Shown: positions 1-64,000 of the stretch, piece by piece
Numbering within the stretch: position 1 is the first letter of the stretch
Layout of the letters: the number at the start of each line of letters is the position of its first letter
Source: Streptomyces fagopyri
Lineage (GTDB): Bacteria; Actinomycetota; Actinomycetes; Streptomycetales; Streptomycetaceae
Direction: 5' to 3'
Length of the DNA stretch: 64,000 bases
NCBI RefSeq assembly: GCF_009498275.1
Contig: NZ_CP045643.1
Coordinates: forward strand, 5,890,001-5,954,000
Notes under the pieces: generated by a model
Databases searched by the model: none
The model's input: only the letters and a program-made list of their open reading frames with translations
What the model was told of the DNA's origin: nothing
Program-made: the position numbers and the translations under genes

Positions 1-554
1 TCGCCCTTGTCCGCGTCGCGCGGCTCGAAGGAGTCGGAGTCCACGCGGCTGCCGCCGCCGTTCGTCACCGCGCCGCCGCCGTTGTCGAAGTCGAGGTTGC
101 CGCGGACGCCGTTGACCTGGACGTCGGCGGGACGCAGGTGGTGCAGGTCGGTGCCGGGGCCGGTCACCTCGCCGAAGTCGCCGTGCGACTTGGCCCAGGT
201 GTGCTCACGGTTCCAGTCGCCGACGTCGCCGCCGTTGAGGGACTTGCTGCGGGAGACGCCGCTGTACAGCAGGATCACGTTGTTGCTGTTGTTCGGGTCC
301 TGGTCGGTGACCTTCAGCGCGTTCCAGACCGCGGCGTACGAGATCTTGCTCTGGCTGCTGATGATGGTGTGCAGCGAGGACTTCAGGCTCGCGCCGGTCT
401 TGCCGACCGCGTTCTTGTAGTACGTGCTGTCGTACGAGGTCGTGGTGGCACTCGCGGGGGTCGCGGTGACGGCCGGCAGGGTGAGGCCTACCAGCACGGC
501 GGAGGTGGTCAGCGCCAGCGTCTTCCAGCGCCGTACGTGCGTTGTCGCGGGCAT
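1..554 (-). CDS. Secreted endonuclease I family nuclease (partial)
   Basis: The reading frame starts at an ATG at 554 and runs off the left edge after 184 codons. Residues 1-36 form an export signal: an Arg/Lys-containing start, a hydrophobic stretch and an Ala-x-Ala end near residue 36. The mature part carries NREHTWAKSHG (115-125) and DLHHLRPAD (136-144), then an RGNLDFDN stretch. These match the His-metal active-site region of the endonuclease I family (EndA/NucM type), which cuts DNA and RNA without sequence preference outside the cell. Third codon positions are almost all G or C. The C-terminus is missing, so total length and any extra domains are unknown. Confidence 0.85.
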   Translation of the reverse strand, partial: MPATTHVRRWKTLALTTSAVLVGLTLPAVTATPASATTTSYDSTYYKNAVGKTGASLKSSLHTIISSQSKISYAAVWNALKVTDQDPNNSNNVILLYSGVSRSKSLNGGDVGDWNREHTWAKSHGDFGEVTGPGTDLHHLRPADVQVNGVRGNLDFDNGGGAVTNGGGSRVDSDSFEPRDADKG

Positions 555-748
555 CGTGGGGAGTCCGTTCTACGCGTGTCGATTGCGGGGCAATCGGGAG
601 CGTGACATGGACATGCGCTCCTGGGAATGGACAGGACGTGTCGGTTGCGTGTCGGAATCCGGCAACAGGCCTGTCGTGAGGGGGAGATGGGACACCGGAC
701 GGCCCCTGGCCGGAGCGTGGACGGGGGTCGTCCGGCAGGCCGGTCGCC

Positions 749-794
749 GGAGACGGAGACGGAGGCGGAGACGGAGACGGAGACGGAGGCGGAG
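749..794. repeat. GGAGAC/GGAGGC hexanucleotide tandem repeat
   Basis: Seven uninterrupted 6-bp units alternate between GGAGAC and GGAGGC, followed by a partial unit. All purines except the sixth base lie on the plus strand. It is intergenic. Confidence 0.9.
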
Positions 795-893
795 CCGAAG
801 TCGGTGTCCGGTCAGCCGGCGTCCGGCGGATCCGGGCGGTGGAGCGTCGGCGCGGAACGGGCCGAACGGCCGTACCCCGAAACGGAGTCGGCG

Positions 894-928
<35 letters not shown>

Positions 929-1168
929 TCCTGAACCCGGAGCCGAACGCCTCCGAGTCGCTGGTCTTGCCGTAGGCGCTCCCCTTCACCGCCGTGGCGA
1001 GGACCCGGGCCGGCCCGGTGGTGACGGTGGTGGGCGAGGATCTCAGGCGGTCGCGGTCACAGTCGGACGCGTCGGACGTTATGAGACGCATCGGGCGCAT
1101 GGGACGCATGGGATGCATGGTCGCCCGGGAGCGGACTCGCCGTGGAACAGTGGAGTCCGGCCGTTCCG

Positions 1169-2104
1169 TCAGCTCGTGGGCGTGGGCACCGAGGCCTCCT
1201 GCGGGGTGTCGGTGGGCACGTACCGCAGCATGCTCGCGCCGCTCCTGGAGGTGGCCGGCACGAGGTCCTTGTGAATCGCCTTGGCCACACCCTGGATCGT
1301 GCTGACGCCGTAGCTCATGGTGCTGTTCCCATGGGTGAGCACGGTGATCATGTAGTCGTGACCGGCGCCGTTGAAGGTGCCGACGCTGTGGACGCGCCAG
1401 CCGTGCGTGGAACGCGACAGCCAGCCGTTCTTGACGTGCACGGCGACCGAGGAGGGCGCTCCGGCCGGGGTGCCCCAGCGCTGCGAGGAGATGACCTTGC
1501 CCATGAGCTTCAGTTCGTAGGCGCGGGAGTTGTCGCTCAGCACGGAGTTCTTGGCGGTGAGCAGCCCGAGCAGTTTCTGCTCGTCGCGCACGGTGATCTG
1601 GGTGAGACCCCAGTAGCCGTTCGTGCCCGGCTTGGTCTCGGTCATCCCGGCGGCGGCGAGGAAACCTTTCACCTTGGTCATGCCGAGCTGATTCCACAGC
1701 GTGGTGGTCGCGGCGTTGTCCGACTTGGTGATCATGGCCGTGGTGAGCGTCTGCTCACGGGCGGTCAGATACCGGTTGTGCTTCTTCGCGTCCCACAGCA
1801 GCGTGGCCAGCACGGTGACCTTGACCACGCTGGCGGAGTCGTAGGCGGAGGTGGCGCGCAGGGTGCAGGTGGTCTTCGTCGTCCGGTCGTACAGTCCGAC
1901 GGCGACGGTGCCGGCACGGTTTCTCAGGGCCGCGGTGATGTCGGTCTGCAGCTTGGCGGCCAGACCCGCCTTCGCGGACGTACAGCTGACCTGCGGCGCC
2001 GCGGCGGCGGACGCCGGTGTCGCGGCCGCCGCGAACGGCACGATGACCCCGGCGCCGAGGCTCGCTGCGAGCATCCGGGCACGCCGGGATATCCGGTGAG
2101 TCAT
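1169..2104 (-). CDS. Secreted class A beta-lactamase-like serine hydrolase
   Basis: This 311-residue protein starts MTHRISRRAR; the ATG at 2104 is followed by a clear signal peptide with an Ala-rich cleavage region near residue 33. The penicillin-binding fold motifs are present in order: SVVK (Ser92-Lys95), SDN (128-130) and KNG (225-227) in place of KTG. An obvious ExxLN omega-loop motif, which carries the deacylating Glu in true class A enzymes, is not seen. The protein is therefore better described as a beta-lactamase-related serine hydrolase, possibly a penicillin-binding or peptidase-like enzyme. The open frame continues far upstream, but that part is low-complexity and overlaps repeats, so the start is placed at the signal peptide. 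Confidence 0.85.
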   Translation of the reverse strand: MTHRISRRARMLAASLGAGVIVPFAAAATPASAAAAPQVSCTSAKAGLAAKLQTDITAALRNRAGTVAVGLYDRTTKTTCTLRATSAYDSASVVKVTVLATLLWDAKKHNRYLTAREQTLTTAMITKSDNAATTTLWNQLGMTKVKGFLAAAGMTETKPGTNGYWGLTQITVRDEQKLLGLLTAKNSVLSDNSRAYELKLMGKVISSQRWGTPAGAPSSVAVHVKNGWLSRSTHGWRVHSVGTFNGAGHDYMITVLTHGNSTMSYGVSTIQGVAKAIHKDLVPATSRSGASMLRYVPTDTPQEASVPTPTS

Positions 2105-2217
2105 GGAGGTTCCCCATCTCCTTCGACCAGTACGTGCGCGCCTGCGGCGCACCCGACTGTCATGACCCGCGGGTAGGACCGAAAGTTGTACGTGTGTTCG
2201 TGTGACGTGAGTGCGAG

Positions 2218-2336
2218 GGCGACTCCTGCCGGGACGGGGCGACTCCTGCCGGGACGGCGCACGGCCCCCGGCCGGTACCTCCCGCCGGGACGGCGCACGG
2301 CCCCCCGCCGGTACCTCCCGCCGGTACCTCCCGCGT
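2218..2336. repeat. Tandem repeats in a divergent promoter region
   Basis: Two perfect 20-bp copies (2218-2237 and 2238-2257) are followed by two near-identical copies of about 36 bp beginning CGGGACGGCGCACGG (about 2250 and 2286) and a partial third ending near 2336. They fill much of the gap of about 350 bp between the divergent beta-lactamase-like gene and the ABC exporter gene. No gene is supported here. Confidence 0.85.
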
Positions 2337-2455
2337 GGCTCACCGCCACGGGCGGTGAGGGGACGGATGAGGGGATGATTGTTGCGGAGGGATGAAATCC
2401 GCTCCGTTCGGCGTTGGTCTCTTCCGGCGGAGTGAGATCTACGGAAGGCACCGGC

Positions 2456-5400
2456 GTGGCAGGTCAGCGGGGATGGGCACGGCGACTCGCCGGGTACGCG
2501 TGGCGGTACCCGAAGGACGTGCTGCTCGCGCTCGGGTCCGCGCTCGGCGGCATGGCCGTGCTGGCGGTGGTCCCGCTGATCACGAAGGTGATCATCGACG
2601 ACGTCGTCGGGAACCACACCCGCTCCATGGCCCCCTGGGCGGGCGCGCTGATAGCGGCGGCCGTCGTCGTCTACGTCCTCACCTACATCCGCCGCTACTA
2701 CGGCGGACGTCTCGCCCTCGACGTCCAGCACGACCTGCGGACCGAGATGTACGACACGATCACCCGGCTCGACGGACGCCGGCAGGACGAGCTGTCCACC
2801 GGACAGGTCGTCGGCCGCGCCACCAGCGACCTCCAGCTGATCCAGGGCCTGCTCTTCATGCTCCCGATGACCATCGGGAACCTGCTCCTCTTCCTGATCT
2901 CGCTCGGGATCATGGCCTGGCTCTCCCTGCCGCTCACCCTGGTCGCGCTGGCCGTCGCCCCCGCCCTGTGGTTCGTCGCCAGGCGCAGCCGCTCCAGGCT
3001 GCACCCCGCCACCTGGTACGCGCAGGCCCAGGCCGCCGCCGTGGCGGGCGTCGTCGACGGCGCCGTCAGCGGCGTGCGCGTGGTCAAGGGCTTCGGACAG
3101 GAGGAGCAGGAGACCGGGAAGCTCCGGGAGGTCGGCCGGCGGCTCTTCGCCGGACGGATGCGGACCATCCGGTTCAACGCCAGATACACCCCGGCCCTCC
3201 AGGCCGTGCCCGCCCTCGGTCAGGTCGCGATGCTCGCGCTGGGCGGCTGGCTCGCCGTACGGGGACAGATCACGCTCGGTACGTTCGTGGCGTTCTCCTC
3301 ATACCTCTCCCAGCTCGTCGGGCCCGTGCGGATGCTCGCGGTGGTCCTCACCGTCGGGCAGCAGGCCCGCGCCGGTGCCGAACGCGTGCTCGAACTGATC
3401 GACACCGAACCGGCCATCCAGGACGGCACCAAGACCCTCCCGGCCGACGCGCCCGCGACCGTCGAGTTCGACGACGTGTCCTTCGCCTACGAAGACGGCC
3501 GGCCGGTGCTGAACGGCCTCAGCTTCGAGATCCGGCCCGGCGAGACCCTCGCCGTCGTCGGCTCCTCGGGGTCCGGCAAGTCGACGGTGTCGCTGCTGAT
3601 GCCCCGCTTCTACGACGTCACGCACGGCGCCGTCCTCGTCGGTGGCCACGACGTCCGCGAGCTCACGCAGGAGTCGCTGCGCGCCGCGATCGGACTGGTC
3701 CCCGAGGACTCCTTCCTCTTCTCCGACACCATCCGCGCCAACATCGCCTACGGCCGGCCCGACGCCACCCAGGAGGAGATCGAGCGGGCCGCCCGGGCCG
3801 CCCAGGCCGACCGCTTCGTCAGCGAACTGCCCAACGGCTACGACACCAAGGTCGGCGAGCACGGTCTCACCCTCTCCGGCGGCCAGCGCCAGCGTGTCGC
3901 CCTCGCCCGCGCCATCCTCACCGACCCGCGCCTGCTCGTGCTCGACGACGCCACCTCCGCCGTGGACGCCCGCGTCGAGCACGAGATCCACGAGGCGCTG
4001 AAACAGGTCATGGAGGGCCGTACGACCCTGCTGATCGCGCACCGCCGCTCCACCCTCAACCTCGCCGACCGCATCGCCGTGCTCGACGGCGGCAGGCTCG
4101 CCGACATCGGCACCCACGAGGAGCTTCAGGACCGCTCCGCGCTGTACCGGCGGCTGCTCACCGACCCGGACGAGCTGGGCGGGGTCTCCCCGGGACACGC
4201 CCGGCCCGCGGCCGCGGCGGAGGACACCTCCGTACGGGCGGAGCTGGACGCAGAGTTCGACGCCGAGCGCGGTGTCACCCCGCGTCTGTGGACCGGCGAC
4301 CGCGAACCCCGGGACAACGCGCTGGCGGGCATGCCGGCCACGCCCGAACTCCTCGCCCAGGTCGAGGCGCTGCCCCCGGCCACCGACACCCCGGCCATCG
4401 ACGAGGCACGAGCGGTCACGCCCGAGGAGTCGTACGGACTGCGCCGGCTGCTGCGCGGCTTCGGACTCCCGCTCCTGGTGAGTCTCGGCCTGGTCGCCGT
4501 CGACGCCGGTATGAGCCTGCTGCTGCCCGTGCTGATCCGGCACGGCATCGACCAGGGCGTCTCCAGGATGGCCCTCGGCGCGGTCTGGGTCGCGGCGGCC
4601 CTGGCGCTGGTCAGCGTGCTCGTCCAGTGGTCCGCGCAGATCGGCGAGACCCGGATGACGGGACGGACCGGCGAGCGGGTCCTGTACTCGCTCCGCCTGA
4701 AGATCTTCGCGCAGCTCCAGCGCCTCGGACTCGACTACTACGAGCGGGAGCTGACCGGGCGGATCATGACCCGGATGACGACCGACGTCGACGCCCTGTC
4801 CACCTTCCTGCAGACCGGCCTGGTCACCGCGTTCGTCTCCGTCGTCACCTTCTTCGGCATCATGGGCGCGCTGCTGGTGATCGACGTCCAGCTCGCGCTG
4901 GTCGTGTTCGTGACACTGCCGCCGCTGGTCGTCGGCACGTTCTTCTTCCGCCGGGCGAGCGTCAAGGCGTACGAACTCGCCCGCGAGCGCGTCTCGGCGG
5001 TCAACGCCGACCTCCAGGAGTCGGTCTCGGGGCTGCTGATCCTCCAGGCCTTCCGGCGCGAGCGCTCGGGCAGCCGGCGGTTCGCGGAGGGCAGCGCCGG
5101 CTACCGCGCGGCGCGCATCCGCGGACAGTGGCTGATCTCCGTCTACTTCCCCTTCGTGCAGCTGCTGTCGTCTGTCGCGGCGGCCGCGGTGCTGATGGTG
5201 GGCGCGCACCGGGTCGACGCCGGGACACTGACGACCGGCGCGCTGGTCGCCTACCTCCTCTACATCGATCTGTTCTTCGCGCCCGTGCAGCAGCTCTCCC
5301 AGGTCTTCGACGGCTACCAGCAGGCGACGGTGTCGCTGGGCCGCATCCAGGAGCTGCTCCAGGAACCGACGTCGACGCGGGCCGCCGCCGAGCCGCTGGA

Positions 5401-6175
5401 GGTGCTCTCCCTGCGCGGCGACATCGCCTTCGAGGACGTCGGCTTCGCGTACGGGGACGACGAGGAGGCCCTCAGCGGTGTCTCCCTGAACATCCCGGCC
5501 GGGCAGACGGTCGCCTTCGTCGGTGAGACCGGTGCCGGCAAGTCGACGCTGGTGAAGCTGGTCGCCCGCTTCTACGATCCGACGGACGGGCGGGTCACCG
5601 TCGACGGCACCGACCTGCGCGCCCTCGACATCACCTCGTACCGTCACCGGCTCGGAGTGGTCCCGCAGGAGGCGTACCTCTTCCAGGGCACGGTCCGTGA
5701 CGCCATCGCCTACGGCCGGCCCGGCGCGACCGACGCCCAGGTGGAGGCCGCCGCCCGCGCGGTCGGCGCGCACGACATGATCGCCACGCTGGATGGCGGT
5801 TACCTCCACGAGGTCGCCGAGCGGGGCCGCAACCTCTCCGCGGGCCAGCGCCAGCTGATCGCGCTGGCCCGCGCCGAACTCGTCGACCCGGACGTCCTGC
5901 TCCTCGACGAGGCCACCGCCGCGCTCGACCTCGCCACGGAGAGCCTGGTCAACCAGGCCACCGACCGGCTCGCGGGCCGCCGTACGACCCTGGTCGTCGC
6001 CCACCGGCTGACGACGGCCGCCCGCGCGGACCGGGTCGTGGTCATGGACCACGGCCGGGTCGCGGAGGACGGCACGCACGACGAACTGCTCCTCCTCGAC
6101 GGCCGGTACGCCGAGCTGTGGCGGACCTTCGTGGGGGCGTCGGAACCGGAGGAGCCGGTCGGCTCGACCGCCTGA
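2456..6175 (+). CDS. Fused heterodimer-type ABC exporter (TMD-NBD-TMD-NBD)
   Basis: This 1239-residue protein contains two complete type IV exporter half-units in one chain. The first has membrane segments over residues 20-320 and an ATPase with Walker A GSSGSGKST (about 370), signature LSGGQ and Walker B LLVLDDATSA. The second has membrane segments over about 660-960 and an ATPase with GETGAGKST (about 1025), LSAGQ and LLLDEATAAL. The catalytic Glu after Walker B is Asp in the first domain and Glu in the second, giving one degenerate and one consensus ATP site as in heterodimeric multidrug exporters. The GTG at 2456 follows GGAAGG with 7-base spacing and opens the protein at MAGQRGW. An upstream start is possible but lacks support. 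The gene stands alone and converges on the next gene with an 11-base gap. Confidence 0.95.
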   Translation: MAGQRGWARRLAGYAWRYPKDVLLALGSALGGMAVLAVVPLITKVIIDDVVGNHTRSMAPWAGALIAAAVVVYVLTYIRRYYGGRLALDVQHDLRTEMYDTITRLDGRRQDELSTGQVVGRATSDLQLIQGLLFMLPMTIGNLLLFLISLGIMAWLSLPLTLVALAVAPALWFVARRSRSRLHPATWYAQAQAAAVAGVVDGAVSGVRVVKGFGQEEQETGKLREVGRRLFAGRMRTIRFNARYTPALQAVPALGQVAMLALGGWLAVRGQITLGTFVAFSSYLSQLVGPVRMLAVVLTVGQQARAGAERVLELIDTEPAIQDGTKTLPADAPATVEFDDVSFAYEDGRPVLNGLSFEIRPGETLAVVGSSGSGKSTVSLLMPRFYDVTHGAVLVGGHDVRELTQESLRAAIGLVPEDSFLFSDTIRANIAYGRPDATQEEIERAARAAQADRFVSELPNGYDTKVGEHGLTLSGGQRQRVALARAILTDPRLLVLDDATSAVDARVEHEIHEALKQVMEGRTTLLIAHRRSTLNLADRIAVLDGGRLADIGTHEELQDRSALYRRLLTDPDELGGVSPGHARPAAAAEDTSVRAELDAEFDAERGVTPRLWTGDREPRDNALAGMPATPELLAQVEALPPATDTPAIDEARAVTPEESYGLRRLLRGFGLPLLVSLGLVAVDAGMSLLLPVLIRHGIDQGVSRMALGAVWVAAALALVSVLVQWSAQIGETRMTGRTGERVLYSLRLKIFAQLQRLGLDYYERELTGRIMTRMTTDVDALSTFLQTGLVTAFVSVVTFFGIMGALLVIDVQLALVVFVTLPPLVVGTFFFRRASVKAYELARERVSAVNADLQESVSGLLILQAFRRERSGSRRFAEGSAGYRAARIRGQWLISVYFPFVQLLSSVAAAAVLMVGAHRVDAGTLTTGALVAYLLYIDLFFAPVQQLSQVFDGYQQATVSLGRIQELLQEPTSTRAAAEPLEVLSLRGDIAFEDVGFAYGDDEEALSGVSLNIPAGQTVAFVGETGAGKSTLVKLVARFYDPTDGRVTVDGTDLRALDITSYRHRLGVVPQEAYLFQGTVRDAIAYGRPGATDAQVEAAARAVGAHDMIATLDGGYLHEVAERGRNLSAGQRQLIALARAELVDPDVLLLDEATAALDLATESLVNQATDRLAGRRTTLVVAHRLTTAARADRVVVMDHGRVAEDGTHDELLLLDGRYAELWRTFVGASEPEEPVGSTA

Positions 6176-6186
6176 CGCCCGCCCGC

Positions 6187-6663
6187 TCAGCCCTTCTGCC
6201 TGATGTCGGAGATCTTCTTCGTCGACAGATCCGACTGGACGGTCAGATAGGTGTACGTCGGGTGCTGGGCGGAGCCCCAGGTCAGACGGACGGTCGACCA
6301 GGTGTGGCCCGCGCCGCTGTCGCCCGCCGTCACCTTCCAGGCGCGCGGCACGTCCTGGGCGCGCAGGACGCCGTCGGCGTGCTCACGGCCCTCCCACCCG
6401 GCCAGCCGGGTGCGCAGGCCCGAGGTCAGGTAGAACGCGCGCAGCTGCGGCCCGAGACGGCCGGTGCCCTGGTCGGTCACGGCGTCGATGTAGGCGCCGT
6501 AGAAGTCGGCCACCCGGTCGTACGCGGGGCCGTTGGCGCCGGCGCGTGCGGGCGGAGGAGCGGGGGAACCGGCGAACGCGGGCATGGAGGCACCGGCCGC
6601 GGCGAGGACCGCGGCGCCGGCGAACGCGCCGACGACGGCGCGGGAACGGGACGTACGGGACAT
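6187..6663 (-). CDS. Small secreted protein of unknown function
   Basis: This 158-residue product starts MSRTSRSRAVV with a classical signal peptide ending near AFAG (residue 31). The ATG at 6663 is preceded by a purine-rich AAAGGTGG. The mature part has one globular region of about 120 residues with several Trp and Tyr and no cysteines. No catalytic motif or known family was recognised. It converges on the large exporter gene with 11 bases between stops, and its own promoter faces the next divergent gene. Confidence 0.75.
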   Translation of the reverse strand: MSRTSRSRAVVGAFAGAAVLAAAGASMPAFAGSPAPPPARAGANGPAYDRVADFYGAYIDAVTDQGTGRLGPQLRAFYLTSGLRTRLAGWEGREHADGVLRAQDVPRAWKVTAGDSGAGHTWSTVRLTWGSAQHPTYTYLTVQSDLSTKKISDIRQKG

Positions 6664-6841
6664 CGGGTACCACCTTTCGCTTTTCTGACCGGTTGGACAC
6701 CGGGAAAAGCGGCGCGGTTGCCCCGAAAGCGGAAAAAAACCCATCTGGGTCACGAGGGGCGGGCGGCTGGGCCCGCGCAACCATCAGACGTATGTTCTGC
6801 GTCCGTACACCAGTACGTTCAATGGTCGGGGAGGGGCGATT

Positions 6842-7231
6842 GTGGACAGTGGTGCGATCCGCCGGCGCGTGGCGCTCGGTCTGGCTGTGCTGACCGCCTC
6901 CGGGCTGCTCGCGGTGGCGTGCCCGGGGAGCGCGCAGGCCGCCTCCTACTGCTCCGGACACAAGGTGCGCACGGTCCCCTTCGCGACCGGCTCCGTGCAG
7001 CTCTACCGGAGCGGCGGCTACGTCTGTGCCATGACGGTCCCCAAGAAACAGCAGTCGCGGAAACGGCCGATGTCGGTCAGCGTGCAGGCGCGCGGCAACC
7101 GTCCGGTGGTCGACGCGGGCCGCTTCGTCCACCACGCGGGCCCGGTCACGGTCCACGCGGGCCACCGCTGCGTCCGTATCAGGGGCTCGGTCGGCTCGGG
7201 TTCCGTGAGCTCGGGCTGGATCCTGTGCTGA
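6842..7231 (+). CDS. Small secreted cysteine-containing protein, unknown
   Basis: This 129-residue protein starts at GTG 6842, downstream of GGGGAGGGG. The signal peptide covers about residues 1-33 and ends in AQAA. The mature part of about 95 residues has four cysteines (in YCSG, VCAM, RCVR and the final residue), which could form two disulfides. It is basic, and no family was recognised. It is divergent from the previous secreted protein, and the peptidase gene follows on the same strand after 141 bases. Confidence 0.7.
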   Translation: MDSGAIRRRVALGLAVLTASGLLAVACPGSAQAASYCSGHKVRTVPFATGSVQLYRSGGYVCAMTVPKKQQSRKRPMSVSVQARGNRPVVDAGRFVHHAGPVTVHAGHRCVRIRGSVGSGSVSSGWILC

Positions 7232-7372
7232 TCCGGGCGTTCCCGGCCGGAGTGCCGGCGATTCCCGGCTGAATCACAGCAAAGTCACAGGTTTCCCTCA
7301 AGTCCCTCTGGTGTCACGTCAGTTGCTCCGCTAGGTTCCGGCGGACATCTGTGTAACTCCAGGGGAGGGTGC

Positions 7373-8815
7373 ATGCGCAAGGCGCTCAGATGGCTGCTGG
7401 CGCTCACGGTGCTCATAGGCACACTGAGCACGGCCGGGGCGGCCACCGCCGCCCAGCCGGAGGCCACCACCGGCACGACCACCGGGGACATCAAGGACCG
7501 TCTCCTCGCGATACCGGGCATGAGCCTGATCGAGGAGAAGCCGTACACCGGATACCGCTTCTTCGTCCTCGCCTACACCCAGCCGATCGACCACCGGCAC
7601 CCGTCCAGAGGGACGTTCCAGCAGCGCATCACGGTGCTGCACAAGGACACCGCGCGCCCGACGGTCTTCTACACCGGCGGCTACAACGTCTCCACGACCC
7701 CGAGCCGCCGCGAGCCGACCCAGATCGTGGACGGCAACCAGGTCTCGATGGAGTACCGCTTCTTCACCCCGTCCCGCCCCGCGCCGGCCGACTGGTCCAA
7801 GCTCGACATCTGGCAGGCCGCCAGTGACCAGCACCGCATCTTCGAGGCGCTCAAGCCGGTCTACACGCGGAAGTGGATCTCGACGGGCGGCTCCAAGGGC
7901 GGGATGACCGCCACGTACTACGAGCGCTTCTACCCGCGCGACATGGACGGCGTCGTCGCCTACGTCGCCCCCAACGACGTGGTGAACGACGAGGACTCGG
8001 CGTACGACCGCTTCTTCAGGAACGTCGGCACCAAGGAGTGCCGCGACCGGCTGAACGCGGTGCAGCGCGAGGCGCTGGAGCGCCGGGAGCCGCTGGAGAG
8101 GAAGTACGCCCAGTACGCCGCCGACAACGGCTACACCTTCACCACGATCGGCAGCCTGGACAAGGCGTACGAGGCCGTCGTCCTCGACTACGTGTGGGGT
8201 TTTTGGCAGTACAGCCTGCTCGCGGACTGTGCGACCATCCCGGCCGACGCGCCGCACGCCACGGACGACGCGATCTGGGACTCCGTCGACACCATCTCCG
8301 GCTTCTCGGCCTACGCCGACCAGGGCCTGGAGACGTACACGCCCTACTGCTACCAGGCGGGCACGCAGCTCGGCGCGCCCACGATCCACTTCCCGTACAT
8401 CGAGAAGAAGCTGATCCGCTACGGCTACCAGCCGCCGCGGAACTTCGTGCCGCGCTCCATCCCGATGACGTTCCAGCGGTCGGCGATGCGGGACGTGGAC
8501 ACCTGGGTCGCGCACCACGCCCACCACATGCTGTACGTCTACGGCCAGAACGACCCGTGGGGCGCGGAGCGCTTCCGCCTCGGCAAGGGCGCCCGTGACG
8601 CGTACGTCTTCACGGCGCCCGGCCTCAACCACGGTGCCAACGTCGCCGGTCTCGTCCCCGACGAGAAGGCCCTCGCGACGGCCCGCATCCTGCAATGGGC
8701 CGGCGTCGCCTCCTCCGCCGTCCAGGCCGACCCGTCGGCGGCCCGGCCGCTGGCCGGCTTCGACGCGAGGCTCGACCGGCGCGACATCGAGCGCGAGCCC
8801 GCGCTGCGCCCGTGA
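7373..8815 (+). CDS. Secreted S37-family tripeptidyl/prolyl aminopeptidase
   Basis: This 480-residue exported peptidase starts MRKALRWLLAL, with ATG 7373 after AGGGGAGGG. The signal peptide ends near TAAQ (residue 27). The nucleophile elbow reads STGGSKGGM with Ser174, followed by YERFYPRDMDG and YVAPND, as in the Streptomyces S37 aminopeptidases of the alpha/beta-hydrolase fold that release N-terminal peptides from oligopeptides. A conserved C-terminal segment (YVYGQNDPWGAE, then GLNHGAN) supplies the likely Asp and His of the triad. Length is typical of the family. It ends at a strong hairpin shared with the convergent lipoprotein gene. Confidence 0.9.
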   Translation: MRKALRWLLALTVLIGTLSTAGAATAAQPEATTGTTTGDIKDRLLAIPGMSLIEEKPYTGYRFFVLAYTQPIDHRHPSRGTFQQRITVLHKDTARPTVFYTGGYNVSTTPSRREPTQIVDGNQVSMEYRFFTPSRPAPADWSKLDIWQAASDQHRIFEALKPVYTRKWISTGGSKGGMTATYYERFYPRDMDGVVAYVAPNDVVNDEDSAYDRFFRNVGTKECRDRLNAVQREALERREPLERKYAQYAADNGYTFTTIGSLDKAYEAVVLDYVWGFWQYSLLADCATIPADAPHATDDAIWDSVDTISGFSAYADQGLETYTPYCYQAGTQLGAPTIHFPYIEKKLIRYGYQPPRNFVPRSIPMTFQRSAMRDVDTWVAHHAHHMLYVYGQNDPWGAERFRLGKGARDAYVFTAPGLNHGANVAGLVPDEKALATARILQWAGVASSAVQADPSAARPLAGFDARLDRRDIEREPALRP

Positions 8816-8820
8816 GACGC

Positions 8821-8856
8821 GGCTGCGCCCGCCCGTCACACCGGGCGGGCGCAGCC
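8821..8856. terminator. Bidirectional terminator hairpin
   Basis: A perfect 15-bp stem (GGCTGCGCCCGCCCG and its complement) has a 6-base loop. It lies 5 bases after the peptidase stop. Its loop contains the stop codon of the convergent lipoprotein gene, so one arm is coding sequence. There is no U-tract, as is common in Streptomyces. Confidence 0.8.
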
Positions 8857-9468
8857 CACCGGCCGGTCGCCGCCCAGCTGGACGTAGAGGGCCGTGGCGG
8901 ACGGACATGCGGAGCGGTCGGCGACCGCCGAGGTCACCCGGTACTCCGGGGGCCTGCCGCCCTTGCCGTCGCAGGCGGTCTCGCGGACCTGGCCGTCGCC
9001 CGTGCTGTAGACGCAGTCGCCGACGATCGTGCGGGGACCTCCGCCGCCGCCCGGGTCACCGGGGTGCGGGGCCTCCAGCTTGCGCATGCAGGCGTACCCC
9101 TGGGGGACCGCGCCGTCGCCGTTCCCGCCCGAGGCGGCCCGGGTCGCGCCGATGTGCAGGACGAAGTCCGTGGTCTGCGGGCACAGCGGGCCGGCGGCGA
9201 CCCCGCCGTCGTGGCGGGCGACCACGCGCGCGGCGGCCCGTTCGCTGGTGCAGGGCACCTCGGTGAAGCTGGTGGTCCCGAAGGAACTGCACTCGTCGAC
9301 CGCGAGGAACACCGCGCCGTAGCCGGAGGGTCCGGCCGAAGTCGCCACCGCGTGGGGCCCGGTGTCCTCGGAGTCCGACCGGTGGCCGCAGCCGGCGAGC
9401 ACGGCCGTCGCCAGCAGCAGCGCGCACACCGGACCGACGCCACGCCGACCCACCGAGCTGGCTCGCAT
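8836..9468 (-). CDS. Putative lipoprotein, unknown function
   Basis: This 210-residue product starts MRASSVGRRGVG with a lipobox LAGC (Cys27), so it should be lipid-anchored outside the membrane. The mature region has eight further cysteines in patterns such as DECSSF, VPCTSE, PLCPQ, YACMRK and GDCVYS, which suggests two similar disulfide-bonded repeats: each half contains a Cys-x-n-VPC/ETAC element and a charged segment. It resembles the two-repeat extracellular domains seen next to regulatory proteins in Streptomyces, but no specific family was identified. The start has no strong ribosome site. Confidence 0.75.
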   Translation of the reverse strand: MRASSVGRRGVGPVCALLLATAVLAGCGHRSDSEDTGPHAVATSAGPSGYGAVFLAVDECSSFGTTSFTEVPCTSERAAARVVARHDGGVAAGPLCPQTTDFVLHIGATRAASGGNGDGAVPQGYACMRKLEAPHPGDPGGGGGPRTIVGDCVYSTGDGQVRETACDGKGGRPPEYRVTSAVADRSACPSATALYVQLGGDRPVGCARPV

Positions 9469-9487
9469 GTCTTCCCCCCGATACCCC

Positions 9488-9525
9488 TGTCCAGCGTGAC
9501 CCGCCGCGGCGGGTCACGCTGGACA
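9488..9525. terminator. 38-bp perfect palindrome
   Basis: Both arms of 19 bp are perfectly complementary with no loop bases excluded; each begins TGTCCAGCGTGACCCGCC. It lies 54 bases beyond the stop of the minus-strand GH3 gene and 20 bases before the start of the lipoprotein gene. It may terminate the GH3 transcript, or be a protein-binding site in the lipoprotein promoter. Confidence 0.7.
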
Positions 9526-9578
9526 TCCAGGGCGCTTTGCGTCCTTTGGGGGTGGTGCGCGCGGTGCGCGGCGTAGGG

Positions 9579-11411
9579 CTAGTACGTCATTCCGTAGCCG
9601 ATCGGATACAGCACCTGAGCAGGGTCGTCCGCCCGCTGCACCGCGACCGGAAGCCTGCCCCGCGGCTTCGCCCGGCCGGCGATCACCCGTGCCGCGGCCC
9701 GCAGTTCGACGTCCGTCCAGGAGTACGCCGCCAAGTGGGCGCCGGCGGAAGGCAGCTGGGCCACGTCGTACGGATTACGGAGGGCGATGACGACGACCGG
9801 GACCCCGGTGGCGGCCAGCCGGTCGACGAGTGTCCGCTGGGAGCTGGCCGCCGTGACGTTGTACGTTCCGACGATCACGGCGTCCGCTCCGGCGGCGGCC
9901 GCGGCCGCCGTGTCGATGACCGCGGCGGTGGGTGTCGTCCCCGTGGACAGCGCCGTCGCCGTGAAGCCCAGCGCGGTCAGGGCGGTCGCGAGGACGGTGG
10001 TGGGCGGACCGTCGGTGCCGGAGGGCGAGGCGGGGTCGGCGCCCACGACGAGCACGTTCTTGTGCGTACGGCGGGAGAGCGGCAGCAGGCTCCGCTGGTT
10101 GACGAGCAGGGTCGTCGTGCGTTCGGCGATCCGGTCGGCCGCCCTGAGGTGGGCCGGGGTACCGACGGCGCGGTCGACCCCGGCGTCGCTGACGTACGGG
10201 TCCTCCAGCAGCCCGAGCCCCGCCTTGAGGCGCAGGACGCGCAGGATCGACTCGTCGAGGCGGGCCTCGGTCAGCTCGCCGCCGCGCACCGCGTCGAGCA
10301 CGGCGTGCCAGGCGACGTCGATGGACGGCGGGTTGAGGAGCTGGTCGACACCGGCCTTCAGGGCCAGCACGGGGACGCGGTCGTCGCCGTACTTCGTGCG
10401 CACGCCCTCCATGCCGAGCGAGTCCGTCACCACGACGCCGTCGTAGCCGAGTTCCTCCCGCAGGATGCCGGTGAGGATCGGGCGGGAGAGCGTGGCCGGA
10501 TCGCCGGCCGGGTCGAGCGCCGGGACCATGATGTGGGCGGTCATGATCGAGTCGATGCCGGCCCGGATCGCGGCGCGGAAGGGCACGGCGTCGAGGTCCG
10601 ACCACAGCTCACGGCTGTGCGTGATGACCGGGAAGCCGAAGTGACTGTCCACGGCGGTGTCACCGTGCCCCGGGAAGTGCTTGGACGTGGCCGCCACGCC
10701 CGCGCCGCGGTATCCCCGCACCTCGGCCGTCACCAGCCCGGCCACCGCTTCCGGGTCGGCGCCGAAGGAGCGTACGCCGATGACCGGGTTGGCCGGGTTG
10801 ACGTTCACGTCGGCGACCGGGGAGTAGTCCTGCCGGATGCCGAGCGCGCGCAGTTCGGTCCCGCTGAGCCGCCCCACGGTGCGGGCGTCCTCCCGCGAGC
10901 GGCCCGCGCCCAGCGCCATCGCGCCCGGGAAGAGCGTCGCGGGTTTGCCGACCCGGGCCACTATGCCGTGCTCCTGGTCGGTGGAGATCAGCACGGGAAG
11001 GCCGCGCGGCTGGGCCAGGGAGACCCGCTGGATGCCGTTGGACAGCGCCGCGATCTGGTGCGGGTCGCGGGTGTTGTGGGCCCACGTGAAGTAGATGATG
11101 CCGCCGACGCGATAGCGGGTGATCAGTTCGGCGGCCGTTCTGACGCCGAGTTCCGCGAGGTTGGCGTCGATGTCGGCCTGGTCGGGGGCGGTGGCCGAAT
11201 GGCCGTACACCCGCATCACGAAGAGCTGGCCGACCTTCTCCTCCAGCGTCATGCGGGAGATCAGGGCGCGGAGTGACGTTTCGTCATGCCGGCCACCGGC
11301 GGCCCGCGCGGGGGCCGTGCTCAGGGCGAGGGCGGCGGTGGTTCCGGCGGTGGCGGCGAGGACCGTTCGTCTGGACGGTTGTGCGGTGCTTCCCGTGCTG
11401 GAGTCGCGCAC
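9579..11411 (-). CDS. Tat-exported GH3 beta-N-acetylhexosaminidase
   Basis: This 610-residue glycoside hydrolase starts at GTG 11411, which follows AAGGAG with 6-base spacing. A twin-arginine signal (SRRTVLAATAG) ends at APARAAG. The GH3 catalytic domain shows MTLEEKVGQLF, STDQEHG, KHFPGHGDT (about residue 242, the His/Asp acid-base loop of NagZ-type enzymes) and VVTDSLGM (nucleophile Asp about 327). A C-terminal alpha/beta sandwich domain follows (VLVVGADP, AVIVGTYN). This combination fits release of N-acetylglucosamine from cell-wall or chitin fragments; beta-glucosidase activity is a weaker alternative. It is monocistronic. Confidence 0.88.
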   Translation of the reverse strand: MRDSSTGSTAQPSRRTVLAATAGTTAALALSTAPARAAGGRHDETSLRALISRMTLEEKVGQLFVMRVYGHSATAPDQADIDANLAELGVRTAAELITRYRVGGIIYFTWAHNTRDPHQIAALSNGIQRVSLAQPRGLPVLISTDQEHGIVARVGKPATLFPGAMALGAGRSREDARTVGRLSGTELRALGIRQDYSPVADVNVNPANPVIGVRSFGADPEAVAGLVTAEVRGYRGAGVAATSKHFPGHGDTAVDSHFGFPVITHSRELWSDLDAVPFRAAIRAGIDSIMTAHIMVPALDPAGDPATLSRPILTGILREELGYDGVVVTDSLGMEGVRTKYGDDRVPVLALKAGVDQLLNPPSIDVAWHAVLDAVRGGELTEARLDESILRVLRLKAGLGLLEDPYVSDAGVDRAVGTPAHLRAADRIAERTTTLLVNQRSLLPLSRRTHKNVLVVGADPASPSGTDGPPTTVLATALTALGFTATALSTGTTPTAAVIDTAAAAAAGADAVIVGTYNVTAASSQRTLVDRLAATGVPVVVIALRNPYDVAQLPSAGAHLAAYSWTDVELRAAARVIAGRAKPRGRLPVAVQRADDPAQVLYPIGYGMTY

Positions 11412-11469
11412 GAGCGCTCCTTCCCTGGTGAAGGAAACTTCCGAGGACCACGAATATCCGGGAAGTTTC
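11412..11469. promoter_or_regulatory. Candidate operator upstream of GH3 gene
   Basis: An inverted repeat GAAACTTCC (11434-11442) and GGAAGTTTC (11461-11469) with an 18-base spacer lies 23-58 bases above the GTG. A separate GAGCGCTC palindrome (11412-11419) overlaps the ribosome site. It resembles the core of the CebR-type operator, but its flanks do not fit. Confidence 0.4.
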
Positions 11470-11741
11470 TTCCAGTCAAGGGTGTGCACAGTAGCCGGAC
11501 AGGGGCCGTCACCGGCGCAGTTGGAGGGGGGCGCGCCGGTGACGGCGTGCTGCCGGCCGCAGGCGGCGGAGAGGGTGGTCAGCGATCGCAGCCAGCGGCG
11601 AGGCCGACACCGCACTGCGAGACTCGTGCGGCAGCATGCCGATTGGACGGGCCGGCACGGGTCCGGGTTCCCGGATTCCGGCCGGTCGGCGAAGTCGTTA
11701 CGGGAGTGCCGGGCGGGTCCGGTGAGGCGTCGACACGCTGC

Positions 11742-11864
11742 TCACGGGGCGTCGTGCCGGGACGCCGAGGGCCAGTGGGACGGGAGGGCGCGGACCGTCT
11801 CCGCGATGGCCGGACGCCGGGCGGCGGCGGTGCGCCACAGCGCGTACAGCCGTCGTACGGGCAT
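11742..11864 (-). CDS. Small open frame, 40 residues, possible small protein
   Basis: The frame MPVRRLYALWRTAAARRP... ends in ASRHDAP. The ATG at 11864 is preceded by GGGAGG with 8-base spacing. Nearly every third codon position is G or C, as in real genes here. It is basic, lacks a signal peptide or membrane segment, and matches no family I recognise. It lies in the 566-base gap between hemC and the GH3 gene. The remainder of that gap (11470-11741 and 11865-11977) shows no gene. Confidence 0.4.
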   Translation of the reverse strand: MPVRRLYALWRTAAARRPAIAETVRALPSHWPSASRHDAP

Positions 11865-11977
11865 CGCCTCGACCTCCCTGGCGCCCTCGCGCTCGGCCCG
11901 CGAGGTGGTCCATCCGGCGGACGGTCCGACGCGGGACCGGACCGGGGCGCCGCCGGACGCGGAGCCGGAGTCCGCGG

Positions 11978-12913
11978 TCAGTGCGGGATGCCGTCGATCA
12001 GCTCGCGGGCTCCCTGGCGCAGCAGGGCGACGGCGACCGACGTGCCGAGGGTCGCGGCGTCCAGCCGGCCCGCCCACTCGTGCGCGTTCAGGACCGTCTT
12101 GCCGTCCGGGGTGAACACGCAGGCGCGCAGGCTCAGTTCGCCACCGCGGTCGACCTTCGCGTAGCCCGCGATCGGCGAGTTGCAGTGGCCCTGCAGGACG
12201 TGCAGGAACATGCGCTCCGCGGTCGCCTCGCGGTGCGTGTCCGGGTCGCCGAGGTCGCTGACCGTCTCGATCAGCTCCGAGTCGCCCTCGCGGCACTGGA
12301 GGGCCAGGATGCCCGCGCCGATCGGCGGCATCATCGTCTCGGGCGACAGGACCTCGCTGATCACGTCCGTACGGCCGATGCGTTCGAGCCCGGACACCGC
12401 GAGCAGCAGCGCGTCCGCCTCACCCGCCGCCAGCTTCTCCAGCCGGCGGTTGGCGTTGCCCCGGAACGGCACGCACTCCAGGTGCGGGTGCGAGGCGGCG
12501 AGCTGTGCGACGCGCCGTACGGAGGAGGTGCCGATCCGGGCGCCCTGCGGCAGCTCGTCCAGGGTGAGCCCGGCGGGGTGGATCAGCGCGTCGCGGATGT
12601 CGTCCCGGGCCAGGAAGGCGGCGAACATCGTTCCCGCGGGCAGCGGACGGTCCGCCGGGATGTCCTTCACGCAGTGCACCGCGAGATCGGCCTCGCCCGC
12701 CAGCAGCGCCGCGTCGACCTCCTTGGTGAACGCGCCCTTGCCCTCGACCTTGGAGAGGTCGCCCATCCACTTGTCGCCGGTCGTCTTCACCGGGACGACC
12801 TCGGTGCGGATCTCTGGATGCAGCGCGCTCAACTCGGCGCGTACGCGCTCCACTTGGGCCAAGGCCATGGGGGAGTCGCGGGAGACGATACGGATCAGTT
12901 CCGGGGCCGACAT
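11978..12913 (-). CDS. hemC: Hydroxymethylbilane synthase (porphobilinogen deaminase)
   Basis: This 311-residue enzyme joins four porphobilinogen units into hydroxymethylbilane in tetrapyrrole synthesis. Visible motifs are [12 protein letters not shown] (catalytic Asp), [23 protein letters not shown] (usually RGNVxTRL), [12 protein letters not shown] and [13 protein letters not shown], whose Cys would hold the dipyrromethane cofactor. The start [20 protein letters not shown] at ATG 12913 gives normal family length; a GTG slightly upstream is possible. It stands alone, without hemA, hemB or hemD neighbours, and its N-terminal sequence differs from the usual LGTRRSKLA of the main actinobacterial hemC. 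It may therefore be a second, divergent copy. Confidence 0.9.
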
Positions 12914-12959
12914 GCCGACCACGATAGCCGGTTTGCCGGGGGTGGGTGGGGGGTAGGGC

Positions 12960-13200
12960 GATCGCCCCAGGTGGTGGCGGGGAGGCGGTGCGGGTGGCTC
13001 GCGGTCACGGGTGTGGCGGCGGGTGCGGCGCAAGGGTGGGACGCGGGTGCGGCGGCATGGTGCGACGCGGGTGCGCGATGCGTGGTGGGTGGGTGGTGCG
13101 CGAGGCGTGGTGAGTGGTGGGTGGTGCGCGAGGCGTGGTGCGCGGTGCGTGGTGCGTGGTGGCGGTCCGTGTGGGGCGGTTGCGTGCCGGGTCCGTGAGG
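12960..13200. repeat. Degenerate GT/GC-rich tandem repeat
   Basis: This stretch is built from short units such as GCGTGGTG, GGTGGTGCGCGAGGCGTGGTG (two near copies around 13093-13141) and GGGTGCGGCG. It occupies the gap of about 300 bp between hemC and the downstream end of the isomerase gene. Frames through it give only His/Thr/Pro- or Val/Gly-rich low complexity, so no gene is called. Confidence 0.75.
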
Positions 13201-13213
13201 AGGCGGGTCGGGG

Positions 13214-14014
13214 CTACGCCGACTCGTTCAGCAGACGCGCGAGGTGGTCCCGGCCCGGACTCAGCAGGTCCGGAAGCGGCGCGGCGGCCTCGTACCACCG
13301 CTTCTCGTACTCCCAGCACAGCCAGCCGTCCCAGCCCTCCCGGGAGAGCAGCTCCACACACTCCGCGAGCGGCAGAACGCCCGCGCCCAGCGGGAGCGGG
13401 GTCGTGTCCTCGGCGGACGCGATGTCCTTGACCTGTACATAGCCGAGGTACGTGCACAGGGCCGCGTACGTCGACGGCGGCTCCTCGCCGCCGAGCCAGG
13501 TGTGCATGACGTCCCACAGCGCGCCCACGTGGTGATGGCCGACCAGGCCCAGGATCCGCGTCGCGTCCGCGCCGGTGCGGTGCGAGTCGTGGGTCTCCAG
13601 CAGGATGCGTACGCCCAGGTCGGCGGCGTACTCCGCGGCCGTGCCGAGCCGTCGGGCCGCCGTCGCGTCGGCCTCCTCGGAGCTCTGCTCGGCACTCGCG
13701 CCCGGGAAGACACGGACGAAGGGGGCCGACAGGTCCCGGGCCAGGTCCAGGAGTTCGCGGATCTCGGCGACCACGGGGCCGTCGTCGCCCGGCGCCGCCA
13801 CCCGCGCGTACCCGGCCAGACCCATGATCTCCACACCGCCCGCCTCGAACGCGGCGACGACCTCGGCCCGCTCGGCCGGCCCGAGCCCCGGGTGCACCGG
13901 CTCCTCGGGGTGCGCGCGGAGTTCCACGCCGTGATAGCCGTGCGTGGCGGCGAGTCGTACGACGTCGGGGACGGGGAGCGCGGGCACGCCGAGCGTGGAG
14001 AAGGCCAGCTTCAT
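13214..14014 (-). CDS. TIM-barrel sugar phosphate isomerase/epimerase
   Basis: This 266-residue protein is of the xylose isomerase-like/AP endonuclease 2 fold. The N-terminus MKLAFSTLGVPAL is typical. Metal-site elements visible are GVELRAH, LLETHDSH (Glu and His), GALWDVMHTW (Asp and His) and QVKDIAS. ATG 14014 opens the family domain directly. The gene lies 28 bases downstream of the MarR-GNAT gene on the same strand and probably shares its transcript. The substrate is unknown; inosose isomerase, hydroxypyruvate isomerase or another keto-sugar epimerase are all possible. Confidence 0.85.
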   Translation of the reverse strand: MKLAFSTLGVPALPVPDVVRLAATHGYHGVELRAHPEEPVHPGLGPAERAEVVAAFEAGGVEIMGLAGYARVAAPGDDGPVVAEIRELLDLARDLSAPFVRVFPGASAEQSSEEADATAARRLGTAAEYAADLGVRILLETHDSHRTGADATRILGLVGHHHVGALWDVMHTWLGGEEPPSTYAALCTYLGYVQVKDIASAEDTTPLPLGAGVLPLAECVELLSREGWDGWLCWEYEKRWYEAAAPLPDLLSPGRDHLARLLNESA

Positions 14015-14042
14015 GGTCCGGGACCCTACCCGGCACTCCGGA

Positions 14043-14990
14043 TCATCCGGGGGAGACGTGCAGGTCGAGCCGCCAGTCCTGGCCGACGAGATCCGCGCCG
14101 AAGGAACGGTGCGGTTTCTCGGCGACCAGGGAGAAGCCGTGGCGCCGGTAGACGTGGCCGGCCGCGGTCAGGACGTCGTTGGTCCACAGGACGAGGTCCC
14201 GGTAGCCGCCGTCCCGCGCGAAACCGACGACCGCCTCGACCAGCCGGTCGCCGATGCCCAGGCCGCGGGCGTCCGGCTCGACGAGCAGCAGACGCAGCCG
14301 GGCCGCTCCCGGGGCGTCGTCCCGCACGCACATCACACAGCCCACCGGCCGCCCGGCCAGCTCGGCGATCCAGACCCGCTCCAGGTGCGGATCGTGGTCC
14401 TCGGCGAAGTCCGCGACGATCCGGGCGACCAGGCCCTCGTAGTCGGTGTTCCAGCCGTACTCGGCGGCGTACAGCGCGGCGTTGCGCTGCACGATCCAGC
14501 CGAGGTCGCCGGGGACGGGCTCGCGCAGCACGACGTCCTCGCGGTGGCGGCGCGCGCTCGGGGCGGGGTGACGGGGGGACAGGAGTGTGCGCACGGTGTG
14601 CATCGCCTCGGCGAGACGGGGGCGGTCGCCGGCCGGGACGGTCGCGAGCAGGGCGCCGACGGATTCCCGGGAGCGTTCGTCCAGGACGGCCGCGGTCTCC
14701 CGGCCCTGCCGCGTGAGCGTGATCCGGCGGCGGCGCGGATCGCGCTCCGAGGGGGTCCGCTCGATCAGGCCGTGCTGCTCGAACTTGTTCAGGATGCGGC
14801 TCAAGTATCCGGAGTCCAACGACAGTTCGCCGCGGAGGTCGGTGGCGTCGGTGCGCGGGGAGTGCGCGAGCTCGTACAGCACGCGTGACTCGGTGAGGGT
14901 GTACGGGGCGTAGAGGTGGCGGCCGTAGTCGAGTGCGCCGATGACGTTCGTGTAGAAGCGGTTGAAGGAGCGGATGTCCTGGACGGTCAT
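14043..14990 (-). CDS. MarR-type HTH / GNAT acetyltransferase fusion
   Basis: This protein of about 315 residues has two domains. Residues 1-145 are a MarR winged helix (TESRVLYELAHS, LDSGYLSRILNKFEQHGLI, RDPRRRRITLT). Residues 150-310 are a GNAT acetyltransferase (DLGWIVQRNAALYAAEYGW, then the acetyl-CoA loop EPDARGLGIGDRLVEA). This architecture occurs widely in bacteria, but its targets are mostly unknown; it may sense a small molecule with one domain and acetylate it with the other. ATG 14990 is chosen; a TTG two codons upstream is the alternative. A weak ribosome site precedes it. The isomerase gene follows in the same operon. Confidence 0.88.
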   Translation of the reverse strand: MTVQDIRSFNRFYTNVIGALDYGRHLYAPYTLTESRVLYELAHSPRTDATDLRGELSLDSGYLSRILNKFEQHGLIERTPSERDPRRRRITLTRQGRETAAVLDERSRESVGALLATVPAGDRPRLAEAMHTVRTLLSPRHPAPSARRHREDVVLREPVPGDLGWIVQRNAALYAAEYGWNTDYEGLVARIVADFAEDHDPHLERVWIAELAGRPVGCVMCVRDDAPGAARLRLLLVEPDARGLGIGDRLVEAVVGFARDGGYRDLVLWTNDVLTAAGHVYRRHGFSLVAEKPHRSFGADLVGQDWRLDLHVSPG

Positions 14991-15328
14991 GGTCAACCCC
15001 GGATGTCGGCTCTTGGTGTCGGCTCTGGCGATCGGTGCGGGTGGATCTGGGGGAGTCGGGGCGGGCTGGGTTCGGGAGGCGGCGCGGGCGGTGCGGGGGA
15101 GCGGCTCGGGCTGTGCGCGGCGAGCGGTCCGGGCCGTACCGGGCGAAGGGCGTGGACGGTTGACTCAGTCAGCGGTACGGGTCGAGCGTACGGGGATGGG
15201 CGAGGCGGCGTCCACGGGACGGACGTGCCCGGTGTTCGTGGAGTCCGGGTGAAGGCGGCCAATCTCCGGCAACGGCCGGGCGACGTTCCGGCGACCCGGG
15301 TCATGGCTTGGCCAACCCCTTTCCGCGC
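14991..15328. other. Intergenic region between divergent genes
   Basis: No gene is supported in this GC-rich spacer. The plus strand contains TTGACTCAGTCAGC near 15158, a possible promoter element for phospholipase C or an antisense transcript, without a clear -10. Confidence 0.4.
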
Positions 15329-15361
15329 GTTGTCCACAAGTTCACCGCGCGCCTCTGCCAA
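15329..15361 (+). promoter_or_regulatory. Candidate PHO box upstream of phospholipase C
   Basis: The 11-base units GTTGTCCACAA (15329-15339) and GTTCACCGCGC (15340-15350) are followed by a weak third unit. The second matches the Streptomyces PhoP direct-repeat unit GTTCACC plus four bases exactly. It lies about 110 bases above the phospholipase start, a fitting place for phosphate-starvation control. Confidence 0.5.
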
Positions 15362-15459
15362 CCCTCCTCCGCCCCAAGGAGAGTGAAACGGCGGGCCGTC
15401 CCGGCGGGCCCCCGCGGTTCGACTCCCGAGAGCTGACGAAGTCTCAAGAAGGGGTATCC

Positions 15460-16887
15460 ATGACCGAGTTGACGCGTCGTAGACTCCTGGGTTCGGCCGC
15501 CGGCGCGCTGGGCGGCGCCGCGGCACTCTCCCTCCTCCCGCCGAGCGTCCAGAAGGCCGTCGCGGCCGGACCGCCCCGGCACGGTTCGCTCCGCGACATC
15601 GAGCACGTCGTCCTGCTGATGCAGGAGAACCGGTCCTTCGACCACTACTTCGGCACGTTGTCGGGCGTCCGGGGTTTCGCCGACCCCCACGCGCTGGAGC
15701 TCGACACCGGCCGGTCGGTGTTCTACCAGCCCGACGCCGTGAACCCGAAGGGCTACCTGCTCCCCTTCCACCTCGACACCCACACGTCCAGTGCCCAGGC
15801 CATCCCCTCCACGAGCCACGCGTGGGCGGTGCAGCACGAGGCGTGGAACGGCGGCAGGATGGACCGGTGGCTGCCGGCGCACCGCAAGGCGGACGGGGCG
15901 AACGGCCCGTATGTGATGGGGTACTACACGCGCGAGGACATCCCGTTCCAGTTCGCGCTCGCCGAGACGTTCACCATCTGCGACAACTATTTCTGCTCGG
16001 TGTTCGGGCCCACCTGGCCCAACCGGCTGTACTGGATGACCGGGACGATCGACCCGGGCGGGACGCAGGGCGGGCCCGTCCTCGTCAACAAGGCGCCGAC
16101 GCCGTACCGGTGGACGACGTACGCGGAGCGGCTTCAGGCGGCCGGGGTCGGCTGGAAGGTGTACCAGCAGGACGACGACTACGGCTGCAACATGCTGGAG
16201 CAGTTCGCGAACTTCCGGGCCGCGCAGCCGGGATCCGACCTGTACGAGCGCGGGGTGCGGCCGCAGCCGGAAGGGACGTTCGAGGACGACGCCCGCAACG
16301 ACCGGCTGCCGGCCGTGTCGTGGATCATGCCGACCAGTTACCAGTCGGAGCATCCGGACTATCTGCCCGCGGCGGGTGCGGACTTCGTCGCCTCGAAGAT
16401 CGAGGCGATCGCGTCGAACCCGAAGGTGTGGCGGAAGACGGCGTTCATCCTCAACTACGACGAGAACGACGGCCTGTTCGACCATGTGCCGCCGCCCACG
16501 CCGGCGGACGGGACGGCCGGCGAGTTCGTGCAGGGGCTGCCGATCGGGGGTGGGTTCCGGGTGCCCGCGATCATCGTCTCGCCGTGGACGGTGGGAGGCT
16601 GGGTGGCGACGGAGGCGTTCGACCACACGTCGGCGCTGCAGTTCCTGGAGCGGTTCACCGGGGTCGAGGAGCCCAACGTCAGCGACTGGCGCCGGTCGGC
16701 GTTCGGTGACCTCACGTCCGCGTTCCGTTTCTCCCACTCCCGTCCGCGCGCGCCGCGGCTGCCGGACGACACGGCGGAGCAGTTGGAGAAGGCGAAGGAG
16801 GAGGTGGCGACACTGCCGAAGCCGACGCTTCCCGGTGCCGATCAGTCCTTCCCGCATCAGGAGAAGGGGCGTCGGCCGCGCGTCTGA
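15460..16887 (+). CDS. Tat-exported phospholipase C / acid phosphatase family
   Basis: This 475-residue protein starts MTELTRRRLLGSAAG with a twin-arginine signal; cleavage is near residue 35. The phosphoesterase domain begins IEHVVLLMQENRSFDHYFG (the metal-binding and nucleophile region of the PLC/AcpA family), continues with FGPTWPNRLYWMTG and ENDGLFDHVPPP (metal ligands), and ends with a DHTSALQFLERFTG motif. The C-terminal DUF756 repeats found in full-length bacterial PLCs of about 680 residues are absent, so this is the short form. It should release phosphate-bearing head groups from phospholipids outside the cell. A candidate PHO box lies upstream. Confidence 0.9.
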   Translation: MTELTRRRLLGSAAGALGGAAALSLLPPSVQKAVAAGPPRHGSLRDIEHVVLLMQENRSFDHYFGTLSGVRGFADPHALELDTGRSVFYQPDAVNPKGYLLPFHLDTHTSSAQAIPSTSHAWAVQHEAWNGGRMDRWLPAHRKADGANGPYVMGYYTREDIPFQFALAETFTICDNYFCSVFGPTWPNRLYWMTGTIDPGGTQGGPVLVNKAPTPYRWTTYAERLQAAGVGWKVYQQDDDYGCNMLEQFANFRAAQPGSDLYERGVRPQPEGTFEDDARNDRLPAVSWIMPTSYQSEHPDYLPAAGADFVASKIEAIASNPKVWRKTAFILNYDENDGLFDHVPPPTPADGTAGEFVQGLPIGGGFRVPAIIVSPWTVGGWVATEAFDHTSALQFLERFTGVEEPNVSDWRRSAFGDLTSAFRFSHSRPRAPRLPDDTAEQLEKAKEEVATLPKPTLPGADQSFPHQEKGRRPRV

Positions 16888-16921
16888 GCGGCTGCCGGTG
16901 GGTGGGCGGTGGTGATGGGGC

Positions 16922-17036
16922 GGGGCCGTGCCGGTGTGTCGAGGACGTCGCCGCTGGATCAGACGTGCGTCTGGCGTGCGAACCGCTGCTCGATCCGAAC
17001 GTCAGCGACGTCCTTGCGACACACCGGCACGGCCCC
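16922..17036. repeat. Large imperfect inverted repeat with 53-base centre
   Basis: The arm 16922-16951 pairs with 17005-17036 over 20 + 10 bp, interrupted only by a 2-base bulge. The outer arm starts GGGGCCGTGCCGGTGTGTCG. The centre contains a second small hairpin CAGACG-TG-CGTCTG. It lies 34 bases after the phospholipase stop and may act as terminator, mRNA-stabilising structure or remnant of a mobile sequence. Confidence 0.75.
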
Positions 17037-17185
17037 TCCGGTGCGTCCACGGCCGCGGGTTCGGGGAGGGTGTGGGTTCGGGTGGGGGCGCCGGTACGGG
17101 TGTGGGTACGGGTGTGGGGGTGGCAGCTTCGGCGGGGGCGCTCACCGTCAGTCCGTCCGGAACCCTCTGGCGCGGGCCCACATGG

Positions 17186-17258
17186 TCAGCCCGTCCGGCG
17201 TTTGAGGACGAGCCCTTCGGGCGACGGGGGTCCAGGGGGCGGAGCCCCTTGGCGGGGG
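17186..17258. repeat. Common Streptomyces intergenic repeat with hairpins
   Basis: The segment begins TCAGCCCGTCCGGCGTTTGA and continues GGACGAGCCCTTCGGGC. It then has a hairpin CCAGGGGGC-GGA-GCCCCTTGG. From general knowledge, this kind of sequence recurs in many Streptomyces intergenic gaps, usually between convergent genes. Here it lies between the convergent phospholipase and LacI genes and probably serves as a terminator. The rest of 16888-17326 holds GC-rich simple sequence. Confidence 0.7.
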
Positions 17259-17326
17259 GCTGGGGGCGGAGCCCTCAGGGATGGGTCGGGTAGGGGCGGC
17301 GGGGGCGAGGAGCGGGGTGGGCGGCG

Positions 17327-18397
17327 TCAGGCGGAGGAACGGGGGCCCTCACCCCTGGGGGCCCCGGTGGACCCCCGCACCATCAACTCCCCCCGCACCC
17401 TGGCGATCCCCCCGGGGGGAGCCTCCTCCCGGCCCATGGCCACCCGCCCGGCCCGCGCCCCCGCCTCCGACAACGGCAACCGCACCGTCGTCAACGCCGG
17501 CACCGCGTCGACACTGAACGGCAGATCGTCGAACCCGGCGACCGACACCTCGTCCGGGATCCGCAGCCCCGCGTCGCGCAACGCCGCACACGCACCGAGC
17601 GCGACGGTGTCGTTCGCGGCGACGACAGCCGTCAGCCCGGGCTCCCTGCGCAGGAGTTCCACCGTCGCCTCGTACCCCGAGCGACGGTCGTAGCGTCCGT
17701 GCACGGTCCACCGCGGATCGTCCTCGATCCCGTGCGCGGCGAGCGCGGCGCGGTGGCCTTCGAGTCGGTGCCGGGTCGTGGTCCGCTCCTCGGGCCCCGC
17801 GATGTACCCCATCCGCCGGTGCCCGAGCCCGATCAGATGCTCGGTGAGCTGCCGGCCGCCACCCCGGTTGTCGAAGGTGAGCGCGATCGCCCCGGGAGCC
17901 TCCGGCGCCGGCGGGCGCCCGCACAGGACCACCTGGGTCCCCGCGTCCCCGAGCTTGCGCAGCTTCGCCGCGACCGCCGCCGCGTGCGGCGCGTCCTCGA
18001 CGGCGCCGCCGGTCAGCACGACTGCGGCGGCGCGCTGACGCTGGAGCAGTGTGAGGTACGTCAGCTCGCGCTCCGCGATGCCGCCGGTGTTGCACACCAC
18101 CCCGAGCCGCTCGCCGCCCGCACGCCCCCCGGGACCCTCGATCTCCGACTGGATCGCCGCTGCCATGATCCCGAAGAACGGGTCGGCGATGTCGTTGACC
18201 AGGATCCCGACCAGGTCGGAGGTGGCGGCGGCCAGCGAACTCGCGGGTCCGTTCAGGACGTAGTCCAGCTCGTCCACCGCGCGCAGCACCCGTTCGCGCG
18301 TGGACGCCGCGACGGGATAGTTCCCGTTCAGCACCCGGGACACGGTCGCGGGCGAGACCTGTGCACGCGCCGCCACGTCCGCCAGGGTCACGGTCAT
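17327..18397 (-). CDS. LacI family transcriptional regulator
   Basis: This 356-residue repressor starts at ATG 18397 behind GGAGG with normal spacing. The N-terminal helix-turn-helix reads VTLADVAARAQVSPATVSRVLNG, with a YPVAAST hinge segment. The periplasmic-binding-like effector domain follows (LVGILVNDIADPFFG, GHRRMGYIAGPE, AANDTVALGACAALRDAG, SVAGFDDLPFS). It diverges from the oxidoreductase-DUF993-isomerase operon, which it very likely controls through the operator at 18641-18654. The C-terminal 20 residues are Gly/Arg/Pro-rich and probably disordered. The effector is unknown. Confidence 0.92.
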   Translation of the reverse strand: MTVTLADVAARAQVSPATVSRVLNGNYPVAASTRERVLRAVDELDYVLNGPASSLAAATSDLVGILVNDIADPFFGIMAAAIQSEIEGPGGRAGGERLGVVCNTGGIAERELTYLTLLQRQRAAAVVLTGGAVEDAPHAAAVAAKLRKLGDAGTQVVLCGRPPAPEAPGAIALTFDNRGGGRQLTEHLIGLGHRRMGYIAGPEERTTTRHRLEGHRAALAAHGIEDDPRWTVHGRYDRRSGYEATVELLRREPGLTAVVAANDTVALGACAALRDAGLRIPDEVSVAGFDDLPFSVDAVPALTTVRLPLSEAGARAGRVAMGREEAPPGGIARVRGELMVRGSTGAPRGEGPRSSA

Positions 18398-18599
18398 CTC
18401 GTCGTCCTCCGGTCGCGCGTCTCGTTGTCGTCGTGGTGCAACGGGCGGGTGCGGGGAGTCGGGGCGCCGAGGCGCACGGCCGTGCGTCGCGCACACCCAC
18501 GCACTCGTGTACGCCCGCCACGTGCGGGTCCATCCGATCGTGCCCGCGCCCTCAAGTCCAGCCGTCCGGGCGGTCGAACATCTCGTCACCCGCGTGGTC

Positions 18600-18629
18600 T
18601 TGTCCGATCGGCTGGACAGAGGCTAGCTT
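18600..18629 (+). promoter_or_regulatory. Candidate promoter of the oxidoreductase operon
   Basis: TTGTCC (18600-18605) and TAGCTT (18624-18629) are separated by 18 bases, a fair fit to the major vegetative sigma factor. The start point would fall near 18636, just before the LacI-type operator. Confidence 0.5.
18601..18618. promoter_or_regulatory. Palindromic motif shared with the iol promoter
   Basis: TGTCC-N8-GGACA overlaps the -35 box. It is identical at 14 of 18 positions to the site at 47587-47604 in the iolE/iolC divergent promoter. It is a candidate operator for a common regulator. Confidence 0.45.
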
Positions 18630-18640
18630 CTCCCTTGGAT

Positions 18641-18654
18641 AGAAAGCGCTTGCT
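18641..18654. promoter_or_regulatory. LacI-type operator
   Basis: AGAAAGCGCTTGCT has an AAGCGCTT core palindrome with the central CG step typical of LacI/GalR operators. It sits just downstream of the proposed transcription start and between the divergent lacI-type gene and the operon. Confidence 0.65.
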
Positions 18655-18710
18655 GTCGCGCTCGTCAGTGGGGCGTACGCGGCGCTGAACCCGCGTACGA
18701 AGGGGATGAC

Positions 18711-19862
18711 GTGACACGCAAGACGGTGCGTATCGCCATGAACGGCGTGACGGGACGCATGGGGTACCGCCAGCACCTCGTCCGCTCGGTTCTCGCCCTG
18801 CGCGACCAGGGCGGCCTGGATCTGGGTGACGGCACGACGCTGTGGCCCGAGCCGGTCCTCGTCGGCCGCCGCGAGCACGCGCTGAGGGCGCTCGCCGAGC
18901 GGCACGGGCTGGAGCACTGGTCGACGGACCTGGACGCGGTCCTCGCCGACCCGGCCGTCGACCTCTACTTCGACGCGCAGGTCACCTCCGCCCGCGAGGA
19001 GGCCATCAGGAAGGCCGTCGCGGCCGGGAAGCACGTCTACACCGAGAAGCCGACCGCCACCGGGCTGGACGGCGCCCTGGAACTGGCCCGGCTCGCGGGC
19101 GCGAAGGGCGTCAGACACGGGGTCGTGCAGGACAAGCTCTTCCTCCCGGGGCTGCTGAAGCTCAAGCGTCTGATCGACGGCGGCTTCTTCGGGCGGATCC
19201 TGTCCGTGCGGGGGGAGTTCGGCTACTGGGTCTTCGAGGGCGACTGGCAGCCGGCCCAGCGCCCCTCCTGGAACTACCGCGCCGAGGACGGCGGCGGCAT
19301 CGTCGTCGACATGTTCCCGCACTGGGAGTACGTCCTGCACGAGCTCTTCGGCCGGGTCACCTCCGTCCAGGCGCTCATTACCACCCACGTCCCGCAGCGG
19401 TGGGACGAGCGGGGCAAGCCGTACGACGCGACGGCCGACGACGCCGCGTACGGCGTCTTCGAGCTGGAGGGCGGTGCCGTCGCCCAGATCAACTCCTCCT
19501 GGGCCGTGCGCGTCAACCGTGACGAACTGGTCGAGTTCCAGGTCGACGGCACGGAGGGATCTGCTGTCGCCGGGCTGCGCGACTGCCGTGTCCAGCACCG
19601 CTCCGCCACCCCCAAGCCGGTCTGGAACCCCGACATCCCAGCCGCGTACTCCTTCCGCGACCAGTGGCAGGAGGTCCCCGACAACACGGAGTTCGACAAC
19701 GGTTTCAAAGCCCAGTGGGAGTTGTTCCTGCGGCACGTCTACGCGGACGCGCCCTACCGCTGGGACCTGTTGGCCGGCGCCCGCGGTGTCCAGCTCGCGG
19801 AACTGGGCCTCAAGTCCTCGGCCGAGGGCCGCCGTCTCGACGTACCGGAGATCTCGCTGTGA
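18711..19862 (+). CDS. Gfo/Idh/MocA family oxidoreductase
   Basis: This 383-residue NAD(P)-dependent dehydrogenase starts at GTG 18711 behind AAGGGGA. The N-terminal dinucleotide fold is unusual in sequence (VRIAMNGVTGRMGYRQHLV), resembling a Rossmann loop with GVTGRMG. The family sugar-binding motif EKPTA (in HVYTEKPTATG) and a catalytic GIVVDMFPHWEYVLHELFG segment (with Asp and His) are present. It is the first gene of a coupled three-gene operon; its stop overlaps the next start by 4 bases. Substrates of this family include myo-inositol and other polyols and sugars; which applies here cannot be read from sequence. Confidence 0.9.
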   Translation: MTRKTVRIAMNGVTGRMGYRQHLVRSVLALRDQGGLDLGDGTTLWPEPVLVGRREHALRALAERHGLEHWSTDLDAVLADPAVDLYFDAQVTSAREEAIRKAVAAGKHVYTEKPTATGLDGALELARLAGAKGVRHGVVQDKLFLPGLLKLKRLIDGGFFGRILSVRGEFGYWVFEGDWQPAQRPSWNYRAEDGGGIVVDMFPHWEYVLHELFGRVTSVQALITTHVPQRWDERGKPYDATADDAAYGVFELEGGAVAQINSSWAVRVNRDELVEFQVDGTEGSAVAGLRDCRVQHRSATPKPVWNPDIPAAYSFRDQWQEVPDNTEFDNGFKAQWELFLRHVYADAPYRWDLLAGARGVQLAELGLKSSAEGRRLDVPEISL

Positions 19863-21010
19863 CCGTCCGGCTGCCGGACCCGACGGGCGGGGTGAGGCGG
19901 TACGAGCCGCGCGCCGAGCCGCTCGCCCTCACCGCCGGGGCGCCCTTCACCTCCCGTACGGTCTTCTCGGCCGCGCACGTCGTCGCCGACCCGTACGCCG
20001 ACGTGTCCCCCGACTCGCCCGCCGCCGTCGACTGGGACGCCACCCTCGCCTTCCGCCGCCACCTGTGGTCCCACGGGCTCGGTGTCGCCGAGGCGATGGA
20101 CACCGCCCAGCGCGGGATGGGCCTGGACTGGGCGGGCGCGGCCGAACTCATCCGCCGGTCGGCCGCGGAGGCGAAGGCGGCAGGCGGCCGGATCGTGTGC
20201 GGAGCGGGGACCGACCAGATCACCTCCGGCTCCCTCGCGGAGGTCCGCGCCGCGTACGAGGAGCAGCTCGCGCTCGTCGAGGAGACCGGCGCGCAGGCCG
20301 TCCTGATGGCCTCGCGGGCGCTGACCGCCGCCGCGCGGGGCCCCGAGGACTACCTCGACGTCTATGGGCATCTCCTGCGCCAGGCCTCCCGGCCGGTGGT
20401 CCTGCACTGGCTGGGCCCGATGTTCGACCCGGCGCTGGAGGGCTACTGGGGGTCGAGCGATCCGGACGCGGCCACGGACGTCTTCCTGGAGGTGGTCGCG
20501 GCCCGTCCCGACAAGGTCGACGGCGTCAAGGTCTCCCTCCTCGACCCCCGGCGCGAGGTCGGACTCCGCCGCAGGCTCCCGCACGGGGTCCGCTGCTACA
20601 CGGGCGACGACTTCCACTACCCCGAACTGATCGCGGGCGACGAACAGGGCTTCAGCCATGCCCTGCTGGGCGTCTTCGACCCGCTGGGACCACTGGCGGC
20701 CGAGGCGGTGCGCGTGCTCGACACGGGCGACGCGAAGGGGTTCCGTGAGCTGCTCGATCCCACCGTCGAGCTGTCCCGTCACCTCTTCCGGCCGCCGACC
20801 CGCTTCTACAAGACGGGAGTTGTCCTCCTGGCGTGGCTCGCCGGACACCAGCGGCACTTCACGATGGTGGGCGGCCTCCAGTCGGCCCGTTCCCTCCCGC
20901 ACCTCGCGCGGGCCTACGAACTGGCCGACGGGCTGGGCCTGTTCCCCGACCCGGCCCTGGCGGAGGACCGCGTGAAGAACCTGCTCGCACTGTACGGAGT
21001 GGACCAGTGA
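19859..21010 (+). CDS. DUF993 family TIM-barrel protein
   Basis: This 383-residue protein starts at GTG 19859, overlapping the previous stop as GTGA, so translation is coupled. It belongs to DUF993, related to the dihydrodipicolinate synthase / class I aldolase superfamily. Visible features are FSAAHVVADP, VLMASRAL, PVVLHWLGPMFDP, DGVKVSLLD (a Lys in the position expected for a Schiff base), CYTGDDFHYPEL and LLAWLAGHQ. An aldolase or lyase step on the product of the neighbouring dehydrogenase and isomerase is a reasonable inference, but no activity is established for the family to my knowledge. Confidence 0.88.
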   Translation: MTVRLPDPTGGVRRYEPRAEPLALTAGAPFTSRTVFSAAHVVADPYADVSPDSPAAVDWDATLAFRRHLWSHGLGVAEAMDTAQRGMGLDWAGAAELIRRSAAEAKAAGGRIVCGAGTDQITSGSLAEVRAAYEEQLALVEETGAQAVLMASRALTAAARGPEDYLDVYGHLLRQASRPVVLHWLGPMFDPALEGYWGSSDPDAATDVFLEVVAARPDKVDGVKVSLLDPRREVGLRRRLPHGVRCYTGDDFHYPELIAGDEQGFSHALLGVFDPLGPLAAEAVRVLDTGDAKGFRELLDPTVELSRHLFRPPTRFYKTGVVLLAWLAGHQRHFTMVGGLQSARSLPHLARAYELADGLGLFPDPALAEDRVKNLLALYGVDQ

Positions 21011-21873
21011 ACCCGAAGAGCCCGGTGAACCGGACGAGCGACGCTCTTGAGCGGTTCAGCATCAACCAGATGACCGTAAAGCAGCTCACGTTGCCCGAAC
21101 TCGTCTCCACGTGCGTCGAGTTGGGTGTCCGGGGTGTGGGGCTCTGGCGTGAGCCGGTCCGCTCCCACGGCACCGGGGCCACCGCCAGGCTCGTGCGTGC
21201 CGCGGGTCTGTCGGTGACGACACTGTGCCGCGGGGGGTTCCTCACGGCGACCGAACCCGCCGAACGCGCCCGCGCCCTGGACGACAACCGCGCCGCGGTC
21301 GACGAGGCCGCGACACTCGGCACCGACACGCTGGTCCTGGTCTCCGGCGGTCTGCCGGCCGGCTCGAAGGACCTGCGCGGCGCCCGTGAGCGCGTCGCCG
21401 ACGCGCTGGCGGAGCTGGGTCCGTACGCCGCCGCGCACGGCGTACGGCTGGCCGTCGAACCCCTGCACCCGATGTACGCCGCCGACCGCTGTGTCGTCTC
21501 CACCCTCGCCCAGGCCCTGGACCTCGCGGAGCGATTCCCCGCCGACCAGGTGGGCGTCGCCGTCGACACCTACCACGTCTGGTGGGACGACACCGCCCCC
21601 GCCCAGATCGCCCGCGCGGGGGCGTCCGGACGTATCCACACCTTCCAACTCGCCGACTGGACGACCCCGTTGCCCGAGGGCGTCCTCGACGGCCGCGGCC
21701 AGATCGGCGACGGAGTCGTCGACATGCGGGAGTGGCGGGGGTACGTCGAGGCGGCGGGCTACACCGGTCCCATCGAGGTCGAGCTGTTCAACGACGTGCT
21801 GTGGGCCCGTGACGGACGGGAGGTGCTGGCGGAGACGGTGGCGCGGTTCGTGGAGCACGCCGGTCACCGGTAG
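21007..21873 (+). CDS. TIM-barrel sugar isomerase/epimerase
   Basis: This 288-residue protein starts at GTG 21007, again overlapping the previous stop as GTGA. The xylose isomerase-like barrel shows ERFSINQMTVKQL, GVRGVGLWREPV, RLAVEPLHPMY (metal Glu), GVAVDTYHVWWD (metal Asp/His), HTFQLADW and GPIEVELFND (metal Glu). It is the last gene of the LacI-controlled operon and is followed by a hairpin. It probably interconverts a keto intermediate of the same unknown sugar or cyclitol pathway. Confidence 0.88.
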   Translation: MNPKSPVNRTSDALERFSINQMTVKQLTLPELVSTCVELGVRGVGLWREPVRSHGTGATARLVRAAGLSVTTLCRGGFLTATEPAERARALDDNRAAVDEAATLGTDTLVLVSGGLPAGSKDLRGARERVADALAELGPYAAAHGVRLAVEPLHPMYAADRCVVSTLAQALDLAERFPADQVGVAVDTYHVWWDDTAPAQIARAGASGRIHTFQLADWTTPLPEGVLDGRGQIGDGVVDMREWRGYVEAAGYTGPIEVELFNDVLWARDGREVLAETVARFVEHAGHR

Positions 21874-21927
21874 CCGCGCAGGTGTGGTGGACGGGTGGCG
21901 GCCGGTGCCGGTCAGTGGTGCCGGGCG

Positions 21928-21954
21928 CTCCGCGCCTGTCGTCGGAGCGCGGAG
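21928..21954. terminator. Terminator hairpin between convergent genes
   Basis: CTCCGCGC (21928-21935) pairs with GCGCGGAG (21947-21954) around an 11-base loop, 54 bases after the isomerase stop and 2 bases before the stop of the convergent DUF937 gene. Confidence 0.6.
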
Positions 21955-21955
21955 G

Positions 21956-22378
21956 TCACTTCCGTGTTCCGCGGGCGGCCCGCTTGGTCAGGACCGACAG
22001 CAGCACCGGGATCACCAGCTCGATCACCCGCGCCACCGTCGCCGGAGGCAGCCCCGTCTTCCTGGCGACCGCGTTCGCGACCGGCCTGCTGATGCGGGCG
22101 AGCAGGCCGCCCATCAGGCCCCCGGTACCCATGCCACCCAGGCCGCCCAGGGTGGCCACACCGCTCAGCGGGGCCTCCTGCGCCTCCGCGTACGCCTGCT
22201 GGACCTCACCGGGATCCGTGACCGCGCGGTCCTGGATACCTCCCGAGAATTCCGACACCGTCGTGCCCACGACCTCGCGCGCCCCGGCCGCGTCCGTGCC
22301 GAGCAGACCCGCGATCTCCTGGAGCCCGGCGTCGTCGAGCGCGTCGAGCACATCCTTCTGGAGCGGCTCCTCGTTCAT
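21956..22378 (-). CDS. DUF937 family protein
   Basis: This 140-residue protein starts MNEEPLQKDVLDALDDAGLQ, ATG 22378. Residues 10-45 form an acidic helical region (LQEIAGLLGTD). A Gly/Met-rich stretch follows (LGGLGGMGTGGLMGGLL), then a basic amphipathic end (KTGLPPATVARVIELVIPVLLSVLTKRAAR). This is the usual pattern of DUF937, a YidB-like family of unknown role. No signal peptide is seen. It is a single gene. Confidence 0.82.
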   Translation of the reverse strand: MNEEPLQKDVLDALDDAGLQEIAGLLGTDAAGAREVVGTTVSEFSGGIQDRAVTDPGEVQQAYAEAQEAPLSGVATLGGLGGMGTGGLMGGLLARISRPVANAVARKTGLPPATVARVIELVIPVLLSVLTKRAARGTRK

Positions 22379-22713
22379 GCCGCAAACGCTACGTGCACCC
22401 CGGTCGGTCGGCACGCCGAAAAAATCCGGGAAGTCCGTACAACCCTCCCCGCACCTGGTGTGTCGTACGTGGCATCAGGACTTCTGGAGGGGGATCCGGG
22501 GGGATCGCGGGGGTTCTGATACGGAGGGGAACCCGAGGGGGCCAGGTCGACGGACCGGGCCCCCTCGAAGTGTTCCGGTCCCCGCTCATGGCCGGGACCG
22601 GGGCATGGACCGTGACCCGCGCGGAGCGGCCGAATCCGCCCGTTGCCTCTGTGACGCCGGACGCCCACGCTGCTCCCTGAGCCGGACGACGGTCGATACG
22701 GGGGGCGGATCCC
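22379..22713. other. Intergenic region between divergent genes
   Basis: No gene is visible. The sequence has GGGGGATC units near 22490-22512 and a run of six T (plus strand reads A) near 22421, likely part of the DUF937 promoter. A purine-rich GGGGGGC lies before the next gene start. Confidence 0.4.
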
Positions 22714-23733
22714 GTGCTGCGCATCCACTTCACGCCCGAGGACTTCAGCCGTATCCGGGTGGCGGGCACTCCCGACCCGCTCTGGGAGATCACCTGTAGC
22801 CTGCACAGACTCCAGACCACGCGCGGGCGCTGGGCGTACGCCGACTGGTACCGCACCACCCGGGACACCCTCGCGGGCACCGGACTCGGCGCGGTGGTCC
22901 GCCGGCTGCTCGTCCCGGTCCTGCCGCGCGCGCTGTACCTCCCCGACTTCCTCACCCCGTACGAGGCCGCCGACGGGCTGGAGCGGGGACTGGCGGCGAT
23001 CGTCGACACCCCGGCCGCCCGCGTCGCCCACGAGGTGAGCCTGCTGGACCGGCTCAGCGGAGCCCCGTCCTGGGCACCCCGGCTGGTGGAACGCGGCACC
23101 CGTGAGGAACTCGTCAAGGCCCTGCGCGCCTACCACGAAGCGGTCATCGCGCCGCACCACGACCGCATCTGCGCGGGAATCGCGGGGGAGCGCGCGCTGC
23201 GGGCCCGCCAGACCCTCGACACCGGCATCGACGGGCTGCTCGCCGGTCTGTCGCCGGTCATGCGCTGGCGGCCACCGGTCCTCCACGTCGACTACGTGGA
23301 GGACCGCGACCTGTATCTCGGCGGCCGCGGACTGCGCCTGGTCCCGTCGTACTTCTGCTGGCAGTCGCCGATCTCGATGGCCGACGACACCTTGCGGCCG
23401 GTGCTGATCTATCCCCTGCACACCTCCCGCCCGCCCGCCGCCGCGCCGGCCGCCGACGCCCCCCTCGCCGCGCTGCTGGGCGGCACCCGGGCCGCCGCCC
23501 TGCGGTCCCTGGCCCTCGGCGCGACCACCTCGGAGCTGGCCCGCTTCCTCGGGGTCTCGCCCTCCACCGCCACGCATCACACCACGGTGCTGCGCGACGC
23601 GGGTCTGATCACCAGCCGGCGGTGGCACAACACCGTGCTGCACACCCTCACCCCGCTGGGGGCGGCGATGCTCCGCCGGACACCGGTGGCCCCGGAAGGC
23701 CCCTCGGCCACACACGTCGAGTTCCGGTCATGA
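22714..23733 (+). CDS. Winged-helix (ArsR-like) transcriptional regulator
   Basis: This 339-residue protein starts at GTG 22714 after GGGGGGC. The N-terminal 230 residues are a Streptomyces-type ligand-binding region (LRIHFTPEDFSRIRVAG, PLWEITCSLHRLQ, HVDYVEDRDLYLGGRGL), as in the DUF5937-containing regulators. The C-terminal winged helix reads LGATTSELARFLGVSPSTATHHTTVLRDAGLI. The order, ligand domain first and DNA-binding domain last, is typical of these ArsR-related proteins. The target is unknown; no operator was identified. Confidence 0.85.
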   Translation: MLRIHFTPEDFSRIRVAGTPDPLWEITCSLHRLQTTRGRWAYADWYRTTRDTLAGTGLGAVVRRLLVPVLPRALYLPDFLTPYEAADGLERGLAAIVDTPAARVAHEVSLLDRLSGAPSWAPRLVERGTREELVKALRAYHEAVIAPHHDRICAGIAGERALRARQTLDTGIDGLLAGLSPVMRWRPPVLHVDYVEDRDLYLGGRGLRLVPSYFCWQSPISMADDTLRPVLIYPLHTSRPPAAAPAADAPLAALLGGTRAAALRSLALGATTSELARFLGVSPSTATHHTTVLRDAGLITSRRWHNTVLHTLTPLGAAMLRRTPVAPEGPSATHVEFRS

Positions 23734-23947
23734 CCCACCGCCCGCGGCGGACCGAGCGCGTCCCGGTCCGTCCCAGCGGACCCACGGGCCGCACGGTCAC
23801 CGCCGGAGCAAGGGACTCCGCCGTCCGGCCGGGGACTTTCGAGCCCGGTCGAAGGTCGTGGTCCGCACGGGCCCGCTCTGCGAGCGTCTGCGGCGTGCAC
23901 TCCGGACGCGGCGGCCACCGCCCGTCCGGACCCACGGTCGTGTGCAC

Positions 23948-23977
23948 GACCGAAGACCGGAAGACCGGAAGACCGAA
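23948..23977. repeat. GACCGGAA short tandem repeat
   Basis: Four successive GACCG(G)AA units end in the purine-rich ribosome site of the next gene (23978-23985), so they lie in its leader. Confidence 0.75.
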
Positions 23978-23987
23978 AAGGGGAAGC

Positions 23988-24401
23988 ATGAACAGAGCCA
24001 TCGCCGCCGGATCGCTCGCGCTCGTCTCCGCCGCGACCTGTCTGACGCTCGCTCCCGCGGCCTCCGCCGCCCCGCAGGCCTGCGTGACCTCGACGCTCAC
24101 CACCGGGGGCAACGAAGGCGTGGGAACCATCCGCAACAAGTCCGCCAGCAGCAGCTGCGGCGACCTCAACCTCACCTACTCGGACGACTCGACCTCCCCG
24201 TACGGGGACTACTACGCCGGCCGGCTGCGCAACTCCAGCGGCGTCTGGCACACCTGCACCAAGGGTTACGTCTGGGCCTCGGACGGCAGTCACAGCGTCA
24301 ACGACTCGACGTACTGGCTGTGCACCGACGTCTCCGACAACACCCCGTTCACGGTGGCGAGCCAGCTCGACGGCGGCGACTCCGTCAAGATCACGCACTG
24401 A
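23988..24401 (+). CDS. Small secreted protein of unknown function
   Basis: This 137-residue product starts at ATG 23988 behind AAAAGGGGAAG. The signal peptide ends at ASAAP (about residue 28). The mature protein of about 110 residues has four cysteines (ACVTS, SSCGD, HTCTK, LCTDV), no basic charge excess and a Ser/Thr/Asn/Asp-rich beta-type composition (YSDDSTSPYGDYYAGRLRN). No family was recognised. The leader carries a short tandem repeat. Confidence 0.75.
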   Translation: MNRAIAAGSLALVSAATCLTLAPAASAAPQACVTSTLTTGGNEGVGTIRNKSASSSCGDLNLTYSDDSTSPYGDYYAGRLRNSSGVWHTCTKGYVWASDGSHSVNDSTYWLCTDVSDNTPFTVASQLDGGDSVKITH

Positions 24402-24505
24402 CCGGTGGCGGAGCGGGCGTCCGCCGACCCGCGTCCCCTGTCGCACAGGGTGCCGTCGGCAGAGGCCGGCGGCACCCCCGCCGGGGACATGGGGGAGGCG
24501 GGGAG

Positions 24506-25492
24506 ATGACGGAAGGGGAGGTGCGGGAGGTGGGGGAAGTGATGGGGACGGTCCGACCGGCCCGCGGGCGCCGGTCCACAGCCCGTGTTCGCGACCGGGG
24601 GCGGTCCCGGACCGCCGCGCGGGTCTCGGCCGTGGCCGTCCTCGCGCTGTTCGCCGCCGCCTGTACGGCCGGCCCCGCCCCGCACGCGGCCCCGCCCGCG
24701 GCGGCGCGGACGTCCGCCGCCCGCCTCAGCGCCGCGCTGCCGGACGACCCGGTCCGCATGGTCCTGCCCGCGACCGGCGCCGAGACCCGCTGGACGCAGG
24801 GACTGGACGTCTTCGTACGGCAGGAGGCGCGTGCCGCGGCCGCGTCGTGCGCGCGCGAGCACGGGATCGCTCTTCCGGCGCGGGCCCCGGTCACGTTCAT
24901 CCGGTACTACGAGCTCCCCGACCTGGATTTCGTCGCCCGCCACGGGCTGAGCGAGAGCGCCGCGGTACCCGCGGCCGGACCGGCGGCGACCGGTACCGGT
25001 GCGCGTGGCGGGATCGGTGACGGTGGTGGCTCCGGCGAGTCGGCCGCCGTACGCCGCTGCCTCGCCGAGGGCACGGGCGCCGCCACGGCGCTGCGCGACA
25101 CCTACGCCGCGCTCCAGGGCCGGTGGTTCGACACCCTCGTCCCGCTGCGCCACGATCCCGCCGTGCTGCGGGCCCTGCGCACCCTGCCCGGCTGCCTGGC
25201 CGGACACGGGATCCGGGCCCGCGACGAGAACGGCTTCTTCGCCGTCGCCGATACCCAGGAACAGACCGCCGCCCCCGACCGGCTGCCCGCCGTCGAACGC
25301 GCCCTCGGCAGCGCGTACGCCGACTGCATGCGCCCCGTCGAGGCCGTCCGCGAACCGGCCCGACTGCGGTTGCGCGCCCGATTCCTCACCGACCACGCCG
25401 CAGAGGCGCGCACCGTGCGCGCGACCCTGGTCCCGTCGCTCCACCGGGCCGCGCGGCAGCACGGGCTGAGTCTGGTCTTCCCGGCCCCCTAG
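24506..25492 (+). CDS. Putative lipoprotein, unknown function
   Basis: The product of about 328 residues has a basic N-terminus, a hydrophobic stretch (VSAVAVLALFAAACTAG) and a lipobox AAAC, so it should be membrane-anchored outside. ATG 24506 follows GGAGGCGGGGAG. A second ATG at 24542 with GGGGGAAG in front is equally good and would shorten the unusually long n-region. The mature part is helical with scattered cysteines (ASCAREHG, RRCLAEG, LPGCLAG, ADCMRP) and resembles no enzyme I know. Similar proteins occur as single genes in Streptomyces. Confidence 0.72.
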   Translation: MTEGEVREVGEVMGTVRPARGRRSTARVRDRGRSRTAARVSAVAVLALFAAACTAGPAPHAAPPAAARTSAARLSAALPDDPVRMVLPATGAETRWTQGLDVFVRQEARAAAASCAREHGIALPARAPVTFIRYYELPDLDFVARHGLSESAAVPAAGPAATGTGARGGIGDGGGSGESAAVRRCLAEGTGAATALRDTYAALQGRWFDTLVPLRHDPAVLRALRTLPGCLAGHGIRARDENGFFAVADTQEQTAAPDRLPAVERALGSAYADCMRPVEAVREPARLRLRARFLTDHAAEARTVRATLVPSLHRAARQHGLSLVFPAP

Positions 25493-25534
25493 CCGATACG
25501 GCGGGGCGCCGCCCGGAACCGGCCTCCGGGGCGT

Positions 25535-25551
25535 CCCGCGCACGGCGCGGG
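25535..25551. terminator. Short hairpin between convergent genes
   Basis: CCCGCGC-ACG-GCGCGGG is a 7-bp stem with a 3-base loop, between the lipoprotein stop and the end of the ribose operon. Confidence 0.5.
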
Positions 25552-25612
25552 TCCCGCCCGCCGCACCAGCCCCGACATGCCCTCCGGGCGGACGACGGGG
25601 CTCCGGCGAACC

Positions 25613-26002
25613 CTAGAAGAACACCCCGCACCGCAGCAGCACGTTCGCGTACGGCCGTGCCTCCCCGGTGCGGACGATCAGCCGCGCGCCCGCCGACAGG
25701 GACTTCAGCTCCTCGTGCGGGACCAGGTCCAGGGCGGGGAAGCGGGCGGTCAGCAGCGCGGAGGCCTCCGGGTTCGCCCCGTGGACCTCGCGCGCGGCGG
25801 TGGCGCCCTCCACCACCAGCTCGGCCAGCAGCCCGTCGAGCACCTCGGCGAACGACAGGACCCCGGCCCGGAAGGCCAGGTCCACGACGCGCGGCCCCTC
25901 CGGTATGGGCATGCCCGCGTCGCACACCAGCACCCCGTGCCCATGGCCCAGTTCGGCCAGGGCGCCCGCGAGATGGCGGTTCAGAATTCCGGCTCTCTTC
26001 AC
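25613..26002 (-). CDS. rbsD: D-ribose pyranase
   Basis: This 129-residue enzyme interconverts pyranose and furanose forms of ribose in the cytoplasm before phosphorylation. Diagnostic motifs are MKRAGILNRHLAGALAELGHGH (catalytic His), DAGMPIPEG and the C-terminal VRTGEARPYANVLLRCGV. The length is normal. It starts at GTG 26002, 4 bases inside rbsK, so it is translationally coupled as the last gene of the ribose operon. Confidence 0.95.
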   Translation of the reverse strand: MKRAGILNRHLAGALAELGHGHGVLVCDAGMPIPEGPRVVDLAFRAGVLSFAEVLDGLLAELVVEGATAAREVHGANPEASALLTARFPALDLVPHEELKSLSAGARLIVRTGEARPYANVLLRCGVFF

Positions 26003-26898
26003 AACGACTCGACCTCCTCGGCGGTCGGGAAGGACTCCTGGGCACCGGGGCGGGTGACGGCGACGGCACCCACCCGGGCCGCGTACGCGGCGGCGGCGGA
26101 CAGCGGTTCGCCGCGCCCCAGCCGCCAGGCCAGCGCCGCGGTGAACGAGTCCCCCGCGCCCGTGGTGTCCACGGTCTCCACCCGCACCGACGGCACCCGC
26201 ACGGCTCCGTGCGCGTCCGCCACCAGTGCGCCCCGCGCGCCCAGCGTGACGACCACCGAGCGCGGGCCCAGGGCGAGCAGGGCCGTGGCCCAGTCCTCGG
26301 GCTCAGGGCCCGCACCGTCACCCAGTACCACCCGGGCCTCGTGCTCGTTCACGATCAGCGGGTCGCAGGCCGCGAGCACCTCGGCGGGCAACGGCCGGGG
26401 CGGCGACGGATTCAGTACGAAACGGCTGCCGGGGGCGAGCGTCCGTACGGTCTCCACGACCGTCTCCAAGGGGATCTCCAGCTGCGCCGAGACCACCCGG
26501 GAGGCCCGCACGAGGCTCGCGGCCGCCCGGACGTCCTCCGGGGTCAGCCGGCCGTTCGCGCCCGGTGAGACCACGATGCTGTTGTCCCCGGACGGGTCCA
26601 CCGTGATCAGCGCCACGCCGGTGGGTGCGCCGCCGACGAGCACGCCCGCGGTGTCGACGCCGGCCGCCCGCTGCGAGTCGAGCAGCAGTCGGCCGTGCGC
26701 GTCGTCGCCGACCCGGGCCAGCAGGGCCGTACGGGCCCCGAGACGGGCGGCGGCGACCGACTGGTTGGCGCCCTTGCCGCCCGGGTGGACGACGAGGTCG
26801 GAGCCGAGCACCGTCTCGCCGGCCGTGGGCCGCCGCTCGACCCCGATGACGAGGTCCGCGTTGGCCGATCCCACGACCAGCAGGTCGTAGTCGTACAT
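25999..26898 (-). CDS. rbsK: Ribokinase
   Basis: This 299-residue PfkB-family kinase phosphorylates ribose at O5. The N-terminus DLLVVGSANADLVIGVERRPTAGETV is followed by the PfkB signature 1 region HPGGKGANQSVAAARLG. The C-terminal signature is DTTGAGDSFTAALAWRL, with the catalytic Asp. Start ATG 26898 is preceded by AGGGAG. It follows the transporter fusion gene after 90 bases that contain a strong hairpin, and overlaps rbsD. Confidence 0.95.
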   Translation of the reverse strand: MYDYDLLVVGSANADLVIGVERRPTAGETVLGSDLVVHPGGKGANQSVAAARLGARTALLARVGDDAHGRLLLDSQRAAGVDTAGVLVGGAPTGVALITVDPSGDNSIVVSPGANGRLTPEDVRAAASLVRASRVVSAQLEIPLETVVETVRTLAPGSRFVLNPSPPRPLPAEVLAACDPLIVNEHEARVVLGDGAGPEPEDWATALLALGPRSVVVTLGARGALVADAHGAVRVPSVRVETVDTTGAGDSFTAALAWRLGRGEPLSAAAAYAARVGAVAVTRPGAQESFPTAEEVESL

Positions 26899-26934
26899 GA
26901 ACTGTCTCCCTGTATGGGTGAGGTGAAGTGGGCC

Positions 26935-26973
26935 GGGGCGGCCGGTCGGTCGTGTGGACCGTCCGGCCGCCCC
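26935..26973 (-). terminator. Intra-operon hairpin between rbsCB and rbsK
   Basis: GGGGCGGCCGG pairs perfectly with CCGGCCGCCCC over 11 bp, and the 17-base loop can extend pairing through GGTC/GACC. It begins 16 bases after the transporter stop. It could protect the transporter mRNA from decay, or partly terminate, lowering rbsK-rbsD expression relative to the binding protein. Confidence 0.6.
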
Positions 26974-26988
26974 CCACCGCCGGTCGGC

Positions 26989-28941
26989 TCAGCCGGTGAA
27001 CCCGGCCACGTTCTGCGCCGTGACCACCTTCACCGGCACCATCACGGTCTTCTGGACCTTCTTGCCCTCGGCGGACTTCAGCGCGTTCTCCACCGCGATC
27101 CGGCCGAGTTCCGTCGGCTGCTGGGCCACGGAGGCGTACAGCGTGCCGTTCTTGACCGCCTTCAGCCCGTCGGGGGTGCCGTCGAAGCCGATGACCGAGA
27201 CCGACTTGCCGGCCTTCGAACCGAGCGCCTTGATCGCGCCGAGCGCCATCTCGTCGTTCTCGGCGAAGACACCCTGGACGTCGGGGTGCGCCTGGAGCAG
27301 GTTCGTCATCACGTCGAGGCCCTTGGTGCGGTCGAAGTCCGCGGGCTGCCGGGCGACGACCTTGATGCCGGGGTAGGCCTTCAGGCCCTCGGCGAAGCCC
27401 GCGCCGCGCTCACGGCTCGCGGAGGTGCCCGCCAGGCCCTGGAGGATCACGATCTTGCCCTTGCCGCCGAGCTTCTCGGCGAGCGCCTTGGCGCCCAGCT
27501 TGCCGCCCTCGATGTTGTCGGAGGCGACGAGCGCGGCCGTCTCCGCCTTGTTCACGCCCCGGTCGACACCGATGACGGGGATGTCGGCCTTGTTCGCCGA
27601 GCGGACCGACGGGCCCGCCGCGTCCGAGTCCACCGGGTTGACGATGATCGAACCGAGGCCCGAACTGGTGAAGTTCTGCAACTGGTTGGCCTGCTGGGAG
27701 GCGTCGTTCTGCGCGTCGGTGACCGTCAGGCTCACCCCGAGCTTCTTCGCCTCCTGCTGCGCGCCCTTCTTGATCTGGACGAAGAAGGGGTTGTTCAGGG
27801 TGGAGAGCGACAGGCCCACCTTCTTCGTCGCCGTCGAGGAGGAGCCGCCGTGCACGAAGGACATCGCACCGACGATCGCCGCCGCGACCACGGCCGCGAT
27901 GAGGTACGTCGCCGCCTGCTTGCCCCGGTTGCCCGGTGAACCGGTCCCGGCGGCCACCGGGGTCGCCCCGGCCTTGCGCCGCACCGTGTCGAGCAGCACC
28001 GCCAGCGCGATCACGACACCGATGACGACCTGCTGCCAGAACGCGGAGACGGACAGCAGGTTGAGGCCGTTGCGCAGCACCGCGAGGATCAGCGCGCCGA
28101 TCAGGGTGCCGGACGCCTTGCCGGTGCCGCCCGCGAGCGAGGCACCGCCGATGACGACCGCGGCGATCGCGTCGAGTTCGTAGCCCTGCGCGGCCTGCGG
28201 CTGCGCGGAGGAGAGCCGGGAGGCGAGCACGATGCCGGCGGCGGCCGCGAACAGACCCGACAGGGCGTAGATGGCGAGCTTCTGCTTCTTCACCCGGAGG
28301 CCGGAGAGGCGGGCCGCCTCCTCGTTGCCGCCGATGGCGTACATGGAGCGGCCGATGTACGTACGACCGAGGATCACGGCCGTGATCAGACCCATGACGA
28401 TCATGACGAGGACCGGCACGGGCAGCCAGCCGCCGAGGGTGTCACCGAGGTGCGAGACCGAGGACGGGAAGGCGATCGGGCTGCCCTGCGAGATCACCAG
28501 GGACAGACCGCGGCCCACCGAGAGCATGGCGAGCGTCGCGATGAACGGCGGCAGTTTCCCGTACGCGATCATCACGCCGTTGATCAGGCCGACGGCGATG
28601 CCGGCGGCGATCGAGACGATCACCGCGAACCAGACCGGGACGCCCTGCGAGGTCGCCAGCCAGGCGAGGACGGTGGCGGAGAGCGCGGCGACCGAGCCGA
28701 CCGACAGGTCGATGCCGGCGGCGACGATGACGAAGGTCGAGCCGAAGGCGAGGATGGCGGTCACGGCCGCCTGGACGCCGATGTTGAGCAGGTTGTCCGT
28801 CGTCAGGAAGTCGCCGGACAGTGCCGCCATCGCGATGACGAGGGCGATGAGCGCGGTGAGCGCTCCGTTGTCGAGCAGGAGGCGGCGGACCGCCGAGGCG
28901 CCACTCGCGCCCGATGTGCTCTTGAGCGTGTCAGTGGCCAC
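26989..28941 (-). CDS. Ribose ABC permease fused to substrate-binding protein
   Basis: This 650-residue fusion joins RbsC and RbsB. Residues 25-335 are a permease with 8-10 membrane segments (ILAFGSTFVIVAAGIDLSVG, VVIGGASLAGGTGKASG). A linker of about 20 residues and one membrane anchor (AATYLIAAVVAAAIVGAMSF) follow, then a binding domain from about 372 to 650 (VGLSLSTLNNPFFVQIKKGAQQ, ASDNIEGGKLGAKAL, IGFDGTPDGL) without its own signal peptide or lipobox. The binding protein is thus tethered to the translocator on the outer face. GTG 28941 overlaps the end of rbsA by 11 bases and has GGAGGG in front. Confidence 0.93.
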   Translation of the reverse strand: MATDTLKSTSGASGASAVRRLLLDNGALTALIALVIAMAALSGDFLTTDNLLNIGVQAAVTAILAFGSTFVIVAAGIDLSVGSVAALSATVLAWLATSQGVPVWFAVIVSIAAGIAVGLINGVMIAYGKLPPFIATLAMLSVGRGLSLVISQGSPIAFPSSVSHLGDTLGGWLPVPVLVMIVMGLITAVILGRTYIGRSMYAIGGNEEAARLSGLRVKKQKLAIYALSGLFAAAAGIVLASRLSSAQPQAAQGYELDAIAAVVIGGASLAGGTGKASGTLIGALILAVLRNGLNLLSVSAFWQQVVIGVVIALAVLLDTVRRKAGATPVAAGTGSPGNRGKQAATYLIAAVVAAAIVGAMSFVHGGSSSTATKKVGLSLSTLNNPFFVQIKKGAQQEAKKLGVSLTVTDAQNDASQQANQLQNFTSSGLGSIIVNPVDSDAAGPSVRSANKADIPVIGVDRGVNKAETAALVASDNIEGGKLGAKALAEKLGGKGKIVILQGLAGTSASRERGAGFAEGLKAYPGIKVVARQPADFDRTKGLDVMTNLLQAHPDVQGVFAENDEMALGAIKALGSKAGKSVSVIGFDGTPDGLKAVKNGTLYASVAQQPTELGRIAVENALKSAEGKKVQKTVMVPVKVVTAQNVAGFTG

Positions 28942-30475
28942 GGGAGCCCTCCACAGCGGTTTCAGAGTTGGTGGTCGGTGTGCTGACGGCGAGTGCCATC
29001 ACGGAGTCCTGCGTGGCTTCGGCCGCGGACAGTTCGCCCGCGATCCGGCCCTGGGCCATCACCAGCACCCGATCGCTCATACCGAGCACCTCGGGCAGAT
29101 CGCTGGAGATCATCACAACGGCCGCGCCCGCGGCCGTCAGTTCGTTGACGAGCTGGTAGATCTCGACCTTGGCGCCGACGTCGATGCCGCGGGTCGGCTC
29201 GTCGAGGATCAGCACCTTGGTGTCGGCCAGCAGCCACTTGCCGATGACGACCTTCTGCTGGTTGCCACCGGACAGGGTGCGTACGTGCTGGCCGAGACCG
29301 GCCATCCGGACGCCGAGCTGCTCGGCGATCCGCGCGGCGGCCACCCGCTGACCCCTGAGGTCGACGAGTCCGGCGTGGGTGGCGGTCCGCATGGTGACGA
29401 GGCCGAGGTTCTCCTCGACGGAGGCGTCCAGGAGAAGTCCCTGGCCCTTGCGGTCCTCGGGGACGAGCCCGATACCGGCCCGCATCGCCGCGTTCACGTC
29501 GTGCCGGCGCAGCTGGGCGCCGGCGACCTTCACGGCGCCCTTGTCGTACGGGTCGGCGCCGAAGACCGCGCGGACGACCTCGGTACGCCCGGCGCCCACG
29601 AGCCCCGCGATGCCGACGACCTCACCGGCCCGCACCTCGAAGCTCACGTCGTGGAAGACACCGTCCCGGGTCAGCCCCTCGACGGCCAGCAACGCGGGGC
29701 CGGCGGCGGTCCCGGCCTCGGGGCGCTCACGCGGATACTGCTGCTCGATCGAACGGCCCACCATGAGGCGGACCAGTTCGTCCTCGGGCGTGGTCGCGGG
29801 CACCTGGCCGACGCTCCTGCCGTCGCGGATGACCGTGACCCGGTCCCCCAGGGCAGCGATCTCCTCCAGGTGGTGCGTGATGAAGACGATGCCGACCCCG
29901 TCCTCGCGCAGCTGGCGCACGATGGCGAAGAGTTTCTCGACCTCTTCGGAGGTGAGCACCGCGGTCGGCTCGTCCATGATCAGGACGCGCGCGTCCAGGC
30001 TCAGCGCCTTCGCGATCTCGACCATCTGGAGGCGCGCGATGCCGAGTTCACGCACCCGCGCGCGGGGCGACACGTTCACGCCGACCCGTTCGAGCAGCGC
30101 GGCGGCCTCGGCCTCCATCGTCCGGCGGTCGATCAGTCCGTAGCGGCGCGGCTGCCGTCCCAGGAAGATGTTCTCGGCGACCGTCAGATCGGGAACGAGG
30201 TTGAACTCCTGGTAGATGGTGGCGATCCCGAGGCGCTCGGAGTCCTGCGCGCCGTGGATGCGCACCTCCTCGCGGTCCACGAGGACGCGCCCGGAGTCGG
30301 GCTGGTAGGCGCCGGAGAGCATCTTGATCAGCGTGCTCTTGCCGGCGCCGTTCTCGCCGAGCAGCACGTGCACCTCGCCGCGGCGCAGATCGAAGTCGAC
30401 GCTGTCCAGCGCGACCACGCCGGGGAAGGTCTTGCGAATGCCCTCGATGCGCAGCAACTCGTCCTGGTTGCTCAC
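28931..30475 (-). CDS. rbsA: Ribose ABC transporter ATP-binding protein
   Basis: This 514-residue protein carries two ABC domains of the monosaccharide (CUT2) type. The first has Walker A GENGAGKST, the region ELGIARLQMVEIAKAL in place of a canonical signature, and Walker B LIMDEPTAVL. The second has a degenerate Walker A (GLVGAGRTE) but signature LSGGNQQK and LILDEPTRGID. This asymmetry is normal for RbsA. GTG 30475 lies 6 bases after AAAGGAG and overlaps the rbsR stop as GTGA. It energises uptake through the fused permease. Confidence 0.95.
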   Translation of the reverse strand: MSNQDELLRIEGIRKTFPGVVALDSVDFDLRRGEVHVLLGENGAGKSTLIKMLSGAYQPDSGRVLVDREEVRIHGAQDSERLGIATIYQEFNLVPDLTVAENIFLGRQPRRYGLIDRRTMEAEAAALLERVGVNVSPRARVRELGIARLQMVEIAKALSLDARVLIMDEPTAVLTSEEVEKLFAIVRQLREDGVGIVFITHHLEEIAALGDRVTVIRDGRSVGQVPATTPEDELVRLMVGRSIEQQYPRERPEAGTAAGPALLAVEGLTRDGVFHDVSFEVRAGEVVGIAGLVGAGRTEVVRAVFGADPYDKGAVKVAGAQLRRHDVNAAMRAGIGLVPEDRKGQGLLLDASVEENLGLVTMRTATHAGLVDLRGQRVAAARIAEQLGVRMAGLGQHVRTLSGGNQQKVVIGKWLLADTKVLILDEPTRGIDVGAKVEIYQLVNELTAAGAAVVMISSDLPEVLGMSDRVLVMAQGRIAGELSAAEATQDSVMALAVSTPTTNSETAVEGSRGH

Positions 30476-31563
30476 GACTGGCTCCTTTGTACGGGGGACT
30501 GCTGTGCGGGGGTCGGCTCTGGGGGGGTCGGTTGTTCGGGGGGTGGTTGTACGGGGGTCGTCCGCACCGGGGGCGGTTCGCCGCACGAGCGGCGGACGAC
30601 GAGACGGGCGGGGAGGGTGACGGACTGCGGGGGGCGCCCCTCGATCCGGTCGACGAGCGCGCGTACGGCGGCCCGGCCCAGCTCGCCGGTCGGCTGGGCG
30701 ATCGCGGTGATCGGGGGATCGGTGTGCACGAACCAGGGGATGTCGTCGAAGGCGGCGAGCGCGATGTCCTCGGGCACCCGCAGCCCGCGCGCCCGGACGG
30801 CGTCCAGCGCGCCGAGCGCCATCAGGTTGTCGGCGGCGAAGACGACCTCGGGCGGTTCGGCCAGGTCGAGGAACCGTTCGGTGGCGCGGCGCCCGCTCTC
30901 GGCCTGGAAGTCGCCCTGCCCGATGTAGGCGTCCGGCAGGGCGAGACCGTGGGCGGCGAGCGCCTCCCGGAACGCCTCCACGCGCTCACTGCCGGTGGTG
31001 GTCGCCGCGGGGCCCGCGATGATGGCGAGCCGGCGGTGTCCGAGACCGTGCAGATGGGCGACGAGGTCACGTACGGCCGTGCGTCCGTCCGCCCGTACGA
31101 CGGGTACGTCCACGCCGGCGATCCAGCGGTCCACGAAGACCATCGGGGTGCCGGCGCGCGCCGCGTCCAGCATCCCGGGGGAGCCGCCGTCGGTGGGGGA
31201 GACCAGCAGACCGTCGATGCGCCGGTCCAGCAGGGTCCGTACGTGGTGGTCCTCGATCTCGGGGCGCTCGTCGGCGTTGCCGATGATCACGCTGTAGCCG
31301 AGGGAGCGGGCCTCCTCCTCGACGGAGCGGGCCAGTTCGGTGAAGTACGGGTTGAGCACGTCGCTGATGACCAGGCCCAGGGTGCGCGTCTGGTCGGTGC
31401 GCAGCGAACGGGCGACGGCGTTCGGGCGGTAGCCCAGCCTCTGTACGGCCGCCATCACACGGGTACGTGCGTCCGGGCTGACCGACGGGTGGTCGTTCAG
31501 CACACGGGAGACCGTGGCGACGGACACACCCGCCTCCGCGGCGACATCCTTGATGCTCGCCAT
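30472..31563 (-). CDS. rbsR: LacI family repressor of the ribose operon
   Basis: This 363-residue regulator starts MASIKDVAAEAGVSVATVSRVLNDHPSVSPD, ATG 31563, with a GGAGG site upstream. The LacI hinge and effector domain follow (LVISDVLNPYFTELARSVEEEA, GHRRLAIIAGP, AADNLMALGALDAVRARG, LAAFDDIPWF). After the normal family end (VVRRSCG) it has about 34 extra residues rich in Pro, Gln and Thr, which run into the rbsA ribosome site. It is the first gene of the operon and probably represses it through the two sites at 31582-31620, released by ribose or a derivative. Confidence 0.93.
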   Translation of the reverse strand: MASIKDVAAEAGVSVATVSRVLNDHPSVSPDARTRVMAAVQRLGYRPNAVARSLRTDQTRTLGLVISDVLNPYFTELARSVEEEARSLGYSVIIGNADERPEIEDHHVRTLLDRRIDGLLVSPTDGGSPGMLDAARAGTPMVFVDRWIAGVDVPVVRADGRTAVRDLVAHLHGLGHRRLAIIAGPAATTTGSERVEAFREALAAHGLALPDAYIGQGDFQAESGRRATERFLDLAEPPEVVFAADNLMALGALDAVRARGLRVPEDIALAAFDDIPWFVHTDPPITAIAQPTGELGRAAVRALVDRIEGRPPQSVTLPARLVVRRSCGEPPPVRTTPVQPPPEQPTPPEPTPAQQSPVQRSQS

Positions 31564-31581
31564 GACCGCCCCACCTCCTCG

Positions 31582-31598
31582 TGGAATCGATTACACGG
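31582..31598. promoter_or_regulatory. RbsR operator, copy 1
   Basis: TGGAATCGATTACACGG has an AATCGATT core palindrome with central CG, typical of LacI-family sites. It is 19 bases above the rbsR start and identical to copy 2. Confidence 0.75.
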
Positions 31599-31603
31599 AG
31601 GAT

Positions 31604-31620
31604 TGGAATCGATTACACGG
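31604..31620. promoter_or_regulatory. RbsR operator, copy 2
   Basis: This is an identical 17-base copy placed 22 bp (two helical turns) from copy 1, so two repressor dimers could bind the same face. It overlaps the likely rbsR promoter (GTCCAA, the complement of TTGGAC, at 31634-31639). Confidence 0.75.
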
Positions 31621-31777
31621 CTTTCGGGCAAGGGTCCAAAGACCTTCTGAGACCGGATCGTGATGAACGTGACCCGGGTCCCATCGGAGTCGCGGGAGGG
31701 CCGGCGGCACCTGTGGGCAGGGGTTTTGAAGGGGTGCCCCGCTCGCCGGGTCTCTCGTGTCGGCGGCGGGGCGGGGA

Positions 31778-32182
31778 TCACGCCGCGGCCAGCTCGCACC
31801 ACACGTATTTGCCCCGATTGCCGAACCTGGACAAGGGCTGCCAGCCCCACAGGTCCGAGCATGCCTGCACCAGTGCCAGCCCCCGCCCCTCCTCCCGTTC
31901 GGCGAACCGGTCCCACGGCCGTGGCGGCTCCGGCGGTTCGGGGTCCGCGTCCCACGCGCCGAGCCGCAGGGTGCCCGGCGGCGCCCAGCGCACCCGCAGG
32001 GCGGCCGGTCCCTTCGTGTGCCGTACGGCGTTGGAGACCAGCTCGGTGGCGAGCAGCTCGGCGACGTCGACCAGGCCGATCAGCCCATGGGCGGTGAGGA
32101 TCAGCCGGAGGGTGCGGCGGCTGACGGTGACCGCGCGGAGGTCGTTGGGGATGGTGAGGGTGTACTCCCATGCTTCGGGCAT
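31778..32182 (-). CDS. ATP-binding protein, anti-sigma-like histidine kinase fold
   Basis: This 134-residue HATPase resembles the RsbW/SpoIIAB-like serine kinase fold. Visible boxes are the N box ELLATELVSNAVRHT, a G1 region degenerate at WDADPEPPEP, and the G2 loop EGRGLALVQACSDLWGW. It has no membrane segments. It is divergent from an XRE/DUF5753 regulator and a DUF397 protein, the three-part set repeated in Streptomyces genomes near development and antibiotic loci (abaA- and whiJ-like). A kinase activity is not proven for these small proteins. Confidence 0.88.
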   Translation of the reverse strand: MPEAWEYTLTIPNDLRAVTVSRRTLRLILTAHGLIGLVDVAELLATELVSNAVRHTKGPAALRVRWAPPGTLRLGAWDADPEPPEPPRPWDRFAEREEGRGLALVQACSDLWGWQPLSRFGNRGKYVWCELAAA

Positions 32183-32308
32183 GCGTCATCAACTCCGGTG
32201 ACGGTGGGGGAAATGCACGCACGGTGGCATTGCTGCATCCGTCATGGCGGGACGGGGCGGTGCGCTTCCGCTGCGTGTGTGTTGCGTCACCGACGGTACG
32301 GCTAACAC

Positions 32309-32338
32309 TTAATCCGGGGCAAGCCGATCGCGTAATCT
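32309..32338 (+). promoter_or_regulatory. Candidate promoter of the XRE regulator
   Basis: TTAATC (32309-32314) and TAATCT (32333-32338) are 18 bases apart, about 50 bases before the ATG. The segment is AT-richer than its surroundings. Confidence 0.5.
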
Positions 32339-32386
32339 GCCCCTCGAACGAGTCGCATCAGCAAGCGTGTTGAACCGAGGAGCGAG

Positions 32387-33223
32387 ATGGTCCTGAGGCG
32401 CGAACCGACAGCACGTCAGATGCGCCTGGCCACCGAACTGCGCAGGCTCCGCGAGACAGCGGGACTCAGCGCCACCGAGGCGGCGGCCCTGCTCGGCACG
32501 AGTCGCGTCCAGATCAGCCAGATCGAAGCGGGGCTCGTGGGTGTGAGCGAGCAGCGGCTGCGCCGCTTCGCCTCGCACTATGCCTGTACCGACGAGGAGT
32601 TCATCGACGCTCTGGTGGCGATGGCCATCGACCGCACCCGAGGTTGGTGGGAGGAGTACCGGGGCCTGCTCCCCACGTCATTCCTCGACCTGTCCGAGCT
32701 GGAGCACCACGCACGGTTTCAGCGCCACGTCGCCATCCTGTACGTACCGGGACTGCTGCAGACGGAGGACTACTCACGTGCGGTCTTCTCGTCCCGGCTG
32801 CCCGAACTCACCAGCGACGAGATCGAGGTGCGCATCCAGCACCGAAAGGCACGTCAGCAGGTCACCATCCCGTACGAGGCGGTGATCCACGAGGCGGCGC
32901 TTCGGATCAGAGTCGGCGACCGCGCCACCTCAAGGGTCCAACTGGCGCGACTGGTGGAGTTCTCCGAGGCCGACCACGTCACCGTGCGCGTCATCCCCCT
33001 GGACCTGGACGGCTTCGCGGGAGCCTCGAGCACGATGGCGTACGTGGGCGGTCCCTTGTCCAGGCTGGACACAGTGGTCCGCGACGCGCTGCACGGGTCG
33101 GCGTTCCTCGATTCCGAAGCCCAGCTCGACACCTATCGAACGAGCTTCCGTAAAGTGGAGGGCGCGTCACTCGACCCCGGACAGTCGCGCGAGTTCATCC
33201 ACCGGCTGACGAAAGAGCTATGA
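32387..33223 (+). CDS. XRE-family HTH regulator with DUF5753 domain
   Basis: This 278-residue protein has an N-terminal Xre helix-turn-helix (LRRLRETAGLSATEAAALLG, SRVQISQIEAGLVGVSEQRL; residues 18-70). The C-terminal DUF5753 domain (WWEEYRGLLPTSFLDLSELE, YVPGLLQTEDYSRAVF, IPLDLDGFAGASSTMAYV; residues 90-275) is typical of WhiJ-like regulators. ATG 32387 has GGAGCGAG in front. The stop overlaps the following DUF397 gene as ATGA. The probable model is repression relieved by the small DUF397 partner. Confidence 0.92.
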   Translation: MVLRREPTARQMRLATELRRLRETAGLSATEAAALLGTSRVQISQIEAGLVGVSEQRLRRFASHYACTDEEFIDALVAMAIDRTRGWWEEYRGLLPTSFLDLSELEHHARFQRHVAILYVPGLLQTEDYSRAVFSSRLPELTSDEIEVRIQHRKARQQVTIPYEAVIHEAALRIRVGDRATSRVQLARLVEFSEADHVTVRVIPLDLDGFAGASSTMAYVGGPLSRLDTVVRDALHGSAFLDSEAQLDTYRTSFRKVEGASLDPGQSREFIHRLTKEL

Positions 33224-33432
33224 GGAACCCCATGGACAACTGGCGGAAGTCGTCCTACTCGGGCCCCGGTGACGGCAACGAGTGCGTGGAGATCGCGACC
33301 ACCTCCACCAGCACAGCCATCCGCGACTCGAAAGCCCCCGCCCGAGCCACCCTCACCTTCCCCACCCCCACCTTCACCGCCTTCCTCGAATCCCTGAAGC
33401 AGGCGCCCGGGGGGCCGGCCCGGCGGCGGTGA
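33220..33432 (+). CDS. DUF397 family small protein
   Basis: This 70-residue protein has the DUF397 hallmark WRKSSYSGPGDGNECVEIA, followed by IRDSKAP and a TFTAFLESLK end. ATG 33220 overlaps the upstream stop; a second ATG four codons later (MDNWRKSS) is the common family start and equally possible. It belongs to the HATPase / XRE / DUF397 triad and is expected to act with the upstream regulator. The last eight residues are Pro/Gly/Arg-rich. Confidence 0.9.
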   Translation: MRNPMDNWRKSSYSGPGDGNECVEIATTSTSTAIRDSKAPARATLTFPTPTFTAFLESLKQAPGGPARRR

Positions 33433-33507
33433 GCGGGCGGGGGCGCCCCTCCCGCCGGCGTCCCGGGCCGGGTCCCCCCTGTCGGTGCCCACCGGTACCG
33501 TCGGATC

Positions 33508-35802
33508 ATGGCTCACCAGGCGGGGACTCCCACAGGCGAACGGCAGCAGGCCGTCCTCGAAGGCGTGCTGGAGCGGATCACCTACGCGAACGAGGAGAGC
33601 GGCTACACGGTCGCGCGCGTCGACACCGGCCGCGGCGCGGGGGACCTGCTGACCGTCGTCGGCGCGCTGCTCGGCGCGCAGGTCGGCGAGTCGCTCCGGA
33701 TGGAGGGCCGCTGGGGCTCCCACCCGCAGTACGGCAAGCAGTTCACGGTGGAGAACTACACGACGGTCCTGCCGGCCACCGTCCAGGGCATCCGCCGCTA
33801 CCTCGGTTCCGGCCTGGTCAAGGGCATCGGCCCGGTCTTCGCCGACCGCATCACCCAGCACTTCGGGCTCGACACGCTCCGGATCATCGAGGAGGAGCCG
33901 AAGCGGCTCATCGAGGTCCCCGGCCTCGGCCCGAAGCGGACGAAGAAGATCGCCGACGCCTGGGAGGAGCAGAAGGCGATCAAGGAGGTCATGCTCTTCC
34001 TCCAGAGCGTCGAGGTGTCGACGTCGATCGCGGTCCGCATCTACAAGAAGTACGGCGACGCGTCGATCTCCGTCGTGCGGAACCAGCCCTACCGGCTCGC
34101 CTCCGACGTCTGGGGCATCGGCTTCCTCACCGCCGACCGGATCGCCCAGTCCGTCGGCATCCCGCACGACAGCCCCGAGCGCGTCAAGGCGGGCCTTCAG
34201 TACGCCCTTTCGCAGTCCACCGACCAGGGGCACTGCTACCTCCCGGAGGAGCGGCTGATCGCGGACGCGGTGAAACTGCTCCAGGTGGACACGGGCCTGG
34301 TCATCGAGTGCCTGGCCGAACTCGCCGCTCCCCCGGAGGACGGCGAGGAACCCGGTGTCGTACGGGAGAAGGTGCCCGGTCCCGACGGCGGTGAGCCGGT
34401 GACGGCGGTTTATCTGGTGCCCTTCCACCGCGCCGAACTCTCCCTCTCCGCACAACTGTTGCGCCTGCTGCGCGCCGACCAGGACCGGATGCCCGGTTTC
34501 CGGGACGTGGCCTGGGGCAAGGCGCTGACCTGGCTCAAGGGGCGTACGGGCGCGGAGTTGGCGCCCGAGCAGGAGGAGGCCGTGCGGCTGGCGCTGACCA
34601 GCAAGGTCGCCGTGCTCACCGGGGGCCCCGGCTGCGGCAAGTCGTTCACGGTCCGCTCGATCGTGGAACTGGCGCGCGCCAGGCGGGCGAAGGTGGTCCT
34701 CGCCGCGCCCACGGGCCGCGCGGCCAAGCGGCTCGCCGAGCTGACGGGCGCCGAGGCCTCGACGGTGCACCGGCTGCTGGAGCTGAAGCCGGGCGGCGAC
34801 GCGGCGTACGACAAGGACCGGCCCCTGGACGCCGACCTGGTGGTCGTGGACGAGGCCTCCATGCTCGATCTGCTGCTCGCCAACAAGCTGGCCAAGGCGG
34901 TGCCGCCGGGCGCCCACCTGCTGTTCGTGGGAGACGTCGACCAACTCCCCAGCGTGGGCGCGGGCGAGGTCCTGCGGGACCTGCTCGCGGAGGGCGGCCC
35001 CGTTCCGTCGGTCCGCCTGACCCGGATCTTCCGTCAGGCCCAGCAGTCCGGGGTGGTGACGAACGCGCACCGGATCAACTCCGGGCAGCACCCCGTCACC
35101 GACGGCATGAAGGACTTCTTCCTCTTCGTCGAGGACGACACCGAGGAGACCGGGCGGCTCACGGTGGACGTGGTGGCCCGGCGGATTCCGGCCAAGTTCG
35201 GGCTCGACCCGCGCCGGGACGTGCAGGTGCTGGCGCCGATGCACCGGGGGCCGGCCGGCGCGGGCACCCTCAACGGCCTGCTCCAGCAGGCGATCACGCC
35301 CGCGCGCCCCGAGCTCGCCGAGAAGCGCTTCGGCGGCCGGGTGTTCCGCGTCGGCGACAAGGTCACCCAGATCCGCAACAACTACGAGAAGGGCGAGAAC
35401 GGCGTCTTCAACGGCACGGTGGGCGTCGTGACCTCGCTCGATCCGGTCGAACAGCGTCTGACGGTGCTGACCGACGAGGACGAGGAGGTTCCGTACGACT
35501 TCGACGAACTGGACGAGCTGGCCCACGCGTACGCGGTGACGATCCACCGCTCCCAGGGCAGCGAGTACCCCGCGGTGGTGATCCCGGTCACCACGGGGGC
35601 CTGGATGATGCTCCAGCGCAACCTCCTCTACACGGCGGTCACCCGGGCCAAGAAGCTGGTCGTCCTCGTCGGCTCCCGCAAGGCGATCGGCCAGGCCGTG
35701 CGCACGGTGTCGGCCGGCAGGCGCTGTACGGCCCTGTCCTTCCGCCTCGGGGGCCGTCCCCTGTCCCGGGGGCCCGTTCCGGAGGCGGCCCACCGGCCCT
35801 GA
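33508..35802 (+). CDS. recD2: RecD2-type ATP-dependent DNA helicase
   Basis: This 764-residue SF1B helicase works without RecBC. An N-terminal OB region (VLERITYANEESGYTVARVD) precedes helix-hairpin-helix repeats (GLVKGIGPVFADRI, EVPGLGPKRTKKI). The motor follows: Walker A GGPGCGKS (about 371-378), Walker B VVVDEASML, LFVGDVDQLPSVGAG, a C-terminal SH3-like segment (GRVFRVGDKVTQIRNNYEKG) and motif VI VTIHRSQGSEYPAVV. ATG 33508 fits the family start. It unwinds DNA 5' to 3' and probably assists repair. It stands between the DUF397 gene and citA, with 254 bases before the latter. Confidence 0.93.
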   Translation: MAHQAGTPTGERQQAVLEGVLERITYANEESGYTVARVDTGRGAGDLLTVVGALLGAQVGESLRMEGRWGSHPQYGKQFTVENYTTVLPATVQGIRRYLGSGLVKGIGPVFADRITQHFGLDTLRIIEEEPKRLIEVPGLGPKRTKKIADAWEEQKAIKEVMLFLQSVEVSTSIAVRIYKKYGDASISVVRNQPYRLASDVWGIGFLTADRIAQSVGIPHDSPERVKAGLQYALSQSTDQGHCYLPEERLIADAVKLLQVDTGLVIECLAELAAPPEDGEEPGVVREKVPGPDGGEPVTAVYLVPFHRAELSLSAQLLRLLRADQDRMPGFRDVAWGKALTWLKGRTGAELAPEQEEAVRLALTSKVAVLTGGPGCGKSFTVRSIVELARARRAKVVLAAPTGRAAKRLAELTGAEASTVHRLLELKPGGDAAYDKDRPLDADLVVVDEASMLDLLLANKLAKAVPPGAHLLFVGDVDQLPSVGAGEVLRDLLAEGGPVPSVRLTRIFRQAQQSGVVTNAHRINSGQHPVTDGMKDFFLFVEDDTEETGRLTVDVVARRIPAKFGLDPRRDVQVLAPMHRGPAGAGTLNGLLQQAITPARPELAEKRFGGRVFRVGDKVTQIRNNYEKGENGVFNGTVGVVTSLDPVEQRLTVLTDEDEEVPYDFDELDELAHAYAVTIHRSQGSEYPAVVIPVTTGAWMMLQRNLLYTAVTRAKKLVVLVGSRKAIGQAVRTVSAGRRCTALSFRLGGRPLSRGPVPEAAHRP

Positions 35803-35928
35803 CCGGTTCCCGCCGGTAGCGGGGTGCGGCCCGTTCGGCCAGGTGTCCGAAAAAATGATCGATCAAACGAGTCGCAAAGGTCACACACCACTTCCGGAAC
35901 CAGGGCGAAGAGGGGCAGGATGAGTAGG

Positions 35929-35951
35929 TTGGCGGCACTCAGTGCCGCCAA
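35929..35951. promoter_or_regulatory. 23-bp palindrome in the citA promoter region
   Basis: TTGGCGGCACT and its exact complement flank one C. TTGGCG at its left end and TAGGCC at 35952-35957 are 17 bases apart, so the palindrome could fill a promoter spacer. The citA GTG is about 105 bases downstream. A bound repressor here would block citrate synthase transcription. Confidence 0.55.
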
Positions 35952-36056
35952 TAGGCCCAATGGTCGACCCCGAGTGCACTCTCCAGGGCCAAATGGGGGA
36001 TGGTAGAGACAGTCAGGGCACCTCGAAGAAGAGGCACAACGTCGGTGAGGGATGAC

Positions 36057-37346
36057 GTGAGCGACAACTCTGTAGTACTGCGGTACGGCGATGGCGAGTA
36101 CACCTACCCGGTGATCGACAGCAGCGTCGGCGACAAGGGCGTCGACATCGGGAAGCTCCGCGCCCAGACCGGACTGGTGACGCTGGACAGTGGGTACGGC
36201 AACACCGCCGCCTACAAATCCGCGATCACCTATCTCGACGGTGAGCAGGGCATCCTCCGGTACCGCGGCTACCCGATCGAGCAGCTGGCCGAGCGCTCCA
36301 CCTTCCTTGAGGTGGCCTCGCTGCTGATCAACGGCGAACTGCCGAACGTGGACGAGCTCTCCACCTTCAAGAACGAGATCACGCAGCACACCCTGCTGCA
36401 CGAGGACGTCAAGCGATTCTTCCAGGGCTTCCCGCGCGACGCCCACCCGATGGCGATGCTGTCGTCGGTGGTCAGCGCCCTGTCGACGTTCTACCAGGAC
36501 AGCCACAACCCGTTCGACGAGAAGCAGCGTCACCTCTCGACGATCCGCCTGCTCGCCAAGCTTCCGACGATCGCGGCGTACGCCTACAAGAAGTCGATCG
36601 GCCACCCCTTCGTCTACCCGCGCAACGACCTCGGGTACGTCGAGAACTTCCTGCGCATGACCTTCTCGGTCCCCGCCCAGGAGTACGAGCTCGACCCGGT
36701 CGTCGTCTCCGCGCTCGACAAGCTGCTCATCCTGCACGCGGACCACGAGCAGAACTGTTCGACGTCCACCGTGCGTCTGGTGGGCTCCTCGCAGGCGAAC
36801 ATGTTCGCCTCGATCTCCGCCGGCATCTCCGCCCTCTGGGGCCCGCTGCACGGTGGCGCCAACCAGTCCGTGCTGGAGATGCTCGAGGGCATCCAGGCCT
36901 CCGGCGGCGACGTCGACTCCTTCATCCGCAAGGTGAAGAACAAGGAGGACGGCGTCCGCCTGATGGGCTTCGGGCACCGCGTCTACAAGAACTTCGACCC
37001 CCGGGCGAAGATCATCAAGGCGGCCGCGCACGATGTCCTCTCGGCGCTCGGCAAGTCCGACGAACTGCTGGACATCGCGCTCAAGCTGGAGGAGCACGCG
37101 CTCTCGGACGACTACTTCGTCTCGCGCAGCCTCTACCCGAACGTGGACTTCTACACGGGCCTGATCTACCGCGCCATGGGCTTCCCGACCGAGATGTTCA
37201 CGGTCCTGTTCGCCCTCGGCCGCCTTCCGGGCTGGATCGCCCAGTGGCACGAGATGATCAAGGAGCCCGGCTCCCGCATCGGCCGTCCGCGGCAGATCTA
37301 CACGGGTGTCGTCGAGCGCGACTTCGTGCCGGTCGAGGCCCGCTGA
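36057..37346 (+). CDS. citA: Citrate synthase
   Basis: This 429-residue type II citrate synthase condenses acetyl-CoA with oxaloacetate. GTG 36057 begins VSDNSVVLRYGDGEYTYPVI, the known Streptomyces start, and follows GAGGGATGAC. Catalytic residues are His in WGPLHGGANQ and GFGHRVYKN and Asp in YPNVDFYTG. The N-terminal DxxxGxxDIGKLR region and DSGYGNTAAYKSAIT match the hexameric actinobacterial enzyme. It is monocistronic. A palindrome lies in its promoter region and a 13-bp stem terminator follows. Confidence 0.97.
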   Translation: MSDNSVVLRYGDGEYTYPVIDSSVGDKGVDIGKLRAQTGLVTLDSGYGNTAAYKSAITYLDGEQGILRYRGYPIEQLAERSTFLEVASLLINGELPNVDELSTFKNEITQHTLLHEDVKRFFQGFPRDAHPMAMLSSVVSALSTFYQDSHNPFDEKQRHLSTIRLLAKLPTIAAYAYKKSIGHPFVYPRNDLGYVENFLRMTFSVPAQEYELDPVVVSALDKLLILHADHEQNCSTSTVRLVGSSQANMFASISAGISALWGPLHGGANQSVLEMLEGIQASGGDVDSFIRKVKNKEDGVRLMGFGHRVYKNFDPRAKIIKAAAHDVLSALGKSDELLDIALKLEEHALSDDYFVSRSLYPNVDFYTGLIYRAMGFPTEMFTVLFALGRLPGWIAQWHEMIKEPGSRIGRPRQIYTGVVERDFVPVEAR

Positions 37347-37405
37347 TCATCTTCGTACGCGCATAGCCGTGCGAAGAGTGCGAACCAGAGCAACCTGAGC
37401 AAAAC

Positions 37406-37458
37406 GGAAAGCGCCCTGCTACCGGTCCCCCCACGGGCCGGCAGTCAGGGCGCTTTCC
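37406..37458 (+). terminator. citA terminator
   Basis: GGAAAGCGCCCTG pairs with CAGGGCGCTTTCC over 13 perfect bases, with a 27-base loop that itself folds (CCGG to CCGG), followed by TTGT. It starts 60 bases after the citA stop. Confidence 0.85.
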
Positions 37459-37661
37459 TTGTCCCGGTGCGGATTCCCCCCACGGGATCCGGCCGGGCGT
37501 CTGTGGACAGCGCCTGAATCGCTGCGAGCAAAACGAGCAGAACTCTTCGTGCTACCGCGTGCTCCCGCACGCGCTCCGGTGCGCTCTGCCGGGACGCGTA
37601 CCGACGGGAGGGCCGCTCAAAGCTCCCCGCTGTACGTGCCCCGGCAACGCAGTTCCGGGAA

Positions 37662-37705
37662 CGTCCCCCAAGACATCCCCAGATGTCAGAAACGCCCCCC
37701 AAGAC
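37662..37705. repeat. Two 13-bp direct repeats, 31 bp apart
   Basis: CGTCCCCCAAGAC (37662-37674) and CGCCCCCCAAGAC (37693-37705) differ at one base. Between them is GACAT-N6-ATGTC. They lie 50-100 bases before the RNA-like region and may be binding sites for its regulator. Confidence 0.5.
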
Positions 37706-37754
37706 GTCTCTGGCATCGCCAACTTAGACTCACGAACCCCTTCGCTGGTTACGT

Positions 37755-37900
37755 TCACATCACTGTGATCTGTATCTCTTGCGTATGTCCTGAAGATACG
37801 CAAGAGCCCCGAAACGGGAATCGGGGGCCAAGCGTAAGGAAGATGCGCGAGCCTTGTGAAGAGCTTATGTGAGGCTCCCGTTGGACTCTAGGGGGACTCT
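37755..37900 (+). ncRNA. Candidate structured small RNA in the citA-copA gap
   Basis: The convergent gap between citA and copA holds no convincing gene but a run of hairpins on the plus strand. CTCTTGCGTAT/ATACGCAAGAG (37776-37806) has an 11-bp stem. CCCCGA/TCGGGG (37807-37826) follows directly. GAGCC/GGCTC (37849-37877) is next, then the direct repeat GGACTCT (37883 and 37894). Just upstream is TCACA-N4-TGTGA (37755-37768). The region is less GC-rich than the coding flanks. Orientation and ends are inferred. I recall small RNA candidates reported near citrate synthase in S. coelicolor but cannot confirm identity. Confidence 0.45.
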
Positions 37901-37910
37901 TGCTCCGTCG

Positions 37911-40202
<2,292 letters not shown>

Positions 40203-40394
40203 GGTGCGGCTCCAGGGAATGAGCCGGGCCGTACGGAGCCAGTATCAGCTGGTCGGTACGGCCCGGTGTGGAGAGCTGGGTGGAACGGGGGTGCGACGCG
40301 GGAGGGCGTGGCGTGACGGGTGCGACGGGTGCGACGGGTGTGCGACGGGAGGGGCTGACGTCGGGACCTACGGGGTACCGGCGAGTCCTGGTGA

Positions 40395-40438
40395 GGTTCC
40401 GGCGGGGTCCCGGTGGGGTTCCGGCGGGGTCCCGGTGG
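40395..40438. repeat. 22-bp tandem repeat between copZ and copA
   Basis: Two perfect 22-bp copies begin GGTTCCGGCGGGG, in the 267-base spacer. Nearby at about 40310-40345 there are GGTGCGACGG units. No gene is seen in the spacer. Confidence 0.85.
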
Positions 40439-40469
40439 GGTTTCAGCAGGGAGGGCCGGGGCTGAAGGG

Positions 40470-40709
40470 TCAGGCCTTGGTGACGAGCTCGAAGCCCGCC
40501 TCGTCGACCGCCGCGCGCACGGTCTCCTCGTCGAGCGGCGCGACGGAGACCACGGTGACCTCGCCCGTCGCGGCCACGGCCTGGACCGAGCTGACGCCGG
40601 CGATCCCGGAGATCTCACCTGAGACGGAGCCCTCGCAGTGCCCGCAGCTCATGCCGCTCACCTGGTAGACGGCCGTGATGGAACCCTGGGTCTCGGTCTG
40701 CGCGGTCAT
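40470..40709 (-). CDS. copZ: Copper chaperone (heavy-metal-associated domain)
   Basis: This 79-residue protein consists of a single HMA fold with the metal site GMSCGHC (about residues 19-25) and the usual beta-alpha-beta pattern (TAVYQVSGM, VSGEISGIAGVSSVQAV, EVTVVS, VRAAVDEAGFELV). ATG 40709 has GAGGAGC upstream. The last residues VTKA are typical of the family. It shuttles Cu(I) to CopA, which is encoded next on the same strand, and the operon is headed by a CsoR operator. Confidence 0.95.
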   Translation of the reverse strand: MTAQTETQGSITAVYQVSGMSCGHCEGSVSGEISGIAGVSSVQAVAATGEVTVVSVAPLDEETVRAAVDEAGFELVTKA

Positions 40710-40887
40710 GGCGTGCTCCTCGTCGAGGCGTGTGTGGGGCGGTCGGGATGGGTCGCGGGTCTGGTGGCTGTGGTGCCGGTGGTCCCGGTGGTGCGTACGG
40801 CGTTCGGGGTGCGCCGCGTGCGTGACGCCCGCGGCGCGTGTGGGCCGAAGGGGCCCTGAGGTCTCAGGGTTCCCCTCGATGGTCACC

Positions 40888-40917
40888 AGGTTATACCCCT
40901 AGGGGGTATTTCTCCAA
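40888..40917 (-). promoter_or_regulatory. copZ promoter with CsoR operator in the spacer
   Basis: On the minus strand TTGGAG (40912-40917) and TAACCT (40888-40893) are 18 bases apart. Between them lies ATACCCC-TA-GGGGGTAT (40893-40909), a pseudo-palindrome of the TACC...GGTA type bound by actinobacterial CsoR. Cu(I) binding to CsoR should free the promoter. The leader would be about 170 bases. Confidence 0.85.
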
Positions 40918-41379
40918 GCAGGGTCTCGGCGGGCCGTCGAGCGGGGTGGCGAGTGGGGGGATGCGAGTCGCGGGCGCGCCGGGCGCCGTTCCGGGGTGCC
41001 GCTTGCCCCTCGGGCTCGGGCGCGGAGGTCCGGCGGGCCCGGATCCGGGCCCGTTCCGGGGGAGGGGTCTCGGCGGTCTCGGGTCGATTTGTCCGAACCC
41101 TATGGCAGACAGTCGCGATGTCGCGGTACGGCGCCGCCTGTACTGATCGCGCCCGTCGCGGTGTCCGCCCCGCCGACGAGGTGAGTCGGCCGGGGGCGGG
41201 GCGGGGCGGGCTGGGGTGGGCAGGGCGGAGCGGGTCCGGGCGGTACGGAGTGGGACCGGGCCGGACCCGGCGGTACGGAGTGGGGCCGCGCAGGTCGGAA
41301 CGGAGCGGCCGGAGTGGTGCGGGGCGGAGTGGTGCGCGACGGGGTCGCGTGCGGCGGGGTTGGGGCGGGGCGCGCGGTG
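40918..41379. other. Intergenic region with GC-rich simple repeats
   Basis: No gene is supported. 41150-41370 consists of GGGCGG, GGAGTGG and two copies of GGCGGTACGGAGTGGG (about 41238 and 41270). A 14-codon frame starting at 41102 (MADSRDVAVRRRLY) has no ribosome site and is not called. Confidence 0.5.
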
Positions 41380-42147
41380 TCAGGGCCGGGTGGCGACGGC
41401 GTCGGTGGCGAGCGCCCTGCCGTCGGTCAGCGGTTCGACGTAACGGAACAGGACGTTCTTCAGCTCCTGGACGTACGCGGCGCGCTCGGCCCCCTCGTGG
41501 GCGAGGATCAGTTCGAGCCCCGCCTTGTAGATGCCCAGGCACACCTGCGCCGTACGTGTGACGCCGGCGGCGGGCGCGTCGGGCAGGAACGCGGAGAGCA
41601 GTCCTTCGACCCGGGAGACCAGGGTCAGGTGCAGCGCGTCGTGCTCCTCGGCGATACGGCCGGGGATGTCGGGTCCGTGCATCAGCGCGAAGAAGACGGG
41701 GTGCTCGCAGTTGAAGTCGACGAAGCGGTCGACGGCGGCGCCGACGGCGTCCTCCAGCGTGGTCGCGGGGGCGACCGGGCCGAGCGCCTCGCCGTAGGTG
41801 GCCCGCATCTCGTGCATGAGCCGGTCGCCCAGCTCGATCGCGATCGCTTCCTTGTTCGGGAAGAACTGGTACAGCGTGCCCGGCGAGACGCCCGCCTCTC
41901 GGGCGATCGCGTTGGTGCTGGCGGCGGTGTAGCCGGTGGTGCAGAAGACGGAGGCCGCGGCCTCCAGCAGCTGGGCGATCCGGCGTTCGCCGCGGGCCTG
42001 CCGTCGGCGGGGCCGCTCGTCCTCGGCGGTCCGGTCGCCGGAGGCCGGCTCGGCGACGGCCCGCTCCTCGGTGGCCCGGCTCCCGGCGGTCCGCTTCCCG
42101 GCGGTCCGCTCGTGGGCGGTGGGCCGCTTCTCGGGCTTGTCGGGCAC
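41380..42147 (-). CDS. TetR family transcriptional regulator
   Basis: This 255-residue repressor begins at GTG 42147. Residues 1-52 are a charged, probably disordered tail with repeats of xTAGKR/RTAxxR. The TetR helix-turn-helix follows (IAQLLEAAASVFCTTGYTAASTNAIAREAGVSPGTLYQFFPNKEAI). The ligand-binding domain shows VDRFVDFNCEHPVFFALMHGPD and QVCLGIYKAGLELILAHEG. It diverges from the MMPL exporter gene, and two matching palindromes lie between them, so it likely represses both itself and the exporter. Confidence 0.92.
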   Translation of the reverse strand: MPDKPEKRPTAHERTAGKRTAGSRATEERAVAEPASGDRTAEDERPRRRQARGERRIAQLLEAAASVFCTTGYTAASTNAIAREAGVSPGTLYQFFPNKEAIAIELGDRLMHEMRATYGEALGPVAPATTLEDAVGAAVDRFVDFNCEHPVFFALMHGPDIPGRIAEEHDALHLTLVSRVEGLLSAFLPDAPAAGVTRTAQVCLGIYKAGLELILAHEGAERAAYVQELKNVLFRYVEPLTDGRALATDAVATRP

Positions 42148-42179
42148 GAGTTATCCCCAACTCTCCGAACGTGTTTGAC

Positions 42180-42203
42180 AAACGCGAGCGGTCGCTCGCA
42201 TTC
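42180..42203. promoter_or_regulatory. TetR operator, copy 1
   Basis: GCGAGCG-GT-CGCTCGC (42184-42199) forms perfect 7-bp arms. It sits directly after TTGACA (42175-42180), a likely -35 box for the MMPL gene. Confidence 0.75.
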
Positions 42204-42208
42204 TGGTG

Positions 42209-42232
42209 AAACGCGAGCGATCTCTCGTGTTT
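42209..42232. promoter_or_regulatory. TetR operator, copy 2
   Basis: CGAGCGATCTCTCG within AAAC...GTTT arms is an imperfect copy of site 1 (both read CGAGCG-R-TC-N-CTCG). The two centres are about 29 bp apart. Confidence 0.7.
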
Positions 42233-42327
42233 GTCGATTCTATGGCAATGACCGACCCATGCTGCCTGAGCGCACGGACGGACGCGGACGCACGGACACG
42301 GGGTCACGGTGAAGGGGACACCGCGCG

Positions 42328-44709
42328 ATGACCGAAGTCAACAGCGCAGATCAGGGACGGGGCGGGGGCGCGGGGCGCGGGAGGGGCGCGCGAGGAGGAG
42401 AGGGCGGCGCGGACGGTGACCCGCCCAGGGACGAGGTCGCGTTCGCGGACGGCACGCGGGCGGGCGGCGGTCCCCGGGCGGGTGACGCTCCCCGGGTAGG
42501 GGGCTGGACCCGGTTCGTGACCGGGCGGCCCCGGCTGTCCCTGCTCGTCGCGCTGTTGCTCACCGCCCTCGCGGTGGTCGCCGGCAGCGGCGTCGCCGAC
42601 CGGCTGGGCAGCGGCGGCTGGCAGGACCCGACCGCCGAGTCGACGTACGCGACGAAGGCGCTCGAGCGGGAGTTCCCCGCCTCCCAGCCCAATCTGCTGC
42701 TCCTGGTCGACTCCGGGCGGGCCTCGGTCGACGATCCCTCGGTCGCGGCCGAGGCGAAGCGGCTGACGGCACGGCTCGCCACCGAGCGGGGAGTCACGGG
42801 AGTCGGTTCTTACTGGGAGTCGGGCGCCCCGGCGCTGCGCGCCGAGGGCGGCCACGAGGCGCTGATAGCCGCGCGGATCACGGGCGACGAGAAGGCGGCG
42901 AGCGAGACCCTGGACCGTCTCGCTCCCTCCTACCGGGGCACGCACGGCCCGGTCGGGATCAAGGTCGGCGGCCCCGTCGCCGTGCAGCACGAGATGCAGA
43001 CCACCATCCGGGAGGACCTGACCCGGGCCGAGTTCATCGCCCTGCCGGTGACCCTCGTGCTGCTGGTGATGGTCTTCGGCAGCGCGATCGCGGCGCTGCT
43101 GCCGCTGGCTGTCGGCATCATCGCGATCCTGGGGACGAACGCCGTGCTGCGCGGCCTCACGGAGTTCACCGACGTCTCGGTCTTCGCGATGAACCTCACC
43201 ACGGCCCTGGGGCTCGGCCTCGCGATCGACTACGCCCTGTTCATCGTCCGCCGGTTCCGCGAGGAGCTGGCGACCGGCGCCGAGCCGGTGACCGCCGTCG
43301 CCACCACGCTGCGCACGGCGGGCCGCACGGTCCTGTTCTCCTCCCTCACGGTCGCCGTGTCGCTGGCCGCGATGCTGCTCTTCCCGCAGTACTTCCTGCG
43401 GTCCTTCGCCTACGCGGGCATCGCGGTGGTGCTGCTGGCCGCCGCGGCCGCCCTGATCCTGCTCCCGGCGGCCCTGGTACTGCTCGGCCACCGGGTCAAC
43501 TCCCTGGATCTGCGGCGCCTGTTCCGGCGCGGTGGGCCCCGCACGTCCGGCGACGGTGCGGCATGGGGACGCATGGCCTCCCTGGTCATGCGCCGGGCAC
43601 CGGTCTTCGCGGTGGCCACCACCGTCGGACTGATCGTCCTCGGCCTGCCCTTCATGGGCGTGAAGTTCGGCACGGCGGACGACCGGCAGCTGCCCTCGGG
43701 CGCGCCGTCCCACGTCGTCCAGCAGCACATCCGGGACGGTTTCCCGGGCAGCCCCGGCGGCGGGCTGGAGGTGCTCGCGGAGGGCCGGGCCACCGAGGCG
43801 CAGTACGCGGCGTACAAGAGCCGTATCGCCGCTCTCCCCGAGGCGCTGCGGGTGGACGGTCCCCTGGTGAAGGGCGGCGCCGCGTACTTCACGGTGCAGC
43901 CGAGGGGCGAGGCCGTCGGCGACGGGGCCCAGCGTCTGGTGCGCGAACTGCGCGCCACGGACGCCCCGTTCCGTACGTCGGTGACCGGCACGGCCGCGGT
44001 CCTGGTCGACTCGAAGCACGCGATAGCCGACCGGCTCCCCTGGGCGGCGGCCTTCATCGCGATCGTCACGCTGCTGCTGGTCTTCCTCCTCACCGGCAGT
44101 GTCCTGATCCCGGTCCAGGCGGTGCTGCTCAACGCGCTCAGCCTGACGGCGATGTTCGGCGCGGTGGTCTGGGTCTTCCAGGACGGTCACCTCTCCGGCC
44201 CTCTCGGCTTCACCAGCCCGGGATCGATCGAGACGACCCTCCCGGTGCTGATGTTCTGCGTGGCCTTCGGACTGTCCATGGACTACGGCGTCTTCCTCCT
44301 CTCCCGCATGAAGGAGGAGTACGACCGCACGGGCGACCACCGGGAGTCGGTCCGCTTCGGCCTCCAGCGCACCGGCGGACTGATCACGGCGGCCGCGGTC
44401 ATCCTGGCGGTGGTGATGGTCGCGATCGGCACCTCGCGCGTGACCAACACCAAGATGCTGGGACTGGGCATCGCGCTCGCCGTCCTGATGGACGCGATGG
44501 TCGTGCGCAGCCTGTTGGTCCCGGCGGTCATGCGCCTCACTGGGCGCGCGACCTGGTGGGCGCCGGCGCCACTGCGGCGCTTCCACGACCGGTTCGGACT
44601 CAGCGAGGGCGAAGCGCGGCAGCCGGCCGCCACTGAGGCGGACGAAGCGGGCGGCCACGGCGAGGAGGCGGACGACCGGGACCGGGACAAGGTCGAGGCG
44701 CGCGGTTAG
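42328..44709 (+). CDS. MMPL family RND-type transporter
   Basis: This 793-residue membrane protein has a Gly/Arg/Asp-rich N-terminal tail of about 60 residues and 12 membrane segments in two repeats. Each repeat contains the proton-relay motif of the family: LGLAIDYALFIVRRF and FGLSMDYGVFLLSRM. Extracytoplasmic loops lie after the first and seventh segments. The C-terminus is acidic. MMPL proteins export lipids or amphipathic molecules. Control by the divergent TetR gene through the two operators is likely. The ATG at 42328 has a distant AAGGGG site. Confidence 0.93.
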   Translation: MTEVNSADQGRGGGAGRGRGARGGEGGADGDPPRDEVAFADGTRAGGGPRAGDAPRVGGWTRFVTGRPRLSLLVALLLTALAVVAGSGVADRLGSGGWQDPTAESTYATKALEREFPASQPNLLLLVDSGRASVDDPSVAAEAKRLTARLATERGVTGVGSYWESGAPALRAEGGHEALIAARITGDEKAASETLDRLAPSYRGTHGPVGIKVGGPVAVQHEMQTTIREDLTRAEFIALPVTLVLLVMVFGSAIAALLPLAVGIIAILGTNAVLRGLTEFTDVSVFAMNLTTALGLGLAIDYALFIVRRFREELATGAEPVTAVATTLRTAGRTVLFSSLTVAVSLAAMLLFPQYFLRSFAYAGIAVVLLAAAAALILLPAALVLLGHRVNSLDLRRLFRRGGPRTSGDGAAWGRMASLVMRRAPVFAVATTVGLIVLGLPFMGVKFGTADDRQLPSGAPSHVVQQHIRDGFPGSPGGGLEVLAEGRATEAQYAAYKSRIAALPEALRVDGPLVKGGAAYFTVQPRGEAVGDGAQRLVRELRATDAPFRTSVTGTAAVLVDSKHAIADRLPWAAAFIAIVTLLLVFLLTGSVLIPVQAVLLNALSLTAMFGAVVWVFQDGHLSGPLGFTSPGSIETTLPVLMFCVAFGLSMDYGVFLLSRMKEEYDRTGDHRESVRFGLQRTGGLITAAAVILAVVMVAIGTSRVTNTKMLGLGIALAVLMDAMVVRSLLVPAVMRLTGRATWWAPAPLRRFHDRFGLSEGEARQPAATEADEAGGHGEEADDRDRDKVEARG

Positions 44710-44751
44710 CGTTCATCCCGGACGGTGATCTCCGGGCGGAGGGTGGGGCGG

Positions 44752-45786
<1,035 letters not shown>

Positions 45787-45895
45787 GCGGATCCGTCGCG
45801 GGGTGACCGCGGTGCACGGCCCGCTCGGCGGGATCCGGGCCCGCGCGGAGCGGGGGAGAGGGCCGGGGTTCGCGTGTCCCGCCCCATCCGGTGGC

Positions 45896-46018
45896 ACCCG
45901 GGCGGGACGGGACAGGACGGTGACGGCGGACGGGACGGAGACCGTGGACGGGACGGGACGGGGACGGGGGCAGGGGCAGGGAAAGGGCCGTGGGCGGGGG
46001 CCGCGGGCCGGCGGGTGG
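45896..46018. repeat. GGGACGG-type simple repeat
   Basis: Degenerate GGGACGG, GACGG and GGGGCA units fill the gap between the dehydrogenase and the end of the small HTH gene. Confidence 0.7.
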
Positions 46019-46020
46019 GG

Positions 46021-46221
46021 TCAGTCGGATCTGCGGCCGCGGTTTCCGGGGCGGGAGGCGACCCAGGCGCGGACGGTGTCCGGGTACCAGTAGGGCTTGC
46101 CGCTCTCCACGTGGTCAGGAGGGGGCAGTAACCCGTGCTTGCGATACGACCGCACGGTGTCCGGCTGCACCTTGATGTGCGCCGCGATCTCCTTGTACGA
46201 CCAGAGCCTTCGGTCGGTCAT
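46021..46221 (-). CDS. Small MerR/AlpA-like helix-turn-helix protein
   Basis: This 66-residue protein starts MTDRRLWSYKEIAAHIKVQPDTVRSYRKHGLLPPPD; ATG 46221 lies 8 bases from GGGAGG. The winged helix reads through GKPYWYPDTVRAWVASRPG. It consists of little more than the DNA-binding domain. Such small proteins act as excisionases on mobile elements or as chromosomal regulators. No integrase or attachment site is seen nearby, so a chromosomal role is favoured. Its upstream region carries repeated GTGACGCAA and TGTGAC words. Confidence 0.85.
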   Translation of the reverse strand: MTDRRLWSYKEIAAHIKVQPDTVRSYRKHGLLPPPDHVESGKPYWYPDTVRAWVASRPGNRGRRSD

Positions 46222-46615
46222 GAGTGGCACCTCCCTGCGCGCGCCACGGCGGCGGCCGGGGGGTGGCCGTCGGGGGAGCCGGGCGCTGCGCTGGTGATCA
46301 CAAAGCCTGTGCCCGGTGAACGACGCGGCGTGAGCGCAGGGCAGTGCTTGTCGACCGGGTGTGACGCAAGACCCGCGTACACGGGACATGTGTGACAGGA
46401 AGGTGGCATTTGTGACACAGGTGACGCAATGGGAGGGAGCGTCGCGTGTGTGCGGGCGGGCGCGGGGTCACTCGCCGCCCCGGCCCGCACACACGCCACC
46501 GCCTGATCCCCGCCTCCCGGCCCGGTCCGCGAGCCCCGCGAGGTCCCTGCGGGTTCTGCGGGTTCCGCGGGTTCCCGCCGGGTCCTTCACGGGCTCCGCG
46601 GGGCCCCGCGGGCCG
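46222..46615. other. Intergenic region with GTGAC direct repeats
   Basis: No gene is seen. GTGACGCAA occurs at 46361-46369 and 46421-46429, and TGTGAC at 46360, 46391 and 46411, all upstream of the small HTH gene, so they may be its own sites. 46540-46615 is a GCGGGTTCC-type simple repeat. Confidence 0.5.
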
Positions 46616-47545
46616 TCAGGCCCCGCAGGAGCGGAGGAACGCCCGGGTCCGCTGGGCGATCGGCAGCGGCTTGTCCGGCGGGCACGGGTACATGTCCTGC
46701 TCGACGATCGCGAAGAGGTCGACGTCGAGCTTCTGCGCGGCGGCGAGCACCGGCTCCAGCGCTGGTACGCCGGACGGCGGCTCGCACATCACGCCGCGGC
46801 CGACGGCGGGCCCGAACGGCACCTCGTTCGCCCGCACCTCGGCGAGGATCGACGGGTCCACCTGCTTGAGGTGCAGGTACCCGATGCGCTCCCCGTACGT
46901 CTCGATCAGCTTGACGCTGTCGCCGCCGCAGTAGGCGTAGTGCCCGGTGTCGAGGCACAGCGACACCAGCGAGGAGTCGGTCGAGTCGAGGAAACGGGTG
47001 ACGTTCTCCTCGCTGTCGATGTGTGTGTCGGCATGCGGGTGGACGACGATCCGCAGCCCGTAGCGCTCGCGCACCTCGTGGGCGAGCCGCTCGGTCTGGG
47101 AGGTCAGATCACGCCACTGCGCGGGGGTGAGGGTGCTGTCCTCCAGCACCTCGCCCGTCTTGTCGTCCCGCCAGAAGGCCGGGATCACGACGAGGTGCTC
47201 GGCGCCCATCGCCTGGGTGAGCGCCGCGATGTCGGAGACGTGCGCCCAGGTGGCGTCCCACACCTCCGGTCCCCGGTGCAGCCCGGTGAAGACGGTGCCG
47301 GCCGACACGGTGAGCCCGCGCCGCGTGGTCTCCTCGCGGAGGACGGCCGGATCGGTCGGCAGATAGCCGTACGGACCCAGCTCGATCCACTCGTAACCGG
47401 ACTGCGAGACCTCGTCGAGGAAGCGCTGCCAGGGGACCTGTTGCGGGTCGTCGGGGAACCACACGCCCCAGGAGTCCGGAGCCGAACCGATCCGGATGCG
47501 GGACAGTGAGGACTGGGGTGATGTCTGCGGTGACAACGACGTCAT
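46616..47545 (-). CDS. Inosose dehydratase-like TIM-barrel protein
   Basis: This 309-residue protein is of the xylose isomerase-like fold. Signature stretches are RIRIGSAPDSWGVWFPDDP, GYEWIELGPYGYLP, IVVHPHADTHIDSEENVTRFLD, VSLCLDTGHYAYCGGDSV and YLHLKQVDPS. These resemble the IolE/IolI/IolH group of inositol catabolism, and the SAPDSWG start is typical of IolE-type proteins in actinobacteria. It diverges from iolC across a 122-base promoter region. Dehydration of 2-keto-myo-inositol is the step otherwise missing here, so IolE is the best inference. Start ATG 47545 follows GGAAG. Confidence 0.75.
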   Translation of the reverse strand: MTSLSPQTSPQSSLSRIRIGSAPDSWGVWFPDDPQQVPWQRFLDEVSQSGYEWIELGPYGYLPTDPAVLREETTRRGLTVSAGTVFTGLHRGPEVWDATWAHVSDIAALTQAMGAEHLVVIPAFWRDDKTGEVLEDSTLTPAQWRDLTSQTERLAHEVRERYGLRIVVHPHADTHIDSEENVTRFLDSTDSSLVSLCLDTGHYAYCGGDSVKLIETYGERIGYLHLKQVDPSILAEVRANEVPFGPAVGRGVMCEPPSGVPALEPVLAAAQKLDVDLFAIVEQDMYPCPPDKPLPIAQRTRAFLRSCGA

Positions 47546-47586
47546 GGGCGTCAGCTTCCGACGGCCCCGGTGAGGTGTCAAGGCCT

Positions 47587-47604
47587 GGTCCGAATGTCTG
47601 GACA
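47587..47604. promoter_or_regulatory. Palindromic motif shared with the DUF993 operon
   Basis: GGTCC-N8-GGACA lies between iolE-like and iolC, directly above the iolC -35 box. It matches the site at 18601-18618 at 14 of 18 positions. It is a candidate binding site for the inositol regulator. Confidence 0.45.
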
Positions 47605-47609
47605 AACCG

Positions 47610-47639
47610 TTGACAGGGCGTCCCGCGCGGGGCTAGACC
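47610..47639 (+). promoter_or_regulatory. Candidate iolC promoter
   Basis: TTGACA (47610-47615) and TAGACC (47634-47639) are 18 bases apart. The ATG of iolC is 29 bases further. The -35 is consensus. Confidence 0.6.
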
Positions 47640-47667
47640 TTGGGGAAGCCGAAGCGAAGGGAACTCG

Positions 47668-48618
47668 ATGGCGTACGACCTGATCACCATGGGACGGATC
47701 GGCGTGGACCTGTATCCGTTGCAGACGGGGGTCTCGCTGGCGAGGGTGTCGTCCTTCGGGAAGTTCCTCGGCGGATCGGCGACGAACGTCGCGGTGGCGG
47801 CGGCCCGGCTGGGCCGGAACACGGCGGTGATCACGCGCACGGGCGACGATCCCTTCGGCACGTACCTCCACGAGGCGCTGCGCGACTTCGGCGTCGACGA
47901 CCGCTGGGTCACCCCGGTCGCCGGCCTGCCGACACCGGTCACGTTCTGCGAGGTCTTCCCGCCCGACGACTTCCCCCTGTACTTCTACCGGCAGCCCAAG
48001 GCCCCGGACCTGGAGATCGACGCGCACGACCTCGACCTGGGCGCCGTCCGCGAGGCGCGCATCTTCTGGATGACGGGAACCGGCCTGAGCGAGGAGCCCA
48101 GCCGCACGGCGACGCTCGCCGCGCTCGCCCACCGCGCCAGGTCCGGTACGACGGTCTTCGACCTCGACTGGCGTCCCATGTTCTGGAAGGACCCGGACTC
48201 CGCCCGGCCCTTCTACGCGGAGGCCCTGCGCCACACCACCGTGGCCGTCGGCAACCTCGACGAGGTCGAGATCGCCACCGGCGAGCGCGAACCGCACGCG
48301 GCCGCCCGCGCCCTTCTCGACGCCGGTGTCGAACTCGCCGTGGTCAAGCAGGGCCCCAAGGGCGTCCTGGCCGTCCACCGCGACGGCACGTCCGCCGAGG
48401 TCCCGCCCCTCCCGGTGACGGTCCTCAACGGTCTCGGTGCCGGCGACGCCTTCGGCGGCTCCCTCTGCCACGGCCTGCTGTCCGGCTGGGATCTGGAGCG
48501 GATCATGCGGCACGCGAACGCCGCGGGCGCCATCGTCGCGTCCCGGCTGGAGTGTTCCTCCGCGATGCCGACCCCCGACGAGGTCGAGGGCGCGCTCGCG
48601 GCGGGAGCGGTCCGATGA
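47668..48618 (+). CDS. iolC: 5-dehydro-2-deoxygluconokinase
   Basis: This 316-residue PfkB kinase phosphorylates 5-keto-2-deoxygluconate. It begins MAYDLITMGRIGVDLYPLQTG, typical of IolC. GGSATNVAVAAARLG is signature 1, the DWRPMFW motif is IolC-specific, and NGLGAGDAFGGSLCHGL carries the catalytic Asp. ATG 47668 follows GAAGGGAA. It is the first gene of the plus-strand iol operon; its stop overlaps the next start as ATGA. Confidence 0.95.
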   Translation: MAYDLITMGRIGVDLYPLQTGVSLARVSSFGKFLGGSATNVAVAAARLGRNTAVITRTGDDPFGTYLHEALRDFGVDDRWVTPVAGLPTPVTFCEVFPPDDFPLYFYRQPKAPDLEIDAHDLDLGAVREARIFWMTGTGLSEEPSRTATLAALAHRARSGTTVFDLDWRPMFWKDPDSARPFYAEALRHTTVAVGNLDEVEIATGEREPHAAARALLDAGVELAVVKQGPKGVLAVHRDGTSAEVPPLPVTVLNGLGAGDAFGGSLCHGLLSGWDLERIMRHANAAGAIVASRLECSSAMPTPDEVEGALAAGAVR

Positions 48619-49811
48619 GGGCGGGACGCGTGGGACACGAGGGCGGCGATCCCTCGGCGCACGGGCATCAGGGCAGCCGTGACGGCCATGACGGTCGTGA
48701 CGGTCGTGACGGAGACACCGGCCGTGACGGACATGACGGCCAGGACGGCGGCACCGGGCGCGGCGCGCACGACACGCCCGACACACCGAACACACCCGCC
48801 GCACCCACCGAGCGTGACAGCCACACCCAGCCCGTCAGCCACACCCAGTCCCTCGGTCGCACCCAGCCCGTGGGCCCGGGCCCACGCGCCGGTCACGCCG
48901 ACGTCGCGGGCGCTCTGCGCACGGGCCCCCCGCACGTCGACGTCGCCGCGCTCGTCCAGCTGCGTGCCCGTCACCCGGAGGCCGTCGCGGAGGCCGCCGC
49001 GCGCCGCCCGCGCCGGCCCCTCCTCGACGACACCGGCCGGCTCATGATCGTCGCCGCGGACCACCCGGCCCGCGGGGCGCTCGCCGTCGGCGACCGCAAG
49101 TTCGCCATGGCGAGCCGCGCCGACCTGCTGGAGCGGCTCTGCCTCGCCCTCTCGCGCCCCGGCGTCGACGGAGTGCTCGCCACCGCGGACATCCTCGACG
49201 ACCTGCTGCTGCTCGGTGCCCTGGACCACAAGGTGGTCCTCGGTTCGATGAACCGCGGCGGTCTGGCGGGCGCCTCCTTCGAGCTGGACGACCGCTTCAC
49301 CGGCCACCGCCCGCGGGACATCGAACGGTTCGGTTTCGACGCGGGCAAGCTGCTGCTGCGCATCGACTACGACGACCCGGGCTCGCTGCGCACCCTGGAG
49401 TCCACCGCCCGCGCGATAGACGAGATGGCGGAACGTCAACTCCCGGTCTTCGTGGAACCGTTCCTTTCCCGTCGCCGTGCGGACGGCCGGCTCGTCAACG
49501 ATCTGAGCGCCGACGCCGTGATCAAGTCCATCGCCATCGCCAGTGGCCTGGGCGGCAGCTCGGCGTACACCTGGCTGAAGGTCCCCGTCACCGACAACCC
49601 GGACGACATGGCCCGGGTCATGGAGACCTCCACCCTGCCCGCCGTGCTGCTCGGCGGCGATGTCGGCGAGGACCAGGAGGGCGCGTACGAGAAGTGGCGC
49701 GGCGCGCTCCAGCTCCCCACCGTGCAGGGCCTGGTCGTCGGCCGCTCGCTGCTGTACCCGGCCGACGGCGATGTGACCGCCGCGGTGGACACCGCCGTAG
49801 GACTGTTGTGA
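48615..49811 (+). CDS. Cgl0158-family barrel protein, probable DKGP aldolase
   Basis: This 398-residue protein is coupled to iolC by ATGA. Residues 1-95 are low complexity: tandem GHDGRDG-type repeats, then HTQP repeats. The barrel starts near residue 100 (VDVAALVQLRARHPEAVAEAA) and shows LMIVAADHPARGALAVG, GVLATADILDDLLLLGAL, LGSMNRGGLAG, PVFVEPFLSRR and YTWLKVPVTDN with a Lys placed like a Schiff-base lysine. In many bacteria the aldolase that cleaves the IolC product is fused to IolC. This gene occupies that place, so cleavage to malonate semialdehyde and dihydroxyacetone phosphate is inferred. Confidence 0.78.
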   Translation: MRAGRVGHEGGDPSAHGHQGSRDGHDGRDGRDGDTGRDGHDGQDGGTGRGAHDTPDTPNTPAAPTERDSHTQPVSHTQSLGRTQPVGPGPRAGHADVAGALRTGPPHVDVAALVQLRARHPEAVAEAAARRPRRPLLDDTGRLMIVAADHPARGALAVGDRKFAMASRADLLERLCLALSRPGVDGVLATADILDDLLLLGALDHKVVLGSMNRGGLAGASFELDDRFTGHRPRDIERFGFDAGKLLLRIDYDDPGSLRTLESTARAIDEMAERQLPVFVEPFLSRRRADGRLVNDLSADAVIKSIAIASGLGGSSAYTWLKVPVTDNPDDMARVMETSTLPAVLLGGDVGEDQEGAYEKWRGALQLPTVQGLVVGRSLLYPADGDVTAAVDTAVGLL

Positions 49812-49818
49812 GGATCGG

Positions 49819-50643
49819 ATGACGAGCAACGACCTGTACGTCCCCAGGGGTGCCGCCGCCGGAGGGCCGTACGCCGTCGACATCGGCCCCGAGCGGGCCG
49901 GCTGGACGCACAGCAGTCTGCGCGTGGTGGAGCTGGAGCCGGGTGGCACCCACACCTTCGGCACCGGTGACAGCGAGTGGATCGTGCTTCCGCTGAGCGG
50001 CGCCTGTACGGTGCGCACAGAGGACGAAGAGTTCCAAATCCTGGGTCGGGAAAGCGTGTTCGCGGGGGTAACCGACTTCGCGTACGTGCCCCGAGACGCC
50101 CGGGCACAGATCGCCTCCGGCGCGGGAGGCCGCTTCGCCCTGGCAGGAGCGAAGTGCGAGCGCCGACTCCCCGCCCGCTACGGCCCCGCGCCGGAGGTTC
50201 CCGTCGAAGACCGCGGCAGCGGCAGTTGCGCCCGCCAGGTGCGCAACTTCGCCTCTGCCGACGCCTTCGACTGCGACAAGCTCATCGCCGTCGAGGTCGT
50301 CACCCCCGGCGGCCACTGGTCCTCGTATCCGCCGCACAAGCACGACGAGTACCGGCCGGGCGAGGAGAGCGAGCTCGAGGAGATCTACTACTTCGAGATC
50401 GACGGCCCGAACGGATTCGGCTATCAGCGCGTATTTCCTTCGCGTGAGGGCGGAACCGACGTCCTCGCCGAGGTCCGCACCGGCGATGCCGTGCTCGTCC
50501 CCGACGGGTGGCACGGTCCGTCCATCGCCCAGCCCGGCCACGCGATGTACTACCTGAACGTGATGGCCGGACCGGGCGAGGAGCGGGAGTGGCGGATCTG
50601 CTTCCACCCGGGACACGCAGAAAGCACAGAGGGCTACCGATGA
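49819..50643 (+). CDS. iolB: 5-deoxy-glucuronate isomerase
   Basis: This 274-residue bicupin isomerase converts 5-deoxyglucuronate to 5-keto-2-deoxygluconate. The metal site is visible as YPPHKHDEY...ELEEIYYFEIDGPNGFGYQRVF, with two His and Glu, and a later His (DGWHGPSIAQPGHAMYYLNVMAGP). The C-terminus RICFHPGH is also conserved. ATG 49819 is 8 bases after the previous stop, and its own stop overlaps iolD as ATGA. Confidence 0.95.
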   Translation: MTSNDLYVPRGAAAGGPYAVDIGPERAGWTHSSLRVVELEPGGTHTFGTGDSEWIVLPLSGACTVRTEDEEFQILGRESVFAGVTDFAYVPRDARAQIASGAGGRFALAGAKCERRLPARYGPAPEVPVEDRGSGSCARQVRNFASADAFDCDKLIAVEVVTPGGHWSSYPPHKHDEYRPGEESELEEIYYFEIDGPNGFGYQRVFPSREGGTDVLAEVRTGDAVLVPDGWHGPSIAQPGHAMYYLNVMAGPGEEREWRICFHPGHAESTEGYR

Positions 50644-52553
50644 CGGATCCGACGACGAAGGTGTCAGAGGCGCCGACGACGACCAGGCTGACGGTCGCGC
50701 AGGCGCTGGTGAGGTTCCTGGCCGCGCAGTACACCGAGCGGGACGGCGAGCGGCAGCGGCTGATCGCCGCCACCTGGGGGATCTTCGGCCACGGCAACGT
50801 CGCCGGGATCGGCCAGGCGCTCGTCGAGTACCCCGACGAGATGCCGTACCTCCAGGGCCGCAACGAGCAGTCCATGGTCCACGCGGCGGTCGGCTACGCG
50901 CGGCAGAGCAACCGGCTGTCGGCGCACGCCGTGACCACGTCCATCGGTCCCGGCGCGACCAATCTCGTCACGGGCGCCGCGCTCGCGACGATCAACCACC
51001 TCCCGGTGCTCCTCCTGCCCGGTGACACCTTCGCGACCCGCCCCGCGGACCCGGTGCTCCAGCAGCTCGAACTCCCGTACGCGGGCGATGTGTCGGTCAA
51101 CGACTGCCTGCGCCCGGTGTCGAGGTACTTCGACCGGGTGACCCGCCCCGAGGCCCTGATCCCGGCCGCCCTGCAGGCGATGCGGGTGCTCAGCGACCCG
51201 GTGGAGACCGGCGCCGTCACCCTGGCGCTGCCGCAGGACGTGCAGGCGGAGGCGTACGACTGGCCGGTGGAGTTCTTCGCGGAGCGGACCTGGACCGTGC
51301 GCCGCCCGGCGGCCGACGCGGTCGAGCTGGCCGCCGCCGTCGCGGCGGTCCGCGGGGCCCGGCGCCCGCTGATCGTCGCGGGCGGCGGTGTGCACCACAG
51401 CCGTGCCGAGGAGGCGCTCGCGGAATTCGCCGCGGCCACCCGTATTCCGGTCGCCTCCACACAGGCGGGCAAGGGGTCGCTGCGCTGGGACCACCCGCAG
51501 GACGTGGGCGGCATCGGCCACACGGGCACCGCGACCGCCGACGAGCTCGCGCGCACGGCTGACCTGGTGATCGGCGTCGGCACCCGCTACACCGACTTCA
51601 CCACCGCCTCCGGCACCCTCTTCACCGCCCCGGGCGTCCGCTTCCTGAACCTCAACATCGCGCCCTACGACGGCCACAAGCTCTCCGGGACACCGCTGGT
51701 CGCCGACGCGCGGGCCGGGCTCGTCGCCCTCACCGAGGCGCTGCTGCTGCACGAGCACCGTGCCGAGGCCGGGTACGTCACGGAGTACACGGACGACAAG
51801 GAGCGGTGGGAGTACCGGGTCGACGCGGCGTTCGAGGCCGAGGACATCGACCTGCGGCCCACCCAGCCGCAGGTCCTCGGCGTCCTCGACGAACTGGTCA
51901 CCGACGACGACATCCTGATCAACGCGGCCGGTTCGCTCCCCGGTGACCTGCACAAACTGTGGCGGGCACGGTCGCGCGACCAGTACCACGTCGAGTACGG
52001 CTACTCGTGCATGGGCTACGAGATCCCGGCCGCGATCGGCGTCCGGCTGGCGGCGCCGGACCGGCCCGTGTGGGCGCTGGTCGGCGACGGCACGTATCTG
52101 ATGATGCCGACCGAGATCGTCACCGCCGTGCAGGAGGGCGTCGCGATCAAGGTCCTCATCCTGCAGAACCACGGCTACGCCTCGATCGGCGGCCTCTCCG
52201 AGTCCGTGGGCGGCGAGCGGTACGGCACCGCGTACCGCTTCCGCTCCGAGGACGGCACGTACACGGGAGCCCCGCTGCCCGTCGATCTCGCCGCCAACGC
52301 GGCCAGCCTCGGCATGCGTGTGCTGCGTGCGAAGACCGTCCGTGACCTGCGCTCGGCTCTGGCCGAGGCGCGGGACGCGGACACTCCCACTTGTGTCTAC
52401 GTGGAGACCAGAACGGCAGACACAGTGTCGGGCGCGCCCCCGGCCCAAGCCTGGTGGGATGTACCCGTGGCCGAGACCGCGACCCGAACGTCGGCGGTCA
52501 AGGCACGTGAGGAGTACGACCGGCACGTCGCCGCCCGACGCCGCCATCTGTGA
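50640..52553 (+). CDS. iolD: 3D-(3,5/4)-trihydroxycyclohexane-1,2-dione hydrolase
   Basis: This 637-residue thiamine diphosphate enzyme opens the inositol ring. The N-terminal domain carries the catalytic Glu in LQGRNEQSMVHAAVGYA. The central domain is PLIVAGGGVHHS. The C-terminal cofactor motif is GDGTYLMMPTEIVTAV followed by ILQNHGYASIGGL. ATG 50640 overlaps the iolB stop by 4 bases and gives the usual family length. The last gene of the operon starts 14 bases after its stop. Confidence 0.95.
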   Translation: MTDPTTKVSEAPTTTRLTVAQALVRFLAAQYTERDGERQRLIAATWGIFGHGNVAGIGQALVEYPDEMPYLQGRNEQSMVHAAVGYARQSNRLSAHAVTTSIGPGATNLVTGAALATINHLPVLLLPGDTFATRPADPVLQQLELPYAGDVSVNDCLRPVSRYFDRVTRPEALIPAALQAMRVLSDPVETGAVTLALPQDVQAEAYDWPVEFFAERTWTVRRPAADAVELAAAVAAVRGARRPLIVAGGGVHHSRAEEALAEFAAATRIPVASTQAGKGSLRWDHPQDVGGIGHTGTATADELARTADLVIGVGTRYTDFTTASGTLFTAPGVRFLNLNIAPYDGHKLSGTPLVADARAGLVALTEALLLHEHRAEAGYVTEYTDDKERWEYRVDAAFEAEDIDLRPTQPQVLGVLDELVTDDDILINAAGSLPGDLHKLWRARSRDQYHVEYGYSCMGYEIPAAIGVRLAAPDRPVWALVGDGTYLMMPTEIVTAVQEGVAIKVLILQNHGYASIGGLSESVGGERYGTAYRFRSEDGTYTGAPLPVDLAANAASLGMRVLRAKTVRDLRSALAEARDADTPTCVYVETRTADTVSGAPPAQAWWDVPVAETATRTSAVKAREEYDRHVAARRRHL

Positions 52554-52567
52554 AGGAGTTCTTGGCC

Positions 52568-54079
<1,512 letters not shown>

Positions 54080-54087
54080 GCCACCCC

Positions 54088-54127
54088 GGTGCCCCGCCCC
54101 GCCCGTTCTCCGGCGGGGCGGGGCACC
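54088..54127. terminator. Bidirectional terminator between iolA and lipoprotein gene
   Basis: GGTGCCCCGCCCCGCC pairs perfectly with its complement over 16 bp around an 8-base loop. It lies 9 bases after the iolA stop and 14 before the stop of the convergent gene. Confidence 0.85.
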
Positions 54128-54140
54128 GTCGTGTCCGGGG

Positions 54141-54986
54141 CTACTGCTGCTGGGCGACGGCCTTCTTCATCAGGTCGGTGACGTCGCCGACCTGCGCCGC
54201 CGGCGGGGCCTTCACATGGGCGGTGGCACCGAACTTCTCGAAGTCCATGGTGACCGTCATGGCACCGATGACCTCCTTCAGGCGCACCGGCAGGTCCTTG
54301 GCGCCGACCCAGACGTCCATGGTGATCGTGTCGGCGCCGCCGGTCGCCGAGTTGAAGAGGGTGTCGTCCTCGGACGCGAGGGCGTCCTTCGCCTTGCCCA
54401 TGTGGTTCTTGTCGATCACGGCCCAGTAGTGGGTCGCGCTCTTCCCGTCGACGGTCTCCTTGCCGAGGCTCTTGACGTCGCTCGCGTACTTCAGGCCCCG
54501 CATGCTGGCCGCGGGGCTGCCGGCGCCCGAGCTTCCGGTCAGCGCCTGGGCGCCCTTCTCACCGAACACGGCCGACCCGTCGACCTTCATCCACTCCTTG
54601 CCCTTGAGCGGGCCGGAGGACTGCGGCTCGGTGTCGTAGTAGTAGGCGCCGTCCACCAGGAGCGTGTGGATCGTCGGGGAGTGCGTCAGCGTCTCCATCT
54701 TGGCGGCCTTGGTGTCCATCTCGACGTCGTACGCGAAGCCGTCGCCCCAGGAGTAGGTGCCCTCCATGGCTATGGGGGCGCCGCCCTTCATCGCGGTGGT
54801 CATTTTGACCTCGGCCGAGCCCAGGGCGTCCGTCCGGTCCGTCGCCCGCCCCAGCGCCGCCATGATCGCGTCGGCGTGGCCGACCGCCTCGGCCGTCCTC
54901 TTCGCCGTCTCCGCACCGCATCCGGCCGTCCCGGCCAGCGCCACCGCGGCCACCCCGGCCCAGACGACGCCTCGCGTGTACCCCAT
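54141..54986 (-). CDS. LppX/LolA-like lipoprotein
   Basis: This 281-residue lipoprotein has an N-terminal signal (VVWAGVAAVALAGTAGC, lipid Cys about 23). The mature part has the long beta-sheet pattern of LppX/LprG-like or LolA-like proteins: alternating strands such as GSAEVKMTTAMKGGAPIAMEGTYSW, THYWAVIDKNH, ITMDVWVGAKDLPVRLKEVIG and MTVTMDFEKFG. These bind lipids in a hydrophobic half-barrel. ATG 54986 follows GGGGTGGGGAAC. It is a single gene ending in a shared terminator. Function is inferred from fold only. Confidence 0.82.
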   Translation of the reverse strand: MGYTRGVVWAGVAAVALAGTAGCGAETAKRTAEAVGHADAIMAALGRATDRTDALGSAEVKMTTAMKGGAPIAMEGTYSWGDGFAYDVEMDTKAAKMETLTHSPTIHTLLVDGAYYYDTEPQSSGPLKGKEWMKVDGSAVFGEKGAQALTGSSGAGSPAASMRGLKYASDVKSLGKETVDGKSATHYWAVIDKNHMGKAKDALASEDDTLFNSATGGADTITMDVWVGAKDLPVRLKEVIGAMTVTMDFEKFGATAHVKAPPAAQVGDVTDLMKKAVAQQQ

Positions 54987-55413
54987 GTTCCCCACCCCTG
55001 TCGTACTTCCTCTGTGATCAAGGACTCTAAGGGCAGGCTCCGACAGCGTCGCGCTCCGGAGAAGCCAGGAGCGCGGACCAATCCTGGTCAATTTCACTGC
55101 CTCGACTGCGGTTCTCGCCATGCGGTGATGAAACGGGTACCGCAGGCAAGTCAGCGGCATGACCTTTGAAAACAAGGTCACATTCCGATAGTTATTGATG
55201 ATTGCAACGGGAAGGCGTCAAGGCCTGGGAAAGCGATGTGGTGCGTGGCGCTCCGCTACTGCGGATTCCGCAGGTGAACGGCCATTGACGCAACGGTTTC
55301 CGTCAAGGTTCCATCAACGCGGGAGCGGACGACGAGATGTACGAGACGAGCCGCCGGAGGCGATAGCGCTCCCGCCCGAACCACCTGACGCACGAGTCGA
55401 TCGGAACCGCTCC
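54987..55413. other. Intergenic region with AT-rich patch
   Basis: No gene is supported. 55160-55215 is unusually AT-rich for this genome and probably carries promoters. TTGACG-N10-CGTCAA (55285-55306) is a possible operator for the downstream permease gene. Confidence 0.45.
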
Positions 55414-56823
55414 ATGACCGACACGCTCCGCCCTGTCGAGACCGCTGCCCCGGACACCGCCTCCACGGCGTCCGACAGCCCCCAGAAGCTCAAGCGCTCG
55501 ATCGGCATCGTCGGAGGAACCCTGCTCACGCTCTCGTGCGTGACCCCCGCCTCCACGCTCTTCGTGGTCGTGCCCGACCTGTTCTCGTCGCTCGGCACCG
55601 CGACCGCGCTCACCATCGCGATCGGCTCGCTGCTCTGTATCGCCGTGGCGTTCTGCTACTCGGAGCTGGGCACCCTCATCCCCAGCGCGGGCGGTGAGTA
55701 CGCCATGGTCTCCACGCTGGCGGGCCGGCTCGCGGGCTGGCTGGTCTTCGTGCTCTCCCTGCTCGTCGTCGTGATCGTGCCGCCGGTGATCGCGATGGGC
55801 ACCGCGGACTACCTGGCGCCGATCGTGCACCTCGACCCGTCGCTGGCCGGTGCGGGCGTGATGCTCCTGGCCACCCTCGCGGGCCTGCTCGACCTGCGGG
55901 CCAACGCCTGGATCACCGGTGTCTTCCTGGTCCTGGAGGTCATCGCGGCGGCCGTGGTGGCCGTCCTGGGCTTCGCCCACAGCCGGCGCGGCGCCGACAG
56001 CCTGGTCTCGATGCAGGTCACGGGTTCCGGCGGCCACACGGACACCGTGACGGCCATGCTGGTGGTCTCCGGACTCGCCATCGCCCTCTTCATCACCCAG
56101 GGCTTCTCGACCGCGGTCTACCTCTCCGAGGAACTGGAGAACCCCCGCCGCAACGTCGCCCGCACGGTGCTGGCCACCCTTGCCATCTCGTCCGTGATCA
56201 TCCTGGTCCCGGTCGTCGCGATCACCATGGGCGCCCCGGACCTCTCGGCCCTCACCGGCGGCGACATCAGCACCATGGTCACCGCCTGGTCCAACTCCGC
56301 CGTCGGCACCTTCGTCAGCCTCTGCGTCGCCCTCGCGATCATCAACGCGGGCATCGTCATGGTCATCCAGAACTCCCGGGTGCTGTTCGCCTCGGCCCGT
56401 GACAAGGCCTGGCCCGGACCGGTCAACAAGGGCCTCTCCCGGCTCGGCCGCTTCGGCTCCCCGTGGGTCGCCACCCTCCTCGTGGGCGTCCCGGGCGCCG
56501 CCCTCTGCTTCGTCAACCTGGACACGCTGTACGGCGTCACGGGCGTGTCCGTGACGGCCATGTACCTGCTCGTCGCGGTCGCCGCGCTTCTCGCCCGGCG
56601 CGGCAGCCACGCCCACACCCCCGCCTGGCGCATGCCGCTGTGGCCCGCGGTGCCGCTCCTGCTGATCGCCGTCCTCGCCTACATCCTCAGCCGGCAGGAG
56701 ACGGTCTACCTCCTGTGGACCGGCGGCATCACGGCCGTCGCCACCCTCTACTGGGCCTTCTACCTGCGACCGCGCCGCGAGACCCGCTGGCTGGTGTCGA
56801 TCCCCGAGGACCAGCGGACCTGA
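55414..56823 (+). CDS. APC superfamily amino acid permease
   Basis: This 469-residue membrane transporter has 12 predicted segments. The first begins IGIVGGTLLTLSCVTPASTLFVVVP and has the unwound-helix Gly-rich start of APC proteins. CYSELGTLIPSAGGEYAMVSTL is the conserved second-segment motif, and LSEELENPRRNVARTVLATL the cytoplasmic loop after segment 6. The ATG at 55414 gives a cytoplasmic tail of about 30 residues. The specificity (amino acid or polyamine) cannot be read. It converges on the acetyltransferase gene with only 3 bases between stops. Confidence 0.9.
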   Translation: MTDTLRPVETAAPDTASTASDSPQKLKRSIGIVGGTLLTLSCVTPASTLFVVVPDLFSSLGTATALTIAIGSLLCIAVAFCYSELGTLIPSAGGEYAMVSTLAGRLAGWLVFVLSLLVVVIVPPVIAMGTADYLAPIVHLDPSLAGAGVMLLATLAGLLDLRANAWITGVFLVLEVIAAAVVAVLGFAHSRRGADSLVSMQVTGSGGHTDTVTAMLVVSGLAIALFITQGFSTAVYLSEELENPRRNVARTVLATLAISSVIILVPVVAITMGAPDLSALTGGDISTMVTAWSNSAVGTFVSLCVALAIINAGIVMVIQNSRVLFASARDKAWPGPVNKGLSRLGRFGSPWVATLLVGVPGAALCFVNLDTLYGVTGVSVTAMYLLVAVAALLARRGSHAHTPAWRMPLWPAVPLLLIAVLAYILSRQETVYLLWTGGITAVATLYWAFYLRPRRETRWLVSIPEDQRT

Positions 56824-56826
56824 CCC

Positions 56827-57237
56827 TCAGGTGAAGTCCCACGTCACCACCGTGCACGTCCCGTCGTCCTCGCCCCCCGCACCGCGGTACACGGCGAGGG
56901 CGACGTCGTTCCCGGTGTCCACACCGACCCACATGCCGTAGCAGCCGCGTTCGCGGGCGAGCGCGGCGAGCGCCAGGACCAGCGCCCGGCCGGTGCCGCG
57001 ACGCCGGAAGGGCCCGTCGACCGCCAGCTCGTACAGGAACATCTCCGCGCCCTTGTCGGGGTGGACGGTCTCGACACCGCTGACGAATCCGACCGGACCG
57101 CCGCCCTCGTGGGCCAGGAACAGGTGGTGGCCCGGGGAGTCCAGGAAACGCAGGGCCCACTCGGGGCGAACGGCGTGGTCGAAGAGGTGCTCGGCCGCTA
57201 CGAGTTCGGCGATGGAGGTGGCGCGGCGAATCTCCAT
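56827..57237 (-). CDS. GNAT acetyltransferase, AAC(3)-I-like
   Basis: This 136-residue protein of the GNAT fold resembles aminoglycoside 3-N-acetyltransferase I more than other GNATs. Residues 10-20 read AELVAAEHLFD; the centre MFLYELAVDGPFRRRGTGRALVLAL has the acetyl-CoA loop; and the C-terminal GVDTGNDVALAVYRGAGG matches the DxGDDPAVALYTKLG region of that family. Either aminoglycoside acetylation or a different amine substrate is possible. ATG 57237 opens the family domain directly. It diverges from the hydrolase-ABC fusion gene. Confidence 0.85.
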   Translation of the reverse strand: MEIRRATSIAELVAAEHLFDHAVRPEWALRFLDSPGHHLFLAHEGGGPVGFVSGVETVHPDKGAEMFLYELAVDGPFRRRGTGRALVLALAALARERGCYGMWVGVDTGNDVALAVYRGAGGEDDGTCTVVTWDFT

Positions 57238-57353
57238 GGGGCGTTCGTACCACGGGCGCGGTACGCCGAAGCCGACGTCTACTCCCGCAGGAGGGGCGAG
57301 GGTTCCGACCGGCGGCGGCATCGGTTGCCGGCGGCGGCCCGTACCGTTGACGC

Positions 57354-60008
57354 ATGGATCTTCGACTGCCCCGACTGCGCGGGCCCGCACCGCGGAAGCG
57401 GCGCCGGTGGACGACCGCGGCGGCCGCCGTCGTCGTGCTCGCCGGCGCCGGTACGTGGACGGCTGTGGCCTCGGACGACGGGCCGGCCGTCCACCGCGCC
57501 GACCGCGTCATGGCCATGGGCGGCGGGGTGCGCATCGACACCTCGTACTTCACCGCGGGCTCCGGCCGCCGCCCCGCCGTGCTGATCGGACACGGCTTCG
57601 GCGGCAGCAAGGACGACGTGCGGCAGGAGGCCGAGAAGCTCGCCCGTGACGGGTACGCGGTGCTCACCTGGTCGGCGCGCGGCTTCGGCCGATCCAGCGG
57701 CAGGATCGGACTGAACGACCCCGACGGCGAGGTCGCCGACGTCTCGAAGCTCATCGACTGGCTCGCCACCCGCCCGGAGGTCCGGCTCGACAAGGCGGGC
57801 GACCCGCGGGTCGGCGTCACCGGCGCCTCGTACGGCGGGGCGGTCTCACTGCTGGCCGCCGGGCACGACCCGCGGGTGGACGCGATCGCCCCCTCGATCA
57901 CCTACTGGAACCTGGCGGACGCCCTTTTCCCGAACGGCGTCTTCAAGAAGCTCTGGGCCGGAATCTTCATCAACTCCGGCGGCGGCTGCTCCCACTTCGA
58001 GCCGCGGCTGTGCGCGATGTACAACCGGGTCGCGGAGGCCGGCAAGCCCGACGCCGAGGCCCGGGCACTGCTGTCGTCCCGCTCCCCGTCCGCCGTCGCC
58101 GACCGCATCAAGGTGCCCACGCTGATCACGCAGGGGCAGACCGACTCCCTCTTCCCGCTCGGCCAGGCCGACGCCATGGCCAAGGCGATCCGGGCCAACG
58201 GCGCGCCCGTGGACGTCGACTGGATCGCGGGCGGACACGACGGCGGGGACATGGAGACCGACCGGGTCGAGGCCCGCGTCGGTTCCTGGTTCGACCGCTA
58301 TCTGAAGGACGACGGGAACGCCGACACCGGGCCCGCGTTCCGCGTCACCCGCACCGGGGGCATCGACTCCACCGACGGCGCCGTCCAGCTCAAGGGCGCG
58401 AGCGGCGACACGTACCCCGGCCTGGAGAGCACCGGGCACGCGGTCCCGCTCGGCACCGGCCGGGAGCGGAGCTTCCAGAACCCGGCGGGCGCGAGTCCGC
58501 CCGCGATCTCCGCCCTCCCCGGACTCGGCGGCGCAGGCGGCCTCTCCCAGCTCTCCTCCCTCGGCGTCGGCGTCTCGCTCGACTTCCCCGGCCAGTACGC
58601 GCGCTTCGACTCCGCGCCCGTCCGCGCCGGCCTGCGCGTCACGGGATCGCCGACCGTGAAGGTCCACGTCACGTCGAGCACCGACGACGCGGTCCTCTTC
58701 GGGAAGGTGTACGACGTCGGCCCGGGCGGCGCCCAGCCGGTGCTGCCCGCACAGCTGGTGGCCCCGCTGCGGGTGACGGGGGCCAAGGCGGGCAAGGACG
58801 TCACGATCGTCCTGCCCGCGATCGACCACGAGATCCAGAAGGGGCACCGGCTGCGGCTGGTCCTCGCCTCGACCGACCTCGGCTACGCCTCACCGGCCGC
58901 CCCGGCGACGTACACCGTCTCCCTCCGGAGCGACCTGGAGGTCCCCACGGCCCCCGGTGCGCGGACCGCCGCCGCGCCCCTGCCCTCCTGGGTGTGGTGG
59001 CTGCCCCTGACCGGAGCGCTGGTCGCCCTGGCGCTCCTGCTGACCGGCCGCCGCCGTATGACGCCGGGGGTACCCGACCCGGCACTCGCCGAAGTCCCGC
59101 TCCAGATCACCGACCTGAGCAAGCGGTACGCGAAGTCCGCGGACCGGTACGCGGTGCGCGAGCTGTCGTTCCGCGTCGAAAGAGGCCAGGTCCTGGGACT
59201 CCTGGGGCCGAACGGCGCCGGCAAGACGACGACCCTGCGCATGCTCATGGGCCTGATCAAGCCCGACGGCGGCGAGATCCGCGTCTTCGGGCACGCGATC
59301 CGGCCCGGCGCGCCGGTGCTCTCGCGGGTCGGCGCCTTCGTCGAGGGAGCCGGCTTTCTGCCGCACCTCTCGGGCCGCGAGAACCTGGAGCTGTACTGGC
59401 GGGCGACAGGCCGTCCGGCCGGGGACGCGCACCTGGCGGAGGCGCTGGAGATCGCGGGCCTGGGCGACGCGCTGGCCCGCGCGGTCCGCACCTACTCCCA
59501 GGGCATGCGCCAGCGCCTCGCCATCGCCCAGGCCATGCTCGGCCTGCCGGACCTCCTGATCCTCGACGAACCGACCAACGGCCTCGACCCGCCCCAGATC
59601 CGCGAGATGCGCGAGGTGATGATCCGCTACGCCGCGGCGGGCCGCACCGTCATCGTCTCCAGCCACCTGCTGGCGGAGGTCGAGCAGTCCTGCACCCACC
59701 TGGTGGTCATGGACCGCGGACGGCTGGTGCAGGCGGGCGAGGTCGGCGAGATCATCGGCTCCGGCGACACCCTCCTCGTCGGCACGGCCTCCCCCGTGGA
59801 CGGGCCGGTCGTCGAGAAGATCGGCGCCCTGCCGGGCGTGGCCTCGGCGGCCGCCGCCGAGGGCGGACTGCTGGTCCGCCTCGACGCGGACGGCAGCGCG
59901 GAACGCCTGGTCGTGGAACTCGTACGGCTCGAAGTGCCGGTGGCTTCGGTGGGCCCGCACCGACGCCTGGAAGATGCCTTCCTCACCCTGATCGGAGGTG
60001 CCGCATGA
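57354..60008 (+). CDS. CocE/S15-type hydrolase fused to ABC ATPase
   Basis: This 884-residue protein has four parts. Residues 19-40 are a membrane anchor. Residues 45-545 form an alpha/beta-hydrolase of the CocE/X-Pro dipeptidyl-peptidase type: GHGFGGSKDDV, then nucleophile elbow GVTGASYGGAVSLLAA, acid TQGQTDSLFPLGQ, GGHDGG, then a jelly-roll domain. A second membrane segment spans about 553-573 (VWWLPLTGALVALALLLTG). Residues 585-884 are an ABC ATPase (GPNGAGKTTTLRM, signature TYSQGMRQRLAIA, LLILDEPTNGLD). The hydrolase should face outside and the ATPase inside. The permease gene follows with ATGA overlap. Confidence 0.93.
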   Translation: MDLRLPRLRGPAPRKRRRWTTAAAAVVVLAGAGTWTAVASDDGPAVHRADRVMAMGGGVRIDTSYFTAGSGRRPAVLIGHGFGGSKDDVRQEAEKLARDGYAVLTWSARGFGRSSGRIGLNDPDGEVADVSKLIDWLATRPEVRLDKAGDPRVGVTGASYGGAVSLLAAGHDPRVDAIAPSITYWNLADALFPNGVFKKLWAGIFINSGGGCSHFEPRLCAMYNRVAEAGKPDAEARALLSSRSPSAVADRIKVPTLITQGQTDSLFPLGQADAMAKAIRANGAPVDVDWIAGGHDGGDMETDRVEARVGSWFDRYLKDDGNADTGPAFRVTRTGGIDSTDGAVQLKGASGDTYPGLESTGHAVPLGTGRERSFQNPAGASPPAISALPGLGGAGGLSQLSSLGVGVSLDFPGQYARFDSAPVRAGLRVTGSPTVKVHVTSSTDDAVLFGKVYDVGPGGAQPVLPAQLVAPLRVTGAKAGKDVTIVLPAIDHEIQKGHRLRLVLASTDLGYASPAAPATYTVSLRSDLEVPTAPGARTAAAPLPSWVWWLPLTGALVALALLLTGRRRMTPGVPDPALAEVPLQITDLSKRYAKSADRYAVRELSFRVERGQVLGLLGPNGAGKTTTLRMLMGLIKPDGGEIRVFGHAIRPGAPVLSRVGAFVEGAGFLPHLSGRENLELYWRATGRPAGDAHLAEALEIAGLGDALARAVRTYSQGMRQRLAIAQAMLGLPDLLILDEPTNGLDPPQIREMREVMIRYAAAGRTVIVSSHLLAEVEQSCTHLVVMDRGRLVQAGEVGEIIGSGDTLLVGTASPVDGPVVEKIGALPGVASAAAAEGGLLVRLDADGSAERLVVELVRLEVPVASVGPHRRLEDAFLTLIGGAA

Positions 60009-60868
60009 GCACGCTCGCCGAGCGGGCCGAGACGGCGGACGGCTACCGTCCACGGCACACGCTGCCCCTGCGCGTCGAACTGCTGCGCCAGCTCAAGCGC
60101 CGCCGCACCCTCGTCATGGGGGCGATCCTGGCGGTGCTGCCCTTCGTGCTCGTCGTCGCGTTCGCCATCGGTGGCCAACCCGGCTCGCGCAACGGGCAGG
60201 TCACGCTGATGGACACGGCGACGGCGTCGGGCGCGAACTTCGCCGCGGTGAACCTGTTCGTGTCCGCCGGATTCCTGCTGGTCATCCCGGTCGCGCTGTT
60301 CTGCGGGGACACCATCGCCTCCGAGGCCAGCTGGTCCTCGCTGCGCTATCTGCTCGCGGCCCCGGTGCCGCGCACCCGGCTGCTGTGGTCCAAGCTCGCC
60401 GTCGCGCTGGGCCTCAGCCTCGCCGCGATGGTGCTGCTGCCGGTCGTCGCGCTGGCGGTGGGCACCGCGGCCTACGGCTGGGGCCCGCTGGAGATCCCCA
60501 CCGGCGGCGTGCTCTCCACGGGCACCGCGACCCAGCGGCTCCTGGTGGTGATCGCGTACGTCTTCGTGTCCCAACTGGTCACGGCGGGCCTCGCGTTCTG
60601 GCTGTCGACCAAGACGGACGCGCCCCTCGGAGCGGTCGGCGGCGCGGTCGGCCTGACCATCGTGGGCAACGTCCTGGACGCCGTCACCGCTCTCGGCCAC
60701 TGGCGCGACTTCCTGCCCGCGCACTGGCAGTTCGCGTGGGCCGACGCGGTCCAGCCGCAACTGGTGTGGGCGGGCATGATCAAGGGCACGGCGATTTCGG
60801 TAACGTACGCGCTGGTCCTGTTCGCCCTGGCCTTCCGGGGTTTCCGGCGCAAGGACATCGTGTCGTAG
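60005..60868 (+). CDS. ABC-2 type transporter permease
   Basis: This 287-residue integral membrane protein starts at ATG 60005, inside the end of the fusion gene. About six membrane segments are visible (LVMGAILAVLPFVLVVAFAIGG, FLLVIPVALFCGDTIASEASWSSLRYLLAAPVPRTRLL, AMVLLPVVALAVG, VVIAYVFVSQLVTAGLAFWLS, TYALVLFALAFRGF). The loop between segments 2 and 3 is the ABC-2 coupling region. It must pair with the ATPase half of the upstream fusion to form the exporter. Confidence 0.92.
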   Translation: MSTLAERAETADGYRPRHTLPLRVELLRQLKRRRTLVMGAILAVLPFVLVVAFAIGGQPGSRNGQVTLMDTATASGANFAAVNLFVSAGFLLVIPVALFCGDTIASEASWSSLRYLLAAPVPRTRLLWSKLAVALGLSLAAMVLLPVVALAVGTAAYGWGPLEIPTGGVLSTGTATQRLLVVIAYVFVSQLVTAGLAFWLSTKTDAPLGAVGGAVGLTIVGNVLDAVTALGHWRDFLPAHWQFAWADAVQPQLVWAGMIKGTAISVTYALVLFALAFRGFRRKDIVS

Positions 60869-61030
60869 ATCTCCGGAGCGTCACCTACCGGTCTCGACGG
60901 CCGCCCTTCGTGGCCGCTTCGAGATCCATCCGCAACGCTCCGTGGCGCACGACGGAGCCCCCTCGGACGTCACAGTCACAGACATCGGTCCACCACACGG
61001 GCCGACGGGTGACTCACCGAGGGGGCACGG

Positions 61031-62752
61031 ATGGGGAACGACCACATACGGCGACCGCGGCGGGCGGTGGGCCGTGGAGGGACGGAACACTCCGGACGGC
61101 AAGAACGCGCCGATCGGCCGGAACACCTCGGCCGGCCGGAACACCCGGGGCGGCCGGGGCGCACCGGGCGACCGGAGGGCCCCGGGCGACCGGAGGGCCC
61201 CGGGCGGCGGGGGCGGCTGCGCGGCACCCTGCTCGGCCTCACCCTCGCGGGTGGCCTGCTGCTCACCGGGTGCAGCGGGAGCGACGGCAGCCACAGCTCC
61301 GCGGACGGCGCGGCGCGCGGGTCCGGCGGATACGCGGGCCCGCTGCCCGCCCCGAACCCGACCGCGGGCGCCGGCCAGGGCGAGCCGGACGGTGAACAGA
61401 CCGGCGACGCGCGCAGGGAGATCGCGCCGTCCCCCGACTACCTCTCCACCTTCGCCCTCGACGTCGACACCGCCTCGTACGGCTACGCCCGCCGCGCCCT
61501 CGCCGACGGACGGCTGCCCGATCCCTCCACCGTTCGCCCCGAGGAGTTCGTCAACAGCTTCCGCCAGGACTACCGGCGCCCCGACGGCAACGGCTTCTCC
61601 GTCACCGTCGACGGCGCCCGCACCCGGGACGAGGACTGGTCACTGGTCCGTGTCGGCCTCGCCACCCGCACGGCCGCGCCGGACGGCGAACGCCCGCCCG
61701 CCGCCCTCACCTTCGTCATCGACGTCTCCGGCTCCATGGGCGAACCCGGCCGGCTCGACCTCGCCAAGGACTCCCTGGGCGTGATGACGGACCGGCTGCG
61801 CGACGACGACTCCGTCGCCCTCGTCACCTTCAGCGACGAGGCCGAGACCGTGCTGCCGATGACCCGCCTCGGTCACCACCGAGGCCGCGTCCACGACGCG
61901 ATCGGCGGCCTCGAACCGACCGAGTCGACCAACCTCGGCGCGGGGGTGCGCACCGGGTACGACACGGCCGTCAAGGGGCTGCGCGAGGGCGCCACCAACC
62001 GTGTCGTCCTGATCTCGGACGCCCTCGCCAACACCGGGGAGACCGACGCGGACACCATCCTGGAACGCGTCTCCGGCGCCCGCCGCGAGCACGGCATCAC
62101 CCTCTTCGGCGTCGGCGTGGGCAGCGAGTACGGCGACGCCCTCATGGAGCGCCTCGCCGACAAGGGCGACGGCCACACGACGTACGTCTCGAACGACGAC
62201 GAGGCCCGCAAGGTCTTCTGCGAGCAACTCCCCGCGAACATCGACCTCACGGCCCGCGACGCCAAGGCACAGGTCGCCTTCGACCCGGGGACCGTACGGC
62301 AGTTCCGGCTCATCGGATACGACGACCGTCAGGTGGCCGACCAGGACTTCCGCGACGACCGGGTGGACGGCGGCGAGATCGGTCCCGGTCACACCGTCAC
62401 CGCGCTCTACGCCGTGCGCACCCGGCCCGGCGCCTCCGGTCACCTCGCCACCGCGAGCGTGCGCTGGCTCGACCCCCGCACCCGTACCCCGCACGAGGAG
62501 TCCGGCCAGTTGGAGACCGGCGGCCTCGACGGCGACCTGTGGACCTCCGCGCCCCGGCTCCAGGTCGACGCGGTGGCCGCGTACTTCGCCGACGCCCTGC
62601 GCACGGGCGGCGGCCGCGGGAGCGCGCTGCCGGGCGCCCTCCCCCTGTCCGAACTCGCGGGCCGGGCCCGTACGGTGGCCTCCGCCGCGGAGGACGGCGC
62701 GGTACGCGACCTCGCCGACTCGGTCGAGCGGGCGAGCCGACTGGCGGGCTGA
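61031..62752 (+). CDS. VWA-domain lipoprotein (YfbK-like)
   Basis: This 573-residue protein has an N-region of about 62 residues with GRPEHPGRP-type repeats before a signal with lipobox LLTGC (Cys81). A Ser/Gly-rich linker follows. Then comes a conserved YfbK-type N-domain (FALDVDTASYGYARRAL), a von Willebrand A domain with MIDAS residues (VIDVSGSMGEP, STNLGAG, LISDALANTGETD) and a C-terminal beta region (AQVAFDPGTVRQFRLIGYDDRQ). It is anchored outside and probably binds a partner through the metal site. ATG 61031 has GAGGGGGC in front. Confidence 0.88.
   Translation: MGNDHIRRPRRAVGRGGTEHSGRQERADRPEHLGRPEHPGRPGRTGRPEGPGRPEGPGRRGRLRGTLLGLTLAGGLLLTGCSGSDGSHSSADGAARGSGGYAGPLPAPNPTAGAGQGEPDGEQTGDARREIAPSPDYLSTFALDVDTASYGYARRALADGRLPDPSTVRPEEFVNSFRQDYRRPDGNGFSVTVDGARTRDEDWSLVRVGLATRTAAPDGERPPAALTFVIDVSGSMGEPGRLDLAKDSLGVMTDRLRDDDSVALVTFSDEAETVLPMTRLGHHRGRVHDAIGGLEPTESTNLGAGVRTGYDTAVKGLREGATNRVVLISDALANTGETDADTILERVSGARREHGITLFGVGVGSEYGDALMERLADKGDGHTTYVSNDDEARKVFCEQLPANIDLTARDAKAQVAFDPGTVRQFRLIGYDDRQVADQDFRDDRVDGGEIGPGHTVTALYAVRTRPGASGHLATASVRWLDPRTRTPHEESGQLETGGLDGDLWTSAPRLQVDAVAAYFADALRTGGGRGSALPGALPLSELAGRARTVASAAEDGAVRDLADSVERASRLAG
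61165..61200. repeat. 18-bp tandem repeat inside the VWA lipoprotein gene
   Basis: Two perfect copies of CGGGCGACCGGAGGGCCC encode the repeated GRPEGP of the protein's long N-region. Confidence 0.9.
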
Positions 62753-62859
62753 GGGCGAGGACTGAAGGCGAGGGCCGGCGGCGAGGGCCGAGTGGCGGAC
62801 CGGCGGCGGGGGCCGGGGCCGGCCGGTCCACCCGCTCCCGACCACTCGCGCCCGGATCA

Positions 62860-62887
62860 TTGAACTTCCGTTACGAGTAGGTAAGTT
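62860..62887 (+). promoter_or_regulatory. Candidate promoter of the acyl-CoA synthetase
   Basis: TTGAAC (62860-62865) and TAAGTT (62882-62887) are 16 bases apart in a locally AT-rich stretch, 42 bases before the ATG. Confidence 0.45.
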
Positions 62888-62929
62888 GACCCTGGAGTAA
62901 GGAGACCCCCGCGACCCGGTGGAGCCGTC

Positions 62930-64000
62930 ATGGGCGTACGCAAGGATCTGAAACGGGCACGCCGGAGGTCCGACCTGGCGGCCCGCGGTGAGACCGAGCT
63001 GATCAGGGACGGGAGCGGAGTGGTGCGCGAGGTACGCACCACCGCGCTCGCGCCCCGGCCGGCCACCGGCAGCACGGCCGACCTGCCCTTCACCAACGCG
63101 TCCGAGGCCCCCGACGCCGTGGTCCTGCGCCGCAGGGAGGGCGCCACCTGGCACCCGGTCACCGCGTCGGCCTTCGCCCGTGAAGTCGCCGACACCGCGA
63201 GGGGATTGATCGCCGCGGGCCTCGAACCCGGCGCCCCCGTCGCGGTGATGTCCCGTACCCGCTACGAATGGACGGTCCTCGACTTCGCGATCTGGGCGGC
63301 CGGCGGCCTCACCGTCCCGGTCTACGCGACCTCCTCCGCCGAACAGGTGGAGTGGATCGTCAGGGACTCGGGCGCCCGGCTGGTGGTCGTGGAGACCGCC
63401 GAGAACGCGGACACCGTCGCCACCGGGACCGCCCGGCACCCCGAACCCCCGGACGTGCGGACACTGGACGCCGGAGCGATGGCCGAACTCGCCGCCTTGG
63501 GACGGGACATCACCGACGAGGAGCTCGACCGGCGCCGCACCGCGCTCACCCCGGACACGGTCGCGACGGTCTGTTACACCTCCGGCACCACCGGACGGCC
63601 GAAGGGCTGCGTCCTCACCCACGCCAACCTGCACGCCGAGGCCGCCAACACGGTCGAGCTGCTGCACCCGGTCTTCAAGGAGGTCACCGGCCAGACCGCC
63701 TCGACCCTCCTCTTCCTCCCGCTCGCCCACATCCTGGGCCGTACCCTCCAGATCGCCTGTCTGACGGCGCGGATCGAACTGGGCCACTGCCCCAGCCTCG
63801 AGCCGGACGAACTCCGGCCCGCGCTACGGCAGTTCCGCCCCACGTTCCTCGTCGGTGTGCCCTACCTCTTCGAGAAGATCCACGACACCGGGCGGGCGAC
63901 CGCCGAGAGGATCGGCCGGGGGGCCTCCTTCGACCGCGCCGACCGCGTCGCCGTCCGCTTCGGGCAGGCGTGCCTGGACAGGTTCCTGGGGACGGGCAAG
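62930..64000 (+). CDS. Long-chain acyl-CoA synthetase (partial)
   Basis: The frame runs 357 codons from ATG 62930, which is preceded by GGTGGAG, to the right edge without a stop. It belongs to the AMP-forming (ANL) superfamily, FadD15-like. The N-terminus GVRKDLKRARRRSDLAARGE is actinobacterial. The phosphate-binding loop reads VCYTSGTTGRPKGCVLTHANL (about residues 216-236), and FLPLAHILGRTLQ and FLVGVPYLFEKIH follow. The adenylation C-domain with the catalytic Lys is beyond the window. It activates long-chain fatty acids with ATP and CoA. Confidence 0.92.
   Translation, partial: MGVRKDLKRARRRSDLAARGETELIRDGSGVVREVRTTALAPRPATGSTADLPFTNASEAPDAVVLRRREGATWHPVTASAFAREVADTARGLIAAGLEPGAPVAVMSRTRYEWTVLDFAIWAAGGLTVPVYATSSAEQVEWIVRDSGARLVVVETAENADTVATGTARHPEPPDVRTLDAGAMAELAALGRDITDEELDRRRTALTPDTVATVCYTSGTTGRPKGCVLTHANLHAEAANTVELLHPVFKEVTGQTASTLLFLPLAHILGRTLQIACLTARIELGHCPSLEPDELRPALRQFRPTFLVGVPYLFEKIHDTGRATAERIGRGASFDRADRVAVRFGQACLDRFLGTGK

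What the first reader, a model, noticed from the sequence alone, without database searches (positions are those of the whole stretch)
57354..60868. Extracellular hydrolase and ABC ATPase in one chain, with coupled permease
The sequence directly shows a CocE/S15-type hydrolase with intact nucleophile elbow, two membrane segments that place it outside, and a complete ABC ATPase with all motifs in the same protein. The permease gene follows with a 4-base overlap. ABC exporters coupled to an external hydrolase in cis would let cleavage of an exported acylated or peptidyl substrate happen at the exit site, or let the ATPase gate the enzyme. I know of no characterised example of this architecture.
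Basis: partly seen in the sequence, partly recalled or inferred. Interest (0 to 1): 0.8.

Follow-up and report, generated by a model that had tools for sequence, protein, structure and literature searches.

The report
ABC exporter carrying its own hydrolase
In this Streptomyces-type genome, the ATP-burning subunit of a membrane export pump is fused through the membrane to a hydrolytic enzyme that very likely sits outside the cell; the same two-gene machine recurs across the actinobacteria, seems not to have been described, and could cut its cargo as it leaves the cell.

Summary
One 884-aa frame (57354-60008) encodes a hydrophobic N-terminal segment, a CocE/NonD-S15 serine hydrolase with PepX_C, a second membrane segment and a complete ABC ATPase; an ABC-2 permease (60005-60868) overlaps it by four bases. 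It is no frameshift: the fusion was read in 73 distinct loci, window included (one, L046, lacks the hydrolase's first part), and in 77 of 80 loci from a hydrolase-only scan, the other 3 being cut by contig ends. The permease follows wherever the contig allows (71 of 71; 72 of 72). Catalytic residues and ATPase motifs are conserved; linker lengths are near constant. The ATPase occurs once in 183 of 199 same-genus genomes; the fusion reaches Nitriliruptoria but is patchy elsewhere (12 of 61 in the Planktophila order). No other conserved neighbour was found. Hydrolase-free relatives exist. Best reading: an ABC-2 exporter, probably two of each chain, that extrudes an amphipathic ester or amide compound and hydrolyses it at the outer face. 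Architecture is shown, outside location well supported; substrate, direction and coupling are inferred. New variant of a known kind.

The parts
57354..60008 (+). Fusion gene: N-terminal hydrophobic segment, CocE/NonD-S15 hydrolase, PepX_C, second membrane segment, ABC ATPase (884 aa)
57414..57470 (+). First hydrophobic segment (residues 21-39) after an Arg/Lys-rich N-terminus: signal anchor or cleavable signal peptide
   Evidence: hydropathy; present (>1.4) in 61 of 63 aligned sequences
57558..58193 (+). Alpha/beta-hydrolase (Peptidase_S15) domain, residues 69-280
   Evidence: TIGR00976 above its cut-off
57828..57830 (+). Catalytic Ser159 in GASYGG
   Evidence: 63 of 63; 72 of 73, L046 lacking that region
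57987..58013 (+). Cys212 and Cys220, conserved pair (likely disulfide)
   Evidence: 63 of 63; 69 of 72 assessable in the set, both lost together in L011, L028, L032; in 5 of 11 stand-alone relatives
58143..58145 (+). Catalytic Asp264
   Evidence: 63 of 63; 73 of 73
58236..58238 (+). Catalytic His295
   Evidence: 63 of 63; 73 of 73
58599..58904 (+). PepX_C domain, residues 416-517
58992..59048 (+). Second membrane segment (residues 547-565), followed by RRR
   Evidence: present in 63 of 63, linker lengths near constant
59097..60005 (+). ABC ATPase domain (residues 582-884); ABC_tran match 602-742
59205..59231 (+). Walker A GPNGAGKTT (618-626)
59343..59345 (+). Glu664 at the Q-loop position (E-loop)
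   Evidence: 73 of 73; 63 of 63; Ala in deep-branching L218
59493..59519 (+). ABC signature YSQGMRQRL (714-722)
59553..59570 (+). Walker B with catalytic Glu739 (734-739)
59664..59666 (+). H-loop His771
   Evidence: 73 of 73; 62 of 63 and one X
60005..60868 (+). ABC-2 permease, 287 aa, six hydrophobic segments; start codon overlaps the fusion's stop (ATGA)
   Evidence: predicted model mean pLDDT 88.3

Best explanation
A two-gene ABC-2 exporter in which each ATPase chain carries, across the membrane, its own extracellular serine hydrolase. Two fusion chains and two permeases would form one complex with two hydrolases standing above the exit. SHOWN by sequence: the domains, their order in one chain, intact catalytic motifs, overlap with the permease gene, and conservation across Actinomycetota. 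STRONGLY INFERRED: hydrolase outside, ATPase inside. INFERRED: the 2+2 assembly, and that the ATPase-permease pair removes a hydrophobic or amphipathic ester or amide compound from the membrane outward, in the manner proposed for BcrAB or LanFEG, while the tethered hydrolase cleaves it at the outer face so that it cannot partition back. Whether this clears toxic compounds or matures a product of the cell is open; I lean to clearance, because the module sits in varied gene contexts.
For: Domain order and cut-offs. Fusion in 73 distinct loci (window included) and 77 of 80 scanned loci; permease downstream in 71 of 71 and 72 of 72 loci whose contig reaches that far, with the -4 overlap in 54 of 71 and 57 of 72, the others within about 125 bases by start codon or by extrapolated alignment. 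Triad and ATPase motifs conserved while mean pairwise identity of the hydrolase is only 46% over 47 members; triad and Cys pair kept in the 10 deep-branching fusions aligned. Cys212 and Cys220 are present together or absent together, as expected of a disulfide outside the cell. Near-constant linkers: PepX_C to membrane segment median 39 residues (5-95%: 36-43), membrane segment to ATPase 25 (22-29), 63 sequences. Distances of hydrolase, ATPase and permease correlate (hydrolase-ATPase 0.73, hydrolase-permease 0.81, ATPase-permease 0.73; 1081 pairs), as shared descent predicts. Hydrolase-free ATPase-permease relatives exist, so the pair can stand alone. The ATPase's best NCBIfam hits are DrrA and the lantibiotic-protection ATPase; the permease is ABC2_membrane_4 with a weak MutE/EpiE match. 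[quoted passage not shown]
Against: No substrate, activity or transport was tested. No conserved neighbour besides the permease was found, by a crude method. The ATPase scores below the lantibiotic-immunity and DrrA cut-offs. Asp or Glu at the Q-loop position also occurs in the five other own-genome ATPases looked at (the best lantibiotic-model hits), so Glu664 is not specific. The ATPase is absent at 1e-100 from 16 of 199 same-genus genomes, and the fusion at 1e-100 from 49 of 61 in the Planktophila order, so it is not needed everywhere. The fusion's structure could not be predicted.
Confidence: 0.5

Rival explanations
1. The fusion only tethers: hydrolase and exporter work on different substrates, and joining them merely fixes the enzyme at the cell surface in a set ratio.
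For: Stand-alone relatives of the same hydrolase exist and keep the triad (11 of 11), 5 of 11 with the same Cys pair; ATPase-permease pairs also exist without hydrolase.
Against: In no locus examined did hydrolase and this ATPase lie next to each other as separate genes; linker lengths are near constant, which plain tethering would not need.
Confidence: 0.22
2. ATP-gated enzyme: the ABC core does not move a substrate but pulls on the outside hydrolase through the membrane, switching it on and off, in the style of FtsEX with cell-wall hydrolases (analogy recalled).
For: Covalent link from ATPase through one membrane segment to the hydrolase with near-constant short linkers.
Against: The permease matches ABC-2 families and no FtsX or MacB family in Pfam; no such gating is known to me for ABC-2 permeases (recalled).
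Confidence: 0.13
3. Nutrient capture: the hydrolase cuts outside esters or peptides and the ABC pair imports the product.
For: Outside hydrolase; presence in some freshwater lineages with small genomes.
Against: ABC-2 permeases are exporters as a class (recalled); no conserved neighbour family besides the permease was found, so no substrate-binding protein (crude).
Confidence: 0.1
4. Artefact: a frameshift or assembly error joining two genes in this strain.
For: None found.
Against: Same fusion in 73 loci and 77 of 80; the 240 proteins listed in two database searches, read by eye, all carry S15, PepX_C and ABC_tran domains (length-filtered, best 120 each, one probably the window's own).
Confidence: 0.01

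Closest known systems
CocE/NonD family hydrolases (TIGR00976; Pfam Peptidase_S15 with PepX_C), nearest solved structures 8yzn/8yzo 'Lipase'
   Same: The two-domain hydrolase aligns with 8yzo over residues 67-515 of the fusion (E 3e-28 for the hydrolase part); NCBI names a number of the fusions 'CocE/NonD family hydrolase'.
   Different: Known members are soluble or secreted enzymes without an ATPase (recalled); here a membrane segment and an ABC ATPase follow.
BcrAB / LanF-LanE type and DrrA type ABC-2 exporters
   Same: The ATPase's best NCBIfam hits are DrrA and the lantibiotic-protection ATPase; the permease is ABC2_membrane_4; Glu at the Q-loop position recalls the E loop of lantibiotic immunity systems (Okuda 2010: only its citation was seen; that the E loop takes the place of the Q loop is recalled).
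   Different: These models score below their cut-offs; I recall none with an outside enzyme on the ATPase chain.
Hydrolase-free sister pairs L205, L206, L207
   Same: ATPase 50-52% and permease 35-39% identical to the window's, adjacent, Glu at the Q-loop.
   Different: ATPase of 302-346 aa; no match to the window's hydrolase in the stretches fetched (about 1 kb upstream in L205).
Peptidase-containing ABC transporters (C39 type; recalled)
   Same: An exporter with a hydrolase in the same chain.
   Different: There the peptidase is a cytoplasmic papain-like C39 enzyme on a permease-ATPase chain (recalled); here it is a serine hydrolase, inferred outside, on the ATPase chain with a separate permease.

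Membership tests
CocE/NonD - S15 hydrolase family | Profile match above curated cut-off | tested here: met
   TIGR00976 98.9 bits vs 66.3; PF02129 80 vs 23, PF08530 44.9 vs 22.5
CocE/NonD - S15 hydrolase family | Ser-Asp-His triad | tested here: met
   Ser159, Asp264, His295 in 63 of 63; roles assigned from the family pattern, not by assay
CocE/NonD - S15 hydrolase family | Esterase, amidase or X-Pro dipeptidyl-peptidase activity | not testable with these tools
   no assay
ABC-2 exporter | Complete ATPase motifs | tested here: met
   Walker A, signature, Walker B, H-loop
ABC-2 exporter | Partner permease of an ABC-2 family | tested here: met
   ABC2_membrane_4 44.8 vs 27; ABC2_membrane_2 39.6 vs 27.2
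ABC-2 exporter | Outward transport | not testable with these tools
   no assay
Lantibiotic immunity LanF (TIGR03740) | Score over the family cut-off | tested here: not met
   167.7 bits vs 309.75; in the own genome no listed match reaches the cut-off
Daunorubicin exporter DrrA (TIGR01188) | Score over the family cut-off | tested here: not met
   175 bits vs 312.45
Peptidase-containing ABC transporter (C39) | C39 peptidase domain | tested here: not met
   no C39 match among the 13 Pfam families listed for the fusion
ABC importer | Substrate-binding protein encoded with it | tested here: inconclusive
   no shared neighbour family besides the permease stood out in 109 loci, but the crude gene calling recovered even the permease in only 62

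The most novel reading that the evidence does not exclude
An ABC machine that couples the ATPase cycle mechanically to an extracellular serine hydrolase in the same chain, so that ATP inside the cell powers release of a substrate into, or opening of, an enzyme outside it: ATP-coupled catalysis at the cell surface.
Probability: 0.25. Interest if true: 0.85.

Novelty: new variant of a known kind. Interest (0 to 1): 0.62.

Why it matters
It would be an ABC exporter with a built-in outside enzyme, present in about nine in ten sampled genomes of the window's genus and found down to deep branches of the phylum, yet hidden by annotation that names only one half, mostly 'alpha/beta fold hydrolase'. 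If cleavage is coupled to export, it is a ready-made model for making transport irreversible by chemistry at the exit, and a possible clearance or maturation route for acylated natural products in antibiotic-producing bacteria.

Tried and rejected
Frameshift or strain-specific artefact: rejected. Functional hint from gene neighbours: none shared besides the permease; an MFS transporter cluster reached 16 of 109 loci and an aldehyde-dehydrogenase-like cluster 14 (named by eye); TetR domains in 2 of 20 neighbours scanned. That clustering is crude: its gene calling recovered the permease in only 62 of 109 loci, although BLAST finds it beside the fusion, so a less conserved neighbour could be missed. 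Anti-phage defence: the PADLOC matches lie in the ATPase part only. RNA families, consensus promoters and terminators: none; the promoter scan covers only one promoter type. Solved relatives of the permease by sequence: none at E up to 1. Papers on 8yzn/8yzo: none relevant. E-loop as a marker of lantibiotic immunity: weakened; the E-loop paper itself is not held. A serine-protease survey that found a DD-peptidase joined to an ABC domain in Hahella was seen in passages; the words for S15 that I searched do not occur in it. A Streptacidiphilus genome paper, seen in passages, says nothing of this architecture there. Tree of hydrolase domains (48 fused, 11 stand-alone): two label changes; a single origin of the fusion is neither shown nor ruled out. 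The ATPase count of 28 of 396 genomes is an undercount: short-tailed ATPases such as those of the Planktophila group fail its threshold and only five candidates per genome were scored.
Full report
What is there. The frame at 57354-60008 encodes 884 residues. Pfam finds Peptidase_S15 (69-280), PepX_C (416-517) and ABC_tran (602-742), all above gathering cut-offs, and the overlapping gene at 60005-60868 is an ABC-2 permease. NCBIfam places the first half in the CocE/NonD hydrolases above the cut-off; ATPase models such as DrrA and the lantibiotic-protection ATPase match but stay below theirs. The hydrolase half aligns with solved 'Lipase' 8yzo at E 3e-28; among solved structures the ATPase is nearest by sequence to ABCA-type chains, then a bacterial ATP-binding protein (1vpl), NosF and Rv1218c. 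Hydropathy shows segments at 21-39 and 547-565 in the fusion and six in the permease. The permease was also modelled (mean pLDDT 88.3).

It is not an accident. In 36 same-genus relatives, 34 show hydrolase and ATPase in one frame; one (G008) shows only the later part, in a 505-aa frame whose cause I did not check, and one (G031) lacks it; 4 of 15 same-order and 1 of 9 same-class genomes have it (at most 15 candidates per genome were scored). Of the 90 loci held, I dropped 6 repeats and 11 stand-alone hydrolases; the remaining 73 distinct loci, the window's own included, carry hydrolase and ATPase in one frame. One of these, L046, has only the later part of the hydrolase, and the earlier motifs were not found on that strand of its 4.2-kb locus, so it looks truncated. 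The permease follows in 71, and the other two end at a contig edge; 54 of 71 have the -4 overlap, and the rest start between about 64 bases before and 124 bases after the fusion's stop, some by extrapolated alignment. Some genomes are in both sets. The 240 proteins listed in two database searches all show the three domains as I read the lists; candidates are length-filtered, only the best 120 are listed each time, and one is probably the window's own.

Distribution. The ATPase at E of 1e-100 or better is found, one match per genome, in 183 of 199 genomes of the genus, the window's included; the listed open frames are of fusion length except in G008 (505) and G865 (585), and the list is cut. 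At class level 81 of 296 genomes have a hydrolase match at 1e-40, fused or not. At phylum level 28 of 396 pass a strict ATPase threshold, an undercount. Among these 28, 24 lie in fusions, one is a fusion that starts at a contig end (G642), and three are hydrolase-free ATPase-permease pairs. Holders named by records include Streptomyces, Kitasatospora, Streptacidiphilus, Actinomadura, Nonomuraea, Modestobacter, Pseudonocardia, Phytohabitans, Williamsia and Candidatus Planktophila, Micromonospora, Salinispora, Euzebya and Salsipaludibacter, and a plasmid of Tsukamurella tyrosinosolvens. Euzebya and Salsipaludibacter belong to the class Nitriliruptoria. All holders that I saw named to a phylum or below are Actinomycetota; other phyla were not searched systematically.

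Conservation and topology. In 63 aligned fusions Ser159, Asp264, His295, Cys212, Cys220, Lys624, Glu664, Asp738 and Glu739 are invariant, while mean pairwise identity over the 47 members that also have an aligned permease is 46% for the hydrolase, 65% for the ATPase and 51% for the permease. In the other set of 73, Asp264 and His295 are invariant and Ser159 is missing only from truncated L046. There the Cys pair is present in 69 of 72 assessable sequences; L011, L028 and L032 have lost both Cys together, which is what a disulfide predicts. Ten deep-branching fusions keep triad and Cys pair (L217 was not aligned and L208 is truncated); one (L218) has Ala at the Glu664 position. The second membrane segment is present in 63 of 63, with more basic residues on its ATPase side in 62 of 63; the linkers on both sides have nearly fixed lengths. 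With the basic N-terminus and the Cys pair this puts the hydrolase outside and the ATPase inside; this is inference from sequence, not measurement. Of 11 stand-alone relatives, all keep the triad and five the Cys pair, so the pair is not a mark of the fusion itself.

Origin. In a tree of 48 fused and 11 stand-alone hydrolases the labels need two changes (mean 10.3 when shuffled), and many branches follow taxonomy. A single early fusion followed mainly by vertical descent fits, but one origin is not demonstrated. The hydrolase-free pairs suggest that the hydrolase was added to, or lost from, an existing exporter.

Context. Clustering of neighbouring genes in 109 loci gave no family shared widely except the permease; the next commonest were an MFS transporter (16 loci) and an aldehyde-dehydrogenase-like gene (14, mostly Streptomyces relatives). 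The method is crude and recovered even the permease in only 62 loci. Pfam of 20 neighbours gave a mixture. In the window the divergent gene is a GNAT acetyltransferase and the next gene downstream encodes a von Willebrand A-domain protein. The module therefore seems self-contained.

Mechanism. I favour export with cleavage at the exit. [quoted passage not shown] A tethered esterase or amidase at the same spot would make expulsion irreversible. The nearly fixed linker lengths favour a set geometry. The rivals (plain tethering, ATP-gated enzyme, import) are not excluded. Substrate, direction and coupling need experiments.

Known or new. Of ten paper searches of an open-access library, six aimed at this architecture; their listings showed no description. 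A 2024 classification of alpha/beta hydrolases names only PepX_C and PepX_N as extra domains of the S15 cluster in the section that I read (PMC11878206 section 2.9; other parts seen in passages). Subscription papers were not searched. Each half is a known kind; the combination is a new variant.

Noticed in passing
L220 (NZ_LR134452.1 219332-222591): A 386-kb Tsukamurella tyrosinosolvens plasmid carries the fusion (61% identical to the window's over 86% of it) with an ABC permease overlapping by 4 bases, possibly a horizontal transfer.
   Followed up: partly
   Followed up: partly
L011, L028, L032: Three same-genus fusions that have lost both Cys of the pair together.
   Followed up: partly
L046 (G302): A same-genus copy with only the later part of the hydrolase in frame; the earlier motifs were not found on that strand of the locus, so it looks truncated.
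   Followed up: partly
L076-L079, L087, L089: Stand-alone S15-type hydrolases that keep the triad but lack the Cys pair and form a clade of their own.
   Followed up: partly
G865:C1:4620359-4621267: A same-genus single-contig genome where the ATPase lies in an open frame of only 585 aa, possibly a broken or split copy.
   Followed up: no
L094, L103, L106: Records titled 'MAG: Bifidobacterium breve' whose titles look wrong: L106 groups with Nanopelagicales-type fusions in the tree, and L094 is 72% identical to the query from the Planktophila order.
   Followed up: no
window 61031-62752: Downstream gene on the same strand encodes a protein with von Willebrand A and YfbK domains, probably a lipoprotein (by eye).
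   Followed up: no
window 54141-55181 (minus strand): SCO4651-family lipoprotein by NCBIfam, no Pfam match.
   Followed up: no
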